From positions 1 to 64,000 of the forward strand of contig NZ_RYFF01000013.1 of the NCBI RefSeq assembly GCF_004138165.1: a DNA stretch of 64,000 nucleotides, given 5' to 3'. The position numbers were made by a program, and so were the translations under genes. Below the pieces are notes generated by a model. The model saw only the letters and a list, made by a program, of their open reading frames with translations. It did no database searches and had not been told where the DNA came from. Source of the DNA: Candidatus Chloroploca sp. Khr17. Its GTDB lineage: Bacteria > Chloroflexota > Chloroflexia > Chloroflexales > Chloroflexaceae. Below, one piece after another: positions 1-64,000 of this stretch (its first letter is position 1; each line of letters opens with the position of its first letter).

Positions 1-1
1 G

Positions 2-49
2 CGCACCTTCGATCGTCCGCTGCCGGTATTCTGGTTTGTGTACGTTTGA
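2..49 (+). CDS. possible C-terminal end of a gene cut by the window edge
   Basis: One forward frame is open from the window edge to a TGA at 47-49 and reads RTFDRPLPVFWFVYV. The other two frames also stay open for a short way, so this is weak evidence. The composition (aromatic, Pro-rich) is plausible for a protein C-terminus. No family can be named from 15 residues. Confidence 0.2.
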   Translation, partial: RTFDRPLPVFWFVYV

Positions 50-377
50 CACCATAAAAAAGTGACACCTGGTGAGGGGCATGTCCCGTCACCACCGCCA
101 GGGCTGATGCACCGTCCACCTGACCGGAGCACCGTCGGGCTGAAGTCCTCGGCGACGGGTCGCCAAGGCCGCCTGCGCGGCCTCATCCAGCCCGCGCAGG
201 CGGGCTTTGTGCCGCACGCATTCGTTCATTCGTGGCCCCAATTCGTGGACGGCTGAGGACGCCAGGAAACTTCATTCCCAGACTAATGATTAGTCTGGGA
301 ATGAAGTTTCCTGGTATGCTGGAGTGCCGACTAAAGCCGACCCTCCCTTCGGCAGCAGAGCAGAAAATGTATGAGAC
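50..377. other. gene-free stretch made of palindromic repeats
   Basis: No credible gene is seen. Positions 137-213 hold GC-rich inverted repeats; the 20-nt core at 189-208 is the reverse complement of the core of the tandem repeats at 52001-52115. Positions about 220-285 match the right half of the MITE-like element at 59992-60120, and 262-314 form a long perfect palindrome. Confidence 0.7.
262..314. repeat. long perfect palindrome made of the MITE end sequence
   Basis: The arms at 262-286 and 290-314 are perfect reverse complements (25 bp) around a 3-nt centre. Each arm ends with the element end CTTCATTCCCAGACTA that recurs at about 4805, 15370, 49661 and 60112. It looks like two element ends joined head to head. 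It could also act as a terminator hairpin for a gene ending upstream. Confidence 0.75.
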
Positions 378-1154
378 TCAGTCCTCTATGCTCGCCTGTG
401 TGCGGCGGCCTAGTGCCTTCTCCCATGCGTAGCGCACGGCTGTCTTGAACTCGTCCCAGGTGTTTGGATGGCTCTGATTCCAGATACGGCGCAAGTCTGG
501 CTCAACCGCATCCCATGTGTGACCATCAATACCCGCGTCGGTGGCCATATCGGTACCAAAGATATAGGCCCGAGCATAGTCACTGTAGGGCCGTCCGCCC
601 GCTGCCAACCTCGACTGATAGTGGGTTTGAAAGTCGCGATCATTGTTGTCGTTGGCGCTGTGCATACCGTGGGCTACGTCCGGGTGGTTTGTGCTGGATG
701 GCGCAGTACGCTGACCCTGGGCAAAGTCCGGGTGGCTCGTGCTAGGTGGCATCGTACGCTGGCCCTGGGCAAAGTCCGGGTGGCTCGTGCTAGGTGGCAT
801 CGTACGCTGACCCTGGGCAAAGTCCGGGTGGCTCGTGCTAGGTGGCATCGTACGCTGACCCTGGGCAAAGTCTGGGTGATTCGTGTCCGTTGCCAGCGAG
901 GGGTTCCAATCGGTTTTGTGCCATTCCTTGCTGCGCTGATCGATGTCTACCACCCCATAGTGGCGCATCACCGCATCGACATTGACCCGCTCGTCTGTGG
1001 CTGCATCGACGCTCACGGTCAACAGCACGCCGCCCCGTCGCACACCCTCGGCATAGATGTGGGCCGACTCTTCGGGCACTCCGGTGCTCATCAGGACGCC
1101 AGCCAGACCACCGATGCTCGCGCCGACCCCGGCCCCGAGGGCGGTAGAACCCAC
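378..1154 (-). CDS. general stress protein-like, 5'-truncated, with tandem 16-residue repeats
   Basis: What is seen: a glycine-zipper segment (STALGAGVGASIGGL), then the stretch GVPEESAHIYAEGVRRGG, typical of the end of the YflT/general-stress-protein-17M domain in Chloroflexota and Deinococcota. Four copies plus one degenerate copy of a 16-residue repeat (SHPDFAQGQRTMPPST) follow. A C-terminal domain ends the protein (SDYARAYIFGTDMA, WDAVEPDLRRIW, WDEFKTAVRYAWEKA), which I know from other stress proteins of this group. Relatives carry about 100 more residues before the glycine zipper. Here the frame closes at a stop near 1224 with no ATG; the only start is a GTG at 1154 lacking a ribosome site. 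The gene has therefore probably lost its 5' end and may be a pseudogene. The role in stress resistance is inferred from the family name only. Confidence 0.6.
   Translation of the reverse strand: MGSTALGAGVGASIGGLAGVLMSTGVPEESAHIYAEGVRRGGVLLTVSVDAATDERVNVDAVMRHYGVVDIDQRSKEWHKTDWNPSLATDTNHPDFAQGQRTMPPSTSHPDFAQGQRTMPPSTSHPDFAQGQRTMPPSTSHPDFAQGQRTAPSSTNHPDVAHGMHSANDNNDRDFQTHYQSRLAAGGRPYSDYARAYIFGTDMATDAGIDGHTWDAVEPDLRRIWNQSHPNTWDEFKTAVRYAWEKALGRRTQASIED
671..862. repeat. 48-bp coding tandem repeat
   Basis: Four 48-bp units run from 671 to 862, with a partial unit continuing to about 895. The middle units differ by one or two bases, while the unit at 671-718 is more diverged. They encode the 16-residue repeat of the overlapping gene on the minus strand. 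Near-identity of the central copies points to recent expansion and likely length variation between strains. Confidence 0.85.
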
Positions 1155-1300
1155 CGCAGCGCCGATGCTGCCGATAATTGTCGTACAGCATTGATGGAGA
1201 TATGGAGAGGAGGAAGTGTCCCTTCAGTCTAGCACATGTGGGGCGAAGAGCGCTAGGCGATAAACTCCGACTCTCGTATCAATGGATAGAAGATGCAATC

Positions 1301-1353
1301 AGGGCTACGCTGAACATGGGGGAACGTGGTTCCCCCATGTTCAGCGTAGCCCT
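1301..1353. repeat. perfect 23-bp-arm palindrome flanked by 9-bp direct repeats
   Basis: The arms at 1301-1323 and 1331-1353 are perfectly complementary around a 7-nt loop. The sequence AGATGCAAT occurs at 1291-1299 and again at 1356-1364, directly outside the arms. That looks like a target-site duplication around a small inserted palindromic element. Confidence 0.7.
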
Positions 1354-1372
1354 AAAGATGCAATTGCCCTCC

Positions 1373-1401
1373 TTGCGGCTCCCTCTAAGAACGTGTATAC
1401 T
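1373..1401 (+). promoter_or_regulatory. sigma70-type promoter of the GDP-mannose pyrophosphorylase-like gene
   Basis: TTGCGG at 1373-1378 and TATACT at 1396-1401 are separated by 17 nt. The start codon lies about 60 nt downstream and is preceded by GGAG at a good distance. Confidence 0.55.
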
Positions 1402-1466
1402 TCAGAGACGGCAATCCTGCCGTCCGCATAACCTCGCAGAGTAACGGAATAGCCTGTGGAGTAGCC

Positions 1467-3965
1467 ATGAAAGCCGTCGTCATGGCAGGTGGCGAAGGCA
1501 CCCGCCTGCGACCTCTGACCATTAACCGCCCCAAGCCGATGGTCTCGCTTGTAGATCGTCCGGTGATTCAACATATTATCGAACTCCTCAAAATCCACGG
1601 CATTACTGATATTATTATTACCGTTCAATACCTTGCGAATGCGATTCAGGATTATTATGGTGATGGCAGCGCCTATGGCGTGAATATTACCTATTCACTC
1701 GAGGAGATGCCACTTGGTACCGCCGGGAGTGTCAAACATGCCGAGCATTTGCTTGATGAGCCATTTCTGGTTATTTCTGGCGATGCGTTGACCGATTTTA
1801 ATTTGAGTAAAATCATCGATCATCATTTTACAACGAAATCACAAGCGACTATCACGCTCTATCACGTTGATAATCCGCTTGATTATGGTGTGGTGATTAT
1901 TGATGAAGATGGCAATGTCCGTCAGTTTCTTGAAAAGCCGAGCTGGGGCGAGGTCTTTTCCGACACCGTCAATACTGGCGTCTATGTGCTTGATCCCTCG
2001 GTGCTGGCCTATATCGAACGAGGCAAATCATCAGACTGGTCAAAAGATATCTTCCCGCATATGATCGAGCGCGGTGACCGCATTCAGGGCTTTGTGACCC
2101 AGGGCTACTGGACGGATGTTGGCACGATCGAAGAGTATATGCGAGCGTGTGGCGATTACCTGGCGGGCAAAGTTAATCTGCCGCGCCTCGGGCATAACAT
2201 TGGTGGTGATGTCTGGGTTGATGGTGACGCCGAAATTGCCCCTGATGCGCAACTTCACGGGCCGATCTATCTTGGACATGGGGCTAAGATCAAAAGCGGG
2301 GTCATTATTCATGGGCCTTCGGTGGTTCGTGATTATACCATTATTGACACACGGGCCAATATTGATCGTTCGATCATCTGGCGCAATTCGTATGTTGGGG
2401 AGCGTGCCGAGTTGCGGGGCGCGATTGTCTTGCGCCAGTCCAATATTCGTCAGCGGGCGATGCTCTTTGAAGGGGTTGTGATTGGCGATGGTGTGCAGAT
2501 TGGGGCCGGGGCGGTGATCCAGCCCAATGTGAAGATCTGGCCCAGCAAAGAGGTTGATGAGGGTGCGACGGTTAGCAGTAGCATTATCTGGGGTAGCCAG
2601 GGGCGACGGGTGCTTTTTGGGCGCTATGGTGTGACTGGTCTGGTTAATATCGAAATCACTCCTGAATTATGCGCGAAACTTGGCGCTGCTTTTGGGGCTA
2701 CTTTGACCCGTGGGTCAACGGTGACCATCAACCGTGATGCCCACTATACCCCCCGGATGCTCAAACGGGCGATTGTTGCCGGTCTGCCTTCGGCCGGTAT
2801 CAATGTCTGTGACCTGCAAAATGTGCCCATCCCTGTGGCGCGCTATTACACCCGGGCAATCAATGCCTCTGGCGGCATCCATGTGCGGCTCTCTCCCTAT
2901 GATAACCGGGTCGTTGAAGTCAAGTTCTTTGATGAGCATGGCCTCGATATTGTGTCAACCGTCGAGCGCAAAATTGAAAATACCTTCTTTCGTGAAGATT
3001 TTCGCCGGGCCTATCTTGATGAGATCGGACGGATTCGCTATGGCGATGCCATTGCCTCAACCTATACGTCCGCTTTTCTCAAGGCGCTGCGGCCTGATGC
3101 GCTCGAGATGATTGGGCGGAGTTTTCACCTGGTGATTGACTATGCCAATACCAGCGCCAGCATGATCCTGTCGCCGGTGCTACGCCGCTATCGGGTTGAC
3201 TCGGTTGAGTTGAATGTCAATCCCGATGAACAGATGGTCTTTCAAACAACGGCGCAGTTTGAGGCCGCAGTCCAGCGTTTGACCCAGATTACGCCGGTTG
3301 TCGGGGCAAGCATGGGGGTGCGGCTCGATAGTGGTGGCGAGAAGATTTTCCTCGTTGATGATAAGGGTGTGCGGCTCCATCCCTTGCGCGCCTTGGCGGC
3401 CGTTACCGCGATGGCTATGCAGGCCCACGGCGGTGGCACTGTCGCCGTGCCAGTTACGGCACCACGCGCCTTCGAGAAGATTGCTGAACGGTATGGGGGG
3501 CGCATTCTGCGTACCCGCGCCACGATGGGCGCGTTGATGCAGACCGCCTCGCAGCAACCCAATCTGCTGATGCTTGGTGATGGAACCGGGGGCTATATCT
3601 TCCCCGCGTTTTATCCGATTACCGACGGGATGTTCGCGATTGTTAAACTTATGGAGTTGCTAACGCTCACCGAGGCTCGCCTTAGTGCGGTGATCGCCGA
3701 GTTGCCACCCTATTATATGGCGCAGAGTCGCGTCCCGTGTCGCTGGGAATCAAAGGGCAAGGTGATGCGCATCCTCAACGAGCAGTACGCCGAACGCCGC
3801 GCCGAGCAGGTTGATGGTATCAAAATCGATCTCGGCAACGAGTGGGTGCTGATCTTGCCTGACCCCGACGGGCCTTTTTTTCACGTCATCGCCGAAGGCT
3901 ACAATGAAGAACAGGCCCGCGTTCTGGTCGAGAAGTATACGGGTCTGGTCACCAGTTTGCAATAA
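1467..3965 (+). CDS. fused mannose-1-phosphate guanylyltransferase / phosphomannomutase-like protein
   Basis: The 832-residue protein has three parts. Residues 1-235 are a sugar nucleotidyltransferase with the signature [18 protein letters not shown], which would make an NDP-sugar (likely GDP-mannose) from a sugar 1-phosphate. Residues about 250-370 form a left-handed beta-helix of hexapeptide repeats. Residues about 380-832 have the fold of a phosphomannomutase/phosphoglucomutase. In that last part the usual phosphoserine motif TASHNP is replaced by [12 protein letters not shown] (about 464-475). The metal loop DGDGDR is replaced by DSGGEK (621-626), and the sugar loop by GDGTGG (704-709), so mutase activity is doubtful. 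The start is ATG with GGAG upstream, and a bidirectional terminator follows. It most likely feeds the polysaccharide genes at the other end of the window. The fusion architecture is certain; the exact substrate is inferred. Confidence 0.85.
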
Positions 3966-3970
3966 TGATG

Positions 3971-4027
3971 CCTTGCTTCGCACAAAAAAAAGCCAGCCGA
4001 AGCTGGCTTTTTTTCGTGCGAAGCAAG
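3971..4027. terminator. bidirectional intrinsic terminator
   Basis: GCCAGC-CGAA-GCTGGC (3992-4007) is flanked by an A-tract on the left and a T-tract on the right, and the symmetry extends to CTTGCTTCG/CGAAGCAAG. It sits between two convergent genes and can end both. Confidence 0.9.
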
Positions 4028-4032
4028 CAAGG

Positions 4033-4467
4033 TTAATCAACCTCGCCAGGGAGCCGGGTGGTCTGGCCTTCGTACAAGGCCGGGCCTTCGCTGGCGATGG
4101 GCAACCGAATAATTTCGAGGTCGCCAAAGATGGTCGTGACATTGAGGTTGAGACGTATCGGGGCGGTGTCGTAATTTTCGCTGATGTAGTCGGCTCCGCC
4201 ACTTGCGCGGTCGTTGCTGCTGATCTTTTCGACCTCGACATCGCCAAAGAGCGCAAAGCCGTCGATCTTCAGGCCGACATCCTCCGAGAGACGCAATTGG
4301 ACATCGCCAAAGACGGTCAATACGCGCATCGTGTGTTCGCCATACTCAGCCGGTTTGCGCACGAGGTTTAAGCGCACATCTCCAAAGATCGTCGAGATAT
4401 CTTCCTCTTCAAAACGCCCCGAGCGATGCGTCCGGTTGATATCGTGAAAAATGGTTAAACGAGCCAT
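4033..4467 (-). CDS. LiaF-like soluble protein with four FGDV repeats
   Basis: The 144-residue protein contains four similar beta-strand units: STIFGDVRL, LTVFGDVQL, FALFGDVEV and TTIFGDLEI. This is the pattern of the C-terminal domain of LiaF/YvqF (cell-wall-active antibiotic response family). LiaF proteins normally carry four N-terminal membrane helices that are absent here, so this version should be cytoplasmic. A strong ribosome site (GGGAGGAATAGCC) precedes the ATG. It is a single gene, convergent with the GDP-mannose gene. A role in envelope stress signalling is inferred from the family; no LiaRS-type partner is next to it. Confidence 0.65.
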   Translation of the reverse strand: MARLTIFHDINRTHRSGRFEEEDISTIFGDVRLNLVRKPAEYGEHTMRVLTVFGDVQLRLSEDVGLKIDGFALFGDVEVEKISSNDRASGGADYISENYDTAPIRLNLNVTTIFGDLEIIRLPIASEGPALYEGQTTRLPGEVD

Positions 4468-4549
4468 GGCTATTCCTCCCTTGTTCCATCACACCTGTAT
4501 CATGCGACGTTAGCGTGGGGGGGTTTGTTGCACAAAAGTCTTTATATAG

Positions 4550-4721
4550 TCATAGATCCTGCGGGTTTAACCCCGTATGCCTGGCAATACGTGCCAACAT
4601 ACGGGGGCCAATTTCTTCGCCATCGTGAAAAGCAAAAACAAAATCAGGCCAGCCAGGGCGCTGTAACGTGCGATGTGAACCTGTCGTACGCTTAAGTGGC
4701 CTGTAACCTAAGTTTTCTGGT
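4550..4721 (-). pseudogene. hicA toxin remnant (N-terminus lost)
   Basis: On the minus strand a frame ending with TGA at 4550-4552 reads LGYRPLKRTTGSHRTL, then QRPGWPDFVFAFHDGEEIG and PRMLARIARHTGLNPQDL. This has the features of HicA mRNA interferases: the G-S-H motif with the catalytic His, then the basic C-terminal helix region. The first 15 or so residues and the start codon are missing; the frame runs straight into the repeat element at 4713-4807. No hicB antitoxin gene is visible on either side. I read it as a dead toxin whose 5' end was replaced by the repeat. Confidence 0.6.
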
Positions 4722-4807
4722 AGCGCCGCCGTCCACGAATATGGGCGTTGCGGTGCGGTATTCGTTTATTCGTGCCCCCATTCGTGATCGGCGGCGCTAC
4801 CGGGAAA
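4713..4807. repeat. MITE-like palindromic element
   Basis: The ends TTTTCTGGTAGCGCCGCCG (4713-4731) and CGGCGGCGCTACCGGGAAA (4789-4807) are inverted repeats with two mismatches. The interior shares CACGAATA, TGCGGTATTCGTTTATTCGTG and the AATTCGTGG-like stretch with the copy at 59992-60120. TAGTTCCCAGACTA follows at 4810-4823. No coding capacity is seen. Confidence 0.7.
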
Positions 4808-4992
4808 TGTAGTTCCCAGACTATAGCGAAGCATCGCTGCCGTTGGAATGCCTGAGACCCTTCGCTGCGCTCCTGATAACATCCCCGGATGTTATCTCGG
4901 CATCACTGACCCGCCGGCCATTTGGTACTCAGCATGACACGTATGCGGAGACCTCAAAGGTAATTGCTACAACAGAGAAGAGCGCCCGGATC

Positions 4993-5001
4993 TGCTATAG
5001 T
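4993..5001 (+). promoter_or_regulatory. extended -10 promoter
   Basis: TGC-TATAGT is an extended -10 element about 45 nt before the likely ATG of the next gene. There is no good -35 at the right distance. Confidence 0.4.
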
Positions 5002-5046
5002 ATAGGGGCTAGTAGCTAGCATTGAAACCGGTTGGTTAGGATTAGG

Positions 5047-6093
5047 ATGGCAGTGCAACGGCAGAGACAACGACAACGCGTGCTTGATGGTTTGCTGGCA
5101 CTTTACCCCATGGGGCTGATCGGGTTAACCCTGGTTGCGCTGGTTGCGCCGCAGCGCACCGGGCTCATGGCGCTGACCCAGGTCTTTGCGCATTTTCTGT
5201 TTCTCCCGTTGCTGCTGCTGCTGCCGCTGGCTCTGTTGATGCGCCTCTCGTTCCTCCGGCTGGCCCTGGGGGCGGCGCTCGCGGTCTTTCTGATCGTCTA
5301 TCCGCCGGCCTTCGCTGTCGGGCCACCTGCACCTCCTGCGACGGGGGCGCAGGTCCGCATCATGACCTGGAATCTCTTTTATGGGCGGGTGTCGGCTGCG
5401 CAGTTGCAGGTACAGCTAGAAGCCTATCAACCCGATATTTTGTTGGTGCAGGAGATGCTTGGCGAAGGCTTTGTGGTGAGCGAGTGGTTGACGACGCAGT
5501 ATCCCTACCACTTTATTGGTTCGTATACCACGGCGCCGGGGATGGCGATCTTTAGCCGTTATCCGATCTTGGAGGCGTCAGTGCCACAATTCGCCGAGGC
5601 TCACTGGGATATGCCGCGTATCATCTGGGCGCGTTTGGACATCGAGGGCCATAGGCTGAGCGTGATCAACGCCCATCCTATTCCTCCGCGTACCTTTGGT
5701 ACCAACTGTGCGGTGTTGCGCTGTTATAATCAAGGGCCACGCGATGCCCAAATTGTCGATCTCCGGCGTTTTGTTGATGAGATCCGGGCGCAGTCTGACG
5801 ATCCGCTGATCCTTGGTGGCGATATGAATGTGACCGAGCGCGAAGAAGCCTATTTTGATCTGGCGCATGGGTTGGTTGATGTGCATCGGGCGGTTGGCCG
5901 TGGCTTTGGGGCCTCGTGGCGGCCTGGGATGCTGCAGGTGCCGTTTGGCTTGCTGCGCATTGACTATTTCTTTACCGCACCAGGTGTGCGTCCACGTACG
6001 CTGATCACTGATTGTCAATGGTATGGCAGCGACCATTGTCTGCTGGTCGGGGATTTTGGTGTTGAAGAGCGAGGGGTGGTAGGGAAGCCGTGA
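5047..6093 (+). CDS. membrane-anchored endonuclease/exonuclease/phosphatase-family protein
   Basis: About 95 N-terminal residues form two or three hydrophobic helices. A full EEP domain follows with its standard motifs in order: MTWNL, LVQEM (metal-binding Glu), SRYPI, INAHPIPP (catalytic His), GGDMN (Asp/Asn) and SDHCLL (terminal Asp-His). The domain cuts phosphodiester or phosphomonoester bonds in a metal-dependent way. The N-terminal helices suggest that it works at the outer face of the membrane, on lipids or extracellular nucleic acid; the substrate cannot be read from sequence. I chose the ATG at 5047; a TTG at 5032 is the alternative. The downstream gene overlaps its stop codon, so the two are co-transcribed. 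Confidence 0.75.
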   Translation: MAVQRQRQRQRVLDGLLALYPMGLIGLTLVALVAPQRTGLMALTQVFAHFLFLPLLLLLPLALLMRLSFLRLALGAALAVFLIVYPPAFAVGPPAPPATGAQVRIMTWNLFYGRVSAAQLQVQLEAYQPDILLVQEMLGEGFVVSEWLTTQYPYHFIGSYTTAPGMAIFSRYPILEASVPQFAEAHWDMPRIIWARLDIEGHRLSVINAHPIPPRTFGTNCAVLRCYNQGPRDAQIVDLRRFVDEIRAQSDDPLILGGDMNVTEREEAYFDLAHGLVDVHRAVGRGFGASWRPGMLQVPFGLLRIDYFFTAPGVRPRTLITDCQWYGSDHCLLVGDFGVEERGVVGKP

Positions 6094-6512
6094 TGCAATT
6101 GCCCTTTTTTGTCTATGGGACGCTCAAGCCGGGTGAGTCGAATTATGCCCGCTATCTGGTGGGCCAAACGCTTGCGGAAGTGCCTGCATGGCTTGCTCAG
6201 GGGGCGCTCTTTACCGAAGGGCCGTACCCGTTTCTGGTGTGTGAACCCGATCTCGCCCGCCCTGAGGAACGGGTTTTTGGGACGTTGATCACCTTGCGCC
6301 CGTCGGTCTATGAACTCGTGCTCCAGGATCTTGATCGGCTCGAAGGGTATGTTGTGGATGGCCCACAGAATCTCTACGAGCGCATCATCATGGATATTCT
6401 GACCGAGCACGGCCCCTTTCGCGCCTGGGTCTATGTTGTCGGCACCCAGATGCTGGCTCAGATCCGGGCCGGGAAGCTGCGCAAAATCCCTGGCGGCAAT
6501 TGGGCAGCATAA
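6093..6512 (+). CDS. gamma-glutamylcyclotransferase-like (AIG2 family) protein
   Basis: The short protein (139 residues) begins FFVYGTLKPGESN, the substrate-binding loop of the GGCT/AIG2 fold. It has the conserved acidic residue in LDRLEGY that acts in catalysis in active members. Such enzymes release 5-oxoproline from gamma-glutamyl amines or peptides. The ATG overlaps the stop of the preceding gene (TGATG), indicating translational coupling. The true substrate is unknown. Confidence 0.75.
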   Translation: MQLPFFVYGTLKPGESNYARYLVGQTLAEVPAWLAQGALFTEGPYPFLVCEPDLARPEERVFGTLITLRPSVYELVLQDLDRLEGYVVDGPQNLYERIIMDILTEHGPFRAWVYVVGTQMLAQIRAGKLRKIPGGNWAA

Positions 6513-6516
6513 AATA

Positions 6517-6561
6517 CTTCAGATATCAGATGCTAGCTTTGCTGGCATCTGATATCTGAAG
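6517..6561. terminator. hairpin between convergent genes
   Basis: The arms CTTCAGATATCAGATGC (6517-6533) and GCATCTGATATCTGAAG (6545-6561) are perfectly complementary, and the inner part pairs with one wobble. It lies between two convergent genes and probably ends both, although the T-tract is poor. Confidence 0.7.
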
Positions 6562-6593
6562 CCTTTGCGCCTTTGCCTCTTTGCGTCAAATCA

Positions 6594-7952
6594 TCAGCGC
6601 GCCATGTGACGGGCAGGCAGGGCTAGGTGCTCAAGGGCTGCTTCACGCAGGCCGAGTGGCTCGAGGCGAACGCTGCCGTCTTCGGCGGCGTAGGCGAAGA
6701 TAGCCCGTTCAAAGTATTGGATCGTACGCGCTTGCCCATCGGCGGTGAGCGTGCGAAACTCTTCCGAGAGCGGTAGACCAAAGGCCATCAAGCCGCCTTC
6801 GCGTTGCCAGAAGGCTCGAAAGGCGTCACGGAGGCGGTGGCCTGTCTCGGGGAAGATCAGGGCGTCGCCTGGTTCGGTCAGGGGCACAAGGGCGGCGGAG
6901 CCGCCATAGGCCCGACTCGTGGCGGCACGGCTTCCAAGGGGTGCTGGTTGCACAAACCAGATGGTGTCGCGTTGCTCGTTGTCGATCACGAGTTCAACCG
7001 TGGCAAATCGCTGCCGTATCTGGTCGCCAGTCTGCTGCGCCGGACCCTGGGGCACGCCAAATTGAGCCTCGCCCCCGAGCGCACGCCAGTAGCGGTAGAT
7101 GGGGGCGGGGATCGTCTCGCCAGCTACCTCGCCATCCTCGGGTAACGGCAACAGCTTGGCGGGATCTTCGAGCACTGCCAGCAGGCCTGCGAGATTCTGG
7201 GGGAATTCGCTGTCGGTACCCGTGATCAGTTCCGGGGTGATCGCGGCAAGGCCCATACTTCCTGCCCAGTCGTGCATGCCCCCGGTGATGGCGTAGAGCG
7301 GCCAGTAGCGGCTATAGAGATAGCCGGCGGCGCTGGCGTACCGTTCGGCCATGGCGATCGAAGGGGCGTGTTCGCACGTGGCGGGAAAGACCAGGCCGGC
7401 ATTGGAGTGGAGAAAGATCGCCCCGGCAGCATCAAGGAGAAAGGCGCGCAAGAGGCGTACCTCGACCTGTGAGTCGGGATACGGACCGCCGGTCTCGGCG
7501 ATCAGCCCATACGCCCCAAAGACCGTCTGGCTCCAGTCATTGTCAGGGCAAGCGTCGAGGTTGGTATTCATGTTGCGGTTGAGGTCAACCCCAGCCGCAT
7601 CAAACCGCCAGCCGAGCGCAAGCCCATCGGGGTTGAGCGAGGGAATGAGAAAGAGCCGCACCGACGGTGGGACGAGCTCGGGATTGGCGGCAAGGTGGCC
7701 GATTAACTCATTCGTCAGGCGATAGGTATTCGCCTCGGGCCCGCCATGCGCATTGCCAACGACCACGAGCTTGCGCGGCCCGTTACCGAACTGCACGACC
7801 TCGATCGGGCGCCCCTGGGCTGACAGACCCAGGACAAAACGACGCTCTGACTGCTGTGGCGGTGCTGCCTGAGGCAGCGGCTGCCAGGCCAGCAGGGGAC
7901 TGGTCAGCACCGTCAGCCAGAGCGTGGTAACAATAAGCACAAAGAACTGCAA
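6594..7952 (-). CDS. secreted M14-type zinc carboxypeptidase with C-terminal LGFP-like modules
   Basis: An N-terminal signal peptide (FFVLIVTTLWLTVLTSPLLAW) leads into a peptidase M14 domain. The zinc motif HGGPE (NAHGGPEANT), substrate residues in LNPDG and DLNRN, the third zinc His in FLHSNAG, and a candidate general base Glu in ITPEL are all visible. The last 170 residues hold two copies of a module seen in secreted Chloroflexota proteins: YWRALGGEAQFGVPQG, then FWQREGGLMAFGLPLSEEF followed by YFERAIFAY. These resemble LGFP repeats and may bind the cell wall or surface polymer. Enzymes of this group trim murein peptides or other peptides outside the membrane. It lies 3 bp from the TerB-like gene upstream, so the two form an operon. 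Confidence 0.8.
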   Translation of the reverse strand: MQFFVLIVTTLWLTVLTSPLLAWQPLPQAAPPQQSERRFVLGLSAQGRPIEVVQFGNGPRKLVVVGNAHGGPEANTYRLTNELIGHLAANPELVPPSVRLFLIPSLNPDGLALGWRFDAAGVDLNRNMNTNLDACPDNDWSQTVFGAYGLIAETGGPYPDSQVEVRLLRAFLLDAAGAIFLHSNAGLVFPATCEHAPSIAMAERYASAAGYLYSRYWPLYAITGGMHDWAGSMGLAAITPELITGTDSEFPQNLAGLLAVLEDPAKLLPLPEDGEVAGETIPAPIYRYWRALGGEAQFGVPQGPAQQTGDQIRQRFATVELVIDNEQRDTIWFVQPAPLGSRAATSRAYGGSAALVPLTEPGDALIFPETGHRLRDAFRAFWQREGGLMAFGLPLSEEFRTLTADGQARTIQYFERAIFAYAAEDGSVRLEPLGLREAALEHLALPARHMAR

Positions 7953-7955
7953 CGT

Positions 7956-8888
7956 CTACCCTTCACCAAGCGCTTTGCGCTTTGCTTCAACAAAATGGCG
8001 CTGTTCCAGACGGATACTGCTCGTAAGGCGGCTGATCGTCGCACTCTCTTCGCTGCTGATGCCGCCCTCGGCGGCAGCGACGGCAAAGAGCGCATCAAGA
8101 AAGCGGACACGCTCGGCAATCGTGGTACGCTGGGCAAATTCGTAGGTCATGACATAGGGGTCAAGTTGATCATCGGCGCTTTCAGCGAGGGCGACCTCGG
8201 CGACCAACTCGGCCCGTTCGTGGCTAATCTCCCAGCCATGCTTGAGTGCAGTCACGATCCGCGTGCGCTCGGCCTCGCTGACGGGGGTCTCGACGTGCGC
8301 AATGGTTGCGAGGATGCCCCCGGCAAGCGCCAGTTTGCGCGCCTCGTCGGGTGGAATGCCCAGGTCTTCTTCGGGGGCTTTGCCGAGGCGAACGCGCACC
8401 CCATAATAGACACGATTGTTAAGAAACTCGTCGAGGTACTGTTCACGGTTGGGGCCGCGGGCTTTGATGCCAAAGGTACGCCGTAGCAGCGCCCCCATCC
8501 CGGCGAGCGGGCCAGCATCGGCTCGCATGACCGCCTGACGAATCTCATTGCCGACCGTTCGCTCTTCTTCGGTGACGACTCGATCAGCGGCGAGCAGACG
8601 ATCAAGCGCTTCGAGCGCGAGCGTACGATCAGTCGGGCCACGCAGGTTGGCTGCGAGTTCTTCCAGAAGGCGGGTGCGCTCCTCTGCTCCGACTGGCGAA
8701 TAGAGGTAAATATCGAGTTGCGCCCAGTCCTGCATCGTCAGACTCATCTCGTCGGAACCGACGTTCTGGCCCATTTCGGCGAGGAGATTCTTGAGGCTGT
8801 TGACCTCATCAAGCGCGAGTTCACCGTCGGCCCATGCAGCGGCGATAATGACTTTGGCGAGCGCCATTGCCAGCGGAGACTTTGCCAT
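7956..8888 (-). CDS. TerB-family protein
   Basis: The 310-residue, mostly helical protein opens with the TerB pattern: ALAKVIIAAAWADGELALDEVNSLKNLL. A second related half contains ALAGGILATIAHVETPVSEAERTRI and DALFAVAAAEGGISSEESATI. TerB domains are acidic helical modules that can bind metal and are linked to tellurite resistance and envelope stress, though most members have no tested function. There is no tellurite operon here; the gene sits between an acyl-CoA ligase and the M14 peptidase. A general stress or scaffolding role is only an inference. Confidence 0.75.
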   Translation of the reverse strand: MAKSPLAMALAKVIIAAAWADGELALDEVNSLKNLLAEMGQNVGSDEMSLTMQDWAQLDIYLYSPVGAEERTRLLEELAANLRGPTDRTLALEALDRLLAADRVVTEEERTVGNEIRQAVMRADAGPLAGMGALLRRTFGIKARGPNREQYLDEFLNNRVYYGVRVRLGKAPEEDLGIPPDEARKLALAGGILATIAHVETPVSEAERTRIVTALKHGWEISHERAELVAEVALAESADDQLDPYVMTYEFAQRTTIAERVRFLDALFAVAAAEGGISSEESATISRLTSSIRLEQRHFVEAKRKALGEG

Positions 8889-8898
8889 ACACCGTTCC

Positions 8899-10605
8899 TT
8901 ATGCTGTTTTCATTGCGGCGTCGTCGAAAAGGCCGAGTTCCTCGATGCTTTGCCGTCGCATCAGGAATTTCTGGATCTTGCCGGTCACCGTCATCGGAAA
9001 GGCTTCCACAAATTTGACATAACGAGGGATTTTGAAGTGAGCAATCTGGCCCTGGCAGAAGGCACGGATCTCCTCTTCGTCAGCGGTCGTACCGGGCTTG
9101 AGTTTCACCCAGGCCATGATTTCTTCGCCGTAGCGGCGGTCGGGCACCCCGATCACCTGGACATCACTGATCTTGGGATGGGTATAGAGAAACTCCTCGA
9201 TTTCGCGGGGATAGACATTCTCACCGCCGCGAATGATCATATCCTTGATGCGCCCGACAATATTAATATACCCCTCTTCGTCCATCACCGCCAGATCGCC
9301 AGTGTGCATCCAGCCAGCGCGGTCAATCGCCTTGTGCGTCGCCTCGTCGTTGTTCCAATACCCGAGCATCACACTATACCCGCGCGTACAGAGCTCACCC
9401 GTCTCCCCACGTGGCATGATCCGCCCGGTACCGGGATCGATGATCTTGACTTCGACGTGTGGATGCACCTGACCCACGGTACTGACCTGTTTTTCGAGCG
9501 GCGCACCAATGCGGGTCTGGGTGCTGACCGGACTGGTCTCGGTCATCCCGTAACAGATCTCGACATCGTGCATATGCATCACCGACTGCACCTGGCGCAT
9601 CACTTCGACCGGGCAGGGCGACCCGGCCATCACCCCGGTGCGCAGGCTGGTAAGATCGAAGCGCTTGAAGTCGGGATGCTCAAGCTCGGCGATGAACATC
9701 GTCGGCACGCCATAGAGCGCCGTCGCACGCTCGGTCTCCACGGCCTGTAAAACGGCCAGCGGCTCGAAGCCTTCACTTGGATAGATCATCGTGGCCCCGT
9801 GGGTGAGGCAGCCGAGGTTACCCATCACCATGCCAAAACAGTGGTAAAGAGGCACCGGAATAACGAGGCGATCCTGCTCGGTGAGGTGCATCAACGCGGC
9901 GACAAAGTAGCCGTTGTTCAGAATATTGTGATGGCTCAGGGTCGCCCCTTTGGGGTAGCCAGTCGTGCCCGAGGTGTATTGGATATTGATCGGATCGTCA
10001 AACTGCTGTTCGGCCTGACGGATCGGCAAGGCTTCGGGGCTAACCTGTTCGGCAGCCGCGAGCAGGTCGGCCCACGTCAGCATCCCAGGCGAAGGTTGGT
10101 CACCGAGGCGCACGACCATCTCGAGTTCGGGGAGGCGGGCCGCTTGCACGTGTCCAGGGGACGCTTCATTCAATTCAGGTACGAGTTCATACATCATCGC
10201 GGTGTAGTCACTGGTGCGAAACTGGGGCGCAATGATGAGCATCCGACACCCGGCTTGACTCAGGGCATATTCGAGTTCGTGGAGACGATAGGATGGATTG
10301 ATATTGACCAGAACTAGGCCGACTTTGGCCGTCGCAAACTGGGTAATCGCCCATTCGGCCCGATTCGGGGCCCAGATACCAACCCGCTCGCCTTTGACCA
10401 GACCGAGCGCCATCAAGCCACGGGCGCAGCGATCGACCTCGGTTTTAAGCTCAGCATAGGTATACCGTAACCCCTGCGCACAGCAGACCAGGGCTTCGTT
10501 CGCGGGAAAACGCGCCGCAATGCGCTCAAAACACGCCCCAATCGTCTCACCGAGTAGCGGCTGTGTGCTCGTCCCACTGACATAGCTCCCTTGCGTTGTC
10601 TCCAT
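8899..10605 (-). CDS. AMP-dependent acyl-CoA ligase (FadD-like)
   Basis: The 568-residue protein has all the ANL-superfamily motifs: the P-loop [18 protein letters not shown], the adenine motif YGMTETSPV, the hinge region [19 protein letters not shown] followed by [19 protein letters not shown], and the C-terminal catalytic Lys in VTGKIQKF. The closest known group activates medium- or long-chain fatty acids as CoA thioesters, for degradation or lipid synthesis. The ATG at 10605 has AGAGGAG right upstream. The frame stays open to 10896, but that Trp/Arg-rich extension is antisense noise from the Gly-rich tail of the neighbouring gene. It lies 10 bp before the TerB gene. Confidence 0.88.
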
Positions 10606-10662
10606 AAGCTCCTCTGCTTGGTTCTTCTGACGTACGTGTTCACATATAGGGTAACAGGCAAG

Positions 10663-10725
10663 CCTGGGAGCGAGCGCGTCCCGCCCTCGGGATGTCTTCG
10701 AGGGCATCCCGCTCTCGCTCCCAGG
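10663..10725. terminator. long hairpin between TPM gene and acyl-CoA ligase
   Basis: CCTGGGAGCGAG (10663-10674) pairs with CTCGCTCCCAGG (10714-10725), and an inner hairpin (GCCCTCG/CGAGGGC) extends it. There is no T-tract. It may be a REP-like element that ends transcription from the TPM gene. Confidence 0.5.
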
Positions 10726-10772
10726 ACACGTGTGTGGGCAACTCTGCCCCTCATCAGCGGTGGCTGGACGGC

Positions 10773-12542
10773 TTACCAACCACCACCAGAACGCCCGCCA
10801 CCAAAGCTCCCACCGGAACGCCCGCCACCAAAACTGCCGCCCGAACGCCCGCCACTCCCCCAGCCGCTGCTGCCGCGACTCGAGCCACTGCTCCAACTGC
10901 CCGAGCCACCCCAGCCACCGCGGCGGCCTGTGCCCATGATGATCACAGGGCCAAGCCCGCCACCGCCACCCGAGGGGCGTGAGGTGTGTTTACGGATCTC
11001 ATTGGCAGCTTCCCGGGCTTCTTGCGCAATCGCTTTGGCCTCCTCAATCGTTTGTTTCAGTTCTTGCTCACCGGTAATCGGCAAGCGGATTTTATCAAAG
11101 CGGGCGCGGGCCTCCGTGACTTGCTTTTTTGCCCCCGACGGCGTCCGCTTGCCGGCCTGCTGGTCCAGGCGTTCGGCCTCTTCGACGGCAGTCCGCGCAT
11201 CAGTCATGGCGCTATTGAGATCGGTGCGCAACTGTTCAAGGCGTTGGGTATCGGCGAGTGCGGCCTGATAGACCACGCTGCTTTCGGTTTGGACATAACT
11301 ATAGGCTTCAAGGGCCTCTTTGAAGGCCGTGCGGCGCCGCTCTTCTTCCCAGGTTCCGGCCTGCTTATGCGCCTGCTGGGCCTTTTCAAAGCGTTCCACC
11401 AGGACCTTGACCGACGCAGTTGTCGTGGCCTGGATATCGTTGCCGTGCAGATTGATAAAGCGGGCGATCTTATTGATCTCGCCGCTAACGAGTGGCCCGA
11501 GTTTCTCGACCTGCTGACGGAGTTTCTCCATCGACTCGGCTTCGCCGCGCGCGGCGGCGAGGGCTGCATCAGCCAGGCGATCGGCGGTGGTGGCGGCGGT
11601 CGCGAGGCGCAGCCAGTCTGGCTTGGCCTGAGCGGCCTCCTGCTGAGCTACGGCAAGCTGCTGCGCAGCCTCGTGCAACTGTTGCTCGGGGACTTTGCTG
11701 ACATCGGGATCATTGGCTTTGACAAAAGCGAGACCAGCCTCGATGCTGCGTTCGGCCTCTTCCAGCAACTCACGCGCCGACGCACGGGCCGTTTCAAGGT
11801 CCTGCAGGCGGGTGATGATCGCCTCAATCAACTGATCAACATAGGTGAGTTCCTGCTCAGCGGCATCAAGTTGCTCGCTAGCGGCCACAAACGCCTGCAC
11901 CTCCATCGCATTCTGCTCCTGGGCGCGTTCCCAGTGTTCGTGGGCGCGGTCGGCGGCAGCCTCGGCTTCGCTGCCATTGCCCCGAATATCGCTCCAGCTA
12001 CTCTCGGCAAACTCGTCCACCTGATCAAAGACCTCGTGGCCCTCGGCAATCTTGCGGGCCGTAGCTTCACCACGGGCCTGGATCGCTGTGAGACGGGCAG
12101 CATTGGCGGCCCGCAGCGCGGGTGCGCCACTGCCCGAGGCCACAGCCTGGACGAGTTTCGCTTGCGCCATACCAAGCTGATCGCGGGCGGTATCATACTG
12201 CTGAGATTGCAGTGCATCGGCAGTTGAGCCGAGCGCCGTCTCGACCAACGCGAGCGCCTCGTGCATCAGATCGAGGCGATACCCCTCGGCGAGCACCGCC
12301 TCGGCAGCGGTACGTTCAGCGGCCGTATCGGCCAGAATACCGGCGAACTGGTTCGCCAGTGCAATCAAAATATCTGCTTGTTCCGACGCTACCTTAGCGG
12401 CTGCCGTCGCTTCTGGAGCCTGATACGACTTCATTGCGGCGGTCGCACGTGCAACCTCTGTACTAATCGGGGCGAGCGCGGCCGCGGGATCGGCAATCGC
12501 ATCGCCCAGGATCGCAAGACGGTTGGTAGCGTCGGTCAGGCT
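10773..12542 (-). CDS. -1 frame extension of the TPM-domain protein: coiled coil and Gly-rich tail
   Basis: This frame continues the gene at 12536-13519 after a shift of -1 at an A7 run (12542-12548). From the shift it reads [18 protein letters not shown] and then about 470 residues of Ala/Glu/Gln-rich coiled coil. A hydrophobic segment (LGPVIIMG) and a Gly/Ser tail with repeated [11 protein letters not shown] end it. This is the normal C-terminal architecture of long Chloroflexota TPM proteins, so the two frames clearly encode one protein of about 915 residues. The first ATG in this frame is only at 12434 and has no ribosome site, which argues against independent translation. It is either programmed frameshifting, a mutation, or a base miscall. 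Confidence 0.75.
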
Positions 12543-13519
12543 TTTTTTGCGCGGTCGAGTTCCTCCTGCGCAATACGCGCCTGCTCATCGAGGTCACGGC
12601 GAAGTTGTTCGATGACGGCCAGTTCATCGCTGACCGTATCGCAGGCGACACTCACCTGATCGTATTGCACGGCAGCCTCTTCAAACTGCGCATTGCTTGG
12701 TTTTTCGTGACGCTCGAGTTGGTCACCGGTCTCCTTGAAGGTTTGCTGCGCCTTGACAAAATCGGCTAGCGCCGCTTTTTGGAGGGTCGCAAGGCGGTTG
12801 ATATCCGCTTTGGCATACGAGACCGCATCAAACTTCGCCTTGTCGTCAGCGTTACGGAAGCGCTGGCCGAGATCGGTAATCTTGAGACTCGCCGCCTCGC
12901 GGGCGTCCTTAAGCCGTTGCTGAGCGGCAGCGCGGGCCTGCGCGGTACGGCGGCGGCGCGTAAACGCAAAGGCCCCGGCCCCGGCAGCGGCGAGACCACC
13001 AACACCGAGCACAACTGGCGTTGGATCAAAATTGACCGTTGTGCCGCCACCGGGTGTCGGCGGGTTCACGATCGCATTCTCGATGGCCCCGAGCGCGCTC
13101 ACCACACCACCGGTAAAATCGCCAGACGAGAGACCAGGGTTTAGTTCGGTACGACGGATCGCCTCGGCATTCTCATTGACGCCAAGGGCGCGGGCCCAAT
13201 CATCGCCATACGCGATCTCACTATACGGTGGATTCTCGGCCACATAGATCGCGATCAACGCATTGAGCATCGTGCCATCGGGACGCCCAACGCCATCATC
13301 GATCATGCGTTCCGTAAAATCATCGGCATCACCATTGGGCACAATATAGACCGCAACGGTAGCCCCGCGATTCAGCAATGGACGCGCTGCCTGCTCAACC
13401 TCGCCACGATCCAGGCGACCGTCTGGATCAGTAATGAGCACACGTCCTTGGGCAAACGCTGGAACAGCCAGAAGCAGGAGCAAGGCGATCGCTGCTACTA
13501 GTCGAAGAACATGACGCAC
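12536..13519 (-). CDS. TPM-domain membrane protein, zero-frame product
   Basis: A signal peptide (RLVAAIALLLLLAVPAFAQG) is followed by a TPM domain of about 125 residues (TDPDGRLDRGEVEQAA, VYIVPNGD, EIAYGDDWA). A transmembrane helix (PVVLGVGGLAAAGAGAFAF) with an RRRR stop follows, then the start of a coiled coil. TPM domains occur in extracytoplasmic proteins that assist photosystem repair or membrane-complex assembly. The frame stops at TGA (12536-12538) directly after the A7 run, giving 327 residues. I prefer the GTG at 13519, because GGGGAGG lies 9 nt before it and the signal peptide then starts cleanly; an ATG at 13555 would sit on the -10 box. The rest of the protein is in the -1 frame. 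Confidence 0.8.
   Translation of the reverse strand: MRHVLRLVAAIALLLLLAVPAFAQGRVLITDPDGRLDRGEVEQAARPLLNRGATVAVYIVPNGDADDFTERMIDDGVGRPDGTMLNALIAIYVAENPPYSEIAYGDDWARALGVNENAEAIRRTELNPGLSSGDFTGGVVSALGAIENAIVNPPTPGGGTTVNFDPTPVVLGVGGLAAAGAGAFAFTRRRRTAQARAAAQQRLKDAREAASLKITDLGQRFRNADDKAKFDAVSYAKADINRLATLQKAALADFVKAQQTFKETGDQLERHEKPSNAQFEEAAVQYDQVSVACDTVSDELAVIEQLRRDLDEQARIAQEELDRAKKA
12542..12567 (-). promoter_or_regulatory. candidate programmed -1 frameshift site
   Basis: The codons GCA-AAA-AAA form an A-AAA-AAA slippery heptamer (12548 to 12542). An AGGAGG sequence lies 13 nt upstream (12567 to 12562), and a zero-frame TGA follows 3 nt downstream. The layout matches that of dnaX in Escherichia coli, where a Shine-Dalgarno-like element stimulates -1 slippage on A-AAA-AAG. 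No strong stem-loop is evident after it by eye. Confidence 0.5.
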
Positions 13520-13558
13520 AGCACTATTCCTCCCCACGAATTCTTTCTTGTACATGAG

Positions 13559-13564
13559 ATTATA
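13559..13564 (-). promoter_or_regulatory. -10 element of the TPM gene
   Basis: TATAAT reads on the minus strand just before the ATG at 13555, so transcription should start near 13552. This supports the downstream GTG at 13519 as the real start. No good -35 is seen. Confidence 0.45.
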
Positions 13565-13617
13565 GCATGGGGGACTGGCCTCATCCGCATGATTGATGGG
13601 TCAACGAAGTTTTAGCC

Positions 13618-15243
13618 TTACCCCTCCTGCGCCTGGCGTTTCTGATCGAGGCGCTGCTCAGCGGTGAGCCGCTCTAGGCCATAGTCGTTCTGATCGACAA
13701 ACTGCATGCCTTTGGCAAGCGTCGGGTGGACAGCGCTGATTTCACGGAACATCGCCTGGGCAATCTGGCGATAGGAGGGATGCCCCTGGCGTGTGCTGCG
13801 CAGTTCGATCAGGTGATACGCCTCGCGTAAATTCAATTTGATCCGCCAGCGCACGCGGAAACCGAAAGGAACTGCGTACTGGGCTTCGTTCGGGAAATCG
13901 GCTTGCATCGCGATGCAGACCTCGGCGGCCTGTTGCAAGGCGGCCCGATACGTATCGCCCACCCCAACCTCTTCAAGCTCGGGTGGCACAACGAACCCAT
14001 GTGCTACCGTGAAGCGCTGGCGCTCCTGGGTCAGCACTCGGTGACGCTGAAGATCGCGGTATGCACCGATGTCCGCCAGGATATCAAAGCTGTAGTATGG
14101 CTCTTCAAACGCCCGCCCGGGGCGATGAAAGCGGCTCGCACGCTCGCCGATCGCGGCCTCAATCAGGGTGACCCGCTCGGCCTCGGGCATGGCCTCAACG
14201 CGTTCCTGTATGTCCATAAGCGGCAGATCCAGGTGAGGATAGAGAATCGCCGCCACGGTCTTCTCTTCCGCTTGAGGATCATAGTCAACCAAGCGAACTG
14301 TGACCTCGTCTTGGGATGGCTGAGATGCATCCATGTGCGCGGCGATAGCGGCGACGCGCTCGCGGAGCGTCGCGATGTAGGCTGCATAGGCGCGTCCACG
14401 GTCGCCTTTCGAGCGCTTCACAAAAGCCGGGATCACCAGATCCAGTTCGCCCTGCATCGCCTCGCCAAGCTGTTGCGTCTCGGCGAACGGGGTGGCGGCA
14501 AGCTTGGTGAGCAGATACTCGAAGGCCCGTCCATTGCCAAAGAGCCCCACGTTGGTGCGGGTCGCCATCGGGAGCAGGCCGCGCAGCAGGTCGAAAGCTT
14601 TCGCCTGGGTCGCGCTTGCGTAGGCTCGCTGCGACGTCACCGGGTCACGCGGAAACTGGGTCTGTACCCACGCCTGCACCGGGGCAAGCAGCGCACTGTA
14701 GGTACGAAACAGATGATCCATTGCGTCGGTGAAGCGTGCGGCATACGGCGATGCCATCAGGGCAGGCTCGCGCAGGTAAGCGTAGCCCTCAGGCCCCTGC
14801 TGATCGAAGCGGACATAACGGGTCGACTTTTCGAGCGGCGAGAGCCCGAGCCGACTATCTTCGAGCACCTTGGCCGCGATATTGCTCACGCCCTCGCAGG
14901 CAACATGGGCACCACCGAGTTCAGCGACCGAATCGTCACCGTAGCCGACCAGCACTCGCTCGTAGAAAGCCTCGGCCTGCTTGACGGCAACCAGTTGCGC
15001 AGCAGGATCATTGCCGGCCCCGGCCACGATCAAGTGGAAACCCGACTCGGGCGCGCTGATAAACTCATCAAGCAAGAGACGACGCAGACTTTTGGTACTC
15101 CGACTATAGCGTGAGAAGAGTGCGCCCTTCACCACCTCGGGAAGATTGCGCAAGCAAAAGATCGGACGCTCGGTATTGGTCACAAAGGGCTGGAGCAGCG
15201 CGATCTCCTCTGCGGTAAAGTGCTCGGCGTTCGGCTCAAACAT
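13618..15243 (-). CDS. thyX: long two-domain ThyX-family (FAD-dependent thymidylate synthase-like) protein
   Basis: At 541 residues this is twice the usual ThyX length. The N-terminal half resembles ThyX around GDDSVAELGGAHVACEGVSN and LEKSTRYVRFD (about residue 140), but the place of the RHR motif reads LEDSRLG. The C-terminal half carries the recognisable motif QRHRVLTQERQRF (about residue 400), corresponding to RHRxxSxNExSxR with substitutions, followed by a typical ThyX end. True ThyX makes dTMP from dUMP using FAD, NADPH and methylene-folate as a homotetramer. A fused pair with one degenerate site could be a pseudo-dimer or a paralogue with a different role. The ATG at 15243 has AGGAG seven bases upstream. 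The frame open to 15417 lies over a repeat and is not coding. Confidence 0.75.
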   Translation of the reverse strand: MFEPNAEHFTAEEIALLQPFVTNTERPIFCLRNLPEVVKGALFSRYSRSTKSLRRLLLDEFISAPESGFHLIVAGAGNDPAAQLVAVKQAEAFYERVLVGYGDDSVAELGGAHVACEGVSNIAAKVLEDSRLGLSPLEKSTRYVRFDQQGPEGYAYLREPALMASPYAARFTDAMDHLFRTYSALLAPVQAWVQTQFPRDPVTSQRAYASATQAKAFDLLRGLLPMATRTNVGLFGNGRAFEYLLTKLAATPFAETQQLGEAMQGELDLVIPAFVKRSKGDRGRAYAAYIATLRERVAAIAAHMDASQPSQDEVTVRLVDYDPQAEEKTVAAILYPHLDLPLMDIQERVEAMPEAERVTLIEAAIGERASRFHRPGRAFEEPYYSFDILADIGAYRDLQRHRVLTQERQRFTVAHGFVVPPELEEVGVGDTYRAALQQAAEVCIAMQADFPNEAQYAVPFGFRVRWRIKLNLREAYHLIELRSTRQGHPSYRQIAQAMFREISAVHPTLAKGMQFVDQNDYGLERLTAEQRLDQKRQAQEG

Positions 15244-15365
15244 CAAGGAGCTCCTGAATAGTCTGTCAACAAAAGTTCCCGCTATGCCTAGGAGCGCGGG
15301 CAGCTCGCCCGCTTCGGGCGCACCAGCGGGCGGGCCGCCCGCACTCCCGGGTCGCGCCTTATCAG

Positions 15366-15385
15366 AAAACTTCATTCCCAGACTA
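15366..15385. repeat. MITE end copy
   Basis: The sequence AACTTCATTCCCAGACTA recurs here alone, without the rest of the element seen at 59992-60120. It lies between the thyX-like gene and the pucC leader. Confidence 0.6.
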
Positions 15386-15495
15386 CTAAAACAGATCGGT
15401 TGGGTATCCAGGGCCAATACGGTTCAAGGTATTGGATCGAGGGCATTGTACCGCAGACTGGGCAAAGCGAGAATTGCCTACGCGATCACGCAGAC

Positions 15496-15523
15496 TGGAC
15501 ACCTTCAAGAAGTATGCTATAAT
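15496..15523 (+). promoter_or_regulatory. promoter of the pucC leader
   Basis: TGGACA (15496-15501) and TATAAT (15518-15523) are separated by 16 nt, with TGC before the -10 (extended -10). Transcription should start near 15530, about 300 nt before the PucC-type start codon. Confidence 0.65.
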
Positions 15524-15529
15524 CCACGC

Positions 15530-15682
15530 TATTGTCATCTGTACCTATTCAGCCCCGATAGTCTCGTGGTCACCCGCTGGCCCGGATGCCAGGGCGTACA
15601 TGCATGCCCCTGAGCACCCGTAGCCTCTTGGGCTACAGGTTGTTGTCTAACCCCGGTTCTCGCAAGAAGCCGGTTTTTTCCG
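15530..15682 (+). ncRNA. structured leader or small RNA ending in an intrinsic terminator
   Basis: Between the promoter and a T6 run the transcript can form CTGGC/GCCAG (15577-15592) and GTAGCC-TCTTG-GGCTAC (15620-15636). A terminator-like stem (about CCGGTTCT/AAGAAGCCGG, 15654-15673) follows, with T6 at 15674-15679. It could be an attenuator or riboswitch-like leader of the transporter gene, or a free small RNA of about 150 nt. It does not match any RNA family I can recognise by eye. Confidence 0.4.
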
Positions 15683-15718
15683 ATCAATTTGCAATCTATC
15701 ATTGAGGAACAGTGCATT

Positions 15719-15793
15719 ATGCCTGAAGAGCCACTGATCGGCTCCCTGGTGCCTTGTTCTTCGCTGGGTACATACCTTAGATGGGTCGGATAG
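15719..15793 (+). CDS. possible 24-residue leader peptide
   Basis: ATG at 15719 follows TTGAGGAAC by a workable distance and encodes MPEEPLIGSLVPCSSLGTY plus five residues before TAG. It lies between the terminator-like hairpin and the transporter gene. It shows no run of a single regulatory amino acid and may be chance. Confidence 0.2.
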   Translation: MPEEPLIGSLVPCSSLGTYLRWVG

Positions 15794-15828
15794 ACACCGG
15801 CCCAGACTCCAAGAAATGGAGGGGTTCC

Positions 15829-17184
15829 GTGGGGTTTCTACGCTTCTGGTTCAAGACAATGCGCCTCTCGATCGCCCGTATTGGAGCAGGTTGGATGTTC
15901 GCCCTGCTGACGTTCAACTTCAACCGCGTTTCGATTGCCGATCTCGGTGCGCTTGCGGTTGTCGTTACGTCACTGATCGGCTTGCATCACTTCATCTCGT
16001 TCTTTCAGGTCTACTGGGGTCGTTTTGCTGATCGCTATGCACTTTTTGGCTATCGGCGCACGCCCTACATCTTCCTCAGCGGCATGGGCGCTTCGCTCAT
16101 CTTTCTCTTGCTTCCCTCAATTGCGGTTGGTCTTGGCGAGCGCAGCCTGGCGGCGACCTTCGAGGCTTTCCTCTTGATCGGGTTTTTTGGGGTTGCGATG
16201 GCAATGAATGGCAGTGCCTCGAATGCCCTGATGGCCGAAGTTACTACAGAAAAAGAACGTGGCGGGGTTGTTGCCGTCGTCTGGGCTGCCATTATCCTGA
16301 GCGGGATCATCACGTCAGTGATAGCAGGACAGATGATGCCCAACTATGACCCTGAGGCGATGCAGCGCCTGTACAACCTCACGCCTGCGGTGGTCTTCAT
16401 CACCACCTTTCTCGGCATCATTGGCATGGAGCGCCGCATTACGCCGGAGGAGCACGCCGCCTTGCTGGCTGCTGAACCTGACAAATCAGCCTCACCACTG
16501 AGCACGTTCCGGATCGCACGTAATCTGATGAGTTCGAATCCCCATGTGCGGGCCTTCTTCTTTTTTGTGCTGCTTGCGGTGATGGGCATCTTCCTTCAGG
16601 ACGCTATTCTTGAACCCTTCGGTGCGGAAGTCTTTGGGATGAACCAGAAGGAAACAGCTGCCTTCCAGCAGTCCTGGGGCGGCGGAGCCTTGCTTGGCAT
16701 CTTCCTTATGGGGATTATTTCGTCCTACACCTCGCTCAGCAAAAAGACGATTGCGACGCTTGGTGGCCTGATGGTTGCGATCGGCTTGCTGGCGATTGCT
16801 GGCGCTGGTCTGACGCACCAGGCTGCGCTGATCACCCCGGCGTTGCTGGTGATTGGTCTTGGCGTCGGCTTCTTTGATGTCGGTGCCCTCTCGATGATGA
16901 TGGATATGACCATCGAAGGCCAGGTTGGGCTCTATATGGGCCTCTGGGGGATGGCGCAAGGCCTCGGAACCGGTTTTGCCAATGTCCTCAGTGGGGCTTT
17001 GCATACCGGACTCATCGAGACGGGCCTGCTTTCTGAGGCGATGGGCTATGGGGTCATCTTTGGCTTCGAAGCCGTTGCGATGCTCCTTGCCATTGGCCTC
17101 TTGCGCAGCATTAGTATTCAGGAGTTCAAAGGTCTGACGCGGGCCGATATTAGTACCGCGCTGGCGATGGATACGGCAGGGTAA
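15829..17184 (+). CDS. PucC-type MFS transporter (bacteriochlorophyll delivery family)
   Basis: The 451-residue, 12-helix membrane protein begins with LRLSIARIGAG-like and NFNRVSIADLGALA segments characteristic of the PucC/BCD family. The family pattern continues with FRFQVYWGRFADR-like and YRRTPYIFLSGMG regions, then NALMAEVTTEKERGGV. PucC/LhaA proteins help assemble light-harvesting or reaction-centre complexes and are thought to deliver (bacterio)chlorophyll. This is the strongest marker of phototrophy in the window. I chose the GTG at 15829 because GGAGG lies six bases before it; the ATG at 15781 lacks a site and overlaps the leader. The next gene follows after 6 bp and is surely co-transcribed. 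The exact cargo is inferred. Confidence 0.85.
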   Translation: MGFLRFWFKTMRLSIARIGAGWMFALLTFNFNRVSIADLGALAVVVTSLIGLHHFISFFQVYWGRFADRYALFGYRRTPYIFLSGMGASLIFLLLPSIAVGLGERSLAATFEAFLLIGFFGVAMAMNGSASNALMAEVTTEKERGGVVAVVWAAIILSGIITSVIAGQMMPNYDPEAMQRLYNLTPAVVFITTFLGIIGMERRITPEEHAALLAAEPDKSASPLSTFRIARNLMSSNPHVRAFFFFVLLAVMGIFLQDAILEPFGAEVFGMNQKETAAFQQSWGGGALLGIFLMGIISSYTSLSKKTIATLGGLMVAIGLLAIAGAGLTHQAALITPALLVIGLGVGFFDVGALSMMMDMTIEGQVGLYMGLWGMAQGLGTGFANVLSGALHTGLIETGLLSEAMGYGVIFGFEAVAMLLAIGLLRSISIQEFKGLTRADISTALAMDTAG

Positions 17185-17190
17185 GCCCAC

Positions 17191-17631
17191 ATGTTCGTGT
17201 TTGCGTATCACGCTTTGCTCTTGATCCATGTCGCATGCTTTGCCATCTGGATGGGCGCGATTGTGGCCTCCTCACTGGTCGTGCGAACCTTTGAGCCACG
17301 TCTGACCAAGCCAGATGGCCTTGCCTCGGATGGCGAACTCCTGCGCGCTTATATTCGCCACGAGGTGAAGCTTGTTGACGTCGTCTTTCTCGGCCTGATG
17401 ATCTCTGGGATCGCCCTTGCCCATTTTTATCTTGGTTGGAACACCTGGGTTTTTCTGAAGATCGGTCTCTTCATTGCTCAATTCGCCGCAACGATGGGCT
17501 TCATCTTCCTAGGCATCCGCCCGATCACCTACCCTTGTACTCCGGCGACCTATCGCCGTTGGTACCAACTCTTCGGCGTCTCGTTCAGCTTTTTTGCTGT
17601 AACCCTGTTGGTCGTCTACTTTGGACGGTGA
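17191..17631 (+). CDS. four-helix membrane protein, CopD/DUF2269-like
   Basis: The 146-residue protein has four hydrophobic helices, with histidines near helix starts (AYHALLLIHVACFAIWMG, YIRHEVKLVDVVFLG, ALAHFYLGW). This is the pattern of small haem- or copper-linked membrane proteins of the CopD/DUF2269 type. It lies 6 bp after the PucC-type gene and shares its promoter, so it may assist pigment or haem handling in the membrane. Function is not known. Confidence 0.55.
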   Translation: MFVFAYHALLLIHVACFAIWMGAIVASSLVVRTFEPRLTKPDGLASDGELLRAYIRHEVKLVDVVFLGLMISGIALAHFYLGWNTWVFLKIGLFIAQFAATMGFIFLGIRPITYPCTPATYRRWYQLFGVSFSFFAVTLLVVYFGR

Positions 17632-17671
17632 GCTTTGCCCTAAGTGCTGCTTCGCCCTATCCATGCGTCGC

Positions 17672-18565
17672 TTATTGCGCTCCGGTGATGTCGCGGCGGG
17701 CGATGGTACGCCAGGCCGTGTAACCAAAGAGGAGGCTGTAGAGGCTGACGACAATGGTGGCCTGGAGTGGCGAAGGGAGCACGGTTGGGTCAAGGGCATT
17801 CGTCAGTAGCGCTTGGTCGAGGCCAAAGAGACGCCCATTTTGCATGACGAGGCTGTTGATGTTGGGTTGCAAAAGCAGGTTGAGCACCTGGCGAATCAGT
17901 GGGTTGACGAGACCGAGTGACGTGAGCGAGCCGGCCCCGATGTCGAAGATGAGGAAGATGATGCCGCCCGCAATCCCGGCGAGCGTGGAGCGACCCAGGG
18001 CGGCACTGGCAAGGGTAAGCAGCAGGTAAGGCAGGATGATCAAGAGCGCACGTGCGATGCCAATCGGCAACACGAGCAGATCACGTGCGCCTAGTTCATG
18101 CGGGAGACCGAGCCAGGCGCTGGCAATGAGTGCGATCAGCACGCCAACGAGCAGACCGAGCACGACCCCGATGAGCAGACCGAGCAGCAGCGCCATCGTT
18201 TTGGCGAGCAGATAGACCCGACGATCCGGCGCGCGACTCAGCAAACTCCGCAGCGTTCCCCAGCTATAATCGCCGCCGAGCGACCCCGCCGCCAGCAGGA
18301 TCGCCAGGATGCCGCCGGTGCTATTGACTTGCCCGAGCACCATGCCAAAGATGCCCGGCAGACTCAGTTGCCGCCGGATCTCGGCCACCTGTTCATCCCG
18401 CAGCACCGTGATACTCATGCCAAGTGCCCCCTCGTGCAGCGCCACCACCAACGTCCAAAGCACCAGCGAGAGCGCAAGCAGGCCAAGAAAAATCGCCAGC
18501 ATGGCCCACGCCAGGGGCCGACGCCAGAGCTTGAGCCATTCAGCGGCAAAGAGACGAGTGAACAT
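17672..18565 (-). CDS. ABC-2 type exporter permease
   Basis: The 297-residue protein begins with a cytoplasmic stretch FTRLFAAEWLKLWRRPLAW and has about six membrane helices. GGDYSWGTLRSLLSRAPDR matches the ABC-2 permease family (as in BcrB or NatB). It is preceded by the ATPase gene 9 bp upstream. Together they would export a lipid, drug or peptide; the substrate is not readable. It is convergent with the pucC unit. Confidence 0.82.
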   Translation of the reverse strand: MFTRLFAAEWLKLWRRPLAWAMLAIFLGLLALSLVLWTLVVALHEGALGMSITVLRDEQVAEIRRQLSLPGIFGMVLGQVNSTGGILAILLAAGSLGGDYSWGTLRSLLSRAPDRRVYLLAKTMALLLGLLIGVVLGLLVGVLIALIASAWLGLPHELGARDLLVLPIGIARALLIILPYLLLTLASAALGRSTLAGIAGGIIFLIFDIGAGSLTSLGLVNPLIRQVLNLLLQPNINSLVMQNGRLFGLDQALLTNALDPTVLPSPLQATIVVSLYSLLFGYTAWRTIARRDITGAQ

Positions 18566-18574
18566 ACTGTACCA

Positions 18575-19492
18575 TCATGGTGCGCTAGTCACCTCAAGGA
18601 AAAAGTCTTCGAGTGAACTGAGCTCCGGGGCGAGTTCGGCGACCGGCACCCCGGCTGCGGCGAGATAGGCATTGAGTTCAGCGGCCCGACTGGTGGGCGT
18701 CACCACGATCAAATGGTCAGCAGCAGTTTCGACACCCGCCACCCAGGGTAATGCCTGAAGCAACGCGATCGCCTTGCTTGCATCGCCCTCGATGCGTACC
18801 CTGAGGCGCTGATCGCGCTGGAGCAACGCGGCCACCTGGCCCTCGGCGAGCAAGCGCCCGGCCTTGAGGATCGCCACGCGCTCGCAGACCTGTTCGACCT
18901 CGTGGAGTTGGTGGCTACAGAGGAAGATCGTCTGCCCGCGGGCGGCTAGGCTGCGGATCAACTGCCGAATCTCGGCCGTTCCCGCCGGATCAAGGCCATT
19001 GGTTGGCTCATCAAGCAGGATCAGTTCGGGATCGGGCAGCAGGGTTGCGGCAAGGGCCAGGCGCTGTTTCATCCCCTGTGAATAGACCCGCACCTTCTCA
19101 CGGGCGCGGCCGGTCATTTCGACAACCTCAAGTACCTCGGCAATGCGCTGCTCAGCGATGCCACCGGCCCGACAGAGCACCCGCAAATTATCGTAGCCCG
19201 AAAGATAGGGATAAAACGCGGGGGCCTCGATCATCGCGCCGACGCGGGCCAGCGCTGTCACCGGGTTCGCAGCGACATCAACCCCAAGCACCACAGCCTG
19301 CCCCGCCGACGGCCTGACCAGACCAAGCAACATCGCCAGCGTCGTCGTCTTGCCGGCCCCATTCGGCCCCAGAAACCCAAACACCTCACCCCGCTGCACC
19401 GTGAGCGTCAACGCATCGACCGCAACGCGCTCACCATAGCGCTTGGTAAGGTTGCTGGTCGCAATCGCCGCATCGGAGGTTTGAGTTGACAT
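18575..19492 (-). CDS. ABC exporter ATP-binding protein (BcrA-like)
   Basis: The protein has the Walker A motif GPNGAGKTT, Q-loop region, signature YSQGMKQRLALA and Walker B LILLDEPTNGLD, with the H-loop in LCSHQLHEVEQ. An extra C-terminal domain of about 80 residues is typical of the BcrA/CcmA exporter subfamily. It pairs with the permease just downstream. A clean promoter lies about 80 nt upstream. Confidence 0.9.
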   Translation of the reverse strand: MSTQTSDAAIATSNLTKRYGERVAVDALTLTVQRGEVFGFLGPNGAGKTTTLAMLLGLVRPSAGQAVVLGVDVAANPVTALARVGAMIEAPAFYPYLSGYDNLRVLCRAGGIAEQRIAEVLEVVEMTGRAREKVRVYSQGMKQRLALAATLLPDPELILLDEPTNGLDPAGTAEIRQLIRSLAARGQTIFLCSHQLHEVEQVCERVAILKAGRLLAEGQVAALLQRDQRLRVRIEGDASKAIALLQALPWVAGVETAADHLIVVTPTSRAAELNAYLAAAGVPVAELAPELSSLEDFFLEVTSAP

Positions 19493-19573
19493 AAGATCAG
19501 TTTATAAGACAACTGCAAGGGCAAGCAGCGCTGCACGGGGGAACAGAGCGCAGCCAAGGAACAGCCTGACTAA

Positions 19574-19602
19574 ATTATAGCCGGGCGAGGAAGAGATTTC
19601 AA
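19574..19602 (-). promoter_or_regulatory. sigma70-type promoter of the ABC exporter operon
   Basis: On the minus strand TTGAAA (19602-19597) and TATAAT (19579-19574) are separated by 17 nt. The leader to the ATG at 19492 is about 75 nt. Confidence 0.7.
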
Positions 19603-19626
19603 GTCTGCTACAATGCCGGCAGAATC

Positions 19627-21228
19627 TCAGGCTATGAGCCCTGAACCTGGTTCCCATCGCACGTAGCCCAGGCTTTGTTCGACCACATAGGCGGCGCGGA
19701 GCAGGGTTGCTTCACGCCAGGGGTGGGCAACAAGCTGGACACTAAGCGGCAAGTCGTCACTGCCGAACCCGGTTGGTTGGGTGAGGGCGGGCCATCCGAG
19801 GCAGTTGAAAGGGATTGCCAGGCCATTGGTTGCCGGTACGCCACGTTCTGGAACTGGCCCCGGATGGATCGGCCCAATCAACAGATCAAGGTCGGCGGTG
19901 CGCGCACTGATCGCACGGCGCAAGAAGGCCCGCGCCTGCTGCGCACGCACAAAAGAGTCTGCTTCATAGGCAAAGGCCGAGAGGATGCGCTGGCGCATAA
20001 ATTCGCCATAGTCACCGAGTCGCGTCTGCAACCAGGGCATATGAAACGAGGCCGCTTCCATGGCGAGCAGCGCACTGCCAATTACCCGTAGCCCGTCGAG
20101 TTCAGGCATATCCATCGCGATGACGGTCGCGCCGGCGGCTTCAAGGGCCTCGGCGGCCTGGCGTACGGCATCGAACTGCTCGACTCCGGCCATCGGCAAG
20201 CCACTGCCATCACTGACCATCATGCCGATCCGCAGGCCACGTACCCCTGCCCCAAGCTCGCCTGTGACATAGGGTGGTGCCGCTCGCAACGTGCGCCCAT
20301 CGCGTAGATCAGGCCCGGCCAGCACCTCTAACATTGCTGCGGCATCAGCGACGGTGCGCGCCAATGGCCCAAGATGATCAAGCGACCACGAGAGCGTCAC
20401 GGCACCGGCCAGGCTGGCGCGTCCCCAGGTGGGTTTGAGTCCAACTAGGCCACAGAAAGCTGCCGGAATGCGGATCGAGCAACCCGTATCGGTTCCCAGG
20501 GCAGCATAGGTCATGCCGGTCGCCGTGGCCGCCGCCGAGCCACTACTCGATCCGCCGGTATCACGGGTCGGGTCAAACGGGTTGGCGGTTGATCCATAGT
20601 GGGCATTGTTCGAGCCAGGTGAATAGGCGAACTCGGACATACGGGTGCGCGCCACCAGAACCGCCCCGGCGTCACGCAGGCGTGCGACGGCCGTCGCATC
20701 CTCAGTTGCCACGTGCCCGGCGCAAATCAATGAACCAGCCGCCGTCGGCAAGCCGGCCATATCCAGGAGATCTTTGATCGCCAGGGGGATGCCGTGCAGC
20801 CAGCCACGATCATGACCTGCCGCGAGTTCCGTTTCAGCCCGTTGGGCCGCCTCATAGGCTTGTTCAGCCAGCACCATTTGTACCGCATTCAGCGCTGGAT
20901 CATAGGCCGTAATGCGGGCCAGCGCCGCTTCGAGCAGCGCCGTTGGGGTCGTTGCCCCGGCGCGGAGCTGCGCGGCGACGCCAAGCAGGCTATCAACAGA
21001 ACCATCCAGTGGCAACGGCGCTACCGCAACAACCTCAGATGGAACAGGCAAACTCTGGGCATCCAGGTAATCTGGAAGGGTCGCCGTAGGCACCGCGGCA
21101 ACAATGCGCGCAAAATCGGCCAGCCGACTCAAGAAGCCCTTCGCCGCAATCCCCTCAAGATCCTCATCACTCGCCGCGATGCCCGCAGCGTGCAAACGAT
21201 TGCGCAACCGATCATCAAGTGTGGTCAT
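19627..21228 (-). CDS. amidase signature-family enzyme
   Basis: The 533-residue protein has the Ser-cisSer-Lys triad of amidases: the Lys in [10 protein letters not shown], and the Gly/Ser-rich stretch [15 protein letters not shown] followed by [16 protein letters not shown], which contains the nucleophile. It hydrolyses an amide bond; family members include GatA and many catabolic amidases. No gatB or gatC is near, and an extra N-terminal helical region of about 70 residues is present, as in catabolic amidases. The ATG at 21228 follows GAGGATAAAGCT. The frame open to 21342 overlaps the upstream membrane-protein gene and is not used. Confidence 0.82.
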
Positions 21229-21268
21229 AGCTTTATCCTCGTCGTACGTTCGAAGCACTTGGCAGGCA

Positions 21269-22177
21269 TCACCTGCTCTCCTTGGCAAGAGTATAGCGGT
21301 CAACGAACAAGATGCCAAGCGCAGGAAGATAGAGCCCCACAATGAGCCAGGCTAGCGGCGAACCGGGCCAGAAAAACCAGCCAAAATAGGTCAACCAGCT
21401 ACAGAGCACCAGGACAAGCAGGCTCTGCATTGTCCGAGGCACCGCAAACACAAGGAGTTGATCATAAAAGGCGCGCTGTGGCACAAAACTCAACAGCAAC
21501 AAAAAGCGCCCCTCACGGGTACGCCATTGCAGCCCCGCCAGCAACAACAAAAAACCAGGGAAGATCAAGAGAGGGGCCAGGTAGTCGTCCATCGCCCCGA
21601 TCCGCCCTGCCAGCGCGAAGGGCCAGGTTGGCATCACCAGCAGACTCACGACGCCGATGACCACCCCCATTGCGACGGGCCAGGGTCGCCACGGGGTTGT
21701 CAGCGCGACCGCCGCACCGACATGCGGTTTCGCGAGGGTTAGGGCGAGCAGCGCAGGCCAGAACCAGACGGCCAGCAACAGCGGTGACCATTGCACCGTC
21801 ACCATAGCCTGCCAGTAGGGCAGGGCGAGCAAGGTCAACAAGCGCCACCAGTCACCAGTTCGCGTCAAGGCCCAGGCGAGCAAGCCTGAACTGAGACCAA
21901 AAAAGACCCCGGCAGCAATGCTAGGCGGTAGCCAGAGCAGTGGCAAGGTAATGATTACCGTAGTGAGCGGATTCGCCGTATTTGGCGTAACGCCGTCACT
22001 CTGAAAGCCGCGACAGGCAGCATAAGGATCAGCGTCGGCAAGCAGAGCTTCACCCATACACAAGGGCATCCCAAGATCGCCGGCCCCCCGCGCAAAGGTC
22101 TCCTGATAGAGACTGCACATTACTCCGCTTACCAACCCGATCGCCAGGCACACGAGGATACGTACGCGCAGACTCAT
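21269..22177 (-). CDS. polytopic membrane protein, GT87/DUF2029-like
   Basis: The 302-residue protein has about eight hydrophobic helices. An external loop after helix 1 (DLGMPLCMGEALLADADPYA, then CRGFQSDGVTPNTANPLT) matches the D-rich loop of GT87 polyprenol-phosphate-mannose mannosyltransferases, and KPHVGAAVALT occurs in the middle. It is shorter than typical GT87 enzymes (about 400). It overlaps the GT4 gene upstream by 4 bp, so the two act together, probably on a surface glycan or glycolipid. Confidence 0.6.
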   Translation of the reverse strand: MSLRVRILVCLAIGLVSGVMCSLYQETFARGAGDLGMPLCMGEALLADADPYAACRGFQSDGVTPNTANPLTTVIITLPLLWLPPSIAAGVFFGLSSGLLAWALTRTGDWWRLLTLLALPYWQAMVTVQWSPLLLAVWFWPALLALTLAKPHVGAAVALTTPWRPWPVAMGVVIGVVSLLVMPTWPFALAGRIGAMDDYLAPLLIFPGFLLLLAGLQWRTREGRFLLLLSFVPQRAFYDQLLVFAVPRTMQSLLVLVLCSWLTYFGWFFWPGSPLAWLIVGLYLPALGILFVDRYTLAKESR

Positions 22178-23286
22178 CGCCTGATCGCCTCGGCATAGAT
22201 CGTTTCGATCCGATCGAGCATCGTGTTCAGGGCAAATTCGGCTTTGGCGCGCAGGCGTCCGGCGTTGCCATAGGCCTGGGCAAGGGCGGGATTCGCCAGC
22301 AAAATGCGTAAGGCACGTGCCAGGGCTTGCTCATCGCCGGGTGGCACAACAATGCCAGTCTGCCCGTGCCTGGTCACATAACTGGTTCCGGTACCAAGTT
22401 CCGTGCAGACAATCGGCAGCCCTGCGGCTTGCGCCTCGACCTGGACAAGGCCAAAAGACTCGCTTCGTTCAAGCGAGGGCAGGGCAAAAACCGTCGCGGC
22501 ATGATAAAACGCACGCAGATGCTCGTCATCCTGGGTACCGACAAAATGCACGCGTTCGGCGACCCCGATCTGCCGCGCCAGTTCGATCAGATCGGCCTGG
22601 CGCACCGTTGCATCAGCACCGACAAAGACCGCCTGGCCTGACACTTCAGCCATAGCTCGGACGAGGATCTCAGCCCCTTTATAGTAGCGCAACCGACCAA
22701 CAAAGAGCACGATTGGGCCTGGGTAGCGGGCCTGGATCGTGGCGACCAGGCGTTGATCAGCCTGACCAAATTGTTCGATAGGTAACCCATAAGGCACGAC
22801 GCGGCAGTGTTCAGCGATTGGTGCTAACCATGGCGATGAGTGCAGATACGCCGGGCTACCAACTACAATGCGGGCAGCGGTGCGCAAGGTATGGCGCACC
22901 AGCGGGGCCACGACCAGTTTCAAGCGGCGCTGGCGGATGATATCGCTATGATAGGTCACGACAAAGGGGCAATGCCGACCAGCCAAGCGGATCGCCAGAT
23001 CGCCAGGAGGATAGGGATGGTGCAGATGGATCAGATCGGGGCGCAGGCGGGCCAGTTGGCGTGGTAGGGCAGGACTCAGGGGGGTCGACGCGACCGTTGC
23101 CAGACGCCCAACGGCAATGATGCGCACTCCTCGCTCTTCATACGAGCGCGAGCGCAACCCCGGGGCGCTGACGAGTACCGTCACGTGATGACCACGCGCC
23201 ACGAGGCCTTCGGCGAGCAGGGCCAGATGATGTTCGATCCCCCCGGTAACCGGAGGGTAATCTTTGTAGATCTGCACAACATGCAT
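22174..23286 (-). CDS. glycosyltransferase family 4
   Basis: The N-terminus VQIYKDYPPVTGGIEHHLA is the acceptor-side start of GT4 enzymes. The C-terminal GT-B half has the nucleotide-sugar EX7E motif in ERSESFGLVQVEAQAAG. It is a retaining transferase that would add a sugar (often mannose or glucose) to a lipid or glycan on the cytoplasmic side. The stop overlaps the start of the membrane protein downstream. Confidence 0.85.
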   Translation of the reverse strand: MHVVQIYKDYPPVTGGIEHHLALLAEGLVARGHHVTVLVSAPGLRSRSYEERGVRIIAVGRLATVASTPLSPALPRQLARLRPDLIHLHHPYPPGDLAIRLAGRHCPFVVTYHSDIIRQRRLKLVVAPLVRHTLRTAARIVVGSPAYLHSSPWLAPIAEHCRVVPYGLPIEQFGQADQRLVATIQARYPGPIVLFVGRLRYYKGAEILVRAMAEVSGQAVFVGADATVRQADLIELARQIGVAERVHFVGTQDDEHLRAFYHAATVFALPSLERSESFGLVQVEAQAAGLPIVCTELGTGTSYVTRHGQTGIVVPPGDEQALARALRILLANPALAQAYGNAGRLRAKAEFALNTMLDRIETIYAEAIRR

Positions 23287-23307
23287 AGCCGAACTTTCCC
23301 CGCAGGG

Positions 23308-23676
23308 TTACGGCTGACGGGCAAAATAGGCTTTGACGCGCCGATCAAGATCCTCAAAATCAATTGGCTTGGTCATATACTCGTTGACCCCGCTTTGCAG
23401 CGCTTGCTTTTCGATATCGCGTGAGCCAAACGCGGTGACCATGATAATATAGGCCTCGGAACCCTGGTTGCGTAGCGTCCGGGTTAGCTCAATGCCACCC
23501 ATGCGCGGCATATTCATATCGGTGATAATGACATCGCAGGGGTTGCTTGACAGTATCTCCAGCGCGGTGATACCATCTTCGGCCTCAAGCACTGTGAAGT
23601 TGCTATTCACGAGTAGAAAACGATAGAGCCGACGAGTTGCTGGCTCGTCTTCTACAACCATCACCGTATTCGTCAC
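23308..23676 (-). CDS. single-domain response regulator (CheY-like)
   Basis: It is a receiver domain only (122 residues): acidic pair in VVEDEPATRRL, phospho-acceptor Asp in CDVIITDMNMPRMGG, Thr in MVTAFGS and Lys in TKPIDFED. The GTG at 23676 has GAGG five bases upstream and a -10 box about 40 bp upstream, so it has its own promoter. It is the last gene of the chemosensory region and likely a phosphorylation target of the CheA-like kinase. Confidence 0.82.
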   Translation of the reverse strand: MTNTVMVVEDEPATRRLYRFLLVNSNFTVLEAEDGITALEILSSNPCDVIITDMNMPRMGGIELTRTLRNQGSEAYIIMVTAFGSRDIEKQALQSGVNEYMTKPIDFEDLDRRVKAYFARQP

Positions 23677-23713
23677 ATCAGCCTCGCTCTTGTCCCAGTT
23701 GATCCTGTTGCAA

Positions 23714-23719
23714 ACTATA
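23714..23719 (-). promoter_or_regulatory. -10 element of the response regulator
   Basis: TATAGT on the minus strand lies about 40 nt before the GTG start. A -35 at the proper distance is weak. Confidence 0.35.
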
Positions 23720-23780
23720 CCATATTCCTGCCAATCAGGATGCAGAAGTGTACTATTCTTTGTAGCAAAAACCCTATCTT

Positions 23781-25361
23781 TCACCCCGAGCGCGTGTCTG
23801 AGAGGAGCATGCCCGTTTTGTGCCGCATCACCGAGAGCGGCGTAATAGGTGACCCTTGCCCATGCATAAGGGCATCATACCGATGCAGATAGGCCTTCCC
23901 CAGGGAGGTGTTGCCAATCTGAAGATAACAAGCCCCCAGATAATAGAGTGCCTGGGCGTGACGCGGGTTGCGGCGCAAGACTTTTTCGAAAAAGGGAATC
24001 GCACGATTGGGTTCGGTCAGTTCCTTATGGCAGATCCCAAGGATAAAGTTCGTTTCAAGATCGTCGGGCCAGTGCGCCAGCACTTGCTGAAATTCGCGCA
24101 CCGCCAGATCGTAATACCCACGTCGTACATACAGATAGCCCAGGTCATAACGCAGCGATTGGGCCTCGGGGGCCAGGTTGACAGCTTTCCGCCACGCCGC
24201 GAGCGCCCAGCTCTCACGACCAAGCAGGTTATACATAAAACCGAGCAGATAGTGGGCCTGAGGATCATTGGGCAACAACTGCACTGCCCGTTCAAAGGCC
24301 CGCACTGCTTGCAGAGGCAAATTCATATCGTAGAGGAGTTTGCCCATCTGCAGAAAGAGCTGTCCCTCGCTCGGATTGAGCCGGGCACATGCAAAGAGGA
24401 GCTCATACGCCTCGCGGGTCTTCTGTTGAAGGCGCAGGATCGCACTCATCCGTAGGCGTGCAGCCACAAAACGACTATCTTCGGCTGGCACGGTGCGATA
24501 GTGTTCCATGGCCTCTTGCCAGCGGTGCTGACGGGCCAGCAGATTGCCAAGATGATAGTGGGCCAGATACTCATCAGGCCGCCATTGCAGCAACGCCCCA
24601 TAGATACGTTCGGCCTCTTCTTGATACCGCTGGTGTTTCAAGGCATCGCTGAGGCGATAGTACCATGCAATCACCTCTTCGTCACTGCGCACCACGGGCA
24701 CTCTCGTTTCGGCTTCAGGATCAGGGGGGACAAACGTTGGTTCGACGCGCCGTGCTTCTTGAAAATAGCGCTGGGCAAGCTCGTATGCACCACGGCTCTG
24801 ATGCATCCGGCCCATATGGTAGCGAGGTTCGGCGGCATTGGGGCGGAGCGCACAGGCACGGCTATAATGGATATAGGCGTGCCCCGCATCATCAGCTTGC
24901 TGATAGCAGCGCGCCAGGGCAAAATGGGCTTCGTAGAGCTGTGGATTAGCTTCAAGGGCAGCGCGAAATGCACCAATGGCTGCTTCAAGCTCTGTGAGAA
25001 CGGTAAACGCCACCCCCAGGTTGTAGTGCCCTTCGGCGAGGTGCGGATCGCTCTCTGCCGCTTCGCGGTATCCGCGTAGTGCGGCGGCCCAGTCGTGTTG
25101 AAACGCAAGTGCATTGCCAATATACACATAGATAATGGCGCGTTCATGGGCAAAGGCCTGCGCTTGCTCTTCACCATCAACATACACCGCAATCAGGGCG
25201 GCTTTGAAATGCTCAATCGCATCATCGTACGCTGCTCGCAAATAGGCACGCAGGCCCTGGCTATACGCTGTCCCCAGCCGTGTCCCGGCCATTAAACGCT
25301 CACTCCCGCTGTACATCCCTGGATCGAGCGGCATCAATTGCAATTGTTCACTGGCCGACAT
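23781..25361 (-). CDS. TPR-repeat protein of the chemosensory operon
   Basis: The protein (526 residues) is almost wholly tetratricopeptide repeats: I count nine or ten, for example EGHYNLGVAFTVLTELEAAI, PRYHMGRMHQSRGAYELA and ALYYLGACYLQIGNTSLG. TPR arrays bind partner proteins. It follows the CheR-TPR gene closely, so it is probably a scaffold or adaptor for the array. The ATG at 25361 has GGAG six bases upstream; an in-frame ATG at 25373 and a GTG at 25385 are alternatives. Confidence 0.8.
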   Translation of the reverse strand: MSASEQLQLMPLDPGMYSGSERLMAGTRLGTAYSQGLRAYLRAAYDDAIEHFKAALIAVYVDGEEQAQAFAHERAIIYVYIGNALAFQHDWAAALRGYREAAESDPHLAEGHYNLGVAFTVLTELEAAIGAFRAALEANPQLYEAHFALARCYQQADDAGHAYIHYSRACALRPNAAEPRYHMGRMHQSRGAYELAQRYFQEARRVEPTFVPPDPEAETRVPVVRSDEEVIAWYYRLSDALKHQRYQEEAERIYGALLQWRPDEYLAHYHLGNLLARQHRWQEAMEHYRTVPAEDSRFVAARLRMSAILRLQQKTREAYELLFACARLNPSEGQLFLQMGKLLYDMNLPLQAVRAFERAVQLLPNDPQAHYLLGFMYNLLGRESWALAAWRKAVNLAPEAQSLRYDLGYLYVRRGYYDLAVREFQQVLAHWPDDLETNFILGICHKELTEPNRAIPFFEKVLRRNPRHAQALYYLGACYLQIGNTSLGKAYLHRYDALMHGQGSPITPLSVMRHKTGMLLSDTRSG

Positions 25362-25393
25362 AGTGCGCTCCATCAGTCCTGGCACATCACTGG

Positions 25394-26935
25394 TTACAGG
25401 TTGTATGTGCGCTCAGGACGTAATCCTTCCATCGAATGCTGACATGTCTCCCTGAGCCACCGTGCCGCCACGCCATCAAGCAATTTGTCGGGCGGATGGA
25501 GGGTTAGCTGGTGCATACAGTTGCGATATTCGCGGAGGGCATCATCGCGCCGGCCCAGTTGACGATAACACTCGGCAAGATGAAAGGCGAGCACGGGTGA
25601 TTGATTATCAAGATACCGCGCTCGTTCGAACTGAACCAGGGCCGCACTGTGGCGATTCTGTCGCGCATAGATCAGCCCGATCAAGAGATAGGCTTCGGTC
25701 GTCAAGGGATTTAACGCAAGGGCGCGATGCGCCTCGGCCCCAGCCAGTTCAAAGTCGCCCCGGTTGGCATGCGCCCGGGCCATCAAGGCGAGGATCTGCG
25801 GCGCATCGATGCCGACTAGGGGCAAGCTCTGCAAGCGAGTTAGCGCTTCTTCCGTCTGGCCGGTATCAAGCAAACCCTCGATCTGCTCAATGATGGCGCT
25901 GGTCGCACGATGATCGATGTGCGGCTCGCCCGAGCGTGAATGGTGTCGCGCTGCGCGTGATAGGTCTGGCTGGCTTGCTGGCGCTGGAGCAGGTAACCCG
26001 CGTGACGTTGGGCCAGGATCGGTGGCAAAGGATACCGTACGGCGATACCGTTGCTCGCTTGTTCTTTCGGAGTCTTTGTAGTAGACAAAGGAGTCTCCCA
26101 CTTCACGCCAGCGCAACTTGTTAAAAATATTCCAGAGAGTCTCGGAAAAACCAAGAAAGAGCACGCCTCCATCATTGAGCGCATCGTAAAAGCGTTCCAT
26201 CAGGGAGCGACAGGTATTGATTTGAAAATAGATCGTGACATTTTGACAAAACAGGATATCGATGCCCTGCCCCTGGGCCGGAATAGGATCGAGTAGATTG
26301 AATTGCTCAAATTGAACGAGGCGGCGTACCCGCGAGGCAACCGTTAATTCAGCCCCGTGGGCTTCAAAATAGCGGACACGTTGTTGCGGGGTGAGGTGCG
26401 CCAGACTCCGCCCTTTATAGACCCCAGCTTTCGCCCGCGTGAGGGCTGCGCTACTCAGATCCGTTGCCCAGATACTGACGGGGCGGGGTAATGGTTCGCC
26501 AAACGCTTCAAGCACGGTAATTGCCAGTGAATAGGCCTCTTCGCCCGTCGCACAGCCAGCACTCCAGAGACGTAGCGGTTGACCGGGGGGCAGGCGTTGA
26601 TGCAACTCGGGCAAGATGACGTCACGGAGCGCCTGCATATGCGGTCGGTTGCGAAAAAACTGCGTTTCGTGATTGAGCAATTCTTCCGTGAGGAGTTGGA
26701 ACTCTTGCTCATCAGGTTGCTTGGTGAGTTGCTTCGCATAACGCTCAGCCGACATACCAAGCGTGCTACTCCGTTGTTGAATGGCTGCTTCCAGCGTTCT
26801 GGTGCATGTATCATCCAGATAGATACCATAGCAGGTTGCTATCATGTCCCGCAGGAGCACGGGATCAGGTTGCTTAAGTGGTTCGGTTCGCGCCAGCGCC
26901 GGGTTCATAGGTTCCACTCTCTTGGCCATGGTCAT
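25394..26935 (-). CDS. cheR: CheR methyltransferase with C-terminal TPR domain
   Basis: Residues about 20-290 are a CheR domain: helical N-terminus, LLNHETQFFRNRPHM, the SAM-binding motif LWSAGCATGEEAYSLAI, and the later motif DILFCQNVTIYF. It methylates glutamates of chemoreceptors using S-adenosylmethionine. Residues about 330-500 hold three or four TPR units (AHANRGDFELAGAEAHRALA, AYLLIGLIYARQNRHS). CheR-TPR fusions are known from non-flagellar systems such as Frz and Wsp. The ATG overlaps the cheB stop by four bases (translational coupling). Confidence 0.9.
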   Translation of the reverse strand: MTMAKRVEPMNPALARTEPLKQPDPVLLRDMIATCYGIYLDDTCTRTLEAAIQQRSSTLGMSAERYAKQLTKQPDEQEFQLLTEELLNHETQFFRNRPHMQALRDVILPELHQRLPPGQPLRLWSAGCATGEEAYSLAITVLEAFGEPLPRPVSIWATDLSSAALTRAKAGVYKGRSLAHLTPQQRVRYFEAHGAELTVASRVRRLVQFEQFNLLDPIPAQGQGIDILFCQNVTIYFQINTCRSLMERFYDALNDGGVLFLGFSETLWNIFNKLRWREVGDSFVYYKDSERTSEQRYRRTVSFATDPGPTSRGLPAPAPASQPDLSRAARHHSRSGEPHIDHRATSAIIEQIEGLLDTGQTEEALTRLQSLPLVGIDAPQILALMARAHANRGDFELAGAEAHRALALNPLTTEAYLLIGLIYARQNRHSAALVQFERARYLDNQSPVLAFHLAECYRQLGRRDDALREYRNCMHQLTLHPPDKLLDGVAARWLRETCQHSMEGLRPERTYNL

Positions 26936-28128
26936 TGAGGCCCTGGGGCAAAGCGCTTGATCAACGTGGCTGCAATGCGTTCAGGGGGCAACACGAGATC
27001 GGCTGCCCCAAGTTCGATGGCCGCCCGTGGCATGCCAAAGATGGTCGATGTTGCTTGATCCTGGGCAATCGTAAGCCCGCCGGCACGCCGGATCGTGCGC
27101 ATGCCGATGGCACCATCACGCCCCATCCCTGTTAACAATACGCCGGTGGTCGCTGCCCCAAAGACGGCAACAACCGACTGCATCGCGATATCAACGGCCG
27201 GACGTTGCATCAACAGAGGCAAGCCACTTAGATGAACGCTACAATTCGGCTGAATGAGCAGATCAAACTGATCAGGAACCAGAAAGACATGGCCTGCTTG
27301 CAGGCGTATCCCTTCGGTGGCAAGGTGAACCGGCAACGTAAGCTGATCGCTGAGCCATTCAGCCATGCCGGTACTGAACCCCTGCGCGATATGTTGCACC
27401 ACAATCACGGTTGCTGCAAAGTCACCGGGCAGGCGCGCCAGGATCTGGCAGACCACCCGTGGGCCGCCAGTTGAGGCCCCGATCACCACGGCATCAAAAC
27501 GACACGCCGCACTTCGCATGGGGATCATCGTGTGTAGTGGTGTTCCTGCGGCGAGCGGTGCCACGGGCTTGAATGGTGGCGATCCGCTCGCCCCTGGCTG
27601 TGGCAATAGTTTGGCAGGCACTGGCAGCGCGGGTTTCTCGGGTGCAGCTGCGGATGTTTCGGTTGGCACGACATAGGTGTCACTCTGCTTGCCGCGCCGC
27701 CCTCGCAGGTGGGTCACGACTTGGATCCGGGCGAGCATGCGCACCTTGCGTACGAGTGATCGCCGTGCCTCTTCGAGCGCCCCTGGTTGATCAAGCCGCG
27801 GTTTCTCCATCACATCAAGGGCCCCCGCACCGAGCATCTGGAAGGTAATGTCAATATCATAACTACTGAGTGAGGTTGTCAGGACAAGGATTGGGAGCGG
27901 ATGGTAGGCCATGAGCTGGCGGGTGGTCTCGACCCCATCCATGATTGGCATCCGCACATCCATCGTGACGAGATCTGGATGCAACGCCACAACCTTCTCA
28001 ATCGCTTCACGCCCATTGCACGCTTCACCCACGACCTCGACCAGCGGATCGCTTTCCAGGAGTTCGCGGAGCAGCCTGCGCGCCAGGGCTGAGTCATCAA
28101 CGATCAGAATGCGCAAGGTTTTGTTCAT
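26932..28128 (-). CDS. cheB: CheB receiver-methylesterase
   Basis: An N-terminal receiver domain (ILIVDDSALARRLLRELLE, phospho-Asp in LVTMDVRMPIMDG) is joined by a 70-residue linker to a methylesterase. The catalytic Ser lies in VIGASTGGPR, His in VQHIAQGFS and Asp in TGMGRDGA. It removes methyl groups from receptors when phosphorylated by CheA. The ATG at 28128 was chosen because the frame upstream enters the neighbouring gene. Confidence 0.92.
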   Translation of the reverse strand: MNKTLRILIVDDSALARRLLRELLESDPLVEVVGEACNGREAIEKVVALHPDLVTMDVRMPIMDGVETTRQLMAYHPLPILVLTTSLSSYDIDITFQMLGAGALDVMEKPRLDQPGALEEARRSLVRKVRMLARIQVVTHLRGRRGKQSDTYVVPTETSAAAPEKPALPVPAKLLPQPGASGSPPFKPVAPLAAGTPLHTMIPMRSAACRFDAVVIGASTGGPRVVCQILARLPGDFAATVIVVQHIAQGFSTGMAEWLSDQLTLPVHLATEGIRLQAGHVFLVPDQFDLLIQPNCSVHLSGLPLLMQRPAVDIAMQSVVAVFGAATTGVLLTGMGRDGAIGMRTIRRAGGLTIAQDQATSTIFGMPRAAIELGAADLVLPPERIAATLIKRFAPGPQ

Positions 28129-28147
28129 AAAGAACCCGATTTCTGGG

Positions 28148-28507
28148 TTACATCTCAAGCACCAGCTTGATGCGATTGGGGAGATTGAAGAGCTCGACAT
28201 CCTTGTTAAGATAATCGTCAACTCCTACCTCAAAGGCGGCATGTTTTTCATCACTAGAAGTTAACATAATGATGCGTAGTTCATCAAGCTCTGGTCTGCT
28301 GCGCACACGGCGGCAGACTTCAAAGCCGTCAATGCCCGGCATCTGAACATCAAGCACCATCAGATCAGGGACTTCTTCTTCGATCATGGTCAGGGCTTCT
28401 TCGCCGCTGCCAGCTAGGCAAACAGTGTACCCAAACATTTCCAGGCGCATCTTGACAATATCGGTAATGAGTTTGCTGTCATCAACGACAAGAATCTTGT
28501 GTGTCAT
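28148..28507 (-). CDS. CheY-like response regulator
   Basis: The 119-residue receiver has the acidic pair in LVVDDSKLITD, phospho-Asp in LMVLDVQMPGIDG, Thr/Ser in MLTSSDEK, and Lys in LNKDVELFN. It lies between cheA and cheB, with 39 bp to cheA, and is the likely output regulator of this pathway (motor, pilus or gliding machinery). Confidence 0.85.
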   Translation of the reverse strand: MTHKILVVDDSKLITDIVKMRLEMFGYTVCLAGSGEEALTMIEEEVPDLMVLDVQMPGIDGFEVCRRVRSRPELDELRIIMLTSSDEKHAAFEVGVDDYLNKDVELFNLPNRIKLVLEM

Positions 28508-28546
28508 GAATCCTCCTTATAGTGCTCTTCTGGTCGGCATGGATGG

Positions 28547-30820
28547 TCACTTTGTGGTGTCAAGCAGTTGCTGCACCACATCAAGCAGGCTCTCTTGATT
28601 GAACTGACTCTTCACAATATAGGCCTGTGCGCCTGCCTCCAGCCCGCGGCGGCGATGCTCTTCTGAGGCCAGGCTCGTAATCAGGATGACTGGGAGGCGA
28701 CTCGTGGTTGGATTCGCCCGGATCTTGCTGGTCAGCCCAAAACCGTCCACGCGTGGCATTTCGATGTCACTCACAACGAGATCGTAGGGTTGCTGCTGCA
28801 AGCGTCCGAGGGCATCCGCGCCATCAACGGCTGGCGTTACCTCATACCCTGCCGATTGCAAAATGCTGCAGATCAATTCTCTAGTGGTAAACGAGTCATC
28901 CACCACGAGCAACCGTGAACGCTGGAGGACTGGGGCCTGGCTGACAACGATGTTGCTCCGTTTGCTCTGGATGACCTGGACGGGATTGAGCAACAGCACC
29001 AGGGTGCCGTCACCAAGCTGAATGGCCCCACCGAAGTGTTGGTGCTTCTCGAACAAGGGTCCAAGGGGTTTGACCACGGCTTCACGCTCGTCGACCAGTT
29101 CATCCACCAGCAGCGCAACGGGGCGCTGGCTGCTCCCCGTGATAATGGCTGGGACACGGCTGTGGCGGCTGAACGGCGACGGTTCTGACAGACCGAGCAG
29201 TTCAGCCAGGGCGATCAGGGCGAGCGTGCGCTCTTCAACCAGGATCGTTGGCTGGCCCTCAAGCGAGCGGATCTCGTTGTGATAAGCCCAGATGGTACCA
29301 TAACAACTGGTGGCTGGCAGCGCAAAGATTGACTGCCCCGCGCGTACCAGCAAAATACGGGTCGTGACGAGGGTCAAGGGCAACGTAAGAATGATGCGAC
29401 TCCCGTGGCCAAGTGTCGACTCGACTTCGACCTGTCCACCGAGATCGGTCAGATTGGCGCGCACGACATCCATCCCTACGCCCCGCCCCGAGATCTCGGT
29501 AATCTGCGCTGCCGTCGAAAACCCGGGTTGAAAAATCAGTTCGAAGGCTTCGTTATCGGGCATCAGTGCGGCTGCCTCAGCCGCGAGCATACCGAGCCGC
29601 ACGGCGCGCTCACGCAGGCGTTGCGGATCCATGCCTCGCCCATCATCACTGATAACGATTCTTACTTTGCCGCCAAGCGTTTCGGCGCGCACTTCGATCA
29701 AGCCGTAGGGTGTTTTGCCTGCCGCCTCACGTTCGGCGGGAGGTTCGATGCCATGATCAACCGCGTTGCGCACGATATGCAGGAGTGGGTCGTTGATCAA
29801 TTCCAGGACTTTGCGATCAAGCTCAACGGTCTCGCCGTACAATTCGATCCGAGCCTCGTGGCCGGTTGTCTGCGTGAGATCACGGACGGCGCGTGGCAAC
29901 CCGGCATAGACCGTCGCGATGGGCAAGAGCCGGGCACGCATGACTTCTTGTTCGAGATCTTTGACTAGTTGGGCGTGCTGGTTGGTGTGGCGCATGACGC
30001 GATCACTCTCTTGATGGATCAGCCCACGGACTTCGTGGCTGATAGCATGCAAGTTCCCCAGGTGCTGATCGAGTTGTTTGCGTTGCCCTCCCGTCAGAGG
30101 CATGCTTTCCAGGGCTTCTTCAAGCGCAAGCATCGCAGCTTGTTGTTGCGCGCATTTGTTTTGCAGTCCTTGCCACTGCTCGCCATGATTTGCCAGGCTC
30201 TGCTGGCTGATAACCAGTTCGCCGGCAAGGTTGAGCATCCGATCCAGGCGGTCGACCCGTACCCGAATCGTCGGTTGGTTCTGATAACGCTGATTGACAA
30301 CACGGCTTAAGGGCACGGTTGTTGATGGAGGGGGCGTGGCATTGGTCGGAAGTTCGCGTGGGGGAGGTGGCGGTGCGGCAGGTGCGGGTGGAGCGGCAGG
30401 CGCAGCCGTTGGCGGCATGGCGATTGGCGCTGCGTCGGGCGGTGCGCCGCCCAGACCACCAATGAGTTCATCCACATCCACGGGACATGGGCGAGCCTCG
30501 ATCGTGGCATTGATCATCGCGAGGATGGCATCGCCGCTGCGCAGCAAGGCATTGGCGAGCGGGCGTTCCAGCGCACGTTTGCCCTGGCGCATCTCGCCCA
30601 GCACGGTCTCGAGCTCGTGGGCCAACCGGCCGACCTCATCAAACCCGAGCATGCGGGCCGAACCCTTAATCGTATGCATAGCGCGAAAGATCTGGGCAAT
30701 CGTCGCCTGTTGCGCGCCCGGATCAGTGGCTTGCTCTAGGCTCAACAAGCCCTCACCGAGAACACGGACATTCTCGACGCTCTCTTCACGAAATTGATGA
30801 TAGAAACTCGACAGATCCAT
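28547..30820 (-). CDS. cheA: hybrid CheA histidine kinase with C-terminal receiver
   Basis: Domains in order: Hpt (phospho-His near residue 49 in MHTIKGSARML), a Pro/Ala linker without a P2 domain, a dimerisation domain (RLDRMLNLAGELVISQQS) and a HATPase. The HATPase shows N-box HIVRNAVDHGIE, G1 DDGRGMD and G2 GRGVGMDVV. A CheW domain (about 500-620) and a receiver with Asp in LVVSDIEMPRVDG complete the protein. The layout equals FrzE/PixL/ChpA-type hybrids rather than flagellar CheA. It takes signals from the adjacent receptor via the CheW proteins and phosphorylates its own receiver, CheB and the CheY-like proteins. It has an ATG start, and the gene lies 8 bp after the receptor gene. Confidence 0.92.
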   Translation of the reverse strand: MDLSSFYHQFREESVENVRVLGEGLLSLEQATDPGAQQATIAQIFRAMHTIKGSARMLGFDEVGRLAHELETVLGEMRQGKRALERPLANALLRSGDAILAMINATIEARPCPVDVDELIGGLGGAPPDAAPIAMPPTAAPAAPPAPAAPPPPPRELPTNATPPPSTTVPLSRVVNQRYQNQPTIRVRVDRLDRMLNLAGELVISQQSLANHGEQWQGLQNKCAQQQAAMLALEEALESMPLTGGQRKQLDQHLGNLHAISHEVRGLIHQESDRVMRHTNQHAQLVKDLEQEVMRARLLPIATVYAGLPRAVRDLTQTTGHEARIELYGETVELDRKVLELINDPLLHIVRNAVDHGIEPPAEREAAGKTPYGLIEVRAETLGGKVRIVISDDGRGMDPQRLRERAVRLGMLAAEAAALMPDNEAFELIFQPGFSTAAQITEISGRGVGMDVVRANLTDLGGQVEVESTLGHGSRIILTLPLTLVTTRILLVRAGQSIFALPATSCYGTIWAYHNEIRSLEGQPTILVEERTLALIALAELLGLSEPSPFSRHSRVPAIITGSSQRPVALLVDELVDEREAVVKPLGPLFEKHQHFGGAIQLGDGTLVLLLNPVQVIQSKRSNIVVSQAPVLQRSRLLVVDDSFTTRELICSILQSAGYEVTPAVDGADALGRLQQQPYDLVVSDIEMPRVDGFGLTSKIRANPTTSRLPVILITSLASEEHRRRGLEAGAQAYIVKSQFNQESLLDVVQQLLDTTK

Positions 30821-30828
30821 AGCGGTTA

Positions 30829-32319
30829 CTACTTTTCATTCGCCACAATGCCGTGAAGGCGATCGGCAATCGAGGTCAGCGTAACAGCCGCTTCCGCCAT
30901 TTGCCGCGAGCCAAGGGCCGTCTGGCGGGCCACCTCAGCGATCTCGCGCATTGTTTCGACCACCTGCTCGCTGGCACTCTGCTGTTGCGCAGTCGCCAGG
31001 CCAATCTCGGCGGCACTCTGCACCGTTCGTTCGGCGACCATCACGATATTGTCCATCGTCTGGCCGGCGCGATGGGCGAGTTCGACCCCTCGTTCTACCT
31101 CTTTGCTCCCCTCTTCCGAGGCCAGCACCGAGGCCGAGGTAGCCTGGCGGATCTCGGCAATCACCCCTTTGACTTCGCGTGCTGCCGCCAGCGTTCGATT
31201 GGCCAGACTCTTGACTTCAGCGGCGACCACGGCAAAGCGTCGCCCGTGTTCACCGGCCCCTGCCGCCTCGATCGCCGCATTGAGGGCAAGCAGATGGGTC
31301 TCGTCAGAGATATCGTCAATCAGGTCAATAATCTCGCCGATCTGCTGCGAACGCTCGCCGAGGCTGAGCACGCGGTTCGAGACATCCGACACCCGGCCAC
31401 GAATGCGTTCCATAGCTTGAATGCTCTCATCAACGGCATCCTGCCCACTGCTCAGATTTTCGAGCGTCTGTTGGGCGGCTTGCGAGACATGGTCGGCCAA
31501 TTGGGCAATCTGACGGGCCGTGCTGCCGAGTTGCTCAATCGTCGTCGAAACCTCAGACACGGCGCTCGCCTGATCGGTCGCGCCGCTCGCCTGCGATTGC
31601 GAGGCAACTTGCAACTCGCCTGCGGCAGCAGCGAGTTCACTGCCCAGTTCGATTTGCTGGATATTCTTTTGCATCAATTGATCGGTCTTCTCGATCAACT
31701 GCTGCGCCCGCTGCTGTGACTGGGCGACGACCATCGCCAGATCGCGGCCACTCATGCCCGACATATAGGCGATGAAACAGCCCGTCAAACTGAAAATAAC
31801 TGCATTGACCGCCGGTGAAAGATGGAGGGGCGTGTAGAGGTTCCTGGTCTGGGTAATGAACAGCACCATATAGATGACCAGCGTCGCTGCGGCGACAAAA
31901 AAACTATCGCGCCCGTTGCCCAGCAAGCCTGCGCTAATTACGGGCACCAGAAACATAAACGCGAGCGGGCCAAGTGGCCCACCGAACAGGATGACACCAA
32001 TCGTTGAACAGATAATCATTGCATAGAAAAGGATGCGTCGTCCCAGGACGGTACTCCGGTTCCGGATAAGGAAAAAGGCCGCGACATACATTACCAGCGA
32101 AACAATGATCAGCACCGCCACAATCCAGACCGTCACCTGTCCAATGCTTGCCGAATTCCACAGAAAACCCAGCGAAAAGAGAAAGACGATCGAGAGCGAA
32201 AAGCCGCTCGCGTTTAACAGATGCATCATGCTCTGGTGATCAAGGAGCAGGACGATCTTCTCGTCTTCTTCCTGATGGTCAAACCTTCCCACAGTTGCTG
32301 TCGTTTGCATAGGTTTCAT
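30829..32319 (-). CDS. methyl-accepting chemotaxis protein with six-helix membrane domain
   Basis: The first 200 residues contain about six hydrophobic helices and no sizeable extracellular sensor. No HAMP domain is apparent. The rest is a coiled-coil signalling domain whose tip reads DETHLLALNAAIEAAGAGE, the conserved contact with CheA and CheW. Such receptors sense signals within or across the membrane, for instance electron transport, light or membrane energy. It is encoded with its own CheW, CheA, CheB and CheR, so this is a complete private pathway. An in-frame ATG three codons later is an alternative start. Confidence 0.9.
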   Translation of the reverse strand: MKPMQTTATVGRFDHQEEDEKIVLLLDHQSMMHLLNASGFSLSIVFLFSLGFLWNSASIGQVTVWIVAVLIIVSLVMYVAAFFLIRNRSTVLGRRILFYAMIICSTIGVILFGGPLGPLAFMFLVPVISAGLLGNGRDSFFVAAATLVIYMVLFITQTRNLYTPLHLSPAVNAVIFSLTGCFIAYMSGMSGRDLAMVVAQSQQRAQQLIEKTDQLMQKNIQQIELGSELAAAAGELQVASQSQASGATDQASAVSEVSTTIEQLGSTARQIAQLADHVSQAAQQTLENLSSGQDAVDESIQAMERIRGRVSDVSNRVLSLGERSQQIGEIIDLIDDISDETHLLALNAAIEAAGAGEHGRRFAVVAAEVKSLANRTLAAAREVKGVIAEIRQATSASVLASEEGSKEVERGVELAHRAGQTMDNIVMVAERTVQSAAEIGLATAQQQSASEQVVETMREIAEVARQTALGSRQMAEAAVTLTSIADRLHGIVANEK

Positions 32320-32338
32320 TCCCGATCAAGACACGATC

Positions 32339-32740
32339 TCACGCAACTCCGAGCGCGACATCGGTCGCAATGCGCTGCAGATCAAGCACAAGGAGCAGGC
32401 GCTGTTCAAGGATCACAGCCCCGGTAAACCACGGACGAGCGAGGTGTTTGCGCATCAGCGCGGGCAAGGGAAGCACCTCTTCTGGCTGCGTCAGGCGGTC
32501 AACCCGATCGACCAGCAAGAGCACGGTGCGGCGACGCAGGGTAATCGTCAAGGCATGGTATCGGTCGGGCTTTTCCTTCGCTTGATGACCAAGCAACGCC
32601 CCAAGTTCAGCATGCAGCATCGGACGACCACGAGCATCTTGCTCAGGGGCCATCGTTGGCAGCAACTGGCTCAGGTGATCGACGTGGGTTTGCGGGGCCA
32701 GGTAGCACTGGTCAGCAATATGGATCTCAAGCAGGAGCAT
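32339..32740 (-). CDS. CheW-like protein (divergent)
   Basis: A 133-residue CheW-fold protein: LLEIHIADQCYLAPQTHVDHL, LGALLGHQAKEK, HALTITLRRRTVLLLVDRVDRL and RPWFTGAVILEQRLLLVLDL correspond to the strands of CheW. Divergence from the other CheW suggests a specialised coupling or receptor-blocking role. The ATG at 32740 follows GAGG at a distance of 11. Confidence 0.7.
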   Translation of the reverse strand: MLLLEIHIADQCYLAPQTHVDHLSQLLPTMAPEQDARGRPMLHAELGALLGHQAKEKPDRYHALTITLRRRTVLLLVDRVDRLTQPEEVLPLPALMRKHLARPWFTGAVILEQRLLLVLDLQRIATDVALGVA

Positions 32741-32838
32741 GATAGCTTTCGCCTCACTCAACCAGGGTCGTGCGCGTACCCTCACTGTTACTCTCTATGA
32801 TACTGAGCGAACGAACGAAACAGGCACCAGGGTGTGCT

Positions 32839-33303
32839 TCAGAGTGTGTCGTGGAGGGCCACGACCAGTGCGCCAAGGTTGAGCACCGCCAGGGTTGCTC
32901 CTTTAAGGGTGGTGACTCCGGCGAGCAGACGTACCCGTTGGGCCTCAAGGGCCGCCGGTGGCGGCGTGATGCTCTTGGCGGTCAGGGGCACAAGATCGAC
33001 GACGGTATCGACGAGCAGGGCCATCCTCGTGGCGTCGTGCTCGACCAGCACCAGGCGGGTCGCACGGGTTGTGGGGGTCAGCGTCAGACCAAGCATCAGG
33101 CGCAGATCGATCACGGGAAAAATCACGCCGCGCTGACTAATCAGCCCAGGCATGAGCGCAGGCGCTCCGGGGACACTCGTTGGGGCTTGCCAGCGCATGA
33201 CTTCGCGTACCGCAATCCCGGGGATGGCATAAAGCTCGTCGGCCAGATTGACCACCAGGTATTCCTGGATCTCGGCGAGTACGTCGGCTTCGTTCTGATT
33301 CAT
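32839..33303 (-). CDS. cheW: CheW coupling protein
   Basis: A 154-residue CheW: YLVVNLADELYAIPGIAVREV, PALMPGLISQRGVIFPVIDLR and RLVLVEHDATRMALLVDTVVD are the standard family segments. It links the receptor to the kinase. It is the first gene of the minus-strand chemosensory operon and is divergent from the inositol-phosphate synthase gene. The ATG at 33303 is preceded by AGGAAGCGATCTTCATA. Confidence 0.85.
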   Translation of the reverse strand: MNQNEADVLAEIQEYLVVNLADELYAIPGIAVREVMRWQAPTSVPGAPALMPGLISQRGVIFPVIDLRLMLGLTLTPTTRATRLVLVEHDATRMALLVDTVVDLVPLTAKSITPPPAALEAQRVRLLAGVTTLKGATLAVLNLGALVVALHDTL

Positions 33304-33410
33304 TATGAAGATCGCTTCCTTTGCAGACTTGCCAAGGCAGTTCAGGCGCTGTATCATGTTGCGTTACCATAAAAGATACCATAGCTGGTATGAGGTTTGA
33401 TGAGAAAGGT

Positions 33411-34496
33411 ATGCATTCTGTGAACAAGAAGATCCGGGTCGCGATTATTGGCGTTGGGAACTGTGCCTCGTCGCTTGTGCAAGGCATTCACTATTACCGT
33501 GAGGCCCGCGAGGGCGATGATATTCCAGGGCTGATGCATGTAACGATGGGCGGGTATCACATTAGCGATATCGAATTTTCGGCGGCCTTTGATATTGCTG
33601 ATACCAAAGTTGACCAAGATCTCTCAGAAGCGATTTTTGCTGAGCCAAACAATACCTATGTTTTTAGCAAAGTACCGCACCTCGGGGTGCCCGTGTCGCG
33701 GGGCATGACCCACGATGGGATTGGCAAATATTTGAGTCAGGTCATTACCAAGTCACCACGTGATACCGATGATATTGTTGGCATTCTCAAGCAGACCAAA
33801 ACGGATGTCGTCATCTCGTACCTGCCGGTGGGCAGCGAAATGGCCACAAAATGGTATGTCGAGCAGATCCTTGAGGCTGGCTGTGCCTTTATCAATTGCG
33901 TGCCCGTCTTTATTGCCAGCCAGGAGTACTGGCGGCGCCGTTTTGAAGAGAAGCGGTTGCCAATCATTGGCGATGATATCAAGAGCCAGGTGGGCGCAAC
34001 GATTACCCACCGTGTCTTGACCACTCTTTTCAAAGAACGTGGGGTGCGGCTGGATCGCACCTATCAACTCAATTTTGGTGGCAATACCGACTTTTTGAAT
34101 ATGCTCGAACGTGAGCGGCTCGAGAGCAAGAAGATCAGCAAGACCAACGCCGTGACGAGCCAGTTGAACTATGAACTCCCGGAGGCCTCGGTGCATGTCG
34201 GCCCGAGCGATTATGTGCCGTGGCTGGGCGACCGCAAATGGGCCTATATTCGGATGGAGGGCACGACCTTTGGGGATGTGCCGCTCAACGTTGAGTTAAA
34301 GCTCGAAGTCTGGGATTCGCCCAATTCAGCCGGGGTCGTGATTGACGCGATCCGTTGTGCCAAATTGGCGCTTGATCGTGGCCTTGGTGGTGCCCTCTAT
34401 GGCCCGAGCAGTTATTTTATGAAGACCCCGCCCAAGCAATACACCGATTATGAAGCGCGCGAGCTGACCGAGCAGTTTGCTCGTGGTGAGGGATAA
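33411..34496 (+). CDS. ino1: inositol-1-phosphate synthase
   Basis: The 361-residue protein starts with the NAD-binding motif [17 protein letters not shown]. It has the family segments [59 protein letters not shown], and [14 protein letters not shown] followed by [13 protein letters not shown]. It turns glucose 6-phosphate into inositol 1-phosphate. Length and motifs fit the short actinobacterial/archaeal type. The product could serve phosphatidylinositol or compatible solutes. The ATG at 33411 follows GAGAAAGGT; ATG 33390 is possible. A strong hairpin follows the stop. Confidence 0.92.
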
Positions 34497-34505
34497 GAAG
34501 ACAAG

Positions 34506-34535
34506 CACCTGCGCCGGGCGAGCCCGGCGCAGGTG
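34506..34535. terminator. hairpin between ino1 and topA
   Basis: CACCTGCGCCGGGC (34506-34519) pairs perfectly with GCCCGGCGCAGGTG around a 2-nt loop. It lies between the convergent ino1 and topA genes; the T-tract is short. Confidence 0.75.
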
Positions 34536-34554
34536 TTGGTGCGAAGAGGCCTCC

Positions 34555-36969
34555 TCAGGCGCTTTTCTTACGGGGCGGCTCTTTTTTTGTGCTCGTTGTC
34601 TTTTTGCTCGTGGCCGCCTTTTTGCTGGTCGTTGTCTTTTTGCTCGTGACCGCCTTTTTTGTCGCGGTTGTTTTCTTGGTGGCCTTCTCTTTGCCCGCGG
34701 CCTGCACTGGTGTCGCTTCGACCGGGGCCATCTCTTCGAGGCTGTTGGTCAGATAGTCGCACTTTGGATAGCGCGAGCAGCCAAAGAAGGGCCGCCCAAA
34801 GCGCCCCCGGCGCCGCAGCAGCTCGCCCTCGTGACACTTGGGGCAGGCCACACCGGTCGGCTCGGGCAGGGGCACAGGCTTGCCGTCTTTGCCGAGGCGC
34901 CGCGTATTGCTGCACTCGGGATAGCCAGAACAGCCGAGGAAGGGCCCAAAGCGACTCTTCTTGATGACCATTGGCCGCCCACAGAGATTGCACATCACAT
35001 CGCTGGTTTCGGGGGCGCTGGCTTTATCAAGGACGATTTTGCCATCACTATCGCGATGAAAATCACTGGTGAAGTCACACGAATCTGGACCACCATCTTT
35101 GCTGTACCGGGTACAGGCCAGGAACTCACCATTGCGGCCGAACTTGATGGCGAGCAAACCCTGTTGACACTTGGGACACTGGAGATCGGTGACAATCTCT
35201 TCGCGCTTGAGATTGCGCATCTCAACCTTCGCATCAGCGAGGGTCTTTTGAAACGGCGCATAAAATTCGTGCAGGACAGGCACCCAAGCTTTTGATCCGT
35301 CGGCAATATCATCAAGTTGCTGTTCAAGGGCCGACGTAAAATCGTAGTCAACAATATTAGGAAAGTGGAGCACAAGGAGCTCGGTGACGACGCGCCCGAG
35401 GGTCGTTGGGATCAACTTTTTGTCGGCAGCCGTCACATAATCACGTTCCTGGATGGTTGAAATAATCGAAGCATAGGTGGAAGGCCGCCCAATGCCAAGG
35501 CGCTCAAGCTCTTTGACCAGGCTTGCCTCGGTAAAGCGGGGCAACGGCTCGGTGAAATGCTGGATGGGCAGAAGTTCGAGCAGATCGAGGGCGTCCTGTT
35601 CGACCAGGGCGGGCAAACGGCGCTCGCTATCTTCGTCCTCTTCGCCCTCATCAAGGCTAACATTGTAGACCGCGAGAAAACCGGGGAACTTGAGCACCGA
35701 GCCGGTTGCCCGGAAGAGATAGGGGGCATTGCCGGTTGGCGTTGTCGGTGTCCAGGCCCCAAGATCAACGGTCGTACTATCAAAGATCGCCGGAGCCATC
35801 TGCGAGGCGACAAAGCGCTTCCAGATCAACTCGTAGAGCCGGAAGAGATCGCGTTCGAGGATCGCGCTGACCTGCTCGGGAGCCCGCTCACTACTTGTCG
35901 GACGGATCGCCTCGTGCGCCTCTTGGGCTCCTTTCGCCTTGGTTTTGTAAACGGGGGGCTTGTCGGGCAGATAGTCGCGCCCAAAGCGGCTTTCGATCAA
36001 GCGCCGCGCCTCGGCTTGCGCTTCACCGGCCACATTGGTACTATCGGTACGCATATAGGTAATCAGGCCACTGACCCCCTCGTTGCCCCCGAGATCGATC
36101 CCCTCATAGAGACGCTGCGCGAGCATCATCGTCTTTTTGGCACTGAACCCGAGTTTGCGTCCGGCCTCTTGCTGGAGGGTCGAGGTTGTAAAGGGCGGGG
36201 CGGGGCTGCGGCGCTTATCTTTGCGGGTCACCTTGACCACGCGATAGGAGGCGCGGTCGAGGTCAGTCACAATCGCATCGGCCTGCGCCTTATCGGGCAC
36301 CGCGAACTTATCGAGTTTCTTGCCGGCGCGCTCAATCAAGGTCGCACGGAACGCATCGCGCGGGGCCGTCCCCCCGGTCTTGAGCAGATCAGCCTCGATC
36401 GTCCAGTACTCAACGGGCACAAAGCTCTCGACCTCTTGCTCACGTTCAACAATCAGGCGCACCGCGACTGACTGCACCCGGCCAGCGGAAAGCCCGCGCT
36501 TGACCTTATCCCAGAGCAAGGGACTCAACTGATAGCCGACGAGCCGATCGAGCACCCGGCGCGCTTGCTGGGCATTGACCAGATTCTCATCAATCGCACG
36601 GGGATGATCGAGCGCCTGTTGCACCGCATTGCGCGTAATCTCTTGAAAGACAACGCGATGCACGGGCGTACGCCCGGGCTTGATCGCCTCGGTAATATGC
36701 CACGCAATCGCCTCACCCTCACGATCGGGGTCAGTCGCGAGATAGATCGCATCGGCGTTGCGCATCGCCTGGCGCAATTCGTTGACGACCTTCTCTTTGG
36801 TTACCTCATAGACGGGTTGAAAATTGTGCTCGACATCAATCGCCAGATCACTCTTGGGCAAATCGCGCACATGGCCCATACTCGAAGTGACCCGATACCC
36901 ACGACCAAGATATTTCTGGATCGTCTTCGCCTTCGACGGCGACTCGACGATAACAAGTTTGTCTCCCAT
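34555..36969 (-). CDS. topA: DNA topoisomerase I
   Basis: The 804-residue type IA topoisomerase has a Toprim domain (KLVIVESPSKAKTIQKYLG, ATDPDREGEAIAWH), and the catalytic Tyr lies in GLITYMRTDSTN. The C-terminus carries three zinc-ribbon repeats (CPKCQQG..., CNLCGRP..., CPKCHEG... each with two later Cys). It relaxes negative supercoils. The last 55 residues are a Lys/Thr/Ser tail with repeats of TSKKTT and TSKKAA, likely a DNA-binding extension. The ATG at 36969 was chosen because GDKLVIVESPSKAKT is the conserved beginning. Confidence 0.95.
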   Translation of the reverse strand: MGDKLVIVESPSKAKTIQKYLGRGYRVTSSMGHVRDLPKSDLAIDVEHNFQPVYEVTKEKVVNELRQAMRNADAIYLATDPDREGEAIAWHITEAIKPGRTPVHRVVFQEITRNAVQQALDHPRAIDENLVNAQQARRVLDRLVGYQLSPLLWDKVKRGLSAGRVQSVAVRLIVEREQEVESFVPVEYWTIEADLLKTGGTAPRDAFRATLIERAGKKLDKFAVPDKAQADAIVTDLDRASYRVVKVTRKDKRRSPAPPFTTSTLQQEAGRKLGFSAKKTMMLAQRLYEGIDLGGNEGVSGLITYMRTDSTNVAGEAQAEARRLIESRFGRDYLPDKPPVYKTKAKGAQEAHEAIRPTSSERAPEQVSAILERDLFRLYELIWKRFVASQMAPAIFDSTTVDLGAWTPTTPTGNAPYLFRATGSVLKFPGFLAVYNVSLDEGEEDEDSERRLPALVEQDALDLLELLPIQHFTEPLPRFTEASLVKELERLGIGRPSTYASIISTIQERDYVTAADKKLIPTTLGRVVTELLVLHFPNIVDYDFTSALEQQLDDIADGSKAWVPVLHEFYAPFQKTLADAKVEMRNLKREEIVTDLQCPKCQQGLLAIKFGRNGEFLACTRYSKDGGPDSCDFTSDFHRDSDGKIVLDKASAPETSDVMCNLCGRPMVIKKSRFGPFLGCSGYPECSNTRRLGKDGKPVPLPEPTGVACPKCHEGELLRRRGRFGRPFFGCSRYPKCDYLTNSLEEMAPVEATPVQAAGKEKATKKTTATKKAVTSKKTTTSKKAATSKKTTSTKKEPPRKKSA

Positions 36970-37026
36970 AGCGCCCCAGGCTAAGCCAAGAATAGTAACA
37001 AACTGCGGCACGCAATTCGCTATAGC

Positions 37027-37055
37027 ACTATACGCGGGCTACCCATCCTTGTCAA
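37027..37055 (-). promoter_or_regulatory. topA promoter
   Basis: On the minus strand TTGACA (37055-37050), a 17-nt spacer and TATAGT (37032-37027) make a near-consensus promoter, with the start codon about 50 nt downstream of the predicted start. Confidence 0.75.
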
Positions 37056-37109
37056 TAGCCGGTTGTGGGGACATCAGGGCGATGGCATCTTCCGTGTATG
37101 CACCCCGCC

Positions 37110-37182
37110 AGGGCACCCGCAAGGGGTGCCCGTCCACCGGATCCAGCCCCCGGCCGGTAGGGGCACCCCTTGCGGGTGCCCT
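37110..37182. repeat. 22-bp inverted repeat
   Basis: Arms at 37110-37131 and 37161-37182 (AGGGCACCCGCAAGGGGTG...) are perfectly complementary around a 29-nt loop. It lies between the divergent-from-zinc zur end and the topA promoter. It is REP-like and may end zur transcription. Confidence 0.65.
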
Positions 37183-37239
37183 GAGAGAGCGTCTTTTTGT
37201 CTCCGGTTTTGTATGATGCAATCGCCCTGTGTGGGAACA

Positions 37240-37698
37240 TTACACCGTCAAACAACGCGGGCAGTGCCCAAAGAGTTCGAGCACATGATCGTTGATGTGG
37301 TACCCCGTTTGCTGCTCGAGCGTCGTGATGAGATCGCGTAACCCACAGTTATCGAAGCTCTTGAGCGCCCCACACGAGACGCAAATCAGATGATGCGCGT
37401 GGCCCCCGCTAATGCTGTAGCGGTGACAATCTTCGAGACCGTGGATCCGCTGAAAGAGTTCAAGATCACAAAGGAGCTTGACGGTACGAAAGATACTGGC
37501 GATGCCGGGCGACTCGTTGCGTTCCAACAACCACTGTTCAAGTTCATGCACCGTAAACGCTTTATCGAGCGCAACAGCCGCCCGCAAGACAGCGAGGCGT
37601 GGTTGAGTCACTTTGTACCCGGCCTCAGCCATCTGTTCAGCGAGCTCGTGGGCTGGGGCAGGGAGGAGCGCTTGTTGCTGTTTGAGCAGACGACTCAT
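37240..37698 (-). CDS. zur: Fur-family regulator, probable Zur
   Basis: The 152-residue winged-helix repressor shows the recognition helix region TQPRLAVLRAAVA and ASIFRTVKLL, the metal-site stretch GGHAHHLICVSCG, and the structural zinc pairs CVSC and CPRC. It lies divergent from znuACB with a palindrome between them, so Zur is the best reading over Fur or PerR. Zur with zinc bound would repress zinc uptake. The ATG ATG start at 37701/37698 follows AAGAGG. Confidence 0.82.
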   Translation of the reverse strand: MSRLLKQQQALLPAPAHELAEQMAEAGYKVTQPRLAVLRAAVALDKAFTVHELEQWLLERNESPGIASIFRTVKLLCDLELFQRIHGLEDCHRYSISGGHAHHLICVSCGALKSFDNCGLRDLITTLEQQTGYHINDHVLELFGHCPRCLTV

Positions 37699-37788
37699 CA
37701 TATGCCTCTTGAAAGAAGGAAATAGCAAATAGGAAATAGGAGCGAGGAAATGAGGAACTAGCTCCCAGGGCTGATTGTAACACAATTA

Positions 37789-37807
37789 AATGATACACCC
37801 TATCATT
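37789..37807. promoter_or_regulatory. Zur-type operator
   Basis: AATGATA-CACCC-TATCATT is a perfect 7-bp inverted repeat. It touches the -35 box of the znuA promoter. A second half-like site AATGATA lies at 37827-37833, overlapping the -10. The spacing suits repression by Zur of both divergent genes. Confidence 0.7.
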
Positions 37808-37808
37808 C

Positions 37809-37837
37809 TTGACAATTTACCCTGCAAATGATACTCT
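37809..37837 (+). promoter_or_regulatory. znuA promoter
   Basis: TTGACA (37809-37814), a 17-nt spacer and TACTCT (37832-37837). Both boxes lie next to the AATGATA sites, as expected for a zinc-repressed promoter. Confidence 0.6.
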
Positions 37838-37908
37838 ATGTCAGGTAGTGTTGATACAATATCTCAATATATGATGATGTTGCGGACGGATGAACCTTGT
37901 CACCCTGA

Positions 37909-37941
37909 AGATCTCACCGGTCTTGAAGACCTGTGAGGTCT
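37909..37941. repeat. hairpin in the znuA leader
   Basis: AGATCTCACCGGTCT (37909-37923) and AGACCTGTGAGGTCT (37927-37941) form a stem with two mismatches around a 3-nt loop, just before the ribosome site of znuA. The 15-mer recurs as both arms of the repeat after znuA (39448-39505). Confidence 0.65.
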
Positions 37942-37972
37942 GTGAGGATAGAAAAGATTGAGGGGTATGCAG

Positions 37973-39421
37973 ATGCTTTTGTGGAGCAAACGACGAGCAG
38001 TGGTGAGTCTCTTGGTGGTATTGGCGTTCTTGCTCGCTGCGTGTGGCGCTTCGCCAGCCGCACAGTCACCAACGACTGCACCGACCGCAGTGACTGAGGC
38101 CGCACCAGGTACCGAGGCGACAACACCGCCGACCGATGCTTCCTCAAAGCTCAAGGTTGTGGCAACCTTTAGCATTCTTGGGGATCTAGTTACGAATGTG
38201 GCCGGTGATCTGATTGACTTGACGGTGCTGGTTGGACCGGATAGTGACCCGCATGTCTACCAGCCGGTGCCTCAAGATAGTGTGACCCTAGCTGGGGCGG
38301 ATCTGATTATTGAGAATGGTCTGGAATTTGAAACCTGGTTTGATGCGCTCTATGAAGCATCAGGGTCGCAGGCACCACGGGTCGAGCTTGCCGAGCGGGT
38401 GACGCCGCTGCCTGCTGGCGAGGGGCATAGCGCGCACGATGAAGAGCACGCGCACGACGATGGCCTGGCCCATGCTTGCCAGCACTTTGGCGATGACCCG
38501 GTGGCGGTGACTGCGGCGACAACTGCCGCCGAGGCGACGGCGGTGATGCCGGATGATCATACGCGCTACGACCTTACGTTGAGCAATGGCGCGGGCTTTG
38601 TCGTGTTTGAGCAAGACCGTGACGGTGATGTGCTTTTCTTTTTGGGCAGCGATGCGAACCTGACGCTTTTGGCAGGCACCACACCGCTCGCTCCTGAGAA
38701 CGTTGCGCCGATCACCGAAGGATGCGATGCGGTCAAGATTGTCTATACCTTTGATCTTGAGCCTGGAAGCTATTTTGTGCAGTTTGGCTCGCAGGCCCCA
38801 ACACCACTCGCGCTTGTCTGGGAGCGGGGTGAAGAGCATAGCGACAGCGAGGCTGGACATGAAGATGATCATGGACACAGCCATGGTGAGTACGATCCGC
38901 ATATCTGGCAAGATCCCAATAATGCGATGCTGATGGTTGAAGTGATCCGCGATGCCTTGAGCGAGGCTGATCCGACCAACGCGGATACCTATCAACTCAA
39001 TACCGAACGTTATCTGGCGGAACTGACCGCGCTGGATGCGTTTGTCCAGGCCGAAGTGAGTCGGCTGCCGGTTGAAGCACGCAAACTGGTCACAACCCAC
39101 GATACCTTTGCTTACTTTGCCGATCGCTACGAGTTCACGGTTGTCGGCACGGCGCTTGGCACCACGACCGAAAATGCCGATCCTTCAGCGGGTGATCTTG
39201 CTGCGCTGGTCAATGAAATTCGCGCTGTCGGCGTGCCGGCTATCTTTGCCGACAATGTGTCGAATCCGACGTTGATGGAGACAATCGCCCGCGAAGCCGG
39301 GGTGACACTGGTGACTGACCTGCATACCGATGCCCTTAGCCAGCCGGAGGGGCCTGCGGGCACATATGTGGCGATGATCCAGCACAATGTCACCACGATT
39401 GTCAATGCGTTGGCCGAGTAG
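37973..39421 (+). CDS. znuA: zinc ABC transporter substrate-binding lipoprotein with inserted domain
   Basis: A lipoprotein signal (VVLAFLLAACGAS; lipid on the Cys) precedes a ZnuA-type binding domain: VATFSILGDLVTNVAG, GPDSDPHVYQPVPQD, the His/Asp-rich loop, EYDPHIWQDPNNAM, TTHDTFAYFADRYEF and ADNVSNPTLMETIA. The loop is very unusual: His-rich GHSAHDEEHAHDDG at about 149 is separated from the second His cluster (HEDDHGHSHGEYD, about 297) by roughly 120 residues. These form a beta-rich insert (RYDLTLSNGAGFVVFEQD, LEPGSYFVQFGS). ZnuA captures zinc for the membrane permease. The ATG at 37973 has GAGGGG seven bases upstream. At 482 residues it is about 150 longer than usual. Confidence 0.88.
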   Translation: MLLWSKRRAVVSLLVVLAFLLAACGASPAAQSPTTAPTAVTEAAPGTEATTPPTDASSKLKVVATFSILGDLVTNVAGDLIDLTVLVGPDSDPHVYQPVPQDSVTLAGADLIIENGLEFETWFDALYEASGSQAPRVELAERVTPLPAGEGHSAHDEEHAHDDGLAHACQHFGDDPVAVTAATTAAEATAVMPDDHTRYDLTLSNGAGFVVFEQDRDGDVLFFLGSDANLTLLAGTTPLAPENVAPITEGCDAVKIVYTFDLEPGSYFVQFGSQAPTPLALVWERGEEHSDSEAGHEDDHGHSHGEYDPHIWQDPNNAMLMVEVIRDALSEADPTNADTYQLNTERYLAELTALDAFVQAEVSRLPVEARKLVTTHDTFAYFADRYEFTVVGTALGTTTENADPSAGDLAALVNEIRAVGVPAIFADNVSNPTLMETIAREAGVTLVTDLHTDALSQPEGPAGTYVAMIQHNVTTIVNALAE

Positions 39422-39447
39422 GGGGGTGTGCCCGCTTGGGCGAAAAG

Positions 39448-39505
39448 AGACCTCACAGGTCTTGATGATGGCGTTCCAACGCCGACGAGCAGACCTGTGA
39501 GGTCT
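39448..39505. repeat. 15-bp inverted repeat after znuA
   Basis: AGACCTCACAGGTCT (39448-39462) and AGACCTGTGAGGTCT (39491-39505) are perfect complements. The same 15-mer is found in the hairpin before znuA. It might reduce read-through into znuC or stabilise the znuA part of the message. Confidence 0.7.
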
Positions 39506-39556
39506 TCTACAAACAGCCGCCTTCTTTGCAAGGTATTGGGTTGAAGAGGACAACAT

Positions 39557-40342
39557 ATGGCTTTCACATATAGTGGGCGGCATCATGTCCATCCCATTGC
39601 GAATGCTCTGGCGCTCGAGCTCGAGCAACTGGTCGTAAACTACCCTGGCTCGCCTGAGCCAGCGCTCGATCATGTCTCACTCAAGCTTGCCAGCGGGTTG
39701 CGGGTGGCCCTGGTGGGGGCCAATGGCTCGGGCAAGAGCACCCTGCTCAAAACGGTGGCGGGCTTGTTGCACCCGCAGGCTGGCACGATCCGCATCTATG
39801 GGCATCCGGTGGGGGCGTGTCATCACCGGGTGACTTATCTGCCGCAGCGGGGCGATGTTGACTGGCGTTTTCCGGTGAGCGTCAAGCAGATGGTGCTCGC
39901 CGGGCGCTATGTGCATCTCGGCTGGCTGCGTCGTCCTGGGCCGAAGGATCAGGCGATGGTGATGGAGGTACTGGAACGGCTCGGGTTGAGCGAACTGGCC
40001 GAACGGCAGATTAGCCAACTTTCGGGCGGGCAGCAGCAGCGTGCGCTGCTGGCGCGGGCGCTCGTGCAAGAGGCGGATCTCTTGTTGCTCGATGAACCGC
40101 TGAGCGCCGTTGATGCGCCCAGTCGGGCGATTATCGCCGGGGTGCTTGCCGATCTGCGCAGCGAGAATCGGACAGCGCTGGTTGCCACGCATCATCTGGA
40201 TCGGCTTGATGACGAATTTGACCGTGTCATCAGTCTTGAGAACGGATCTTTGCAGACTGATCGGGTGATTGAGGAGGCTGGTCGTCGCCTGGCCCCGGCC
40301 AGAGCACCGCGTTATGATCAACTGGTTACTCGAACCATTTAG
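39557..40342 (+). CDS. znuC: zinc ABC transporter ATPase
   Basis: The ATPase has Walker A GANGSGKST, the Q-loop in LPQRGDVDW, signature LSGGQQQRALLARAL, Walker B LLLLDEPLSAVD and the H-loop ATHHLD. The subfamily is that of Mn/Zn ABC-3 importers. It powers uptake with the permease that overlaps its 3' end. An ATG follows AGAGGACAACAT. Confidence 0.9.
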   Translation: MAFTYSGRHHVHPIANALALELEQLVVNYPGSPEPALDHVSLKLASGLRVALVGANGSGKSTLLKTVAGLLHPQAGTIRIYGHPVGACHHRVTYLPQRGDVDWRFPVSVKQMVLAGRYVHLGWLRRPGPKDQAMVMEVLERLGLSELAERQISQLSGGQQQRALLARALVQEADLLLLDEPLSAVDAPSRAIIAGVLADLRSENRTALVATHHLDRLDDEFDRVISLENGSLQTDRVIEEAGRRLAPARAPRYDQLVTRTI

Positions 40343-41141
40343 TTTTACCTTTATGCGGATCGGCCTGGTAGCGGCTATTCTGGTGAGCATCACCTGTGCC
40401 GCGCTGGGCTCGTATGTTGTTTTGCGCCGGATGGCGTTCATTGGCGATGCGCTGGCGCATACTGTGCTGCCTGGACTCGTCGTTGCGTTTCTGAATGGCT
40501 GGAACCTCTTTGGCGGCGCGATTGCCGCCGGGCTTCTGACGGCCCTCGGCATTGGATGGGTCTCGCGGCGCGGGGTCGTCCGCGAAGACACGGCCATCGG
40601 CGTGCTCTTCACGGCCATGTTTGCCCTTGGCATTCTGATGATGAGCCGGATGAACAGCTTTCGTGACCTGAGCCATATTTTATTTGGCAATGTGCTCGGG
40701 GTGCGCCTGGGCGATCTGTACATCACCGCTGCAATTGCCGTGGGGGTACTGCTCACGCTGGCCTTGCTGCACAAAGAACTGGAACTAACGAGCTACGACC
40801 CGACCTATGCCGAGGGCATTGGCTTGCGAGCGGATCGCCTCCGCACCCTGCTCTTAATCTTGCTGGCCTTTACGGTCGTCAGTTGCATCCAGATTGTCGG
40901 CGTTGTCTTGACGAGTGCCCTGCTGGTCACACCGGCGGCGGCGGCGGCCATGCTCACCAACCGGCTCCCCCGGATGATGCTGCTTGCGGCTGCAATCGCG
41001 ATCAGCTCATCGGTGATCGGGCTCTACGCTTCATACTATGCCAACGTCGCCTCGGGCGCAGCCATCGTACTGGCCTGCACGGGCAGCTTCTTCCTGGCCT
41101 GGGTTGCGCATATGCTTCGCACGCGCGTGGTGCGGGGGTAG
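40314..41141 (+). CDS. znuB: zinc ABC transporter permease
   Basis: An ABC-3 family permease with about eight helices: SYVVLRRMAFIGDALAHTVLP is the family signature, with FGNVLGVRLGDLY and TSALLVTPAAAAAMLTNRLP later. It forms the channel for zinc (manganese is a less likely alternative, given Zur). The ATG at 40314 lies inside the end of znuC (29-bp overlap). Confidence 0.88.
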   Translation: MINWLLEPFSFTFMRIGLVAAILVSITCAALGSYVVLRRMAFIGDALAHTVLPGLVVAFLNGWNLFGGAIAAGLLTALGIGWVSRRGVVREDTAIGVLFTAMFALGILMMSRMNSFRDLSHILFGNVLGVRLGDLYITAAIAVGVLLTLALLHKELELTSYDPTYAEGIGLRADRLRTLLLILLAFTVVSCIQIVGVVLTSALLVTPAAAAAMLTNRLPRMMLLAAAIAISSSVIGLYASYYANVASGAAIVLACTGSFFLAWVAHMLRTRVVRG

Positions 41142-41411
41142 CACGACAGCGAAACGTGTCATGTTGAGCGGAGCCTCGGGCGTCTAGACGCCTGAGGACC
41201 TGCGCTCCGCTTAGGGTGACAAAACCCGGAAAACGTCGTTTACACACTAAGACAAGGTTTCAGAAGAACCGGATCAGCTTTACACGTTCAAGAGTTCGCC
41301 GGTCCTCCTGCGGTGGTAGCGCTCCACTTTTTCATCTGCATCTGGTACGGAACCTTGACCGAGTGAGGGTCTAAATTAGAGGGGCTTCGCCCCCACAAGG
41401 CGGGGTAGGTG
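41142..41411. terminator. short gap with hairpin after znuB
   Basis: GAGCGGAGCCTC...GGCGTCTAGACGCC...CTCCGC (about 41168-41213) makes a strong stem and probably ends the zinc operon. Nothing else is recognisable in this gap. Confidence 0.5.
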
Positions 41412-42497
41412 TCACTGATTCAGGTAGTGAGTGATGACCGCGAGAGCCTGCTCGGCGGCACCGGCACGTACGGGGGCCGGTGAGTGGCGGAGTTGGCTCA
41501 GTCCCTGGGGAGTGAGCCAGGTTGCGGCTCCGTCGATGATGGCCTGATAGGTGTTGCCGATCAAGACGGCTGCCCCAGCGTCGACCAGATAGCGCCATTC
41601 GGTCTCTTGGCGCACAATGAGGAGGGGCGTTCCCAGGACGCCGGCTTCTTCTTGCAACCCGCCCGAGTCGGTCAAGACGGCGCTCGCTGATCCGACGAGG
41701 CGTAGCATATCGAGATAGCCGAGCGGTTTGCTCTGGCGGATCCGGGGCGACAGGGTCAGACCCTGGCGTTGCAGGGCGACGATGGTGCGGGGATGCACGG
41801 GAAACGCGATGGTGTAGGCTTCGGCCAGTTCGTTGAGCGCCTGCACGATCCCCGGGAGCACGTCCGGTTCGGTGTTTTCGGCGCGGTGCAGGGTGAGGGC
41901 GAGGTAGTTGTGGGGTTCGAGTTCGAGCTGTTCAAGGATTTTTGCGTGCTCGGCGTGGCTGCGATTGCGCAACACGGCGTCAATCGCGGTAGAGCCAATG
42001 ACGCTGATGCGCTCTTCGGGGAGACCTTCGTTGCGCAGGTTGGTCGCCGCGATTTCGTCGGCGGCGAGCAAGAGTTCGCTGATGTGATCAACGATGATGC
42101 GGTTTAGCTCTTCGGGCATCGCCCGGTTGAACGAACGCCCGCCTGCTTCAAGATGGGCGACGGGGATGCCCTGCTTGGACGCGCAGATGGCCCCGGCCAG
42201 GGTGGTATTGGTGTCGCCCTGCACCAGCACCAGGTCAGGCTGGCGCTCAAGGAGGATTGGCTCAAGGCGACTGAGCATGCGGGCGGTCTGCTCGCCATGA
42301 CTGGCTGAACCGACGCCCAGGCTATAGGCCGGGGTTGGCAAGCCGAGTTCTTCAAAAAAGATGGTGTCGACTTCATAGGAGTAGTGCTGCCCCGAATGCA
42401 CAAGAATGTGGTTGACGTGCTCGTCGAGCAGCGGAATGAGTGGTGACAGTTTGATAATCTCCGGGCGCGTTCCAAGGATGGTCAGAACCGTAGGCAT
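41412..42497 (-). CDS. wecB: UDP-N-acetylglucosamine 2-epimerase, non-hydrolysing
   Basis: The 361-residue enzyme has the family motifs GTRPEIIKLSPLIPLL, VQGDTNTTLAGA, HLEAGGRSFNRAMPEE, VFPVHPRT-like FPVHPRTIVAL and DSGGLQEEAGVLGTPLL. It converts UDP-GlcNAc to UDP-ManNAc, a precursor for surface polysaccharide. It is the last gene of the six-gene operon starting with the ACP; the 2-bp gap to the acyltransferase gene shows tight coupling. Confidence 0.9.
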   Translation of the reverse strand: MPTVLTILGTRPEIIKLSPLIPLLDEHVNHILVHSGQHYSYEVDTIFFEELGLPTPAYSLGVGSASHGEQTARMLSRLEPILLERQPDLVLVQGDTNTTLAGAICASKQGIPVAHLEAGGRSFNRAMPEELNRIIVDHISELLLAADEIAATNLRNEGLPEERISVIGSTAIDAVLRNRSHAEHAKILEQLELEPHNYLALTLHRAENTEPDVLPGIVQALNELAEAYTIAFPVHPRTIVALQRQGLTLSPRIRQSKPLGYLDMLRLVGSASAVLTDSGGLQEEAGVLGTPLLIVRQETEWRYLVDAGAAVLIGNTYQAIIDGAATWLTPQGLSQLRHSPAPVRAGAAEQALAVITHYLNQ

Positions 42498-42499
42498 AC

Positions 42500-43471
42500 T
42501 TATTCCTCCTCGGCGTAGGCCAGTTGTACGCCGTAGTAGCGTTTGAGAAAGAGGGCCAGTTCAACGTAGATCGGGTCACGATCAGTCGTCATGAAGTTGT
42601 TGGTAAGATCAAGCCAGTGAGGTGAGTCAGCGGGTCGCCAGTGCGGGCGTGTGACGAGCCAGATGGTCGTGTTGCCATCAGCAGTGATGGTCGGAGTTGG
42701 GCCGACGCTCGTTGCGATGGCGAGGCGGTAGTTCTTTTTGCCGTGGCGAAAGCGGACGGCCCCAGTGCGTTCGGTCTCGACTGGCAAACTCATGATCCCG
42801 GTGAGCATTAGTTCGCTAAAGTGGCGCAGCATATGAGCGGCGGCGGCATCAAGGCGTCGCGGACTCATCGTGCGGCGCATGCGCTCCATCTCGCCAACGG
42901 GGCGGGCCGGATTGCCCTCGGCGATCGTGCCGGGCGGCAGGCTACCGCCCACGACCGAGCGCGAATTGACAAAGCTGTGGCTCCCGATCGCGCTGCCTGG
43001 TTGGAGAAAGACGCCCGCCGCGCACCAGACATAATCGCCGAGCGTTACCGCGCCAAAGCGCACCCAGTAGCCCTCGGTATAGGGCAAAAAAGAGCCGTGG
43101 GTATAGACCATACAGCGGGCACCGAGGGCGCTCCAGCGTCCGAGCCGCACATCTTCGTCGGTATTGATCAGGCATTGTGGCCCGATATAGCTATGCTCAC
43201 CGACAAAGAAGCCTGCGGCCCCATAGACAAGGTTGAAACTGCTCACGATGGCATACGGGCCAAGCACAAGATCGCCGTCACACTTGATCAGCGTGAGGGC
43301 CCGCACCTCGCTATAGTCGCCCAGGGCGATATGGCGCCCCATCACGCTGGCGAACCAGCCGATCTTGACGTGCCGACCAAGCTGCGCGCCGCAAAAGACG
43401 CGCAGGATCCACGGTTTGATGACCGGCGGGCAGAAGAAGAGCATGGCAAAGATGAGGGTTTTGAAAGACAT
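42500..43471 (-). CDS. hexapeptide-repeat acyltransferase-like protein
   Basis: Residues about 25-200 are left-handed beta-helix repeats (GRHVKIG, GDYSEVRALTLIKC, GEHSYIGPQCLI, LGDYVWCAAGVFLQPGS, IGSHSFVNSRSVVGG, PPGTIAEGNPARPVG), the fold of sugar O- or N-acyltransferases. A C-terminal 120-residue region (GKKNYRLAIATSVGP, LALFLKRYYGVQLAY) is not usual for the fold. It would transfer an acyl group to a sugar; the nearby ACP and ligase suggest a non-acetyl donor. It has a short hydrophobic start. Confidence 0.75.
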   Translation of the reverse strand: MSFKTLIFAMLFFCPPVIKPWILRVFCGAQLGRHVKIGWFASVMGRHIALGDYSEVRALTLIKCDGDLVLGPYAIVSSFNLVYGAAGFFVGEHSYIGPQCLINTDEDVRLGRWSALGARCMVYTHGSFLPYTEGYWVRFGAVTLGDYVWCAAGVFLQPGSAIGSHSFVNSRSVVGGSLPPGTIAEGNPARPVGEMERMRRTMSPRRLDAAAAHMLRHFSELMLTGIMSLPVETERTGAVRFRHGKKNYRLAIATSVGPTPTITADGNTTIWLVTRPHWRPADSPHWLDLTNNFMTTDRDPIYVELALFLKRYYGVQLAYAEEE

Positions 43472-43483
43472 AGCGGCTTCCTC

Positions 43484-44965
43484 TTAGATCGTCACCACAG
43501 GCCATGACGCACTCAAGCCGCTGCTTGCCTGCTCAAGCGTTTTCGCCCGTGCCACCCAGTGTGCGGCCAGTTCGGCGGGTGTGGCAAACCAGACATCGCC
43601 ACGACTAAAGAGCGTTTCCCAGAGCCTGGCATAGGTAGCGGCCCAGTCAGGAAAGAGTGCGTCGTCATAGACATACTCATGTACATCAACGAGCAAACAG
43701 CCCTGCTGGTCGGCCACGCGGTCAGCGAGCCCGCCGAGCAGCGCCTGGCGACCACCGGGATTATTGACGTGCTGCCCAAAGAGATGATCGTCCATCCAGC
43801 CCGTCGGCACCTGGAGCGTGCGCACGGGGCGACGGAGCCCGCTATGCCACGGATAGAAGGGCCAGGTCGTACCGCGCCGCCAGCCGAGGTAGCGGTCGTG
43901 GGTGAGTGAGGCATCGTAGGTCAAGCCGACCTGCTCGTGCATCAGCAGGGTTGCCTCGGGGTCTGCGGGATCGAGATGCCAGTAGTGGTGGCGATTGCCG
44001 ACGACGGGTGTATTGCTGGCGACGGCAAGGGCGGCCCGTTCCGCGCCAAACTTCTCGGCACTGGTATAGGCAAGGTAGCTCGCGTGCAGCCCGATCTCCC
44101 ATCCTTCGGCGGCGAGTTCGCGCAAGAGCAACCGAAAGCGCGGCGCATTCACGTCATAGAAGGTATCAGGGAGGCCACGGGCGTACTCGACCAGCGACCC
44201 CTGGCGGGCGACAAAATAGAAGGCCGAGCGGCTCTGGAAGCGTTGTTCGAGCGCCATCCACGACGCAAAATGCCAGTGGGTGCGTCGTCCGAGGGCCACG
44301 TCGAGGGCAGGCTTCAGGCCGCGACGGCCCTGGCGAGCCAGCACGCGGAGCGGCTCAAGCCAGCGCACGACCTCGGGGTAATCAACATCGTGGCCGCAGG
44401 CGGCGGCCATCGTCTTGCCCACAGGCCAGCGGCGCATCCCTGGGGCCAGCCCACATGTCACAAGCTCGCGTTCGAGACTCGTCCCGACGCCCGACGCAAG
44501 CGCCTTGCGCAAGAGACCCTGTTCAACGCCGGGCGACCCACTCAGATCGCTATAGCCATGCTTGCCACGGGGAAGCTGGCGTTCTTCTTGCCCCGTGAGC
44601 AACCAGAAGGCATCAAAGATGACATCGCGCTCGATCAGCGCGGTGCCATGGTGACGCGTCACCTGAAGCGCCTCGGCTAATTCACCCTGGAAACGCAGAT
44701 GTTCCCAGGTTGGCGAACGGACAATCCCGGCGAGCAATTGCGCCGCCGGGGTTGTCCAGCGCTCGGGCCGGGCGACGATCACCAGGCGGGCTGTAGGGGC
44801 CTGAGCAGGATCGGTGGCATAGGCCAGATCGATATCACTACTCCCCCAGGGCACTTCGACCCAGGCATAGCCCATCCCGGTGAGCAGCGTCCGCCAGACC
44901 CAGGTTATCTCGGGGCGCCAGGGGGCGAGGGCAGGATCGAGGGCAATTCGTACGTGCGTTGGCAT
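43484..44965 (-). CDS. polysaccharide deacetylase-like protein
   Basis: The 493-residue protein has an N-terminal domain of about 190 residues without a name I can give, then a NodB-type barrel. AAACGHDVDYPEV carries the Asp pair, IGLHASYLAYTS the metal His region, and VVGNRHHYWHLDP a late motif. These match the deacetylase group often found beside surface polysaccharide genes (with a DUF7033-like N-terminus). It may remove acetyl from an amino sugar so that a special acyl can replace it. This fits the operon but is an inference. Confidence 0.65.
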   Translation of the reverse strand: MPTHVRIALDPALAPWRPEITWVWRTLLTGMGYAWVEVPWGSSDIDLAYATDPAQAPTARLVIVARPERWTTPAAQLLAGIVRSPTWEHLRFQGELAEALQVTRHHGTALIERDVIFDAFWLLTGQEERQLPRGKHGYSDLSGSPGVEQGLLRKALASGVGTSLERELVTCGLAPGMRRWPVGKTMAAACGHDVDYPEVVRWLEPLRVLARQGRRGLKPALDVALGRRTHWHFASWMALEQRFQSRSAFYFVARQGSLVEYARGLPDTFYDVNAPRFRLLLRELAAEGWEIGLHASYLAYTSAEKFGAERAALAVASNTPVVGNRHHYWHLDPADPEATLLMHEQVGLTYDASLTHDRYLGWRRGTTWPFYPWHSGLRRPVRTLQVPTGWMDDHLFGQHVNNPGGRQALLGGLADRVADQQGCLLVDVHEYVYDDALFPDWAATYARLWETLFSRGDVWFATPAELAAHWVARAKTLEQASSGLSASWPVVTI

Positions 44966-44967
44966 AG

Positions 44968-46311
44968 TTATCCCTTGCGCATCTTTTTGAAACGAGCGCT
45001 ATGCTGTTCATCTTCGGTGAGCGTAATCTTGACTGGTACCTTGAAACTGGCGAGGCGATCCTTGCAGAAGGCCCGGACACGTCGCTTGAAAGCCCCGAGT
45101 TCTTCGGGTTCAAAGAGATTGAAGCGAGCCGTGACAATCTGGCCGGTGATCGGATTGGCCTCGCCGACCACGGCCACATCACGGACATTGGGCATCTGGA
45201 GCAGCACACTCTCGACCTCGGCGGGATAGACCTTTTGCCCACCGACATTAATGATCTCGGTATGGCGTCCAAGGATGCGCAGGTAGTCGCCATCAACCTC
45301 AACGACATCCTGCGTATTCATCCAACCCTCGGCATCAAAGGGGCTTGGCGCATTGAGATAGCCGAGCATCGCCGATTGCGCACGGATCCAGAGCACATTG
45401 TCAACAATTTTGGTCTCGAAACCCTCACCGCCGACCTTCACCCAGAGCGACCCTGAATCGCGGGACTTCGAACGCAAAATGCCAAGCTCCGACAGGCCAT
45501 AGGTTTGCAGGAGTTGCACCTTGGGGAAGATCGCGTGGAGGCGTTCGAGCGTACTGGCCGGCATCACCTCGGTGCCATAGGTAATCAAGTCAAGCGAACT
45601 GAGATCGTGGCGCTCGTAGGCTTCCGAGATGAGCAACAGATTGAGAAACGTCGGCGACGTTGGCAGCGTCTGAACCTGATGAGCGGCAATCGTACGACAG
45701 ACCACCTCGGGATCGCGTGATGGCACAGCGACCACCGTACCGCCATTGGCAAGGGTATAAAAGAGCGTATTGATGCCACCGATATGGTCGAGCAACAGAA
45801 AAGTCAGCGTCGTTCGGCTATGGCGGGGCAGTTGGAACTTCGCGAGCAGCGGCGTAAAATTATGGAGTGCGGCCTTGCTCTTGCCGGTCGAACCAGACGA
45901 GAAGAGCACAAGGCCGGGATGACCGCTATCGATCAAGTTGCGCGTGAGCGGATTGGACACCTGAAGCGCGCGGCGCTCGAGGTGCCACCCATCCTCATCG
46001 TCAAAACTGATCACCACCTGCACCTCGGCGATCGCGAGGAACTCATCACGATGGGCCTCGACCGAGCGAGTCAGCGGCACGACAATCGTATTGCGGGCAA
46101 TCAACGCCAGCAACAGACTCACCGCATTCGGCGAATAATCGCCTTCGAGCGTCACCACGAGACCGGGGCCAACATCGTGGCGGTCGAGTTCATCAACCCA
46201 GGCTTGCACCCGTTCAACGAGCGTGCCATAGGTATAGGCCTGATCATGCCAGACAATCGCCTTGCGTTCAGGCCACTGCTGCATCCGCTCAAGGAGCCAT
46301 GCAATGCTCAT
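44968..46311 (-). CDS. AMP-dependent acyl-CoA/ACP ligase
   Basis: The 447-residue ANL enzyme has a P-loop FSSGSTGKSKAALHNF, YGLSELGILRSKSRD, a hinge GRHTEIINVGGQKVYPAEVE and a C-terminal subdomain ending FKKMRKG. The usual C-terminal lysine motif PRTxTGK is shifted to the last residues (RFKKMRKG). The protein is shorter than most. With an ACP and SDR beside it, it probably loads a short acid onto the ACP. Confidence 0.8.
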   Translation of the reverse strand: MSIAWLLERMQQWPERKAIVWHDQAYTYGTLVERVQAWVDELDRHDVGPGLVVTLEGDYSPNAVSLLLALIARNTIVVPLTRSVEAHRDEFLAIAEVQVVISFDDEDGWHLERRALQVSNPLTRNLIDSGHPGLVLFSSGSTGKSKAALHNFTPLLAKFQLPRHSRTTLTFLLLDHIGGINTLFYTLANGGTVVAVPSRDPEVVCRTIAAHQVQTLPTSPTFLNLLLISEAYERHDLSSLDLITYGTEVMPASTLERLHAIFPKVQLLQTYGLSELGILRSKSRDSGSLWVKVGGEGFETKIVDNVLWIRAQSAMLGYLNAPSPFDAEGWMNTQDVVEVDGDYLRILGRHTEIINVGGQKVYPAEVESVLLQMPNVRDVAVVGEANPITGQIVTARFNLFEPEELGAFKRRVRAFCKDRLASFKVPVKITLTEDEQHSARFKKMRKG

Positions 46312-47015
46312 CAGCCACCTCCTCCCAGGTAGATGACCTGGCCGGTAATATAATCACTTGCGGGGTGTACAAAAAAATCAATCACATTCGTCACATCGGC
46401 AAACGTGCCCAGGCGACGGATCGCCAGATCATCAACAATCTGCTGGATCTTCTCGGCGGGCACCCCGCGGATCAGATCGGTCTCGATGGGCGTAGGGCCC
46501 AGGGCATTAACGGTAATGCCAAACGACCCGAGTTCTTTCGCCAGAATGCGCGTCAGCATCTCGACGGCACTCTTGGAAGCTGCATAGATCGCCTCGCCCT
46601 CGAGGCGGAGCGGCACGGCAATCGTGCTGAAATTGACGATCCGCCCATACTTGCGCCGCTGCATCAAGCGGGCCGCCTCACGGCAGACGAGGAAACTGCC
46701 GACCACATTCGTTGCCAGTACGCGGGTCAGGGTAGCGCTGGGTACCAGCAGCGCGTGGTTCATTGACGCAATGCCCGCATTATTGATCGCAATATCGAGG
46801 CGGCGATGGCGCTTCTGGATGGACGAGAGCATCGCACGCACCTGCATCTCATCAGTTACATCAACCTGATGATGGGTGTAATTTTCGAGGTGCCAATCAG
46901 GTGCCTCGCGGGAGCATCCTTCGACCAGCATCCCCTGACGCACAAAATGCTCGGCGAGACTGCGCCCGATACCCTTGCGTGTCCCGGTAATCAGCACCAC
47001 CTGACGCTCAGTCAC
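46311..47015 (-). CDS. short-chain dehydrogenase/reductase (FabG-like)
   Basis: The NAD(P)-binding motif TGTRKGIGRS, NNAGIAS, catalytic YAASKSAVEM and end segment FFVHPASDYITGQVIYLGGG are classical SDR/FabG. It would reduce a 3-oxo acyl chain on ACP, or a sugar ketone. I chose the GTG at 47015 because GAGGAG lies seven bases upstream inside the end of the ACP gene (8-bp overlap); an ATG at 47030 is the alternative. Confidence 0.82.
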   Translation of the reverse strand: MTERQVVLITGTRKGIGRSLAEHFVRQGMLVEGCSREAPDWHLENYTHHQVDVTDEMQVRAMLSSIQKRHRRLDIAINNAGIASMNHALLVPSATLTRVLATNVVGSFLVCREAARLMQRRKYGRIVNFSTIAVPLRLEGEAIYAASKSAVEMLTRILAKELGSFGITVNALGPTPIETDLIRGVPAEKIQQIVDDLAIRRLGTFADVTNVIDFFVHPASDYITGQVIYLGGGG

Positions 47016-47328
47016 GGCCCATCTCCTCACTGATCAACTCGGCGATATAGTGCGTGAGGCTTGCGACGGTACGGAAGGGGCTATGTTTTTGGGACATGGC
47101 CCGATCATCGGCAAGGGTCAGCATCAGGTCATACTCATCCTCAAGACGTTGTTCAAGTTCAACAATCAGCGTAACCAGGGCCAGCGAATCGAGCACCGCC
47201 TGCTTGCCAACGAGACTGGTCGAACCCTCCACCGCGTCTGGCACAGGCTTATTGCTCTGCTCGACGACCTCAAAGAGCGTTGCGATCACCAGGGTTTGCA
47301 GCGTATCAAAATCAGGGCCAGATGACAT
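47008..47328 (-). CDS. acyl carrier protein
   Basis: The 106-residue acidic helical protein has the carrier motif VLDSLALVTLIVELEQ; the Ser in DSL takes the phosphopantetheine arm. It has a longer N-terminus than housekeeping ACP and is the first gene of the operon. It likely carries the acyl group made by the ligase and SDR. ATG 47328 has GGAG six bases upstream; ATG 47340 is possible. Confidence 0.78.
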   Translation of the reverse strand: MSSGPDFDTLQTLVIATLFEVVEQSNKPVPDAVEGSTSLVGKQAVLDSLALVTLIVELEQRLEDEYDLMLTLADDRAMSQKHSPFRTVASLTHYIAELISEEMGRD

Positions 47329-47340
47329 AAGATGCTCCAT

Positions 47341-47731
47341 ATGAATTCAAACAACAACCACTCGTAGGGGCGAAGCACCCGCCCCTGCTGCCTCCCGACG
47401 CGGCACCGTTGTCGCGGGCGGGTACTTTGCCCCTGCAACCCCCGTTGCAGGGGGCGCGTTTTTGGCGGGCGATACCCCCCACCCCACGAGGGGGGAGGGG
47501 CGTTCGGTCGCATCAGCATCAGGCGTGGACGATCCCCCCCCTCGCCCCTTGTGGGAGAGGGGGGCCGGGGGGTGAGGGAAAAAGGCCACCAGGACGGGAT
47601 CCGACAAAAACTCTCCACCTGCAAAATACTTCTGGTTTATGCATACGCTGGCTGGGAGCGCGGGCCGCTGGCCCGTATGCGGGCTAGCGGCCCGTGCTGG
47701 CGAGCCCCGCTTCATGTGAGGGCATGCCTCT
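47341..47731. other. gene-free stretch of GC-rich inverted repeats
   Basis: It holds several inverted repeats, such as AGGGGCGAAGCACCCGCCCC near 47370, GCAACCCCCGTTGC (47436-47449) and GAGGGGGG/CCCCCCTC types around 47500-47580. GGCCGCTGGCCC...GGCTAGCGGCCC lies near 47662. Short frames here are products of the repeats. A terminator for the upstream secreted-protein gene or the ACP promoter may be hidden in it, but I cannot name either. Confidence 0.5.
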
Positions 47732-49387
47732 TCAAGGTGCATCATAGACGATCACCGGTAAAAATAATTTATATGGCCTTGCCACGTCTGGGTGCGCTGT
47801 TGGGGTCAGTGTAACACACGGCTCAGAAGAAGCTACTGCTTGCGGTATTGGACAGGGTACAGGTGTACTGGTAACAGTTGGGGTGCCGGTGGGCAAGGCG
47901 GTGCTCGTCGTCGTTGGCAGGGCGGTGGTGGTGCTCGTTGGGGCGGTGGTGGTGGTGGTGCTCGTTGGGGTGGCGGTGCTCGTCGCCGTTGGCACGGCCG
48001 TGGTGGTGCCGGTGCTCGTCGCCGTCGGCAGGGCGGTGGGCGTGTTCGTCGGCAGGGCAGTGGTGGTGCTCGTCGCTGTAGCAGTGCCGGTGCTCGTTGG
48101 CAGGGCGGTATTCGTCGCTGTTGGGACGGCGGTGCTGGTGTTAGTCGGCAGGGCGGTATTCGTCGCTGTTGGGACAGCGGTGCTGGTGCTGGTTGGGACG
48201 GCCGTGGTGGTGCCGGTGCTGGTCGGGGCGGCGGTACTCGTCGCCGTTGGTACGGCGGTGCTGGTGCTGGTGGGCAGGGCCGTATTGGTGCCGGTGGGGA
48301 GCGCGGTGTTGGTGCTGGTGGGCAGGGCCGTATTGGTGCCGGTGGGGAGCGCGGTGTTGCTCGGCACGGCAGTGTTGGTATTGGTGGGGAGGGCGGTATT
48401 GGTGTTGGTCGGGAGCGCGGTATTCGTCGGTACGACGGTCTCAGTGGGGGTAGGTAGAGGTGTCTGGGATGGTTCAGGTATCATCACGAACGGCGTGTCG
48501 CTTGACCAATGCTGGGCTACGCCCCCACTCTGGGGGCGCAAGATGCCAGGGCTGGCATTACCTGTCGCGGTATCGTTGATCGTCGTGCCGTCGCCTTCAT
48601 CGAAACGGTAGAGGGCAACAGTCTCGGCATCGGCTGGGTGTGGTTCCACTGGACGGACGAAGTCTGTGGCATAGCGCACGCTGTTCGAGATGCGTATGTC
48701 GTCCAGCAACCCGTTGTAATAGAGGCTTCCAGGGTAGTCGTGTTTTTCGGCCCCAAAGACGAGATAGGGATCACTGTTGGGCCAGTCTGTTGCACGGTTC
48801 AGTGGGTAGGCAAGCGATCCCGCCGGGCCTTGCAGCGTCGCATCAAGTTGCCCATCAACAAAGATCGCCATGCTCCCGCTGGCTGCGTTGCGCGTCACGG
48901 CGAGATGCCGCCATTCATTGTTGGTGACGATGGTGTTGCCTACCAGCAAGCGATCATTGTTGCCTGCATTCACGCCAAAAACAAGCCGCCCCGCACAGAG
49001 CGCAAGGCCGTAATCGGCTGCATCATTGCCAAAAACATCCCGGTCAATGATGATGTTGCCATAGTACCAGCCCCGACCAGTACAGTCTGCAGCGGTGTTA
49101 TTGTTCGCCTCTGCTTTGATCCAAAACTCAATGGTGAAATCGTTGTCGATATTTACCGGATAGGAGGTTGTTATCCGTCCCTCGTTGTCGAGCAGACCAA
49201 GGGGAATCTTGACGCGATCAAGATCATTGGCACTGCTGCCGTAGAGGCGTAACGCATAGGTGCTTTGTGCATAGGTTGACGCCGAAGTGAGTCGCCAATA
49301 GCTCGTCATGGTCAGGCCTATCAAGAGCAAGGCACCAGTCACGATCAGTCGGTGCAGACGGGTTGCGCACCACATCGGAGTTGTCAT
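47732..49387 (-). CDS. secreted LamG-like protein with long Thr/Pro linker
   Basis: A signal-anchor ([18 protein letters not shown]) leads into a concanavalin-A/LamG-like domain of about 220 residues ([65 protein letters not shown]). About 210 residues of imperfect repeats of TNTALPT and TSTAVPT type follow. The last residues are [13 protein letters not shown]. LamG domains bind glycans; the linker probably spans the cell wall or sheath. The linker DNA is a tandem repeat on its own and may vary in length. Confidence 0.8.
47880..48450. repeat. tandem coding repeat of the Thr/Pro linker
   Basis: Strand-skewed 24- to 36-bp units (G/T-rich on the plus strand) code for the TNTALPT/TSTAVPT repeats on the minus strand. 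Two 54-bp near-identical blocks at about 48250-48360 indicate recent duplication. Confidence 0.7.
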
Positions 49388-49678
49388 GTACTCTCCTGCA
49401 TAGTCTCGCTACCAGGTTTGCGCAGGAATAGTTGTAGGTTTGACCTTAGCAGACCTGTGTAACATCGGGCTAAATGCCCTAGCGGTCTGGATGTCATGTC
49501 GTTTAGGCTCACGCTGATGTGCGGCCAAACATGCTTATTGGTGCGTAACCTGCGTTTTCTGCTCTAGGGCTTGGCTTCGACAAGCTCAGCCAACGGCGGA
49601 CGATGGGCGTTGCGCATGGACGGAGGCTGAGCCTGTCGAAGACCCCGTTGGTAGAAAAAAACTTCGTTCCCAGACTAC
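49388..49678. repeat. intergenic inverted repeat and MITE end
   Basis: CTTCGACAAGCTCAGCC (49575-49591) and GGCTGAGCCTGTCGAAG (49625-49641) are inverted repeats with one mismatch. The sequence AAACTTCGTTCCCAGACTA at 49659-49677 is another copy of the MITE end. No gene is seen in this gap. Confidence 0.65.
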
Positions 49679-51874
49679 TTACCGCACCGCAAAGGGAATC
49701 CATACGATGTTGCGTTGGCTGGTTGGGGTTGGCGTCACCGTGGGCTGCGTCGTTCGGGTTGCGGTGGGCGTTGGTGAACTGGTGCTGGTGGGCGTGATCG
49801 TGCCGGTACTGGTGGGGGCGCTGGTGTTGGTGGCGGTTGGTGTGGGTGGGACGCTGGTGTTGGTGGCGGTTGGCGGGACGCTGGTATTGCTAGCAGTCGG
49901 TGTGGGTGAGACAGTGCCGGTACTGGTGGGGGCGCTGGTATTGGTGGTCGTTGGGGTTGGCGAGTTGGTGCTGGTGGGCGTGGGTGGAGCAGTCGTGTTG
50001 GTGGGCGTGGGTGTGGGTGTGGGTGTGGGTGGCGCGCTGGTGTTGGTGGGCGTGGGTGAGCCGGTGGGGGTGGGTGTCACCGGCTCGGTTCCGACGGGTG
50101 CCAGCGCGATAATGGCACCGTCCACGCTCTTCCAATAGAGCACGCCGTTGTCAAAGGCGGGGCCTCGCGCCGAGGGGGTCCAATATTGGTCGTAGACGTT
50201 CTGGCTGCTGTAATAGAGGTAGAAGCCCCGGTCTAGTTGATACCCTTCGCCCCCACCGGGGGTGTGGCCCTCGGGGCAAAAGCGCCGCGCCGAGTCACGT
50301 GAGGCACATTGCCCCGCTCCGATCGTATTGCTCACCGAGAGATATTCGACGCTCGGGATGGGATCGCTGAAACTGCCGCCGCCTGTGGTGCGGTTGGTAA
50401 TGCGGATCGCTCCCATCGACATCCAGTGCGAGTGAAAGAGCACATCGCCGACCATTGATAATGTCCCCTGCTCATCGGTCGGCATCCTGATCGTGCCCTG
50501 ATTTTTGTGGTCATCCACAAAGCGAATGGCCCCGGTCGCAAGGTTCATCTCGCCAAGCGTGCTGTCTTCGCGTCCATCACATGAGCTAACGCGACACGCG
50601 CTGCGGTTGCGCCAGATCAGATACGCCACGTCGGTGCCGTCACCAAGGCGTTTCACGACGGCCTGTGGAGGCGATGAGTAGTAGTAGCTGCCGTTGCCAA
50701 TGGCGCCCCCAAAGACTGGAGCCGGCAGATCAAAGCGATTGGTGCCATCACTTAGGTTGAGCACAAACAACGATTGATGGCTTGGGTTGTTCTGAAGGTA
50801 CTGGCGCGTTTCGTTCTGATTGACTGGTGCGCCGGCACTCAAGGCCCAGGTGTTATCCCAGTTGTAGTACGAGCGGATGATGACCACGTTCGCTGCTTCG
50901 GCAACCACCGGGTAGGTGTCGGGGAAGTAGCGTGTGTCCCGTGGATGCGTTGAGGTCAGGTTGCGCGGCGGGCGGGCAAAGGCATTGACGGGTGTGCGCC
51001 ACGCCCGTGCGCCGGTAGCGACGCGGACGGCATGGACGGCCTGGTCTTCGGCAGGCACAATGATTAGGCCATTGCTGTTGGCACTGTAGGCTGGTGAGGC
51101 GGCAATGCCCGCTCCCGCGTTGTAGACCCACGTCTGTTGCATTGTTGTCGTGTTGATCCGGTAGAGGTTGCCGCCCATCGTGCCAACATAGACGCTGTCG
51201 TTGACCAGCAATACCGCTCCTTCGATTGCGGCCCCGGTGTTAAATTCCCCCAGGATGACGCCATCAGAGGCGCGTAGTTTGTAGAGGTTGCCATTGGTTG
51301 AGCCAAAGAAGACCGCCCCGGTCAGCGCGTCATACGCCCCCGTGTTGAAGATGCTCCCTCCCAGGTTGCGTGTCCACGCGACACTGCCATTGGCCGTATT
51401 GATTGCCCGCACCGCCCCGTCGTTGTGCCCAATATAGAGCCGTCCGTCACCGAGGATGGGCGCGGCGCTATCAGGGAGGTGCAGATGCCCTGCGGCTGGG
51501 CCGCTATCCCCATTGGCCCCGTTCCAGACCCAGAGCACGCGCCAGGTTGTGTTAAGTTGGCTGCCGCTGGTATCGGTAGGCAGGGTGGCGTCAACATAGT
51601 GGGTGCGTTGCGCGTTGCCGCCGAGTTGATGCCACCCAGCGCTGTTGGCCAGAGATGCACCAGTGATGGATGCCTCCTGTGCGTCGGACTCAGCCGGAAC
51701 GGATGCCTCCTGCTCACCGGGCTGAACCGCGATAGCCTGAGCAGGTGCCGATGCTTGATCGGTGGTGTGATTGGCCTGGGTGGTATTGCGGAAGAAGCCT
51801 GTGAGGATGAACGCGAGCAAGATCATGGACAGGATAATCAAGGGCCATGAGATCAGGTGTCCCTTACGACTCAT
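49679..51874 (-). CDS. secreted PQQ/BamB-like beta-propeller protein
   Basis: The N-terminus has a membrane helix (PLIILSMILLAFILTGFF). The next 500 residues contain beta-propeller repeats typical of PQQ/quinoprotein-like WD folds: LYIGHNDGAVRAINTANG, VFFGSTNGNLYKLRASDG, VYVGTMGGNLYRINTTT and LIIVPAEDQAVHAVRVATG. No enzyme residues are evident, so binding or display is likely. A 110-residue Pro/Thr linker (PTPTNTSAPPTPTPT-like) follows, then the tail RNIVWIPFAVR. It is similar in build to the previous secreted protein. Confidence 0.82.
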   Translation of the reverse strand: MSRKGHLISWPLIILSMILLAFILTGFFRNTTQANHTTDQASAPAQAIAVQPGEQEASVPAESDAQEASITGASLANSAGWHQLGGNAQRTHYVDATLPTDTSGSQLNTTWRVLWVWNGANGDSGPAAGHLHLPDSAAPILGDGRLYIGHNDGAVRAINTANGSVAWTRNLGGSIFNTGAYDALTGAVFFGSTNGNLYKLRASDGVILGEFNTGAAIEGAVLLVNDSVYVGTMGGNLYRINTTTMQQTWVYNAGAGIAASPAYSANSNGLIIVPAEDQAVHAVRVATGARAWRTPVNAFARPPRNLTSTHPRDTRYFPDTYPVVAEAANVVIIRSYYNWDNTWALSAGAPVNQNETRQYLQNNPSHQSLFVLNLSDGTNRFDLPAPVFGGAIGNGSYYYSSPPQAVVKRLGDGTDVAYLIWRNRSACRVSSCDGREDSTLGEMNLATGAIRFVDDHKNQGTIRMPTDEQGTLSMVGDVLFHSHWMSMGAIRITNRTTGGGSFSDPIPSVEYLSVSNTIGAGQCASRDSARRFCPEGHTPGGGEGYQLDRGFYLYYSSQNVYDQYWTPSARGPAFDNGVLYWKSVDGAIIALAPVGTEPVTPTPTGSPTPTNTSAPPTPTPTPTPTNTTAPPTPTSTNSPTPTTTNTSAPTSTGTVSPTPTASNTSVPPTATNTSVPPTPTATNTSAPTSTGTITPTSTSSPTPTATRTTQPTVTPTPTSQRNIVWIPFAVR

Positions 51875-52192
51875 CGGTGCTGCTCCTTTCCATGCCAGCT
51901 TGGCATGCTATAGCAGTCCTAGACGATTGGTGTCTGAGGAGTGCCGGCTTATGGTTTTACAGGAAATGATCCGCTATGAACCCGATGCCGTGGGGCTGAA
52001 GCCCTCGGCTAGGGAAGCAAAGCCCGCCTGCGCGGGCTAAACCGGATTCATTTCTGGAAGGCCATAAGCCCTCGGCTAGGGAAGCAAAGCCCGCCTGCGC
52101 GGGCTAAACCGGATTTCATTGTTAAAAACCATAAGTTGGCACGCCTGTTTACAACCCAGATAGGACTGCTCTATGGATGATGCGGTTACAGA
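51875..52192. other. gene-free stretch with 48-bp duplicated repeat
   Basis: Apart from the tandem repeat at 52001-52115, nothing is recognised. Any promoter of the PQQ-like gene should lie near 51880-51960 on the minus strand but is not clear. Confidence 0.5.
52001..52115. repeat. two identical 48-bp repeats, 67 bp apart
   Basis: Copies at 52001-52048 and 52068-52115 are identical and contain the palindromic core AGCCCGCCTGCGCGGGCT. The same 20-nt core occurs in inverted orientation at 189-208. Confidence 0.8.
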
Positions 52193-53008
52193 CTATGCTC
52201 GGAGGGGGACGCGTTGGTGATCAAGCCAATCGAGCAGGCTCGCCATGGCACCACGATGGTACCGCTCGGCCCATCCCGGATCTTGCCAATCAATTGGACC
52301 AGCCGTGAGGTCGAACAAGGTGTGTTCCGCACCTTCCGCAACATAGAGGCTGGCACCGTACGGCAAGGCGGCCTGGTGCGCGGCGACGGCTTCGGGGCCG
52401 ATCCGGTTCAATTCGGGTTCGCTATCGGCAACGATAACGTGGATCGGGGCCTCGATGGCCACGATCATGGCTTGATCAAGGAGATTGGAGAGCAGAGCAA
52501 CGCCACGCGGGGGGGCGATCGTCTGGTACGCGGCGAATTGCTCTGCTACATTGTACGTGCCAAGGCTCTGCGCGGCAATGAATAAATAGTCCCGGTTTAT
52601 TTCGGCTTCACTGGTAACTGCTTGATACGCGGCCAGGGCATCGTCGCTCTCGCAACAGCCATAGGTTCCCGCACTTGCACCAGTGCCGCGTTTGTCAAAG
52701 CGGAAGACGGCATAGCCCCTGGCAAGCAGCAGGGGTTCCATATAGGCATAGGCCGTGCGGTCAACTGGCCCTGAGTGGTGAATAATCACCACCAGGGGGT
52801 AGGGCGGCGATCCCGCCGGCAGCGCAAGTTCGCCCGCCAGCAGGGTGCCGTCGGCAGCCGGAAAGCTGATCTCGCGTCGCGCTTGGGCATTCGCGGTCGG
52901 CAGAGGCGTGGGCTGAAGCGTTGGTACAGAGGCCTGCTCGCTTGGCGCCGGTGCTGTGCAGCCGACCAGCATAACAACCAGGAGAAGTAGGCCGAGCCAT
53001 CTCCTCAT
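52193..53008 (-). CDS. alpha/beta-hydrolase lipoprotein
   Basis: A lipobox (LVVMLVGC, then TAPAPSEQAS) is followed by an alpha/beta-hydrolase: oxyanion region IIHHSGPVD, RFDKRGTGASAG, nucleophile elbow AAQSLGTY, and His in EGAEHTLFD. Family members are esterases or peptidases on the outer membrane side. The gene overlaps the end of the preceding membrane-protein gene by four bases and is the last gene of the polysaccharide operon. It might remove an acyl group from the polymer; this is inferred. Confidence 0.78.
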   Translation of the reverse strand: MRRWLGLLLLVVMLVGCTAPAPSEQASVPTLQPTPLPTANAQARREISFPAADGTLLAGELALPAGSPPYPLVVIIHHSGPVDRTAYAYMEPLLLARGYAVFRFDKRGTGASAGTYGCCESDDALAAYQAVTSEAEINRDYLFIAAQSLGTYNVAEQFAAYQTIAPPRGVALLSNLLDQAMIVAIEAPIHVIVADSEPELNRIGPEAVAAHQAALPYGASLYVAEGAEHTLFDLTAGPIDWQDPGWAERYHRGAMASLLDWLDHQRVPLRA

Positions 53009-54678
53009 GGTTGCCGTTCCAGCACCACACGGTAGACGCTCACCTCGTTCTCGGCAAAGACCAGTTCGAGTTCGGGGGCGGCGGCAAGCAACGCCTCACG
53101 AGGCACATCCTGCTCACGCGCAATGACGTAGCTCACCGTAAACTGGTTCAGGATCGCCTCGCGCTCGGCAGGTTGCGCCACAGGATCGAGCACGACCTCG
53201 GCCATGCGCAGTTTCTCAAAGTAGTCGAGCGTGCCAGCCCAATGCGCCAGAAACGCCCGCGCATCAGTCCACACCGGCACGTGCTGGTTGATCATCAAGG
53301 TGCCGAGCACGACATCATCCCGCGTGGTGGCGGCTTCGAGCCAACGCAAGCCGGCAACTTCGCTCTGCGAGAGATAATAAGGCTCGCTGTAGCGCGTCAG
53401 ATCATAGAGCCGCCACGTCCAGAGATAGACATTGGTCGCCACACTCAGGCCCAGGATAAGCACAAGCAAGAAGGGAGCCAACCGCGGCGTGCGCTGTTGC
53501 AACCAGGGCCAGACATAGGCATAGATCGCGGTAGCCGCCAGGATCGCGATCGGCATCTGCCAGCCAAGTAACAGATGGATCTGAAATTTGAGCGGCAAAT
53601 AGATCAAGACAAAATGAACGAGGAACCAGATCGCGACGAGAAGCTCGGTATCGTTGCGGCTCTGCAGCATCCGTGGGCGAAAGGCGATCAGCGCGAGCAC
53701 CAGCGGCACGCCCATCAGAATCGGCAGATGCAACAGATTTGGTGTCCAGGCACCCGCGTTATCAAACTGGGCAAGTTTGCCGCCCCAGGTCGCATCATTG
53801 AGCACCAAGTAGGCGAGGTAGCCTGCCGGGGGAATGGTGAAGGCCGCAATGATCGCCGCACTCTTGCCGAGAAAGACCGGAAAACGGCGCTCACGCCACC
53901 AGATCAAGATCCCCCAGAGCCCGAGCACGCTATAGATAGTCAGTAGATCATAGGCATGTTGCAGCCCGATCAGTGCACCAACGAGCCCGGCGGCCACGGC
54001 ATAGCGCAACTGTTGCCGCTGCTGCGCATAGAGCGTCAACCCGATCATACCGATGAGCAGGGCAAGCGCGATCGCAAAGTGGGGAAACGCCATAATCTGA
54101 AAGAAGCTATTTGCCTCTGACGTATAAATATCAAACGGAAACGGCGCATCAGGGAGGTCCCGGGCATACTTGACGATGATCCAGACAAACCCGACCCCAC
54201 CGGAAAAACAGAAGAAGAGGAACGCGAGCCAGCGCTGCTTCACGTCAGGCACCGCAATGCGCAAGAAGGCATACGCAACGGTTATGAGCAAGACCGTCGC
54301 CACAACGCGCAAGAGGGTGAAGATAGTATAGTATTCAAACCCGAAAAAACCCCCGATCCGTCCTGCGCTCCACCAGAGCAGATGGAAGAGCGCGGGCTCG
54401 TTGGGCTCGGCAGTCAACCGATTCGGGGCGAGGTGCTCGTGGCGGAGATCACGCATCCAGGCGAAGTACTGATTATGATCGGGAATATTGAAGATAACCC
54501 CGGTGAAAAAGCGATCGTCTGGTGCCGTCACATTTGCATAGATGGTCGGGATCAGGCTGAGCACCACCATCACGAGGGTGATCAGCGCCACCAGTCGCCA
54601 TTCTCCGCCATAACGACGGGTCTCTACCTTGGCCGAGTTGGTGCTTGATATCGTCAAAGGGCGCTCATTGATCGCCAT
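53005..54678 (-). CDS. polytopic membrane protein, GT-C-like
   Basis: The 557-residue protein has about eleven hydrophobic helices, and the first large loop (FNIPDHNQYFAWMRDLRHEH) holds acidic/aromatic residues, as in GT-C glycosyltransferases. ATNVYLWTWRLYDL leads into a soluble C-terminal domain of about 110 residues (VLGTLMINQHVPVWTDARAF). GT-C enzymes use polyprenol-linked sugars outside the membrane. The ATG at 54678 has GGAGG five bases upstream. Confidence 0.65.
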   Translation of the reverse strand: MAINERPLTISSTNSAKVETRRYGGEWRLVALITLVMVVLSLIPTIYANVTAPDDRFFTGVIFNIPDHNQYFAWMRDLRHEHLAPNRLTAEPNEPALFHLLWWSAGRIGGFFGFEYYTIFTLLRVVATVLLITVAYAFLRIAVPDVKQRWLAFLFFCFSGGVGFVWIIVKYARDLPDAPFPFDIYTSEANSFFQIMAFPHFAIALALLIGMIGLTLYAQQRQQLRYAVAAGLVGALIGLQHAYDLLTIYSVLGLWGILIWWRERRFPVFLGKSAAIIAAFTIPPAGYLAYLVLNDATWGGKLAQFDNAGAWTPNLLHLPILMGVPLVLALIAFRPRMLQSRNDTELLVAIWFLVHFVLIYLPLKFQIHLLLGWQMPIAILAATAIYAYVWPWLQQRTPRLAPFLLVLILGLSVATNVYLWTWRLYDLTRYSEPYYLSQSEVAGLRWLEAATTRDDVVLGTLMINQHVPVWTDARAFLAHWAGTLDYFEKLRMAEVVLDPVAQPAEREAILNQFTVSYVIAREQDVPREALLAAAPELELVFAENEVSVYRVVLERQP

Positions 54679-54689
54679 CTGTGCCTCCG

Positions 54690-56357
54690 TTATCTTCTGC
54701 GCCGTAGCATCCACACCCGCAGCCCAATCACCGAGCCAAAGATCAGCACGACTGGTATCAGCGCCAGACCAATCGCCTCGTAGCCTGTGGTCTCCCAGTG
54801 TGGGCGTTCACCCAGGGGTGGTGTTTGCTGGATGCCTGCCGGCAATGGCGTCGGGGTTGGGGTTGCTTCGATCACGCTTACCTCGACGACAGGTGTCGCC
54901 GTTGGCACCGGGGTAAAAAAGGGCAGGGGCGTTGTTGCCGGTGCGCCCAGGGGCCGACTGCTATACCAGACCCGGTAGCGTGCCCGTTCACTGTCAAAGA
55001 GATCATCCCGACTGCGCGTAAACCAGACCGCGTGCAATTCGTTGCCATTGAGCACGGCCAGTTTGGGATATTCGGGATAGAGGTCGTTGCGTACGATTTC
55101 GGTTGGTTGCCCCCAGCGCCCGTTGCTATAGGTCAGATGCCAGAGGCCGGGTGGGGTAAAGACATCCGCGACATCATCAAAGGGGCGAAAGGCGACCATC
55201 AACAGATGGACATTGCCGGCCCCGTCGGTTGCCATATGGTAAATATCAAGATCGGAAGGCCGCGCACGCAAATTGGGCAGTTCGACCGCTTGCGTCCACG
55301 TCTTGCCGCCATCAGGCGAGGATTGGGTATAGATGCGGTTGACGGCGACGCCGCGAAAGACGATCACCGGATTGCCATTGCCATCGAGCCCGAGTGTGGT
55401 CTGTTGCACGGCATCAAGCGGTACTTCGGGGCCGGTCGCTGGTTCGGGCGTGAGCGAACGCTCGGCGGGTTGGCGGGCAGCCTGCTCATACGCAGCCAGG
55501 GCGACGCCACTCGCTGGTAAGCGGAAATAGGTCGGATCGCTCCAGTTGCTCCCACCATCATCCGACCGCCGATAGACCCCGGCACGTGGCTGGCCTGCAC
55601 CCGCGTACCAGTCGATGCCTTCATCCCAGACCACGTGGATGCGATCAAACCGGTCAATTTGGACATGGGGCCGATTCTCACCGTCATTGGGGGTACCCGA
55701 CAGATTGACCGGCGTGCTCCAGGAGACCCCGCCATCGTGCGAGTTGCGGTAGAAGAGGTCGGCACAATTAGGACAGACCAGATTGGGTGGTTGACCGGGT
55801 TCGTCGCTGATCGCTTCTGACCAGAAGGCGTGCAGCACACCACGGCTATCGCTGGCTATTTCAACATAATAGGCTGCGCCAAAACCACTGATGCGCACTG
55901 GCTCGCTCCAGGCTGTCGCATTGCGTGCCTCGGCCAGGGGGGCGCTGGCGTGCATAATATTCGTATTGCTGCGATAGATCACGTGCAGACGCCCATCACG
56001 CGCCACCGTCAGCCGGTTACGCACGGTCAAACCGCCGGTCGCCGGCGCAAGGATCTCGCTGATTGGCGACCAGACGCCATCGCGCCGTTCGCGGTACATC
56101 AGCAGATCGAGGCTTCCACCCTCACGTTCAGTCAGGCCAATGCCGCTGTACCAGGTGACATGCACGGTTCCCGGTGGGCTCACCGCGATATCAGGGAACC
56201 ACGACGAACCATAGCGCCGTGCATTGGGCTCATCCTCAGCTGGACGTGGCGGCGACAGCTCCAACGGCGTTGACCAGGCACTGCGCTGGGCTGCGACAGG
56301 GCTCACCATCACTGCAAGCAGGATGAGGACATAAAGAGTCGAAAAAAGTGCTTTCAT
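54690..56357 (-). CDS. secreted BNR-repeat protein with C-terminal anchor
   Basis: A signal peptide (LYVLILLAVMVSPVAAQ) precedes a six-bladed propeller region with Asp-box-like units (SHDGGVSWSTPVNLSG, RSDDGGSNWSDPTYF, SPDGGKTWTQAVELP). A Pro/Thr linker, a transmembrane helix (AIGLALIPVVLIFGSVIG) and the tail MLRRRR end it. The fold is that of sialidase-like proteins, but the Arg triad and Asp/Glu/Tyr set of a true sialidase cannot be seen. It is probably a membrane-attached glycan-binding protein. The gene overlaps the O-antigen ligase-like gene by four bases. Confidence 0.75.
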   Translation of the reverse strand: MKALFSTLYVLILLAVMVSPVAAQRSAWSTPLELSPPRPAEDEPNARRYGSSWFPDIAVSPPGTVHVTWYSGIGLTEREGGSLDLLMYRERRDGVWSPISEILAPATGGLTVRNRLTVARDGRLHVIYRSNTNIMHASAPLAEARNATAWSEPVRISGFGAAYYVEIASDSRGVLHAFWSEAISDEPGQPPNLVCPNCADLFYRNSHDGGVSWSTPVNLSGTPNDGENRPHVQIDRFDRIHVVWDEGIDWYAGAGQPRAGVYRRSDDGGSNWSDPTYFRLPASGVALAAYEQAARQPAERSLTPEPATGPEVPLDAVQQTTLGLDGNGNPVIVFRGVAVNRIYTQSSPDGGKTWTQAVELPNLRARPSDLDIYHMATDGAGNVHLLMVAFRPFDDVADVFTPPGLWHLTYSNGRWGQPTEIVRNDLYPEYPKLAVLNGNELHAVWFTRSRDDLFDSERARYRVWYSSRPLGAPATTPLPFFTPVPTATPVVEVSVIEATPTPTPLPAGIQQTPPLGERPHWETTGYEAIGLALIPVVLIFGSVIGLRVWMLRRRR

Positions 56358-57808
56358 CGTCGTGCGAGGGGTTCAGGCTGTGGTGCAGCGACCGGCTTGG
56401 CTTCTTGAGTCACGCGATCAATGCTGATCAGCAAGCCGAGAAAGATCCAGTTATAGGCAACATAGCTAAAGCCGGTAATGCCCTGGTTATAGGCAAAGGG
56501 CAACATCCAATCACCAAACAGCATTGAGACATGAGCTCCGATCCACCCAGTTACTGCAGTAAGAGCAGTAAGGCGCAAGAAGCCTTCGGGAGCTTGCTTG
56601 AACACACGCCACCCGTAGCGCACACTTGTCACCGTAAACCAGAGCCAGACCCCCATCCCGACAAAACCAAACTGCGCCAGGATATCCATATGATTATTGT
56701 GGGTCGAGCGGGCATCCCACGGAAAGTAGGTCATATTGTAGGGGGCATACCCGGCCGGCCCAGTGCCGAGAAACCAGTGATCCATGATCACCCCAAAGTT
56801 GCGTCCCCAGATGTCGAGGCGTTCCATCCCCCCTTCGTGAACTTCATTGGTTACCACTTGATCGAGGTAAGCCTGGCCAGGCCCAAGAGCGGCAAAGGTA
56901 AGCGCAATGGCGAGGGCAATGGTGAACATAAGCCTTGAACGCTTAAAGAGCACGATAGCCATCGCTACCACGGTTGGCAACCATCCGGAAAGCCAACTGG
57001 TATTCAGCACAACCACCAGATAGAGGTGCCACCCGATCAGGCCAATGATCAACACACGCCAGCGCCAGCGCAAGGTTGGCGTGAAAAGCAGCAGGGTAAA
57101 GAGGGGCACCGTCAACCAGAGCCCCCAACTCCCCCGGTCATTGAGGATATTTTGACGGATATGCAAGAACTGGGTCGCTGTCATCAGCACGCCAACGACA
57201 ATGAAACAGCCCACATAGAACTTGATCTTCCACACCTGATCGACAAAACGCCCCACCAGAAAGGGCACGCACATCAGGCTGAGCATCGTCACGAGCGCCC
57301 CGACCTGGGTCACGAGGAAGTTTCCCCCCATCACCCGCATATTGAGGATCGGATCACGCCAGAGCATGCCCCAGGGCAACGAGATGATGCAGATTAGCAT
57401 AAAGATCAGCAAGGGCCAGGTAAAGGGCGACGCTGGCACTTGCCATTCATGCCGGACGAGCATCGTCAGCCCCCAGACGGCAACCATGCCGAGGGTAAGC
57501 ACAAGGCTGGCCGGCAGGGTGCTCTGGGTTCCCGTTGGCAATTCAATGAAACGAAGCAGCAGTGCAGTCAGGGGTAAGACCAAGACCAGGGTGTCAAAGT
57601 AGCGCACCGAGGCACCAAAGCTTACGGCCATAAACGGCAGGGCCACCAGTGCCAGCATCGGGAGGATGCGTCCCGAGCCGCCAAGCAGCCCTATGAGCAC
57701 GGTGAGGCCAAGCAACCCGAGCAGCACCACCCCGATCTTTACCGTTCGGGGAAGCTGATGCAGCCGGTAGCTCAGGTAGCCAATGGTATCGCCACGTACA
57801 ATGTGCAT
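56354..57808 (-). CDS. O-antigen ligase/polymerase-like protein (Wzy/WaaL family)
   Basis: The 484-residue membrane protein has about twelve helices, and the large external loop carries STHNNHMDILAQFGFVGMG. This is the O-antigen ligase (PF04932) signature with its His. In this cluster it could polymerise repeat units or ligate chains to an anchor. The start is ATG (HIVRGDTIGYLSYR). Confidence 0.85.
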   Translation of the reverse strand: MHIVRGDTIGYLSYRLHQLPRTVKIGVVLLGLLGLTVLIGLLGGSGRILPMLALVALPFMAVSFGASVRYFDTLVLVLPLTALLLRFIELPTGTQSTLPASLVLTLGMVAVWGLTMLVRHEWQVPASPFTWPLLIFMLICIISLPWGMLWRDPILNMRVMGGNFLVTQVGALVTMLSLMCVPFLVGRFVDQVWKIKFYVGCFIVVGVLMTATQFLHIRQNILNDRGSWGLWLTVPLFTLLLFTPTLRWRWRVLIIGLIGWHLYLVVVLNTSWLSGWLPTVVAMAIVLFKRSRLMFTIALAIALTFAALGPGQAYLDQVVTNEVHEGGMERLDIWGRNFGVIMDHWFLGTGPAGYAPYNMTYFPWDARSTHNNHMDILAQFGFVGMGVWLWFTVTSVRYGWRVFKQAPEGFLRLTALTAVTGWIGAHVSMLFGDWMLPFAYNQGITGFSYVAYNWIFLGLLISIDRVTQEAKPVAAPQPEPLARR

Positions 57809-57811
57809 GGT

Positions 57812-58756
57812 TTACGCGATCTCTTCGGCGACAGGCCGCCGCCAGGTGTGGCGCTGCACTGCCATTAAGAGGAGCGCGCCATCGCGGGCGAAGGCGTGCC
57901 CCGTCGGGTGTTTTGCGGCGGTCGCCAGGAGGATGATGCCCCCAAGCGTCGCTTTGCCCAGAAAAATGGTCTGCAAGCCAACCCCGAGCGTTGTGCGGGC
58001 CAGGTCGCCATAGTGCTTGCCAAAAAAACGTAGTTTGCTCAGGTAGAGTTCCGCTTTCATCCGGGTGGCTGAGCGCTTGCTGCTCTGCCCGCCAAAATGG
58101 ATCACTTCAGACGCGGGAAGGTAGCAGACCTTCCAGCCAGCCTGACGGGTGCGATAACACCAGTCAACCTCTTCTGTATACATAAAGTAGCGCTCGTCCA
58201 TCAACCCGACCTGGCCGAGGATGCCACGCCGGATCATCAAGACCGCCCCATCAATCCAATCAGTGCTATAAGCGATCGTACCATCAATCGTCGGGTAGCG
58301 CCAGCGCAACCGGATTTTCTTGCCGACCAGTTCGGTCAACAGGTTGGGAAAGAGCGCCCACGAGCGCTGCAATGATCCGTCGGCATTGAGCAGACGCGAC
58401 CCAACGATGCCAACCTCCGGGTGGGTGTCGAGGAAGTGAACAAGGCGCGTGATCGAAGCGGGTTGCGCAATGGTGTCGCTGTTGAGCAACAAAACATGGC
58501 GCCCGTCACTCGCCCGGATCGCCTGGTTGTTGGCGGTGGCAAAGCCGCGATTGTCGCGGTTGGCGATGATCTGTACCTCGGGGAACGCCTCTCGCACAGC
58601 GGCGACACTGCTGTCAACCGAGCCATTGTCAACCACCCAGGTTTCGGCTGTGATGCCCTCGGTTGCTTCTGGCAGCGCCGCAAGACAGTCGAGTAGCAGT
58701 TGGCGGGTATTCCAGTTAACAATGACAATCGTGACATCAGCCTGTGGTGACGACAT
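57812..58756 (-). CDS. glycosyltransferase family 2
   Basis: The 314-residue GT-A enzyme begins VTIVIVNWNTRQLLLDCL, with TWVVDNGSVDSSV (nucleotide-binding), LLNSDT (the DxD equivalent) and the later MYTEEVDWCYR (ED(Y/W) family motif), as in rhamnosyltransferases. The ATG at 58756 has GGGGGAGG upstream. It overlaps the GT4 gene by 20 bp. Confidence 0.88.
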   Translation of the reverse strand: MSSPQADVTIVIVNWNTRQLLLDCLAALPEATEGITAETWVVDNGSVDSSVAAVREAFPEVQIIANRDNRGFATANNQAIRASDGRHVLLLNSDTIAQPASITRLVHFLDTHPEVGIVGSRLLNADGSLQRSWALFPNLLTELVGKKIRLRWRYPTIDGTIAYSTDWIDGAVLMIRRGILGQVGLMDERYFMYTEEVDWCYRTRQAGWKVCYLPASEVIHFGGQSSKRSATRMKAELYLSKLRFFGKHYGDLARTTLGVGLQTIFLGKATLGGIILLATAAKHPTGHAFARDGALLLMAVQRHTWRRPVAEEIA

Positions 58757-59957
58757 AGCGGTACCTCCCCCTGGTTGCAATTGTCTGTAACAGATCTTCG
58801 AGGCGTTGCGCAAGAACCGGCCAATCATAGTGTGCGGCAACAACCTGTTGCCCGGCCTGGCTGAGTTTGGCCCGCAAGGCGGCATCTTCGAGCAGGCGCA
58901 CTGTCGCTCGCGCAAAAGCGTCTGGGCTATCCGCGATGAGTAGGTGCTCGTCATGAACCAGGGCCAGCCCTTCGCTGCCTTTGCTGGTGCTTACGACCGG
59001 CGTGCCTACGGCGAGCGCTTCAAGGATCTTGAGCCGTGTCCCGCCTCCTTCGCGTAACGGCACAACCTCGACACTGCTCTGGGCAATCAGGGCACGGATA
59101 TCTTCGACATAGCCGTTCAGCACCACGCCGTCGAGGTTGGGCAGCGCCGCTCGCTGCTCGGGAGTCGTGCGCCCAGTGATGCGCAGGAGCGTCTGCGGGC
59201 GTTCCTGGCGGATGCGTGGCAAGATCGCCTCGAGAAAATAGCGCATCGCATCAAGGTTGGCACTGTACGAGAGCGCCCCCGGGTAGATGAGGGTATCGGG
59301 ATCTGGGTGGTAGGCATAGTCACGGCAGCCTGCAACATCGGCCCCATTGGGAATAACTACAATGTCCAATGGATGTTTGCCGGCAAGATCGCGTACGGTC
59401 TTGGCTTCACCCTCTGAGACGACGGTGACTGCCGCAAGCCCGCGTAGCAAACCCGCCACATAGCGGCGGTGTTTCATCGCGGTTAGCAAATAGCGTAGCC
59501 GCCGCTGCACATCCTGATAGCTGCGAAACTGTTCCAGCATATAGCCGAGTTCGAGTTCTTCGAGCACCACCGGCACACCGGGCAATTGCAGGGCATAGGG
59601 TGCGACATCAATCTCGAAGGCGAGCACGACGTCAGGCCGTATGCGGGCTGCCGTGTTCTCTACCGCACTGGCAAATGCCTGACTCCACGTTGCGCGCACC
59701 GAGGCTGGCTCGGTGACGATCAGACTCTGCACGCGATCAACCAGGGTCAGCGGGCGTCCGGGCCGCGGCATCGCCTGCAACGACGCGCAGATCTGACCAA
59801 GCTCGTCGGCGCACACCTCGGTCGTATCACCCTGGGTAAAGGCGAGCAGATGCACTTCGTGCGTACGGGCAAGGTGGCGCAGCAGGTGCATAATGCGCAT
59901 CCGCGAACCATTATCGGCAGGTTCGGGCCACCAGGTTGAGAGGGCCAGTATACGCAT
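58737..59957 (-). CDS. glycosyltransferase family 4
   Basis: A GT-B enzyme of 406 residues: N-terminal ILALSTWWPEPADNGSRMRI, and C-terminal EX7E-like stretch EGGGTRLKILEALAVGTPVV. It adds one of the sugars of the repeat unit on the cytoplasmic side. The 5' end lies next to a MITE (59992-60120), which separates it from the upstream GT4. Confidence 0.87.
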   Translation of the reverse strand: MRILALSTWWPEPADNGSRMRIMHLLRHLARTHEVHLLAFTQGDTTEVCADELGQICASLQAMPRPGRPLTLVDRVQSLIVTEPASVRATWSQAFASAVENTAARIRPDVVLAFEIDVAPYALQLPGVPVVLEELELGYMLEQFRSYQDVQRRLRYLLTAMKHRRYVAGLLRGLAAVTVVSEGEAKTVRDLAGKHPLDIVVIPNGADVAGCRDYAYHPDPDTLIYPGALSYSANLDAMRYFLEAILPRIRQERPQTLLRITGRTTPEQRAALPNLDGVVLNGYVEDIRALIAQSSVEVVPLREGGGTRLKILEALAVGTPVVSTSKGSEGLALVHDEHLLIADSPDAFARATVRLLEDAALRAKLSQAGQQVVAAHYDWPVLAQRLEDLLQTIATRGRYRYVVTTG

Positions 59958-59991
59958 GATTCAGCCTGTTCGCTCTTCTTCAATAGTTGGT

Positions 59992-60120
59992 GAATGAAGT
60001 TGTCTGGTCGCGCCGCCGACCACGAATACTGACCACGAATAAACGAAGATGGGCGGTGCGGTATTCGTTTCTTCGTGGCCCCAATTCGTGGTCAGCTGAC
60101 GACACCAGAATACTTCATTC
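59992..60120. repeat. complete MITE-like element
   Basis: The terminal inverted repeats GAATGAAGTTGTCTGGT (59992-60008) and ACCAGAATACTTCATTC (60104-60120) match at 15 of 17 positions. Inside, GACCACGAATAAACGAAG pairs with CTTCGTGGCCCC...ATTCGTGGTC, so the whole 129 bp can fold. There is no coding sequence. It sits in the polysaccharide operon between two glycosyltransferase genes. Relatives lie at 220-314, 4713-4823, 15366-15385 and 49659-49677. Confidence 0.8.
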
Positions 60121-60129
60121 CCAGAGCAT

Positions 60130-61311
60130 TCAATCACGGTGTGGCACCGCAAGGTCTGTGGCCGTACCTGGACGGCGCTGGCTGCTTGCGGCAACAAAAC
60201 GCTGATAACTCGCCAATGTCTGTTCGGCGGTCTTTGCCCACGAGAAGGCTTGCACCCGCTGGTAGCCACGCTCGCGCAGCCGCTTGGCTTCGGCTGGGTC
60301 AGTGAGCACGGCCTCGATATGGCGGGCAAAGGCATGCTCATCTTCGGCATCGGCGATCAAGGCGGCGTCACCGGCGACTTCGGGGATCGACCCGCGATCC
60401 GAGGCGATCACCGGGGCGCCGCAGGTCATTGCTTCGAGCAGTGGAATGCCGAAGCCTTCGATCCACGAGGGGAAGAGAAACGCTGAGGCCCCACTAAACA
60501 GAGCGATCAGATCTTCACGCGAAGGGCGCAGCAAGAGCCGCGCAAACCCGGCCTCAACCGCTTCCTGTACGACCGGTAGCGGTTGTTGGCGCGCAAAAAA
60601 GACGATCTCGTATTGCTCACGCAGCGCGGCAGGCAGTAAACGCCACGCCCGTACCAGCACCGCCGGGTTCTTCAGCCCATCGGCCAGCAGATAGGGTCGC
60701 GTAATGCCGTGACGTGCTTGCACCTCGGCGAGCACGGCTTGATCGCTGATGTGCTGAAGATCGGGCGTTGGGGCGTGGTGGATGGCAACGACCTGCGCTG
60801 GCGCAAGCCTGGTATAGTGCAGAATCGCACGCCGCGCATGCTCCGAGACGGTCAGGATGCCGTGCGCACCCCGTACCGCCTGGCTGCTCATCAGGTGCAG
60901 GTAGGTCATCATTGCGATTGTCCGTGGGTTTTTGGCGTGACCGGCGATGATCTCGCGCAGGGGCATCACATTGATCGCATCGTGCAGCGTGATGACGCTT
61001 GCTACCCCCGCTGGCCCAAAGCCATAGTTCGTCGGGAAATGCGCCACGTCCAGGGCATCCTGGGCCATCGCCCGCCGCAGCTTGACGAGATCGTTGACGA
61101 GACTCGAGTGCGGCCCGCGATACGGCAGATAGCGCACCGTCGCATGGTCGGGCAGATGCTGCAACTCAAACGGAGCCTTGGTATCCGCATAGAGCACAAA
61201 ATGATGCGTACGCCCTGCTTCGATCAGCGCAGGAACTAGGTGTTTGAGATAGGTATGCACGCCGCCCACAAGCCCATGCGAGAGATAGCGTACATCAAGG
61301 CCAATCCGCAT
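60130..61311 (-). CDS. glycosyltransferase family 4
   Basis: The 393-residue GT-B enzyme starts IGLDVRYLSHGLVGGVHTYL and has PSWIEGFGIPLLEAMTCGAP (EX7E) with CGAPVIASDRGSIPEVAGD. The ATG at 61311 has GAGGAG seven bases upstream. It is close in type to mannosyl- and rhamnosyl-type GT4 enzymes. Confidence 0.88.
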   Translation of the reverse strand: MRIGLDVRYLSHGLVGGVHTYLKHLVPALIEAGRTHHFVLYADTKAPFELQHLPDHATVRYLPYRGPHSSLVNDLVKLRRAMAQDALDVAHFPTNYGFGPAGVASVITLHDAINVMPLREIIAGHAKNPRTIAMMTYLHLMSSQAVRGAHGILTVSEHARRAILHYTRLAPAQVVAIHHAPTPDLQHISDQAVLAEVQARHGITRPYLLADGLKNPAVLVRAWRLLPAALREQYEIVFFARQQPLPVVQEAVEAGFARLLLRPSREDLIALFSGASAFLFPSWIEGFGIPLLEAMTCGAPVIASDRGSIPEVAGDAALIADAEDEHAFARHIEAVLTDPAEAKRLRERGYQRVQAFSWAKTAEQTLASYQRFVAASSQRRPGTATDLAVPHRD

Positions 61312-61322
61312 AGCTAGTCTCC

Positions 61323-62237
61323 TCACAGGGCCTGTTCAAGGCGCCCAAACCTTCCCCGCCAGAAGTCCATCCATGCCAGGCCCATCCCGATCCGTCCGCG
61401 CCGCGTACGCCACTTTGGGCGCAGCCAGAGGCTGGCGTAGGTGCGCAGATCCTGCAGCACCAGGGCATGCAGCCAGGTGCCCAGTCTGGCCCCAATTGCC
61501 TGGAGAAAGAGCAGCCGATTGCGCGTCATATAGTAGGCCAGGTACTCTTGGTCAAAGCGGGCATCGAGCGGGATTTTGTGCCAGACCTGCGCCGCCGGTA
61601 CGTGCAGAATGCCGTAGCCCGCCCGGGCCACCCGCACCGACCATTCCGTCTCTTCGTAGTACATAAAGAAACGTTCGTCCAATAGCCCGGCCTGCTCAAG
61701 CACCCCGCGCTTGACCAGCAACGCACAGCCAGTGACGAAGTCCACCGGGCGCAATCCGGGATACTGGCCTCTGTCGCGCTCTCCGGTGCCGTCCATCAGG
61801 CCGACGCCCCGCTGCCAGTCGATCCATCCGCCCGCCGACCAGATCAGGTCTGGGTCGGCGTGATAATAGATAGTCGGCCCCACCACCCCGGCCCGCGGAC
61901 TTGCCTCAGCCGCCGCAACCAGGATGCTCAAAAAGTCAGGGGCGACCTCGGTATCGTTGTTGAGCAGCAGCGCATAGTCATAGCCATGAGCCAGGGCATA
62001 GCGCAGACCGACATTATTGCCTGCCGCAAAGCCCAGATTCGCCCCATTCTCAATCACGGTGACATCAGGAAACGCCGCCCGCACACGCTCGGGCGTGCCA
62101 TCCTGCGACGCATTGTCGAGCACCACGATGGCATAGCGCTCACGGGGATAGGTCAGGTGCTGCAACGACGCCAGACACGCCAGCGTATCTTCGATGCCGT
62201 TATAGCAGAGCACAAGAAGCGCAACCTTGGGTTTCAT
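61323..62237 (-). CDS. glycosyltransferase family 2
   Basis: A GT-A enzyme of about 304 residues: VALLVLCYNGIEDTLACL, IVVLDNASQDGTPERV, LLLNNDTEVAPDFL, FVTGCALLVKRGVLEQAG and FFMYYEETEWSVR are the usual GT2/rhamnosyltransferase segments. The start is ATGATG at 62240/62237 with GGAGG upstream; the first ATG overlaps the stop of the preceding GT4. Confidence 0.88.
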   Translation of the reverse strand: MKPKVALLVLCYNGIEDTLACLASLQHLTYPRERYAIVVLDNASQDGTPERVRAAFPDVTVIENGANLGFAAGNNVGLRYALAHGYDYALLLNNDTEVAPDFLSILVAAAEASPRAGVVGPTIYYHADPDLIWSAGGWIDWQRGVGLMDGTGERDRGQYPGLRPVDFVTGCALLVKRGVLEQAGLLDERFFMYYEETEWSVRVARAGYGILHVPAAQVWHKIPLDARFDQEYLAYYMTRNRLLFLQAIGARLGTWLHALVLQDLRTYASLWLRPKWRTRRGRIGMGLAWMDFWRGRFGRLEQAL

Positions 62238-63571
62238 CATGCAGCCTCCGGGAGCAACGTTGGCTGGTGTTGAGCAATGATGCGCGTGTAGGTTGCCAGC
62301 AGACAATCCAGTTCTTCATCAATGCTTGTAGGGGGGCGCACCCCCGCCACGAGGCGGGCGAGCAACCCTGGCTCATCACGGAGCCGTTTGATCTGGCGGG
62401 CCAGATCTTTCGCCTCGCCGGGGTGGAAGTGCAGTCCGTCGACCTCATCCTGGACAAGTTCGGCCATGCCGCCAAAGGCCGAGGCGAGCACAGGCCGACC
62501 GGCGCTCTGGGCTTCCAGGATGGTCAGCGGGCTATTTTCGTACCAGATCGAGGGCACAATAATGGCATCAACCCCCGCCAGTACCTCGGCGATCCGTCCA
62601 TTCGCAAAACGCCCGGCAAGCGTGATCCGAGCATCTTTGCCCATCAGATTGCGCAGGCGCTGCGTATACGTTGGATGCTGGTCAAGATCGCCATACACGT
62701 GCAACTGAACCGTGCGCTCGCCCCGCGGCAGCAGGCGCAATGCCTCGATGATCAGATGGACGCCCTTATGCTGCGCAATCTGGCCGATATAGGCGAGGTG
62801 CAAAGGATTGTCCTGCGGTGGTGGCGGTATCTGACGCAAAGGTTCAAGCTTGACGCCAAGGCGCACCACCTGAAGCCGCGCGGGTTCAACCAGGTCACGA
62901 AACATGTCGGCGAGAAATTGTGAAGGCGCGATTACCAGGTCAGCCAGACCGAGGGCCTTGCGTAGATAGGCGCGTCGTGCGGCCTGCTCGTGTCGGCCCG
63001 CCTCACCATTCAAGGCAATCCAGGTACGCCCGGCGGCCCCCCCACTCAGTTGTTCCGTCAGGCGATAGCGCCGCTGATCCTGCTGCAAGCACCAGGCACA
63101 CTCTGCCGGGTCGGCTGGTGGCGTCGTGCAGACCTTGCCATCGCTGCGCAGCAGGGTAATGCGCGGGCAGAGGAACCAGTAGTCATGGAGCGTTACAATG
63201 CTCGGTACACCACATTGATGGGCGGCCTCGATCACCCCCGCGCCAATCAAATAACCGCTGTGCAGGTGCAGTAGATCAGGCCGTGCGGTGCGCATATAGT
63301 CTGCGATCCACGTTGCCACCATCGGGTTCGCGTAGCTCCAGTTGCTTGGTGCATTGCGCAGCCCCAGATGCAAACGCCAGACCGGAACCTCTTCATAGGT
63401 ATCCTGAATGGCCTCAACCCCGGCTGGCCTTTGTTCATCAAGTGTCTCGATACAGACAACCTCGGCCTGGTGGCCGTGGGCAAGCAGCCAGCGTGCCAGT
63501 CGCAACGTGTACAACTCGGCCCCGGCATTGTAGTGCGGTGGAAAGTGGTGAACCGCAAGCAAGACCTTCAT
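62237..63571 (-). CDS. glycosyltransferase family 4
   Basis: The 444-residue GT-B enzyme starts VLLAVHHFPPHYNAGAELYT. A Cys-containing insert (VCTTPPADPAECAWCLQQDQ) occurs in a set of GT4 proteins of polysaccharide clusters, with PSIWYENSPLTILEAQSAG as the EX7E motif. It overlaps the flippase gene by four bases. Confidence 0.88.
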   Translation of the reverse strand: MKVLLAVHHFPPHYNAGAELYTLRLARWLLAHGHQAEVVCIETLDEQRPAGVEAIQDTYEEVPVWRLHLGLRNAPSNWSYANPMVATWIADYMRTARPDLLHLHSGYLIGAGVIEAAHQCGVPSIVTLHDYWFLCPRITLLRSDGKVCTTPPADPAECAWCLQQDQRRYRLTEQLSGGAAGRTWIALNGEAGRHEQAARRAYLRKALGLADLVIAPSQFLADMFRDLVEPARLQVVRLGVKLEPLRQIPPPPQDNPLHLAYIGQIAQHKGVHLIIEALRLLPRGERTVQLHVYGDLDQHPTYTQRLRNLMGKDARITLAGRFANGRIAEVLAGVDAIIVPSIWYENSPLTILEAQSAGRPVLASAFGGMAELVQDEVDGLHFHPGEAKDLARQIKRLRDEPGLLARLVAGVRPPTSIDEELDCLLATYTRIIAQHQPTLLPEAA

Positions 63572-64000
63572 ACTGCCCCCTGCTGTGGTTCAGCCGCCGC
63601 ACGTCGTGTTGCCAACAAGCCACGCACAAAGATCGCCTCTTCTCGCCCTACGACCCGCAACGCAAGGAGCAGCCCAGCATAGACAAGCGCGCCCAACGCA
63701 ATTGTCACGACCACCGGCCACTCACGTCCAACATAAACGAGCAAGCCCATCACGCCCACCGCGGCAACGGTTCGCACGAGTTCACGCCACTGCATCTGGC
63801 CGAGCATATCGCGCAACAGCCAGAGATACTGGCTCACCAGGACAACCTCGGTGACAACGGTAATGATCGCCGCAGCGGCGACACCATAGAACGGGATCAA
63901 GGCCAGGTTCGCGACGATATTGAGGCTACTACTGATCATAATCGCTCGCGCCACCTTGACCTCGCGCCCGGCAATCACGACCACATACCCAAGAAACTCG
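63568..64000 (-). CDS. polysaccharide flippase-like protein (C-terminal part, cut by window edge)
   Basis: The frame stays open to the window end, so only the last 143 residues are seen. They form the final membrane helices of an MOP/MATE-fold exporter: VAGREVKVARAIMI-like start, SLNIVANLALIPFYGVAAAA, TVVTEVVLVSQYLWLLRDML and a Val-rich pair of helices. The segment NIVANLALIPFYGVAAAAI is typical of Wzx flippases. It would move lipid-linked repeat units across the membrane for the polymerase in this cluster. Confidence 0.82.
   Translation of the reverse strand, partial: EFLGYVVVIAGREVKVARAIMISSSLNIVANLALIPFYGVAAAAIITVVTEVVLVSQYLWLLRDMLGQMQWRELVRTVAAVGVMGLLVYVGREWPVVVTIALGALVYAGLLLALRVVGREEAIFVRGLLATRRAAAEPQQGAV

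What the first reader, a model, noticed from the sequence alone, without database searches (positions are those of the whole stretch)
12536..12567. Candidate programmed -1 frameshift in a TPM-domain gene
The sequence shows a signal peptide, TPM domain and coiled-coil start ending at a TGA. The coiled coil then continues without loss in the -1 frame for 589 residues to the Gly-rich tail expected for the family. The switch lies exactly on A-AAA-AAA, with AGGAGG 13 nt upstream and the stop 3 nt downstream. In E. coli dnaX the same parts (A-AAA-AAG and an upstream Shine-Dalgarno-like element) drive about equal amounts of two products. Here the products would be a short membrane-tethered TPM protein (327 residues) and a 915-residue protein with long coiled coil. 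The AGGAGG also codes for Gln-Glu in the coiled coil, so it could be chance, and a homopolymer base error must be excluded first.
Basis: partly seen in the sequence, partly recalled or inferred. Interest (0 to 1): 0.62.

Follow-up and report, generated by a model that had tools for sequence, protein, structure and literature searches.

The report
Order-wide conserved frameshift in TPM gene
A gene for a membrane protein in Chloroflexus-like bacteria carries a seven-A slip site, kept at the same spot in most relatives across a bacterial order, that very probably lets one gene make both a short and a long protein by shifting the reading frame.

Summary
On the minus strand a TPM-domain ORF runs into A_AAA_AAA-GCC-TGA (12548-12536), AGGAGG lies 13 nt upstream, and the coiled coil continues in the -1 frame to 10773. 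It is not a base error. Of 51 orthologous loci of the order that cover the site, 44 carry exactly A7 in the same phase and alignment column. In 28 of these the 0-frame stop (10 TGA, 12 TAA, 6 TAG) follows after one codon and the long frame is -1. In the other 16 polarity is reversed: frame 0 is long and a -1 stop lies 3 or 6 codons on. Polarity changed at least three times with A7 on both sides. Where the codon after the stop-forming one begins with G, a rare CTA/GTA supplies the stop in 6 of 6 loci. Both parts are under purifying selection. Best explanation: dnaX-like programmed -1 ribosomal frameshifting helped by an internal SD. Against it: no downstream stem was found, the SD is mostly no stronger than the residues impose, and constraint is weakest just after the site. 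Transcriptional slippage is not excluded. Nothing was measured.

The parts
12536..13519 (-). 0-frame ORF, short product of 327 residues (GTG start at 13519; an ATG at 13555 would give 339): signal/anchor helix, TPM domain, a likely TM segment (about 182-200 in the 339-aa numbering, by eye), start of coiled coil, TGA at 12538-12536
   Evidence: TPM fold: Pfam PF04536 in 16 of 19 relatives, Foldseek to Psb32 8c7i, BA41 5anp, TLP18.3 3pvh
12562..12567 (-). AGGAGG, internal Shine-Dalgarno-like element, 13 nt before A7
   Evidence: the upstream window is the most SD-like of 688 aligned windows over 44 loci, purine core 10-13 nt before A7 in 44 of 44; as strong in 10% or more of synonymous redraws in 37 of 44 loci
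12542..12548 (-). A_AAA_AAA slippery heptamer (0-frame GCA AAA AAA)
   Evidence: exactly A7, same phase and column in 44 of 51 orthologous loci
12536..12538 (-). 0-frame TGA one codon after the heptamer
   Evidence: a stop at this exact place in 28 of 28 loci of this polarity (the class is defined by it), as TGA 10, TAA 12, TAG 6
10773..12542 (-). -1-frame continuation: 589 residues after Lys-Lys, long coiled coil and Gly-rich tail; with the N part a 915-residue long product; stop at 10775-10773
   Evidence: dN/dS 0.08-0.26 in 11 pairs; fused in one frame in 16 relatives with A7

Best explanation
The gene uses programmed -1 ribosomal frameshifting. Ribosomes reading GCA AAA AAA pause there, helped by pairing of 16S rRNA with the AGGAGG/GAGG element 10-13 nt upstream, and a fraction of them slip back one base in tandem on A_AAA_AAA. 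In this genome unshifted ribosomes stop at TGA and release a 327-residue membrane-anchored TPM protein with a short coiled coil; shifted ribosomes make a 915-residue form with a long coiled coil and a Gly-rich tail. The site fixes a ratio of short to long chains of one protein; in Chloroflexus- and Roseiflexus-like relatives the default and the shifted product are exchanged but the site is kept. Shown: anatomy, conservation, the selected stop, coding constraint on both parts. Inferred: that slippage occurs, that the ribosome does it, that both products are needed, and that they act together at the membrane, perhaps as a chaperone-like assembly factor as proposed for other TPM proteins.
For: A7 in one phase and column in 44 of 51 loci, from 16 genera of three families. 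The codon before AAA AAA changes amino acid (GCA 40, CTA 2, GTA 1, ACA 1) but always ends in A. In the 28 split loci the 0-frame stop sits at one position with all three stop codons; in the six loci where the codon after the stop-forming Leu/Val codon begins with G, a rare CTA/GTA makes the stop (P 0.013-0.056 each). The site holds the five top synonymous-conservation windows of 757 and of 803 (A7 codons were preselected, but windows starting 2-3 codons downstream rank 6th and 8th in the split class). Strongest anti-SD pairing of 688 windows just upstream while residues there vary. C part dN/dS 0.08-0.26, N part 0.08-0.23. tRNA-Lys(CTT) and (TTT) both in this genome, CTT in 15 of 15 genomes tested: AAG could be read by a tRNA that cannot re-pair on AAA (inference), which fits A_AAA_AAA in all 44. 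An A_AAA_AAA cassette of Mg chelatase gave 10% frameshifting in E. coli (PMC3711429, section 19 part 1 read).
Against: No stem close downstream. Synonymous redraws are as SD-like in 10-69% of cases in 37 of 44 loci; P is 0.05 or less only in L023, L029, L030, L046. In the 22 split loci other than the six, the stop is likely given the residues (P 0.39-1.0). [quoted passage not shown] coli (PMC5009743, passages). The first 35 codons after the site have pooled dN/dS 0.29, against 0.19 for codons 36-70 and 0.12 for 71-200 (14 pairs), and start codons recur near the end of that stretch (GTG at codon 30 in 9, ATG at 37 in 5 of 28 loci). Seven of 51 loci lack A7: four (L042-L045) have the long frame only; L011 A6, L058 A8, L040 A10. 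In the reversed polarity the nearby -1 stop is only mildly unlikely (P 0.04-0.51). No expression data.
Confidence: 0.7

Rival explanations
1. Programmed transcriptional realignment: RNA polymerase slips on the A7 and adds an A, so part of the mRNA has A8 and reads through in one frame.
For: Same A run, same products. Shown on A11 for tssM with two length variants and opposite polarity in two species (PMC4256274, passages) and on A9 for Thermus dnaX (PMC3711429, section 19 part 1), whose host also has two tRNA-Lys (PMC5009743, passages). PMC3711429 argues that even shorter dnaX runs, one with seven A, may work so. Three aberrant loci here have A6, A8, A10.
Against: The cases shown in the papers seen have 9-11 A; here the run is exactly 7 in 44 of 47 loci with A6 or more, always in the A_AAA_AAA phase in those 44, which slippage does not need, with an SD-like core 10-13 nt upstream in 44 of 44. 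The needed direction is -1 in 28 of 28 split A7 loci; only the A6 locus would need +1.
Confidence: 0.18
2. Split gene with translational coupling or internal initiation: the C part is translated separately.
For: In six Herpetosiphon-like loci and in L030 an ATG lies right at the end of the A run, overlapping the stop or just before it. In the other 21 split loci GTG at codon 30 recurs in 9 and ATG at codon 37 in 5, and an SD-like string stands before one of the early starts in 4 (L005, L006, L010, L029). The first 35 codons are the least constrained.
Against: First starts in those 21 loci lie anywhere from codon 2 to 81, mostly without SD. The -1 frame aligns as protein from the first codon after A7 and is still under constraint there (0.29); the A7 would have no role; the parts are fused in 16 A7 loci.
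Confidence: 0.08
3. Sequencing error, recent mutation or decaying gene.
For: Homopolymers are error-prone; L011 (A6) and L058 (A8) in fragmented assemblies may be such errors.
Against: 28 loci from 12 genera share the same break with different stop codons, including the three-contig genome G042; dN/dS 0.08-0.26 after the break.
Confidence: 0.01
4. The A7 is kept for another reason and the shift is incidental; only the long or only the short product matters.
For: Four loci (L042-L045) have only the long form, and four of family f3 (L047, L055, L056, L057) only the short one.
Against: With a stop in frame 0, 28 loci cannot make the long part as a fusion without a shift, and it is under selection.
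Confidence: 0.03

Closest known systems
dnaX of Escherichia coli (tau/gamma) and the two-ORF dnaX of other bacteria
   Same: A-run heptamer, upstream SD at about 10 nt (recalled for dnaX), one gene giving a long and a short product with a common N part; both polarities occur among dnaX genes (PMC3711429, section 19 part 1 read)
   Different: Unrelated protein; A_AAA_AAA in place of A_AAA_AAG; no downstream stem found; host has two tRNA-Lys; both polarities within one bacterial order
chlD-type Mg-chelatase gene frameshift
   Same: -1 shift on A runs including A_AAA_AAA, chromosomal gene, Herpetosiphon among the genera (PMC3711429)
   Different: Different gene; its signals usually include downstream RNA structure (PMC9227772, passages)
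tssM1 of Citrobacter rodentium and tssM3 of Yersinia pseudotuberculosis
   Same: Membrane protein in two length variants from a gene with a poly-A site; opposite polarity in the two species (PMC4256274, passages)
   Different: A11 in tssM1 and transcriptional slippage; stated there to be uncommon among tssM genes
TPM-domain proteins (Psb32, TLP18.3, BA41, YdjH)
   Same: TPM fold; [quoted passage not shown]
   Different: No frameshift is described for them in the passages seen

Membership tests
programmed -1 ribosomal frameshift (dnaX type) | slippery heptamer X_XXY_YYZ in the 0-frame phase | tested here: met
   A_AAA_AAA in 44 of 51 loci, one phase
programmed -1 ribosomal frameshift (dnaX type) | stop and continuation in different frames at the site, both parts coding | tested here: met
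   0-frame stop and -1 long frame in 28 loci, reverse in 16; dN/dS below 0.3
programmed -1 ribosomal frameshift (dnaX type) | SD-like stimulator about 10-14 nt upstream (distance recalled) | tested here: inconclusive
   present in 44 of 44 at 10-13 nt and the best window of 688, but matched by 10% or more of synonymous redraws in 37 of 44
programmed -1 ribosomal frameshift (dnaX type) | downstream stem-loop or pseudoknot | tested here: not met
   no stem near the site in 18 of the 28 split loci aligned, only a weak one from column 42; MFE of 40-60 nt ordinary in most of 44, some 75-nt windows at z below -2. Pseudoknots not tested. Not always present in bacteria (PMC4066793, passage)
programmed -1 ribosomal frameshift (dnaX type) | measured shift efficiency | not testable with these tools
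   no expression data
programmed transcriptional realignment | long A or T run (9-11 A in the cases seen) | tested here: not met
   exactly 7 in 44 of 47 loci with A6 or more
programmed transcriptional realignment | shift direction varies among orthologs (criterion of PMC3711429, section 10) | tested here: inconclusive
   -1 in 28 of 28 split A7 loci; one A6 locus (L011) would need +1
programmed transcriptional realignment | mRNA of mixed A-run length | not testable with these tools
   no RNA data
TPM-domain protein (PF04536) | TPM fold after a signal or anchor segment | tested here: met
   window protein below Pfam's cut-off (16.2 of 22.1 bits) but 16 of 19 relatives match at E 0.1 or better, best 1.4e-9; model pLDDT 87.9, pTM 0.47 matches TPM structures at E 6e-5 to 1.8e-4 in ranks 1-6

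The most novel reading that the evidence does not exclude
The A7 site is a ratio-setting device older than the families of the order. It is kept through at least three reversals of which product is the default (four with the A10 locus), so what selection holds is the coexistence of a short and a long chain of one membrane TPM coiled-coil protein, not a switch for either. In one family (f3) the short form became the only product, and in some Roseiflexus-like relatives the long one.
Probability: 0.53. Interest if true: 0.75.

Novelty: new member of a known kind. Interest (0 to 1): 0.62.

Why it matters
Non-mobile bacterial genes with widely conserved -1 frameshifting are few (recalled; dnaX and chlD are the usual examples). 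This one sits in an uncharacterised envelope protein of Chloroflexus-like bacteria and gives a natural series (split, fused with site, fused without site, short only) for asking why two lengths of one chain are kept. It would also test whether A_AAA_AAA with an SD but no stem suffices in hosts with two tRNA-Lys. A gene finder without recoding would cut it into two genes or call it broken (inference; annotations were not checked).

Tried and rejected
Homopolymer error or pseudogene: rejected by 28 loci with differing stop codons and by dN/dS. Internal start of the C part: not favoured as a general explanation, but recurring start codons and weaker constraint near codon 30-37 keep it open; on re-checking this I raised it from 0.06 to 0.08 and lowered the best explanation from 0.72 to 0.70. 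Polarity reversals: first put at four or more from the quick tree; counting on the finished careful tree gives three among A7 loci and four with the fused loci without A7 and with A10 included, and I lowered the novel case from 0.55 to 0.53. Downstream stem-loop: MFE and RNAalifold on 18 loci, not found. Selection on the SD beyond amino acids: mostly not supported. The -1 stop in reversed-polarity loci: weak. Gene neighbourhood: ten neighbouring ORFs from five genomes (one of them, L137:7467-9161, turned out to be the C part itself); the only family recurring is TerB, next to the gene in two Chloroflexus-like genomes and one gene away in the window. Literature: in the listings of searches (capped at 10-20 rows, e.g. 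15 of 93) I saw no description of this frameshift; one search returned no paper. Supplements, such as the GeneTack cluster lists, could not be opened, so a listing there is not excluded. The synonymous test used only loci with A7 (44 of 51), so the A7 codons themselves are preselected, and it left out pairs over 75% identical in codons.

Full report
Check of the sequence. The site is on the minus strand. Reading 5'-3': AGGAGG (12567-12562), 13 nt, A7 (12548-12542), GCC, TGA (12538-12536). The upstream ORF is 12536-13555. Its likely start is GTG at 13519, which aligns with relatives' starts and has GGAGGA 8 nt before it (read by eye), giving 327 residues; the -1 frame gives 589 residues after Lys-Lys to 10773, in all 915.

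Relatives. The window lies on contig C23 of a 6.38-Mb genome whose two congeners have contigs of the lengths of Candidatus Chloroploca asiatica and mongolica. In the order, 60 of 82 genomes matched the N part, some only by a TPM paralogue; a profile search of the class matched 65 of 158, all but one (G087) in the order. I looked at 56 loci of the gene: 51 cover the site, one (L059) ends before it, and four belong to family f3, where the ORF ends at about the place of the short product and no C part follows.

The slip site. 44 of 51 loci carry exactly A7, in the phase A_AAA_AAA, at one alignment column: 29 in the window's family f1, 8 in f2, 7 in f4. The other seven: L011 A6, L058 A8 (with an earlier frame break), L040 A10, and L042-L045 none. 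L011 and L058 come from fragmented assemblies and may be errors; I did not resolve them. The codon before the two Lys codons is GCA (40), CTA (2), GTA (1), ACA (1). In the same genes 0 of 29 other Lys-Lys pairs make A_AAA_AAA.

Two polarities. In 28 loci (20 of f1 from nine genera, 8 of f2 from three) the 0-frame stop follows after exactly one codon and the long frame is -1. Stops are TGA 10, TAA 12, TAG 6. In six of these (L010, L012, L013, L014, L019, L025) the codon after the stop-forming one begins with G, so that only NTA-G gives a stop; all six use CTA or GTA, with P 0.013-0.056 each from the gene's own codon usage. In the other 22 the stop is likely from the residues (P 0.39-1.0). In 16 loci (eight Chloroflexus-like, L022, seven of f4) the long frame is 0, and a -1 shift on the same A7 reaches a stop after 3 (eight loci) or 6 (eight loci) codons; given the residues this is only mildly unlikely (P 0.04-0.51). 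On the careful tree of 51 rows (44 A7 loci, L040, L042-L045 and two f3 loci), split and fused A7 loci need 3 changes, and all long loci 4; sister loci L022 and L029 differ. So polarity was reversed repeatedly while the A7 stayed. The direction of the changes was not inferred.

Selection. Synonymous codon identity is highest of the gene at the site in both classes (top five of 757 and of 803 windows). The A7 codons are preselected, but codons -7, -6, -3 and +3 to +6 are also raised in the split class. dN/dS in 11 pairs is 0.08-0.23 before and 0.08-0.26 after the site. Pooled over 14 pairs it is 0.29 in the first 35 codons after the site, 0.19 in the next 35 and 0.12 in codons 71-200; it is 0.16 just before A7. 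The weaker constraint next to the site, and recurring start codons near its end (GTG at codon 30 in 9, ATG at 37 in 5 of 28 loci, an SD-like string before an early start in 4), leave room for some internal initiation.

Stimulators. Averaged over 44 loci, the windows just upstream have the best pairing to anti-SD of 688 (mean -10.0, weakest -7.0 kcal/mol), with a purine core 10-13 nt before A7 in all 44, while residues there vary. But within single loci, synonymous redraws are as strong in 10-69% of cases in 37 of 44; P is 0.05 or less only in L023, L029, L030, L046. No stem near the site was found (pseudoknots not tested). The genome has tRNA-Lys(CTT) and (TTT); CTT was found in 15 of 15 genomes tested, TTT was looked for only here. 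A tRNA with CTT cannot re-pair well on AAA, so A_AAA_AAA rather than A_AAA_AAG is the form expected to slip (inference; PMC5009743, passages, makes a like point for Thermus, whose dnaX uses polymerase slippage).

Protein. The window protein scores below Pfam's cut-off for TPM, but 16 of 19 relatives match, and the AlphaFold model (pLDDT 87.9) matches Psb32, BA41, a Rhodothermus TPM domain and TLP18.3, then shows long helices. TPM proteins with a long coiled coil (YdjH) are PspA partners proposed to be chaperone-like (PMC11237479, passages). A role of the two lengths in one membrane assembly is inference.

Mechanism. Tandem -1 slippage of two tRNA-Lys on A_AAA_AAA, helped by the internal SD, is best supported. 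Transcriptional slippage stays open because the products are the same. Run length fixed at 7, fixed phase and SD spacing favour the ribosome. An A_AAA_AAA cassette gave 10% in E. coli for Mg chelatase (PMC3711429, section 19 part 1); that paper also argues that dnaX genes with short A runs may use polymerase slippage.

Novelty. dnaX and tssM show both the principle and the reversal of polarity. I saw no mention of this gene in the capped listings of nine paper searches; the main text of the GeneTack study names Herpetosiphon once, for Mg chelatase, and does not hold 'TPM'. Supplements were not open to me.

Noticed in passing
L047, L055, L056, L057: Four loci of family f3 encode only the short form; the ORF ends at about the alignment place of the short product and no C part follows.
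   Followed up: partly
L048-L053 (about 1,100 bases after the site): Six Herpetosiphon-like loci have a second A7 inside the C part, in another codon phase; not examined for slippage.
   Followed up: no
window 7956-8888 (-); L134:5214-6146 (-); L138:6622-7569 (-): A TerB-domain gene lies directly after the TPM gene in two Chloroflexus-like genomes and one gene further on in the window; possible functional partner.
   Followed up: partly
window 13618-15417 (-): 599-residue protein with two matched stretches of Thy1 (ThyX-like thymidylate synthase), an apparent tandem-domain form.
   Followed up: no
window 15781-17184 (+): PucC-type MFS protein (PUCC 3.4e-68) close to the TPM gene.
   Followed up: no
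L011 / G016:C310: The only relative with A6 at the site; there the long frame would need +1. May be an assembly error or a real change.
   Followed up: partly
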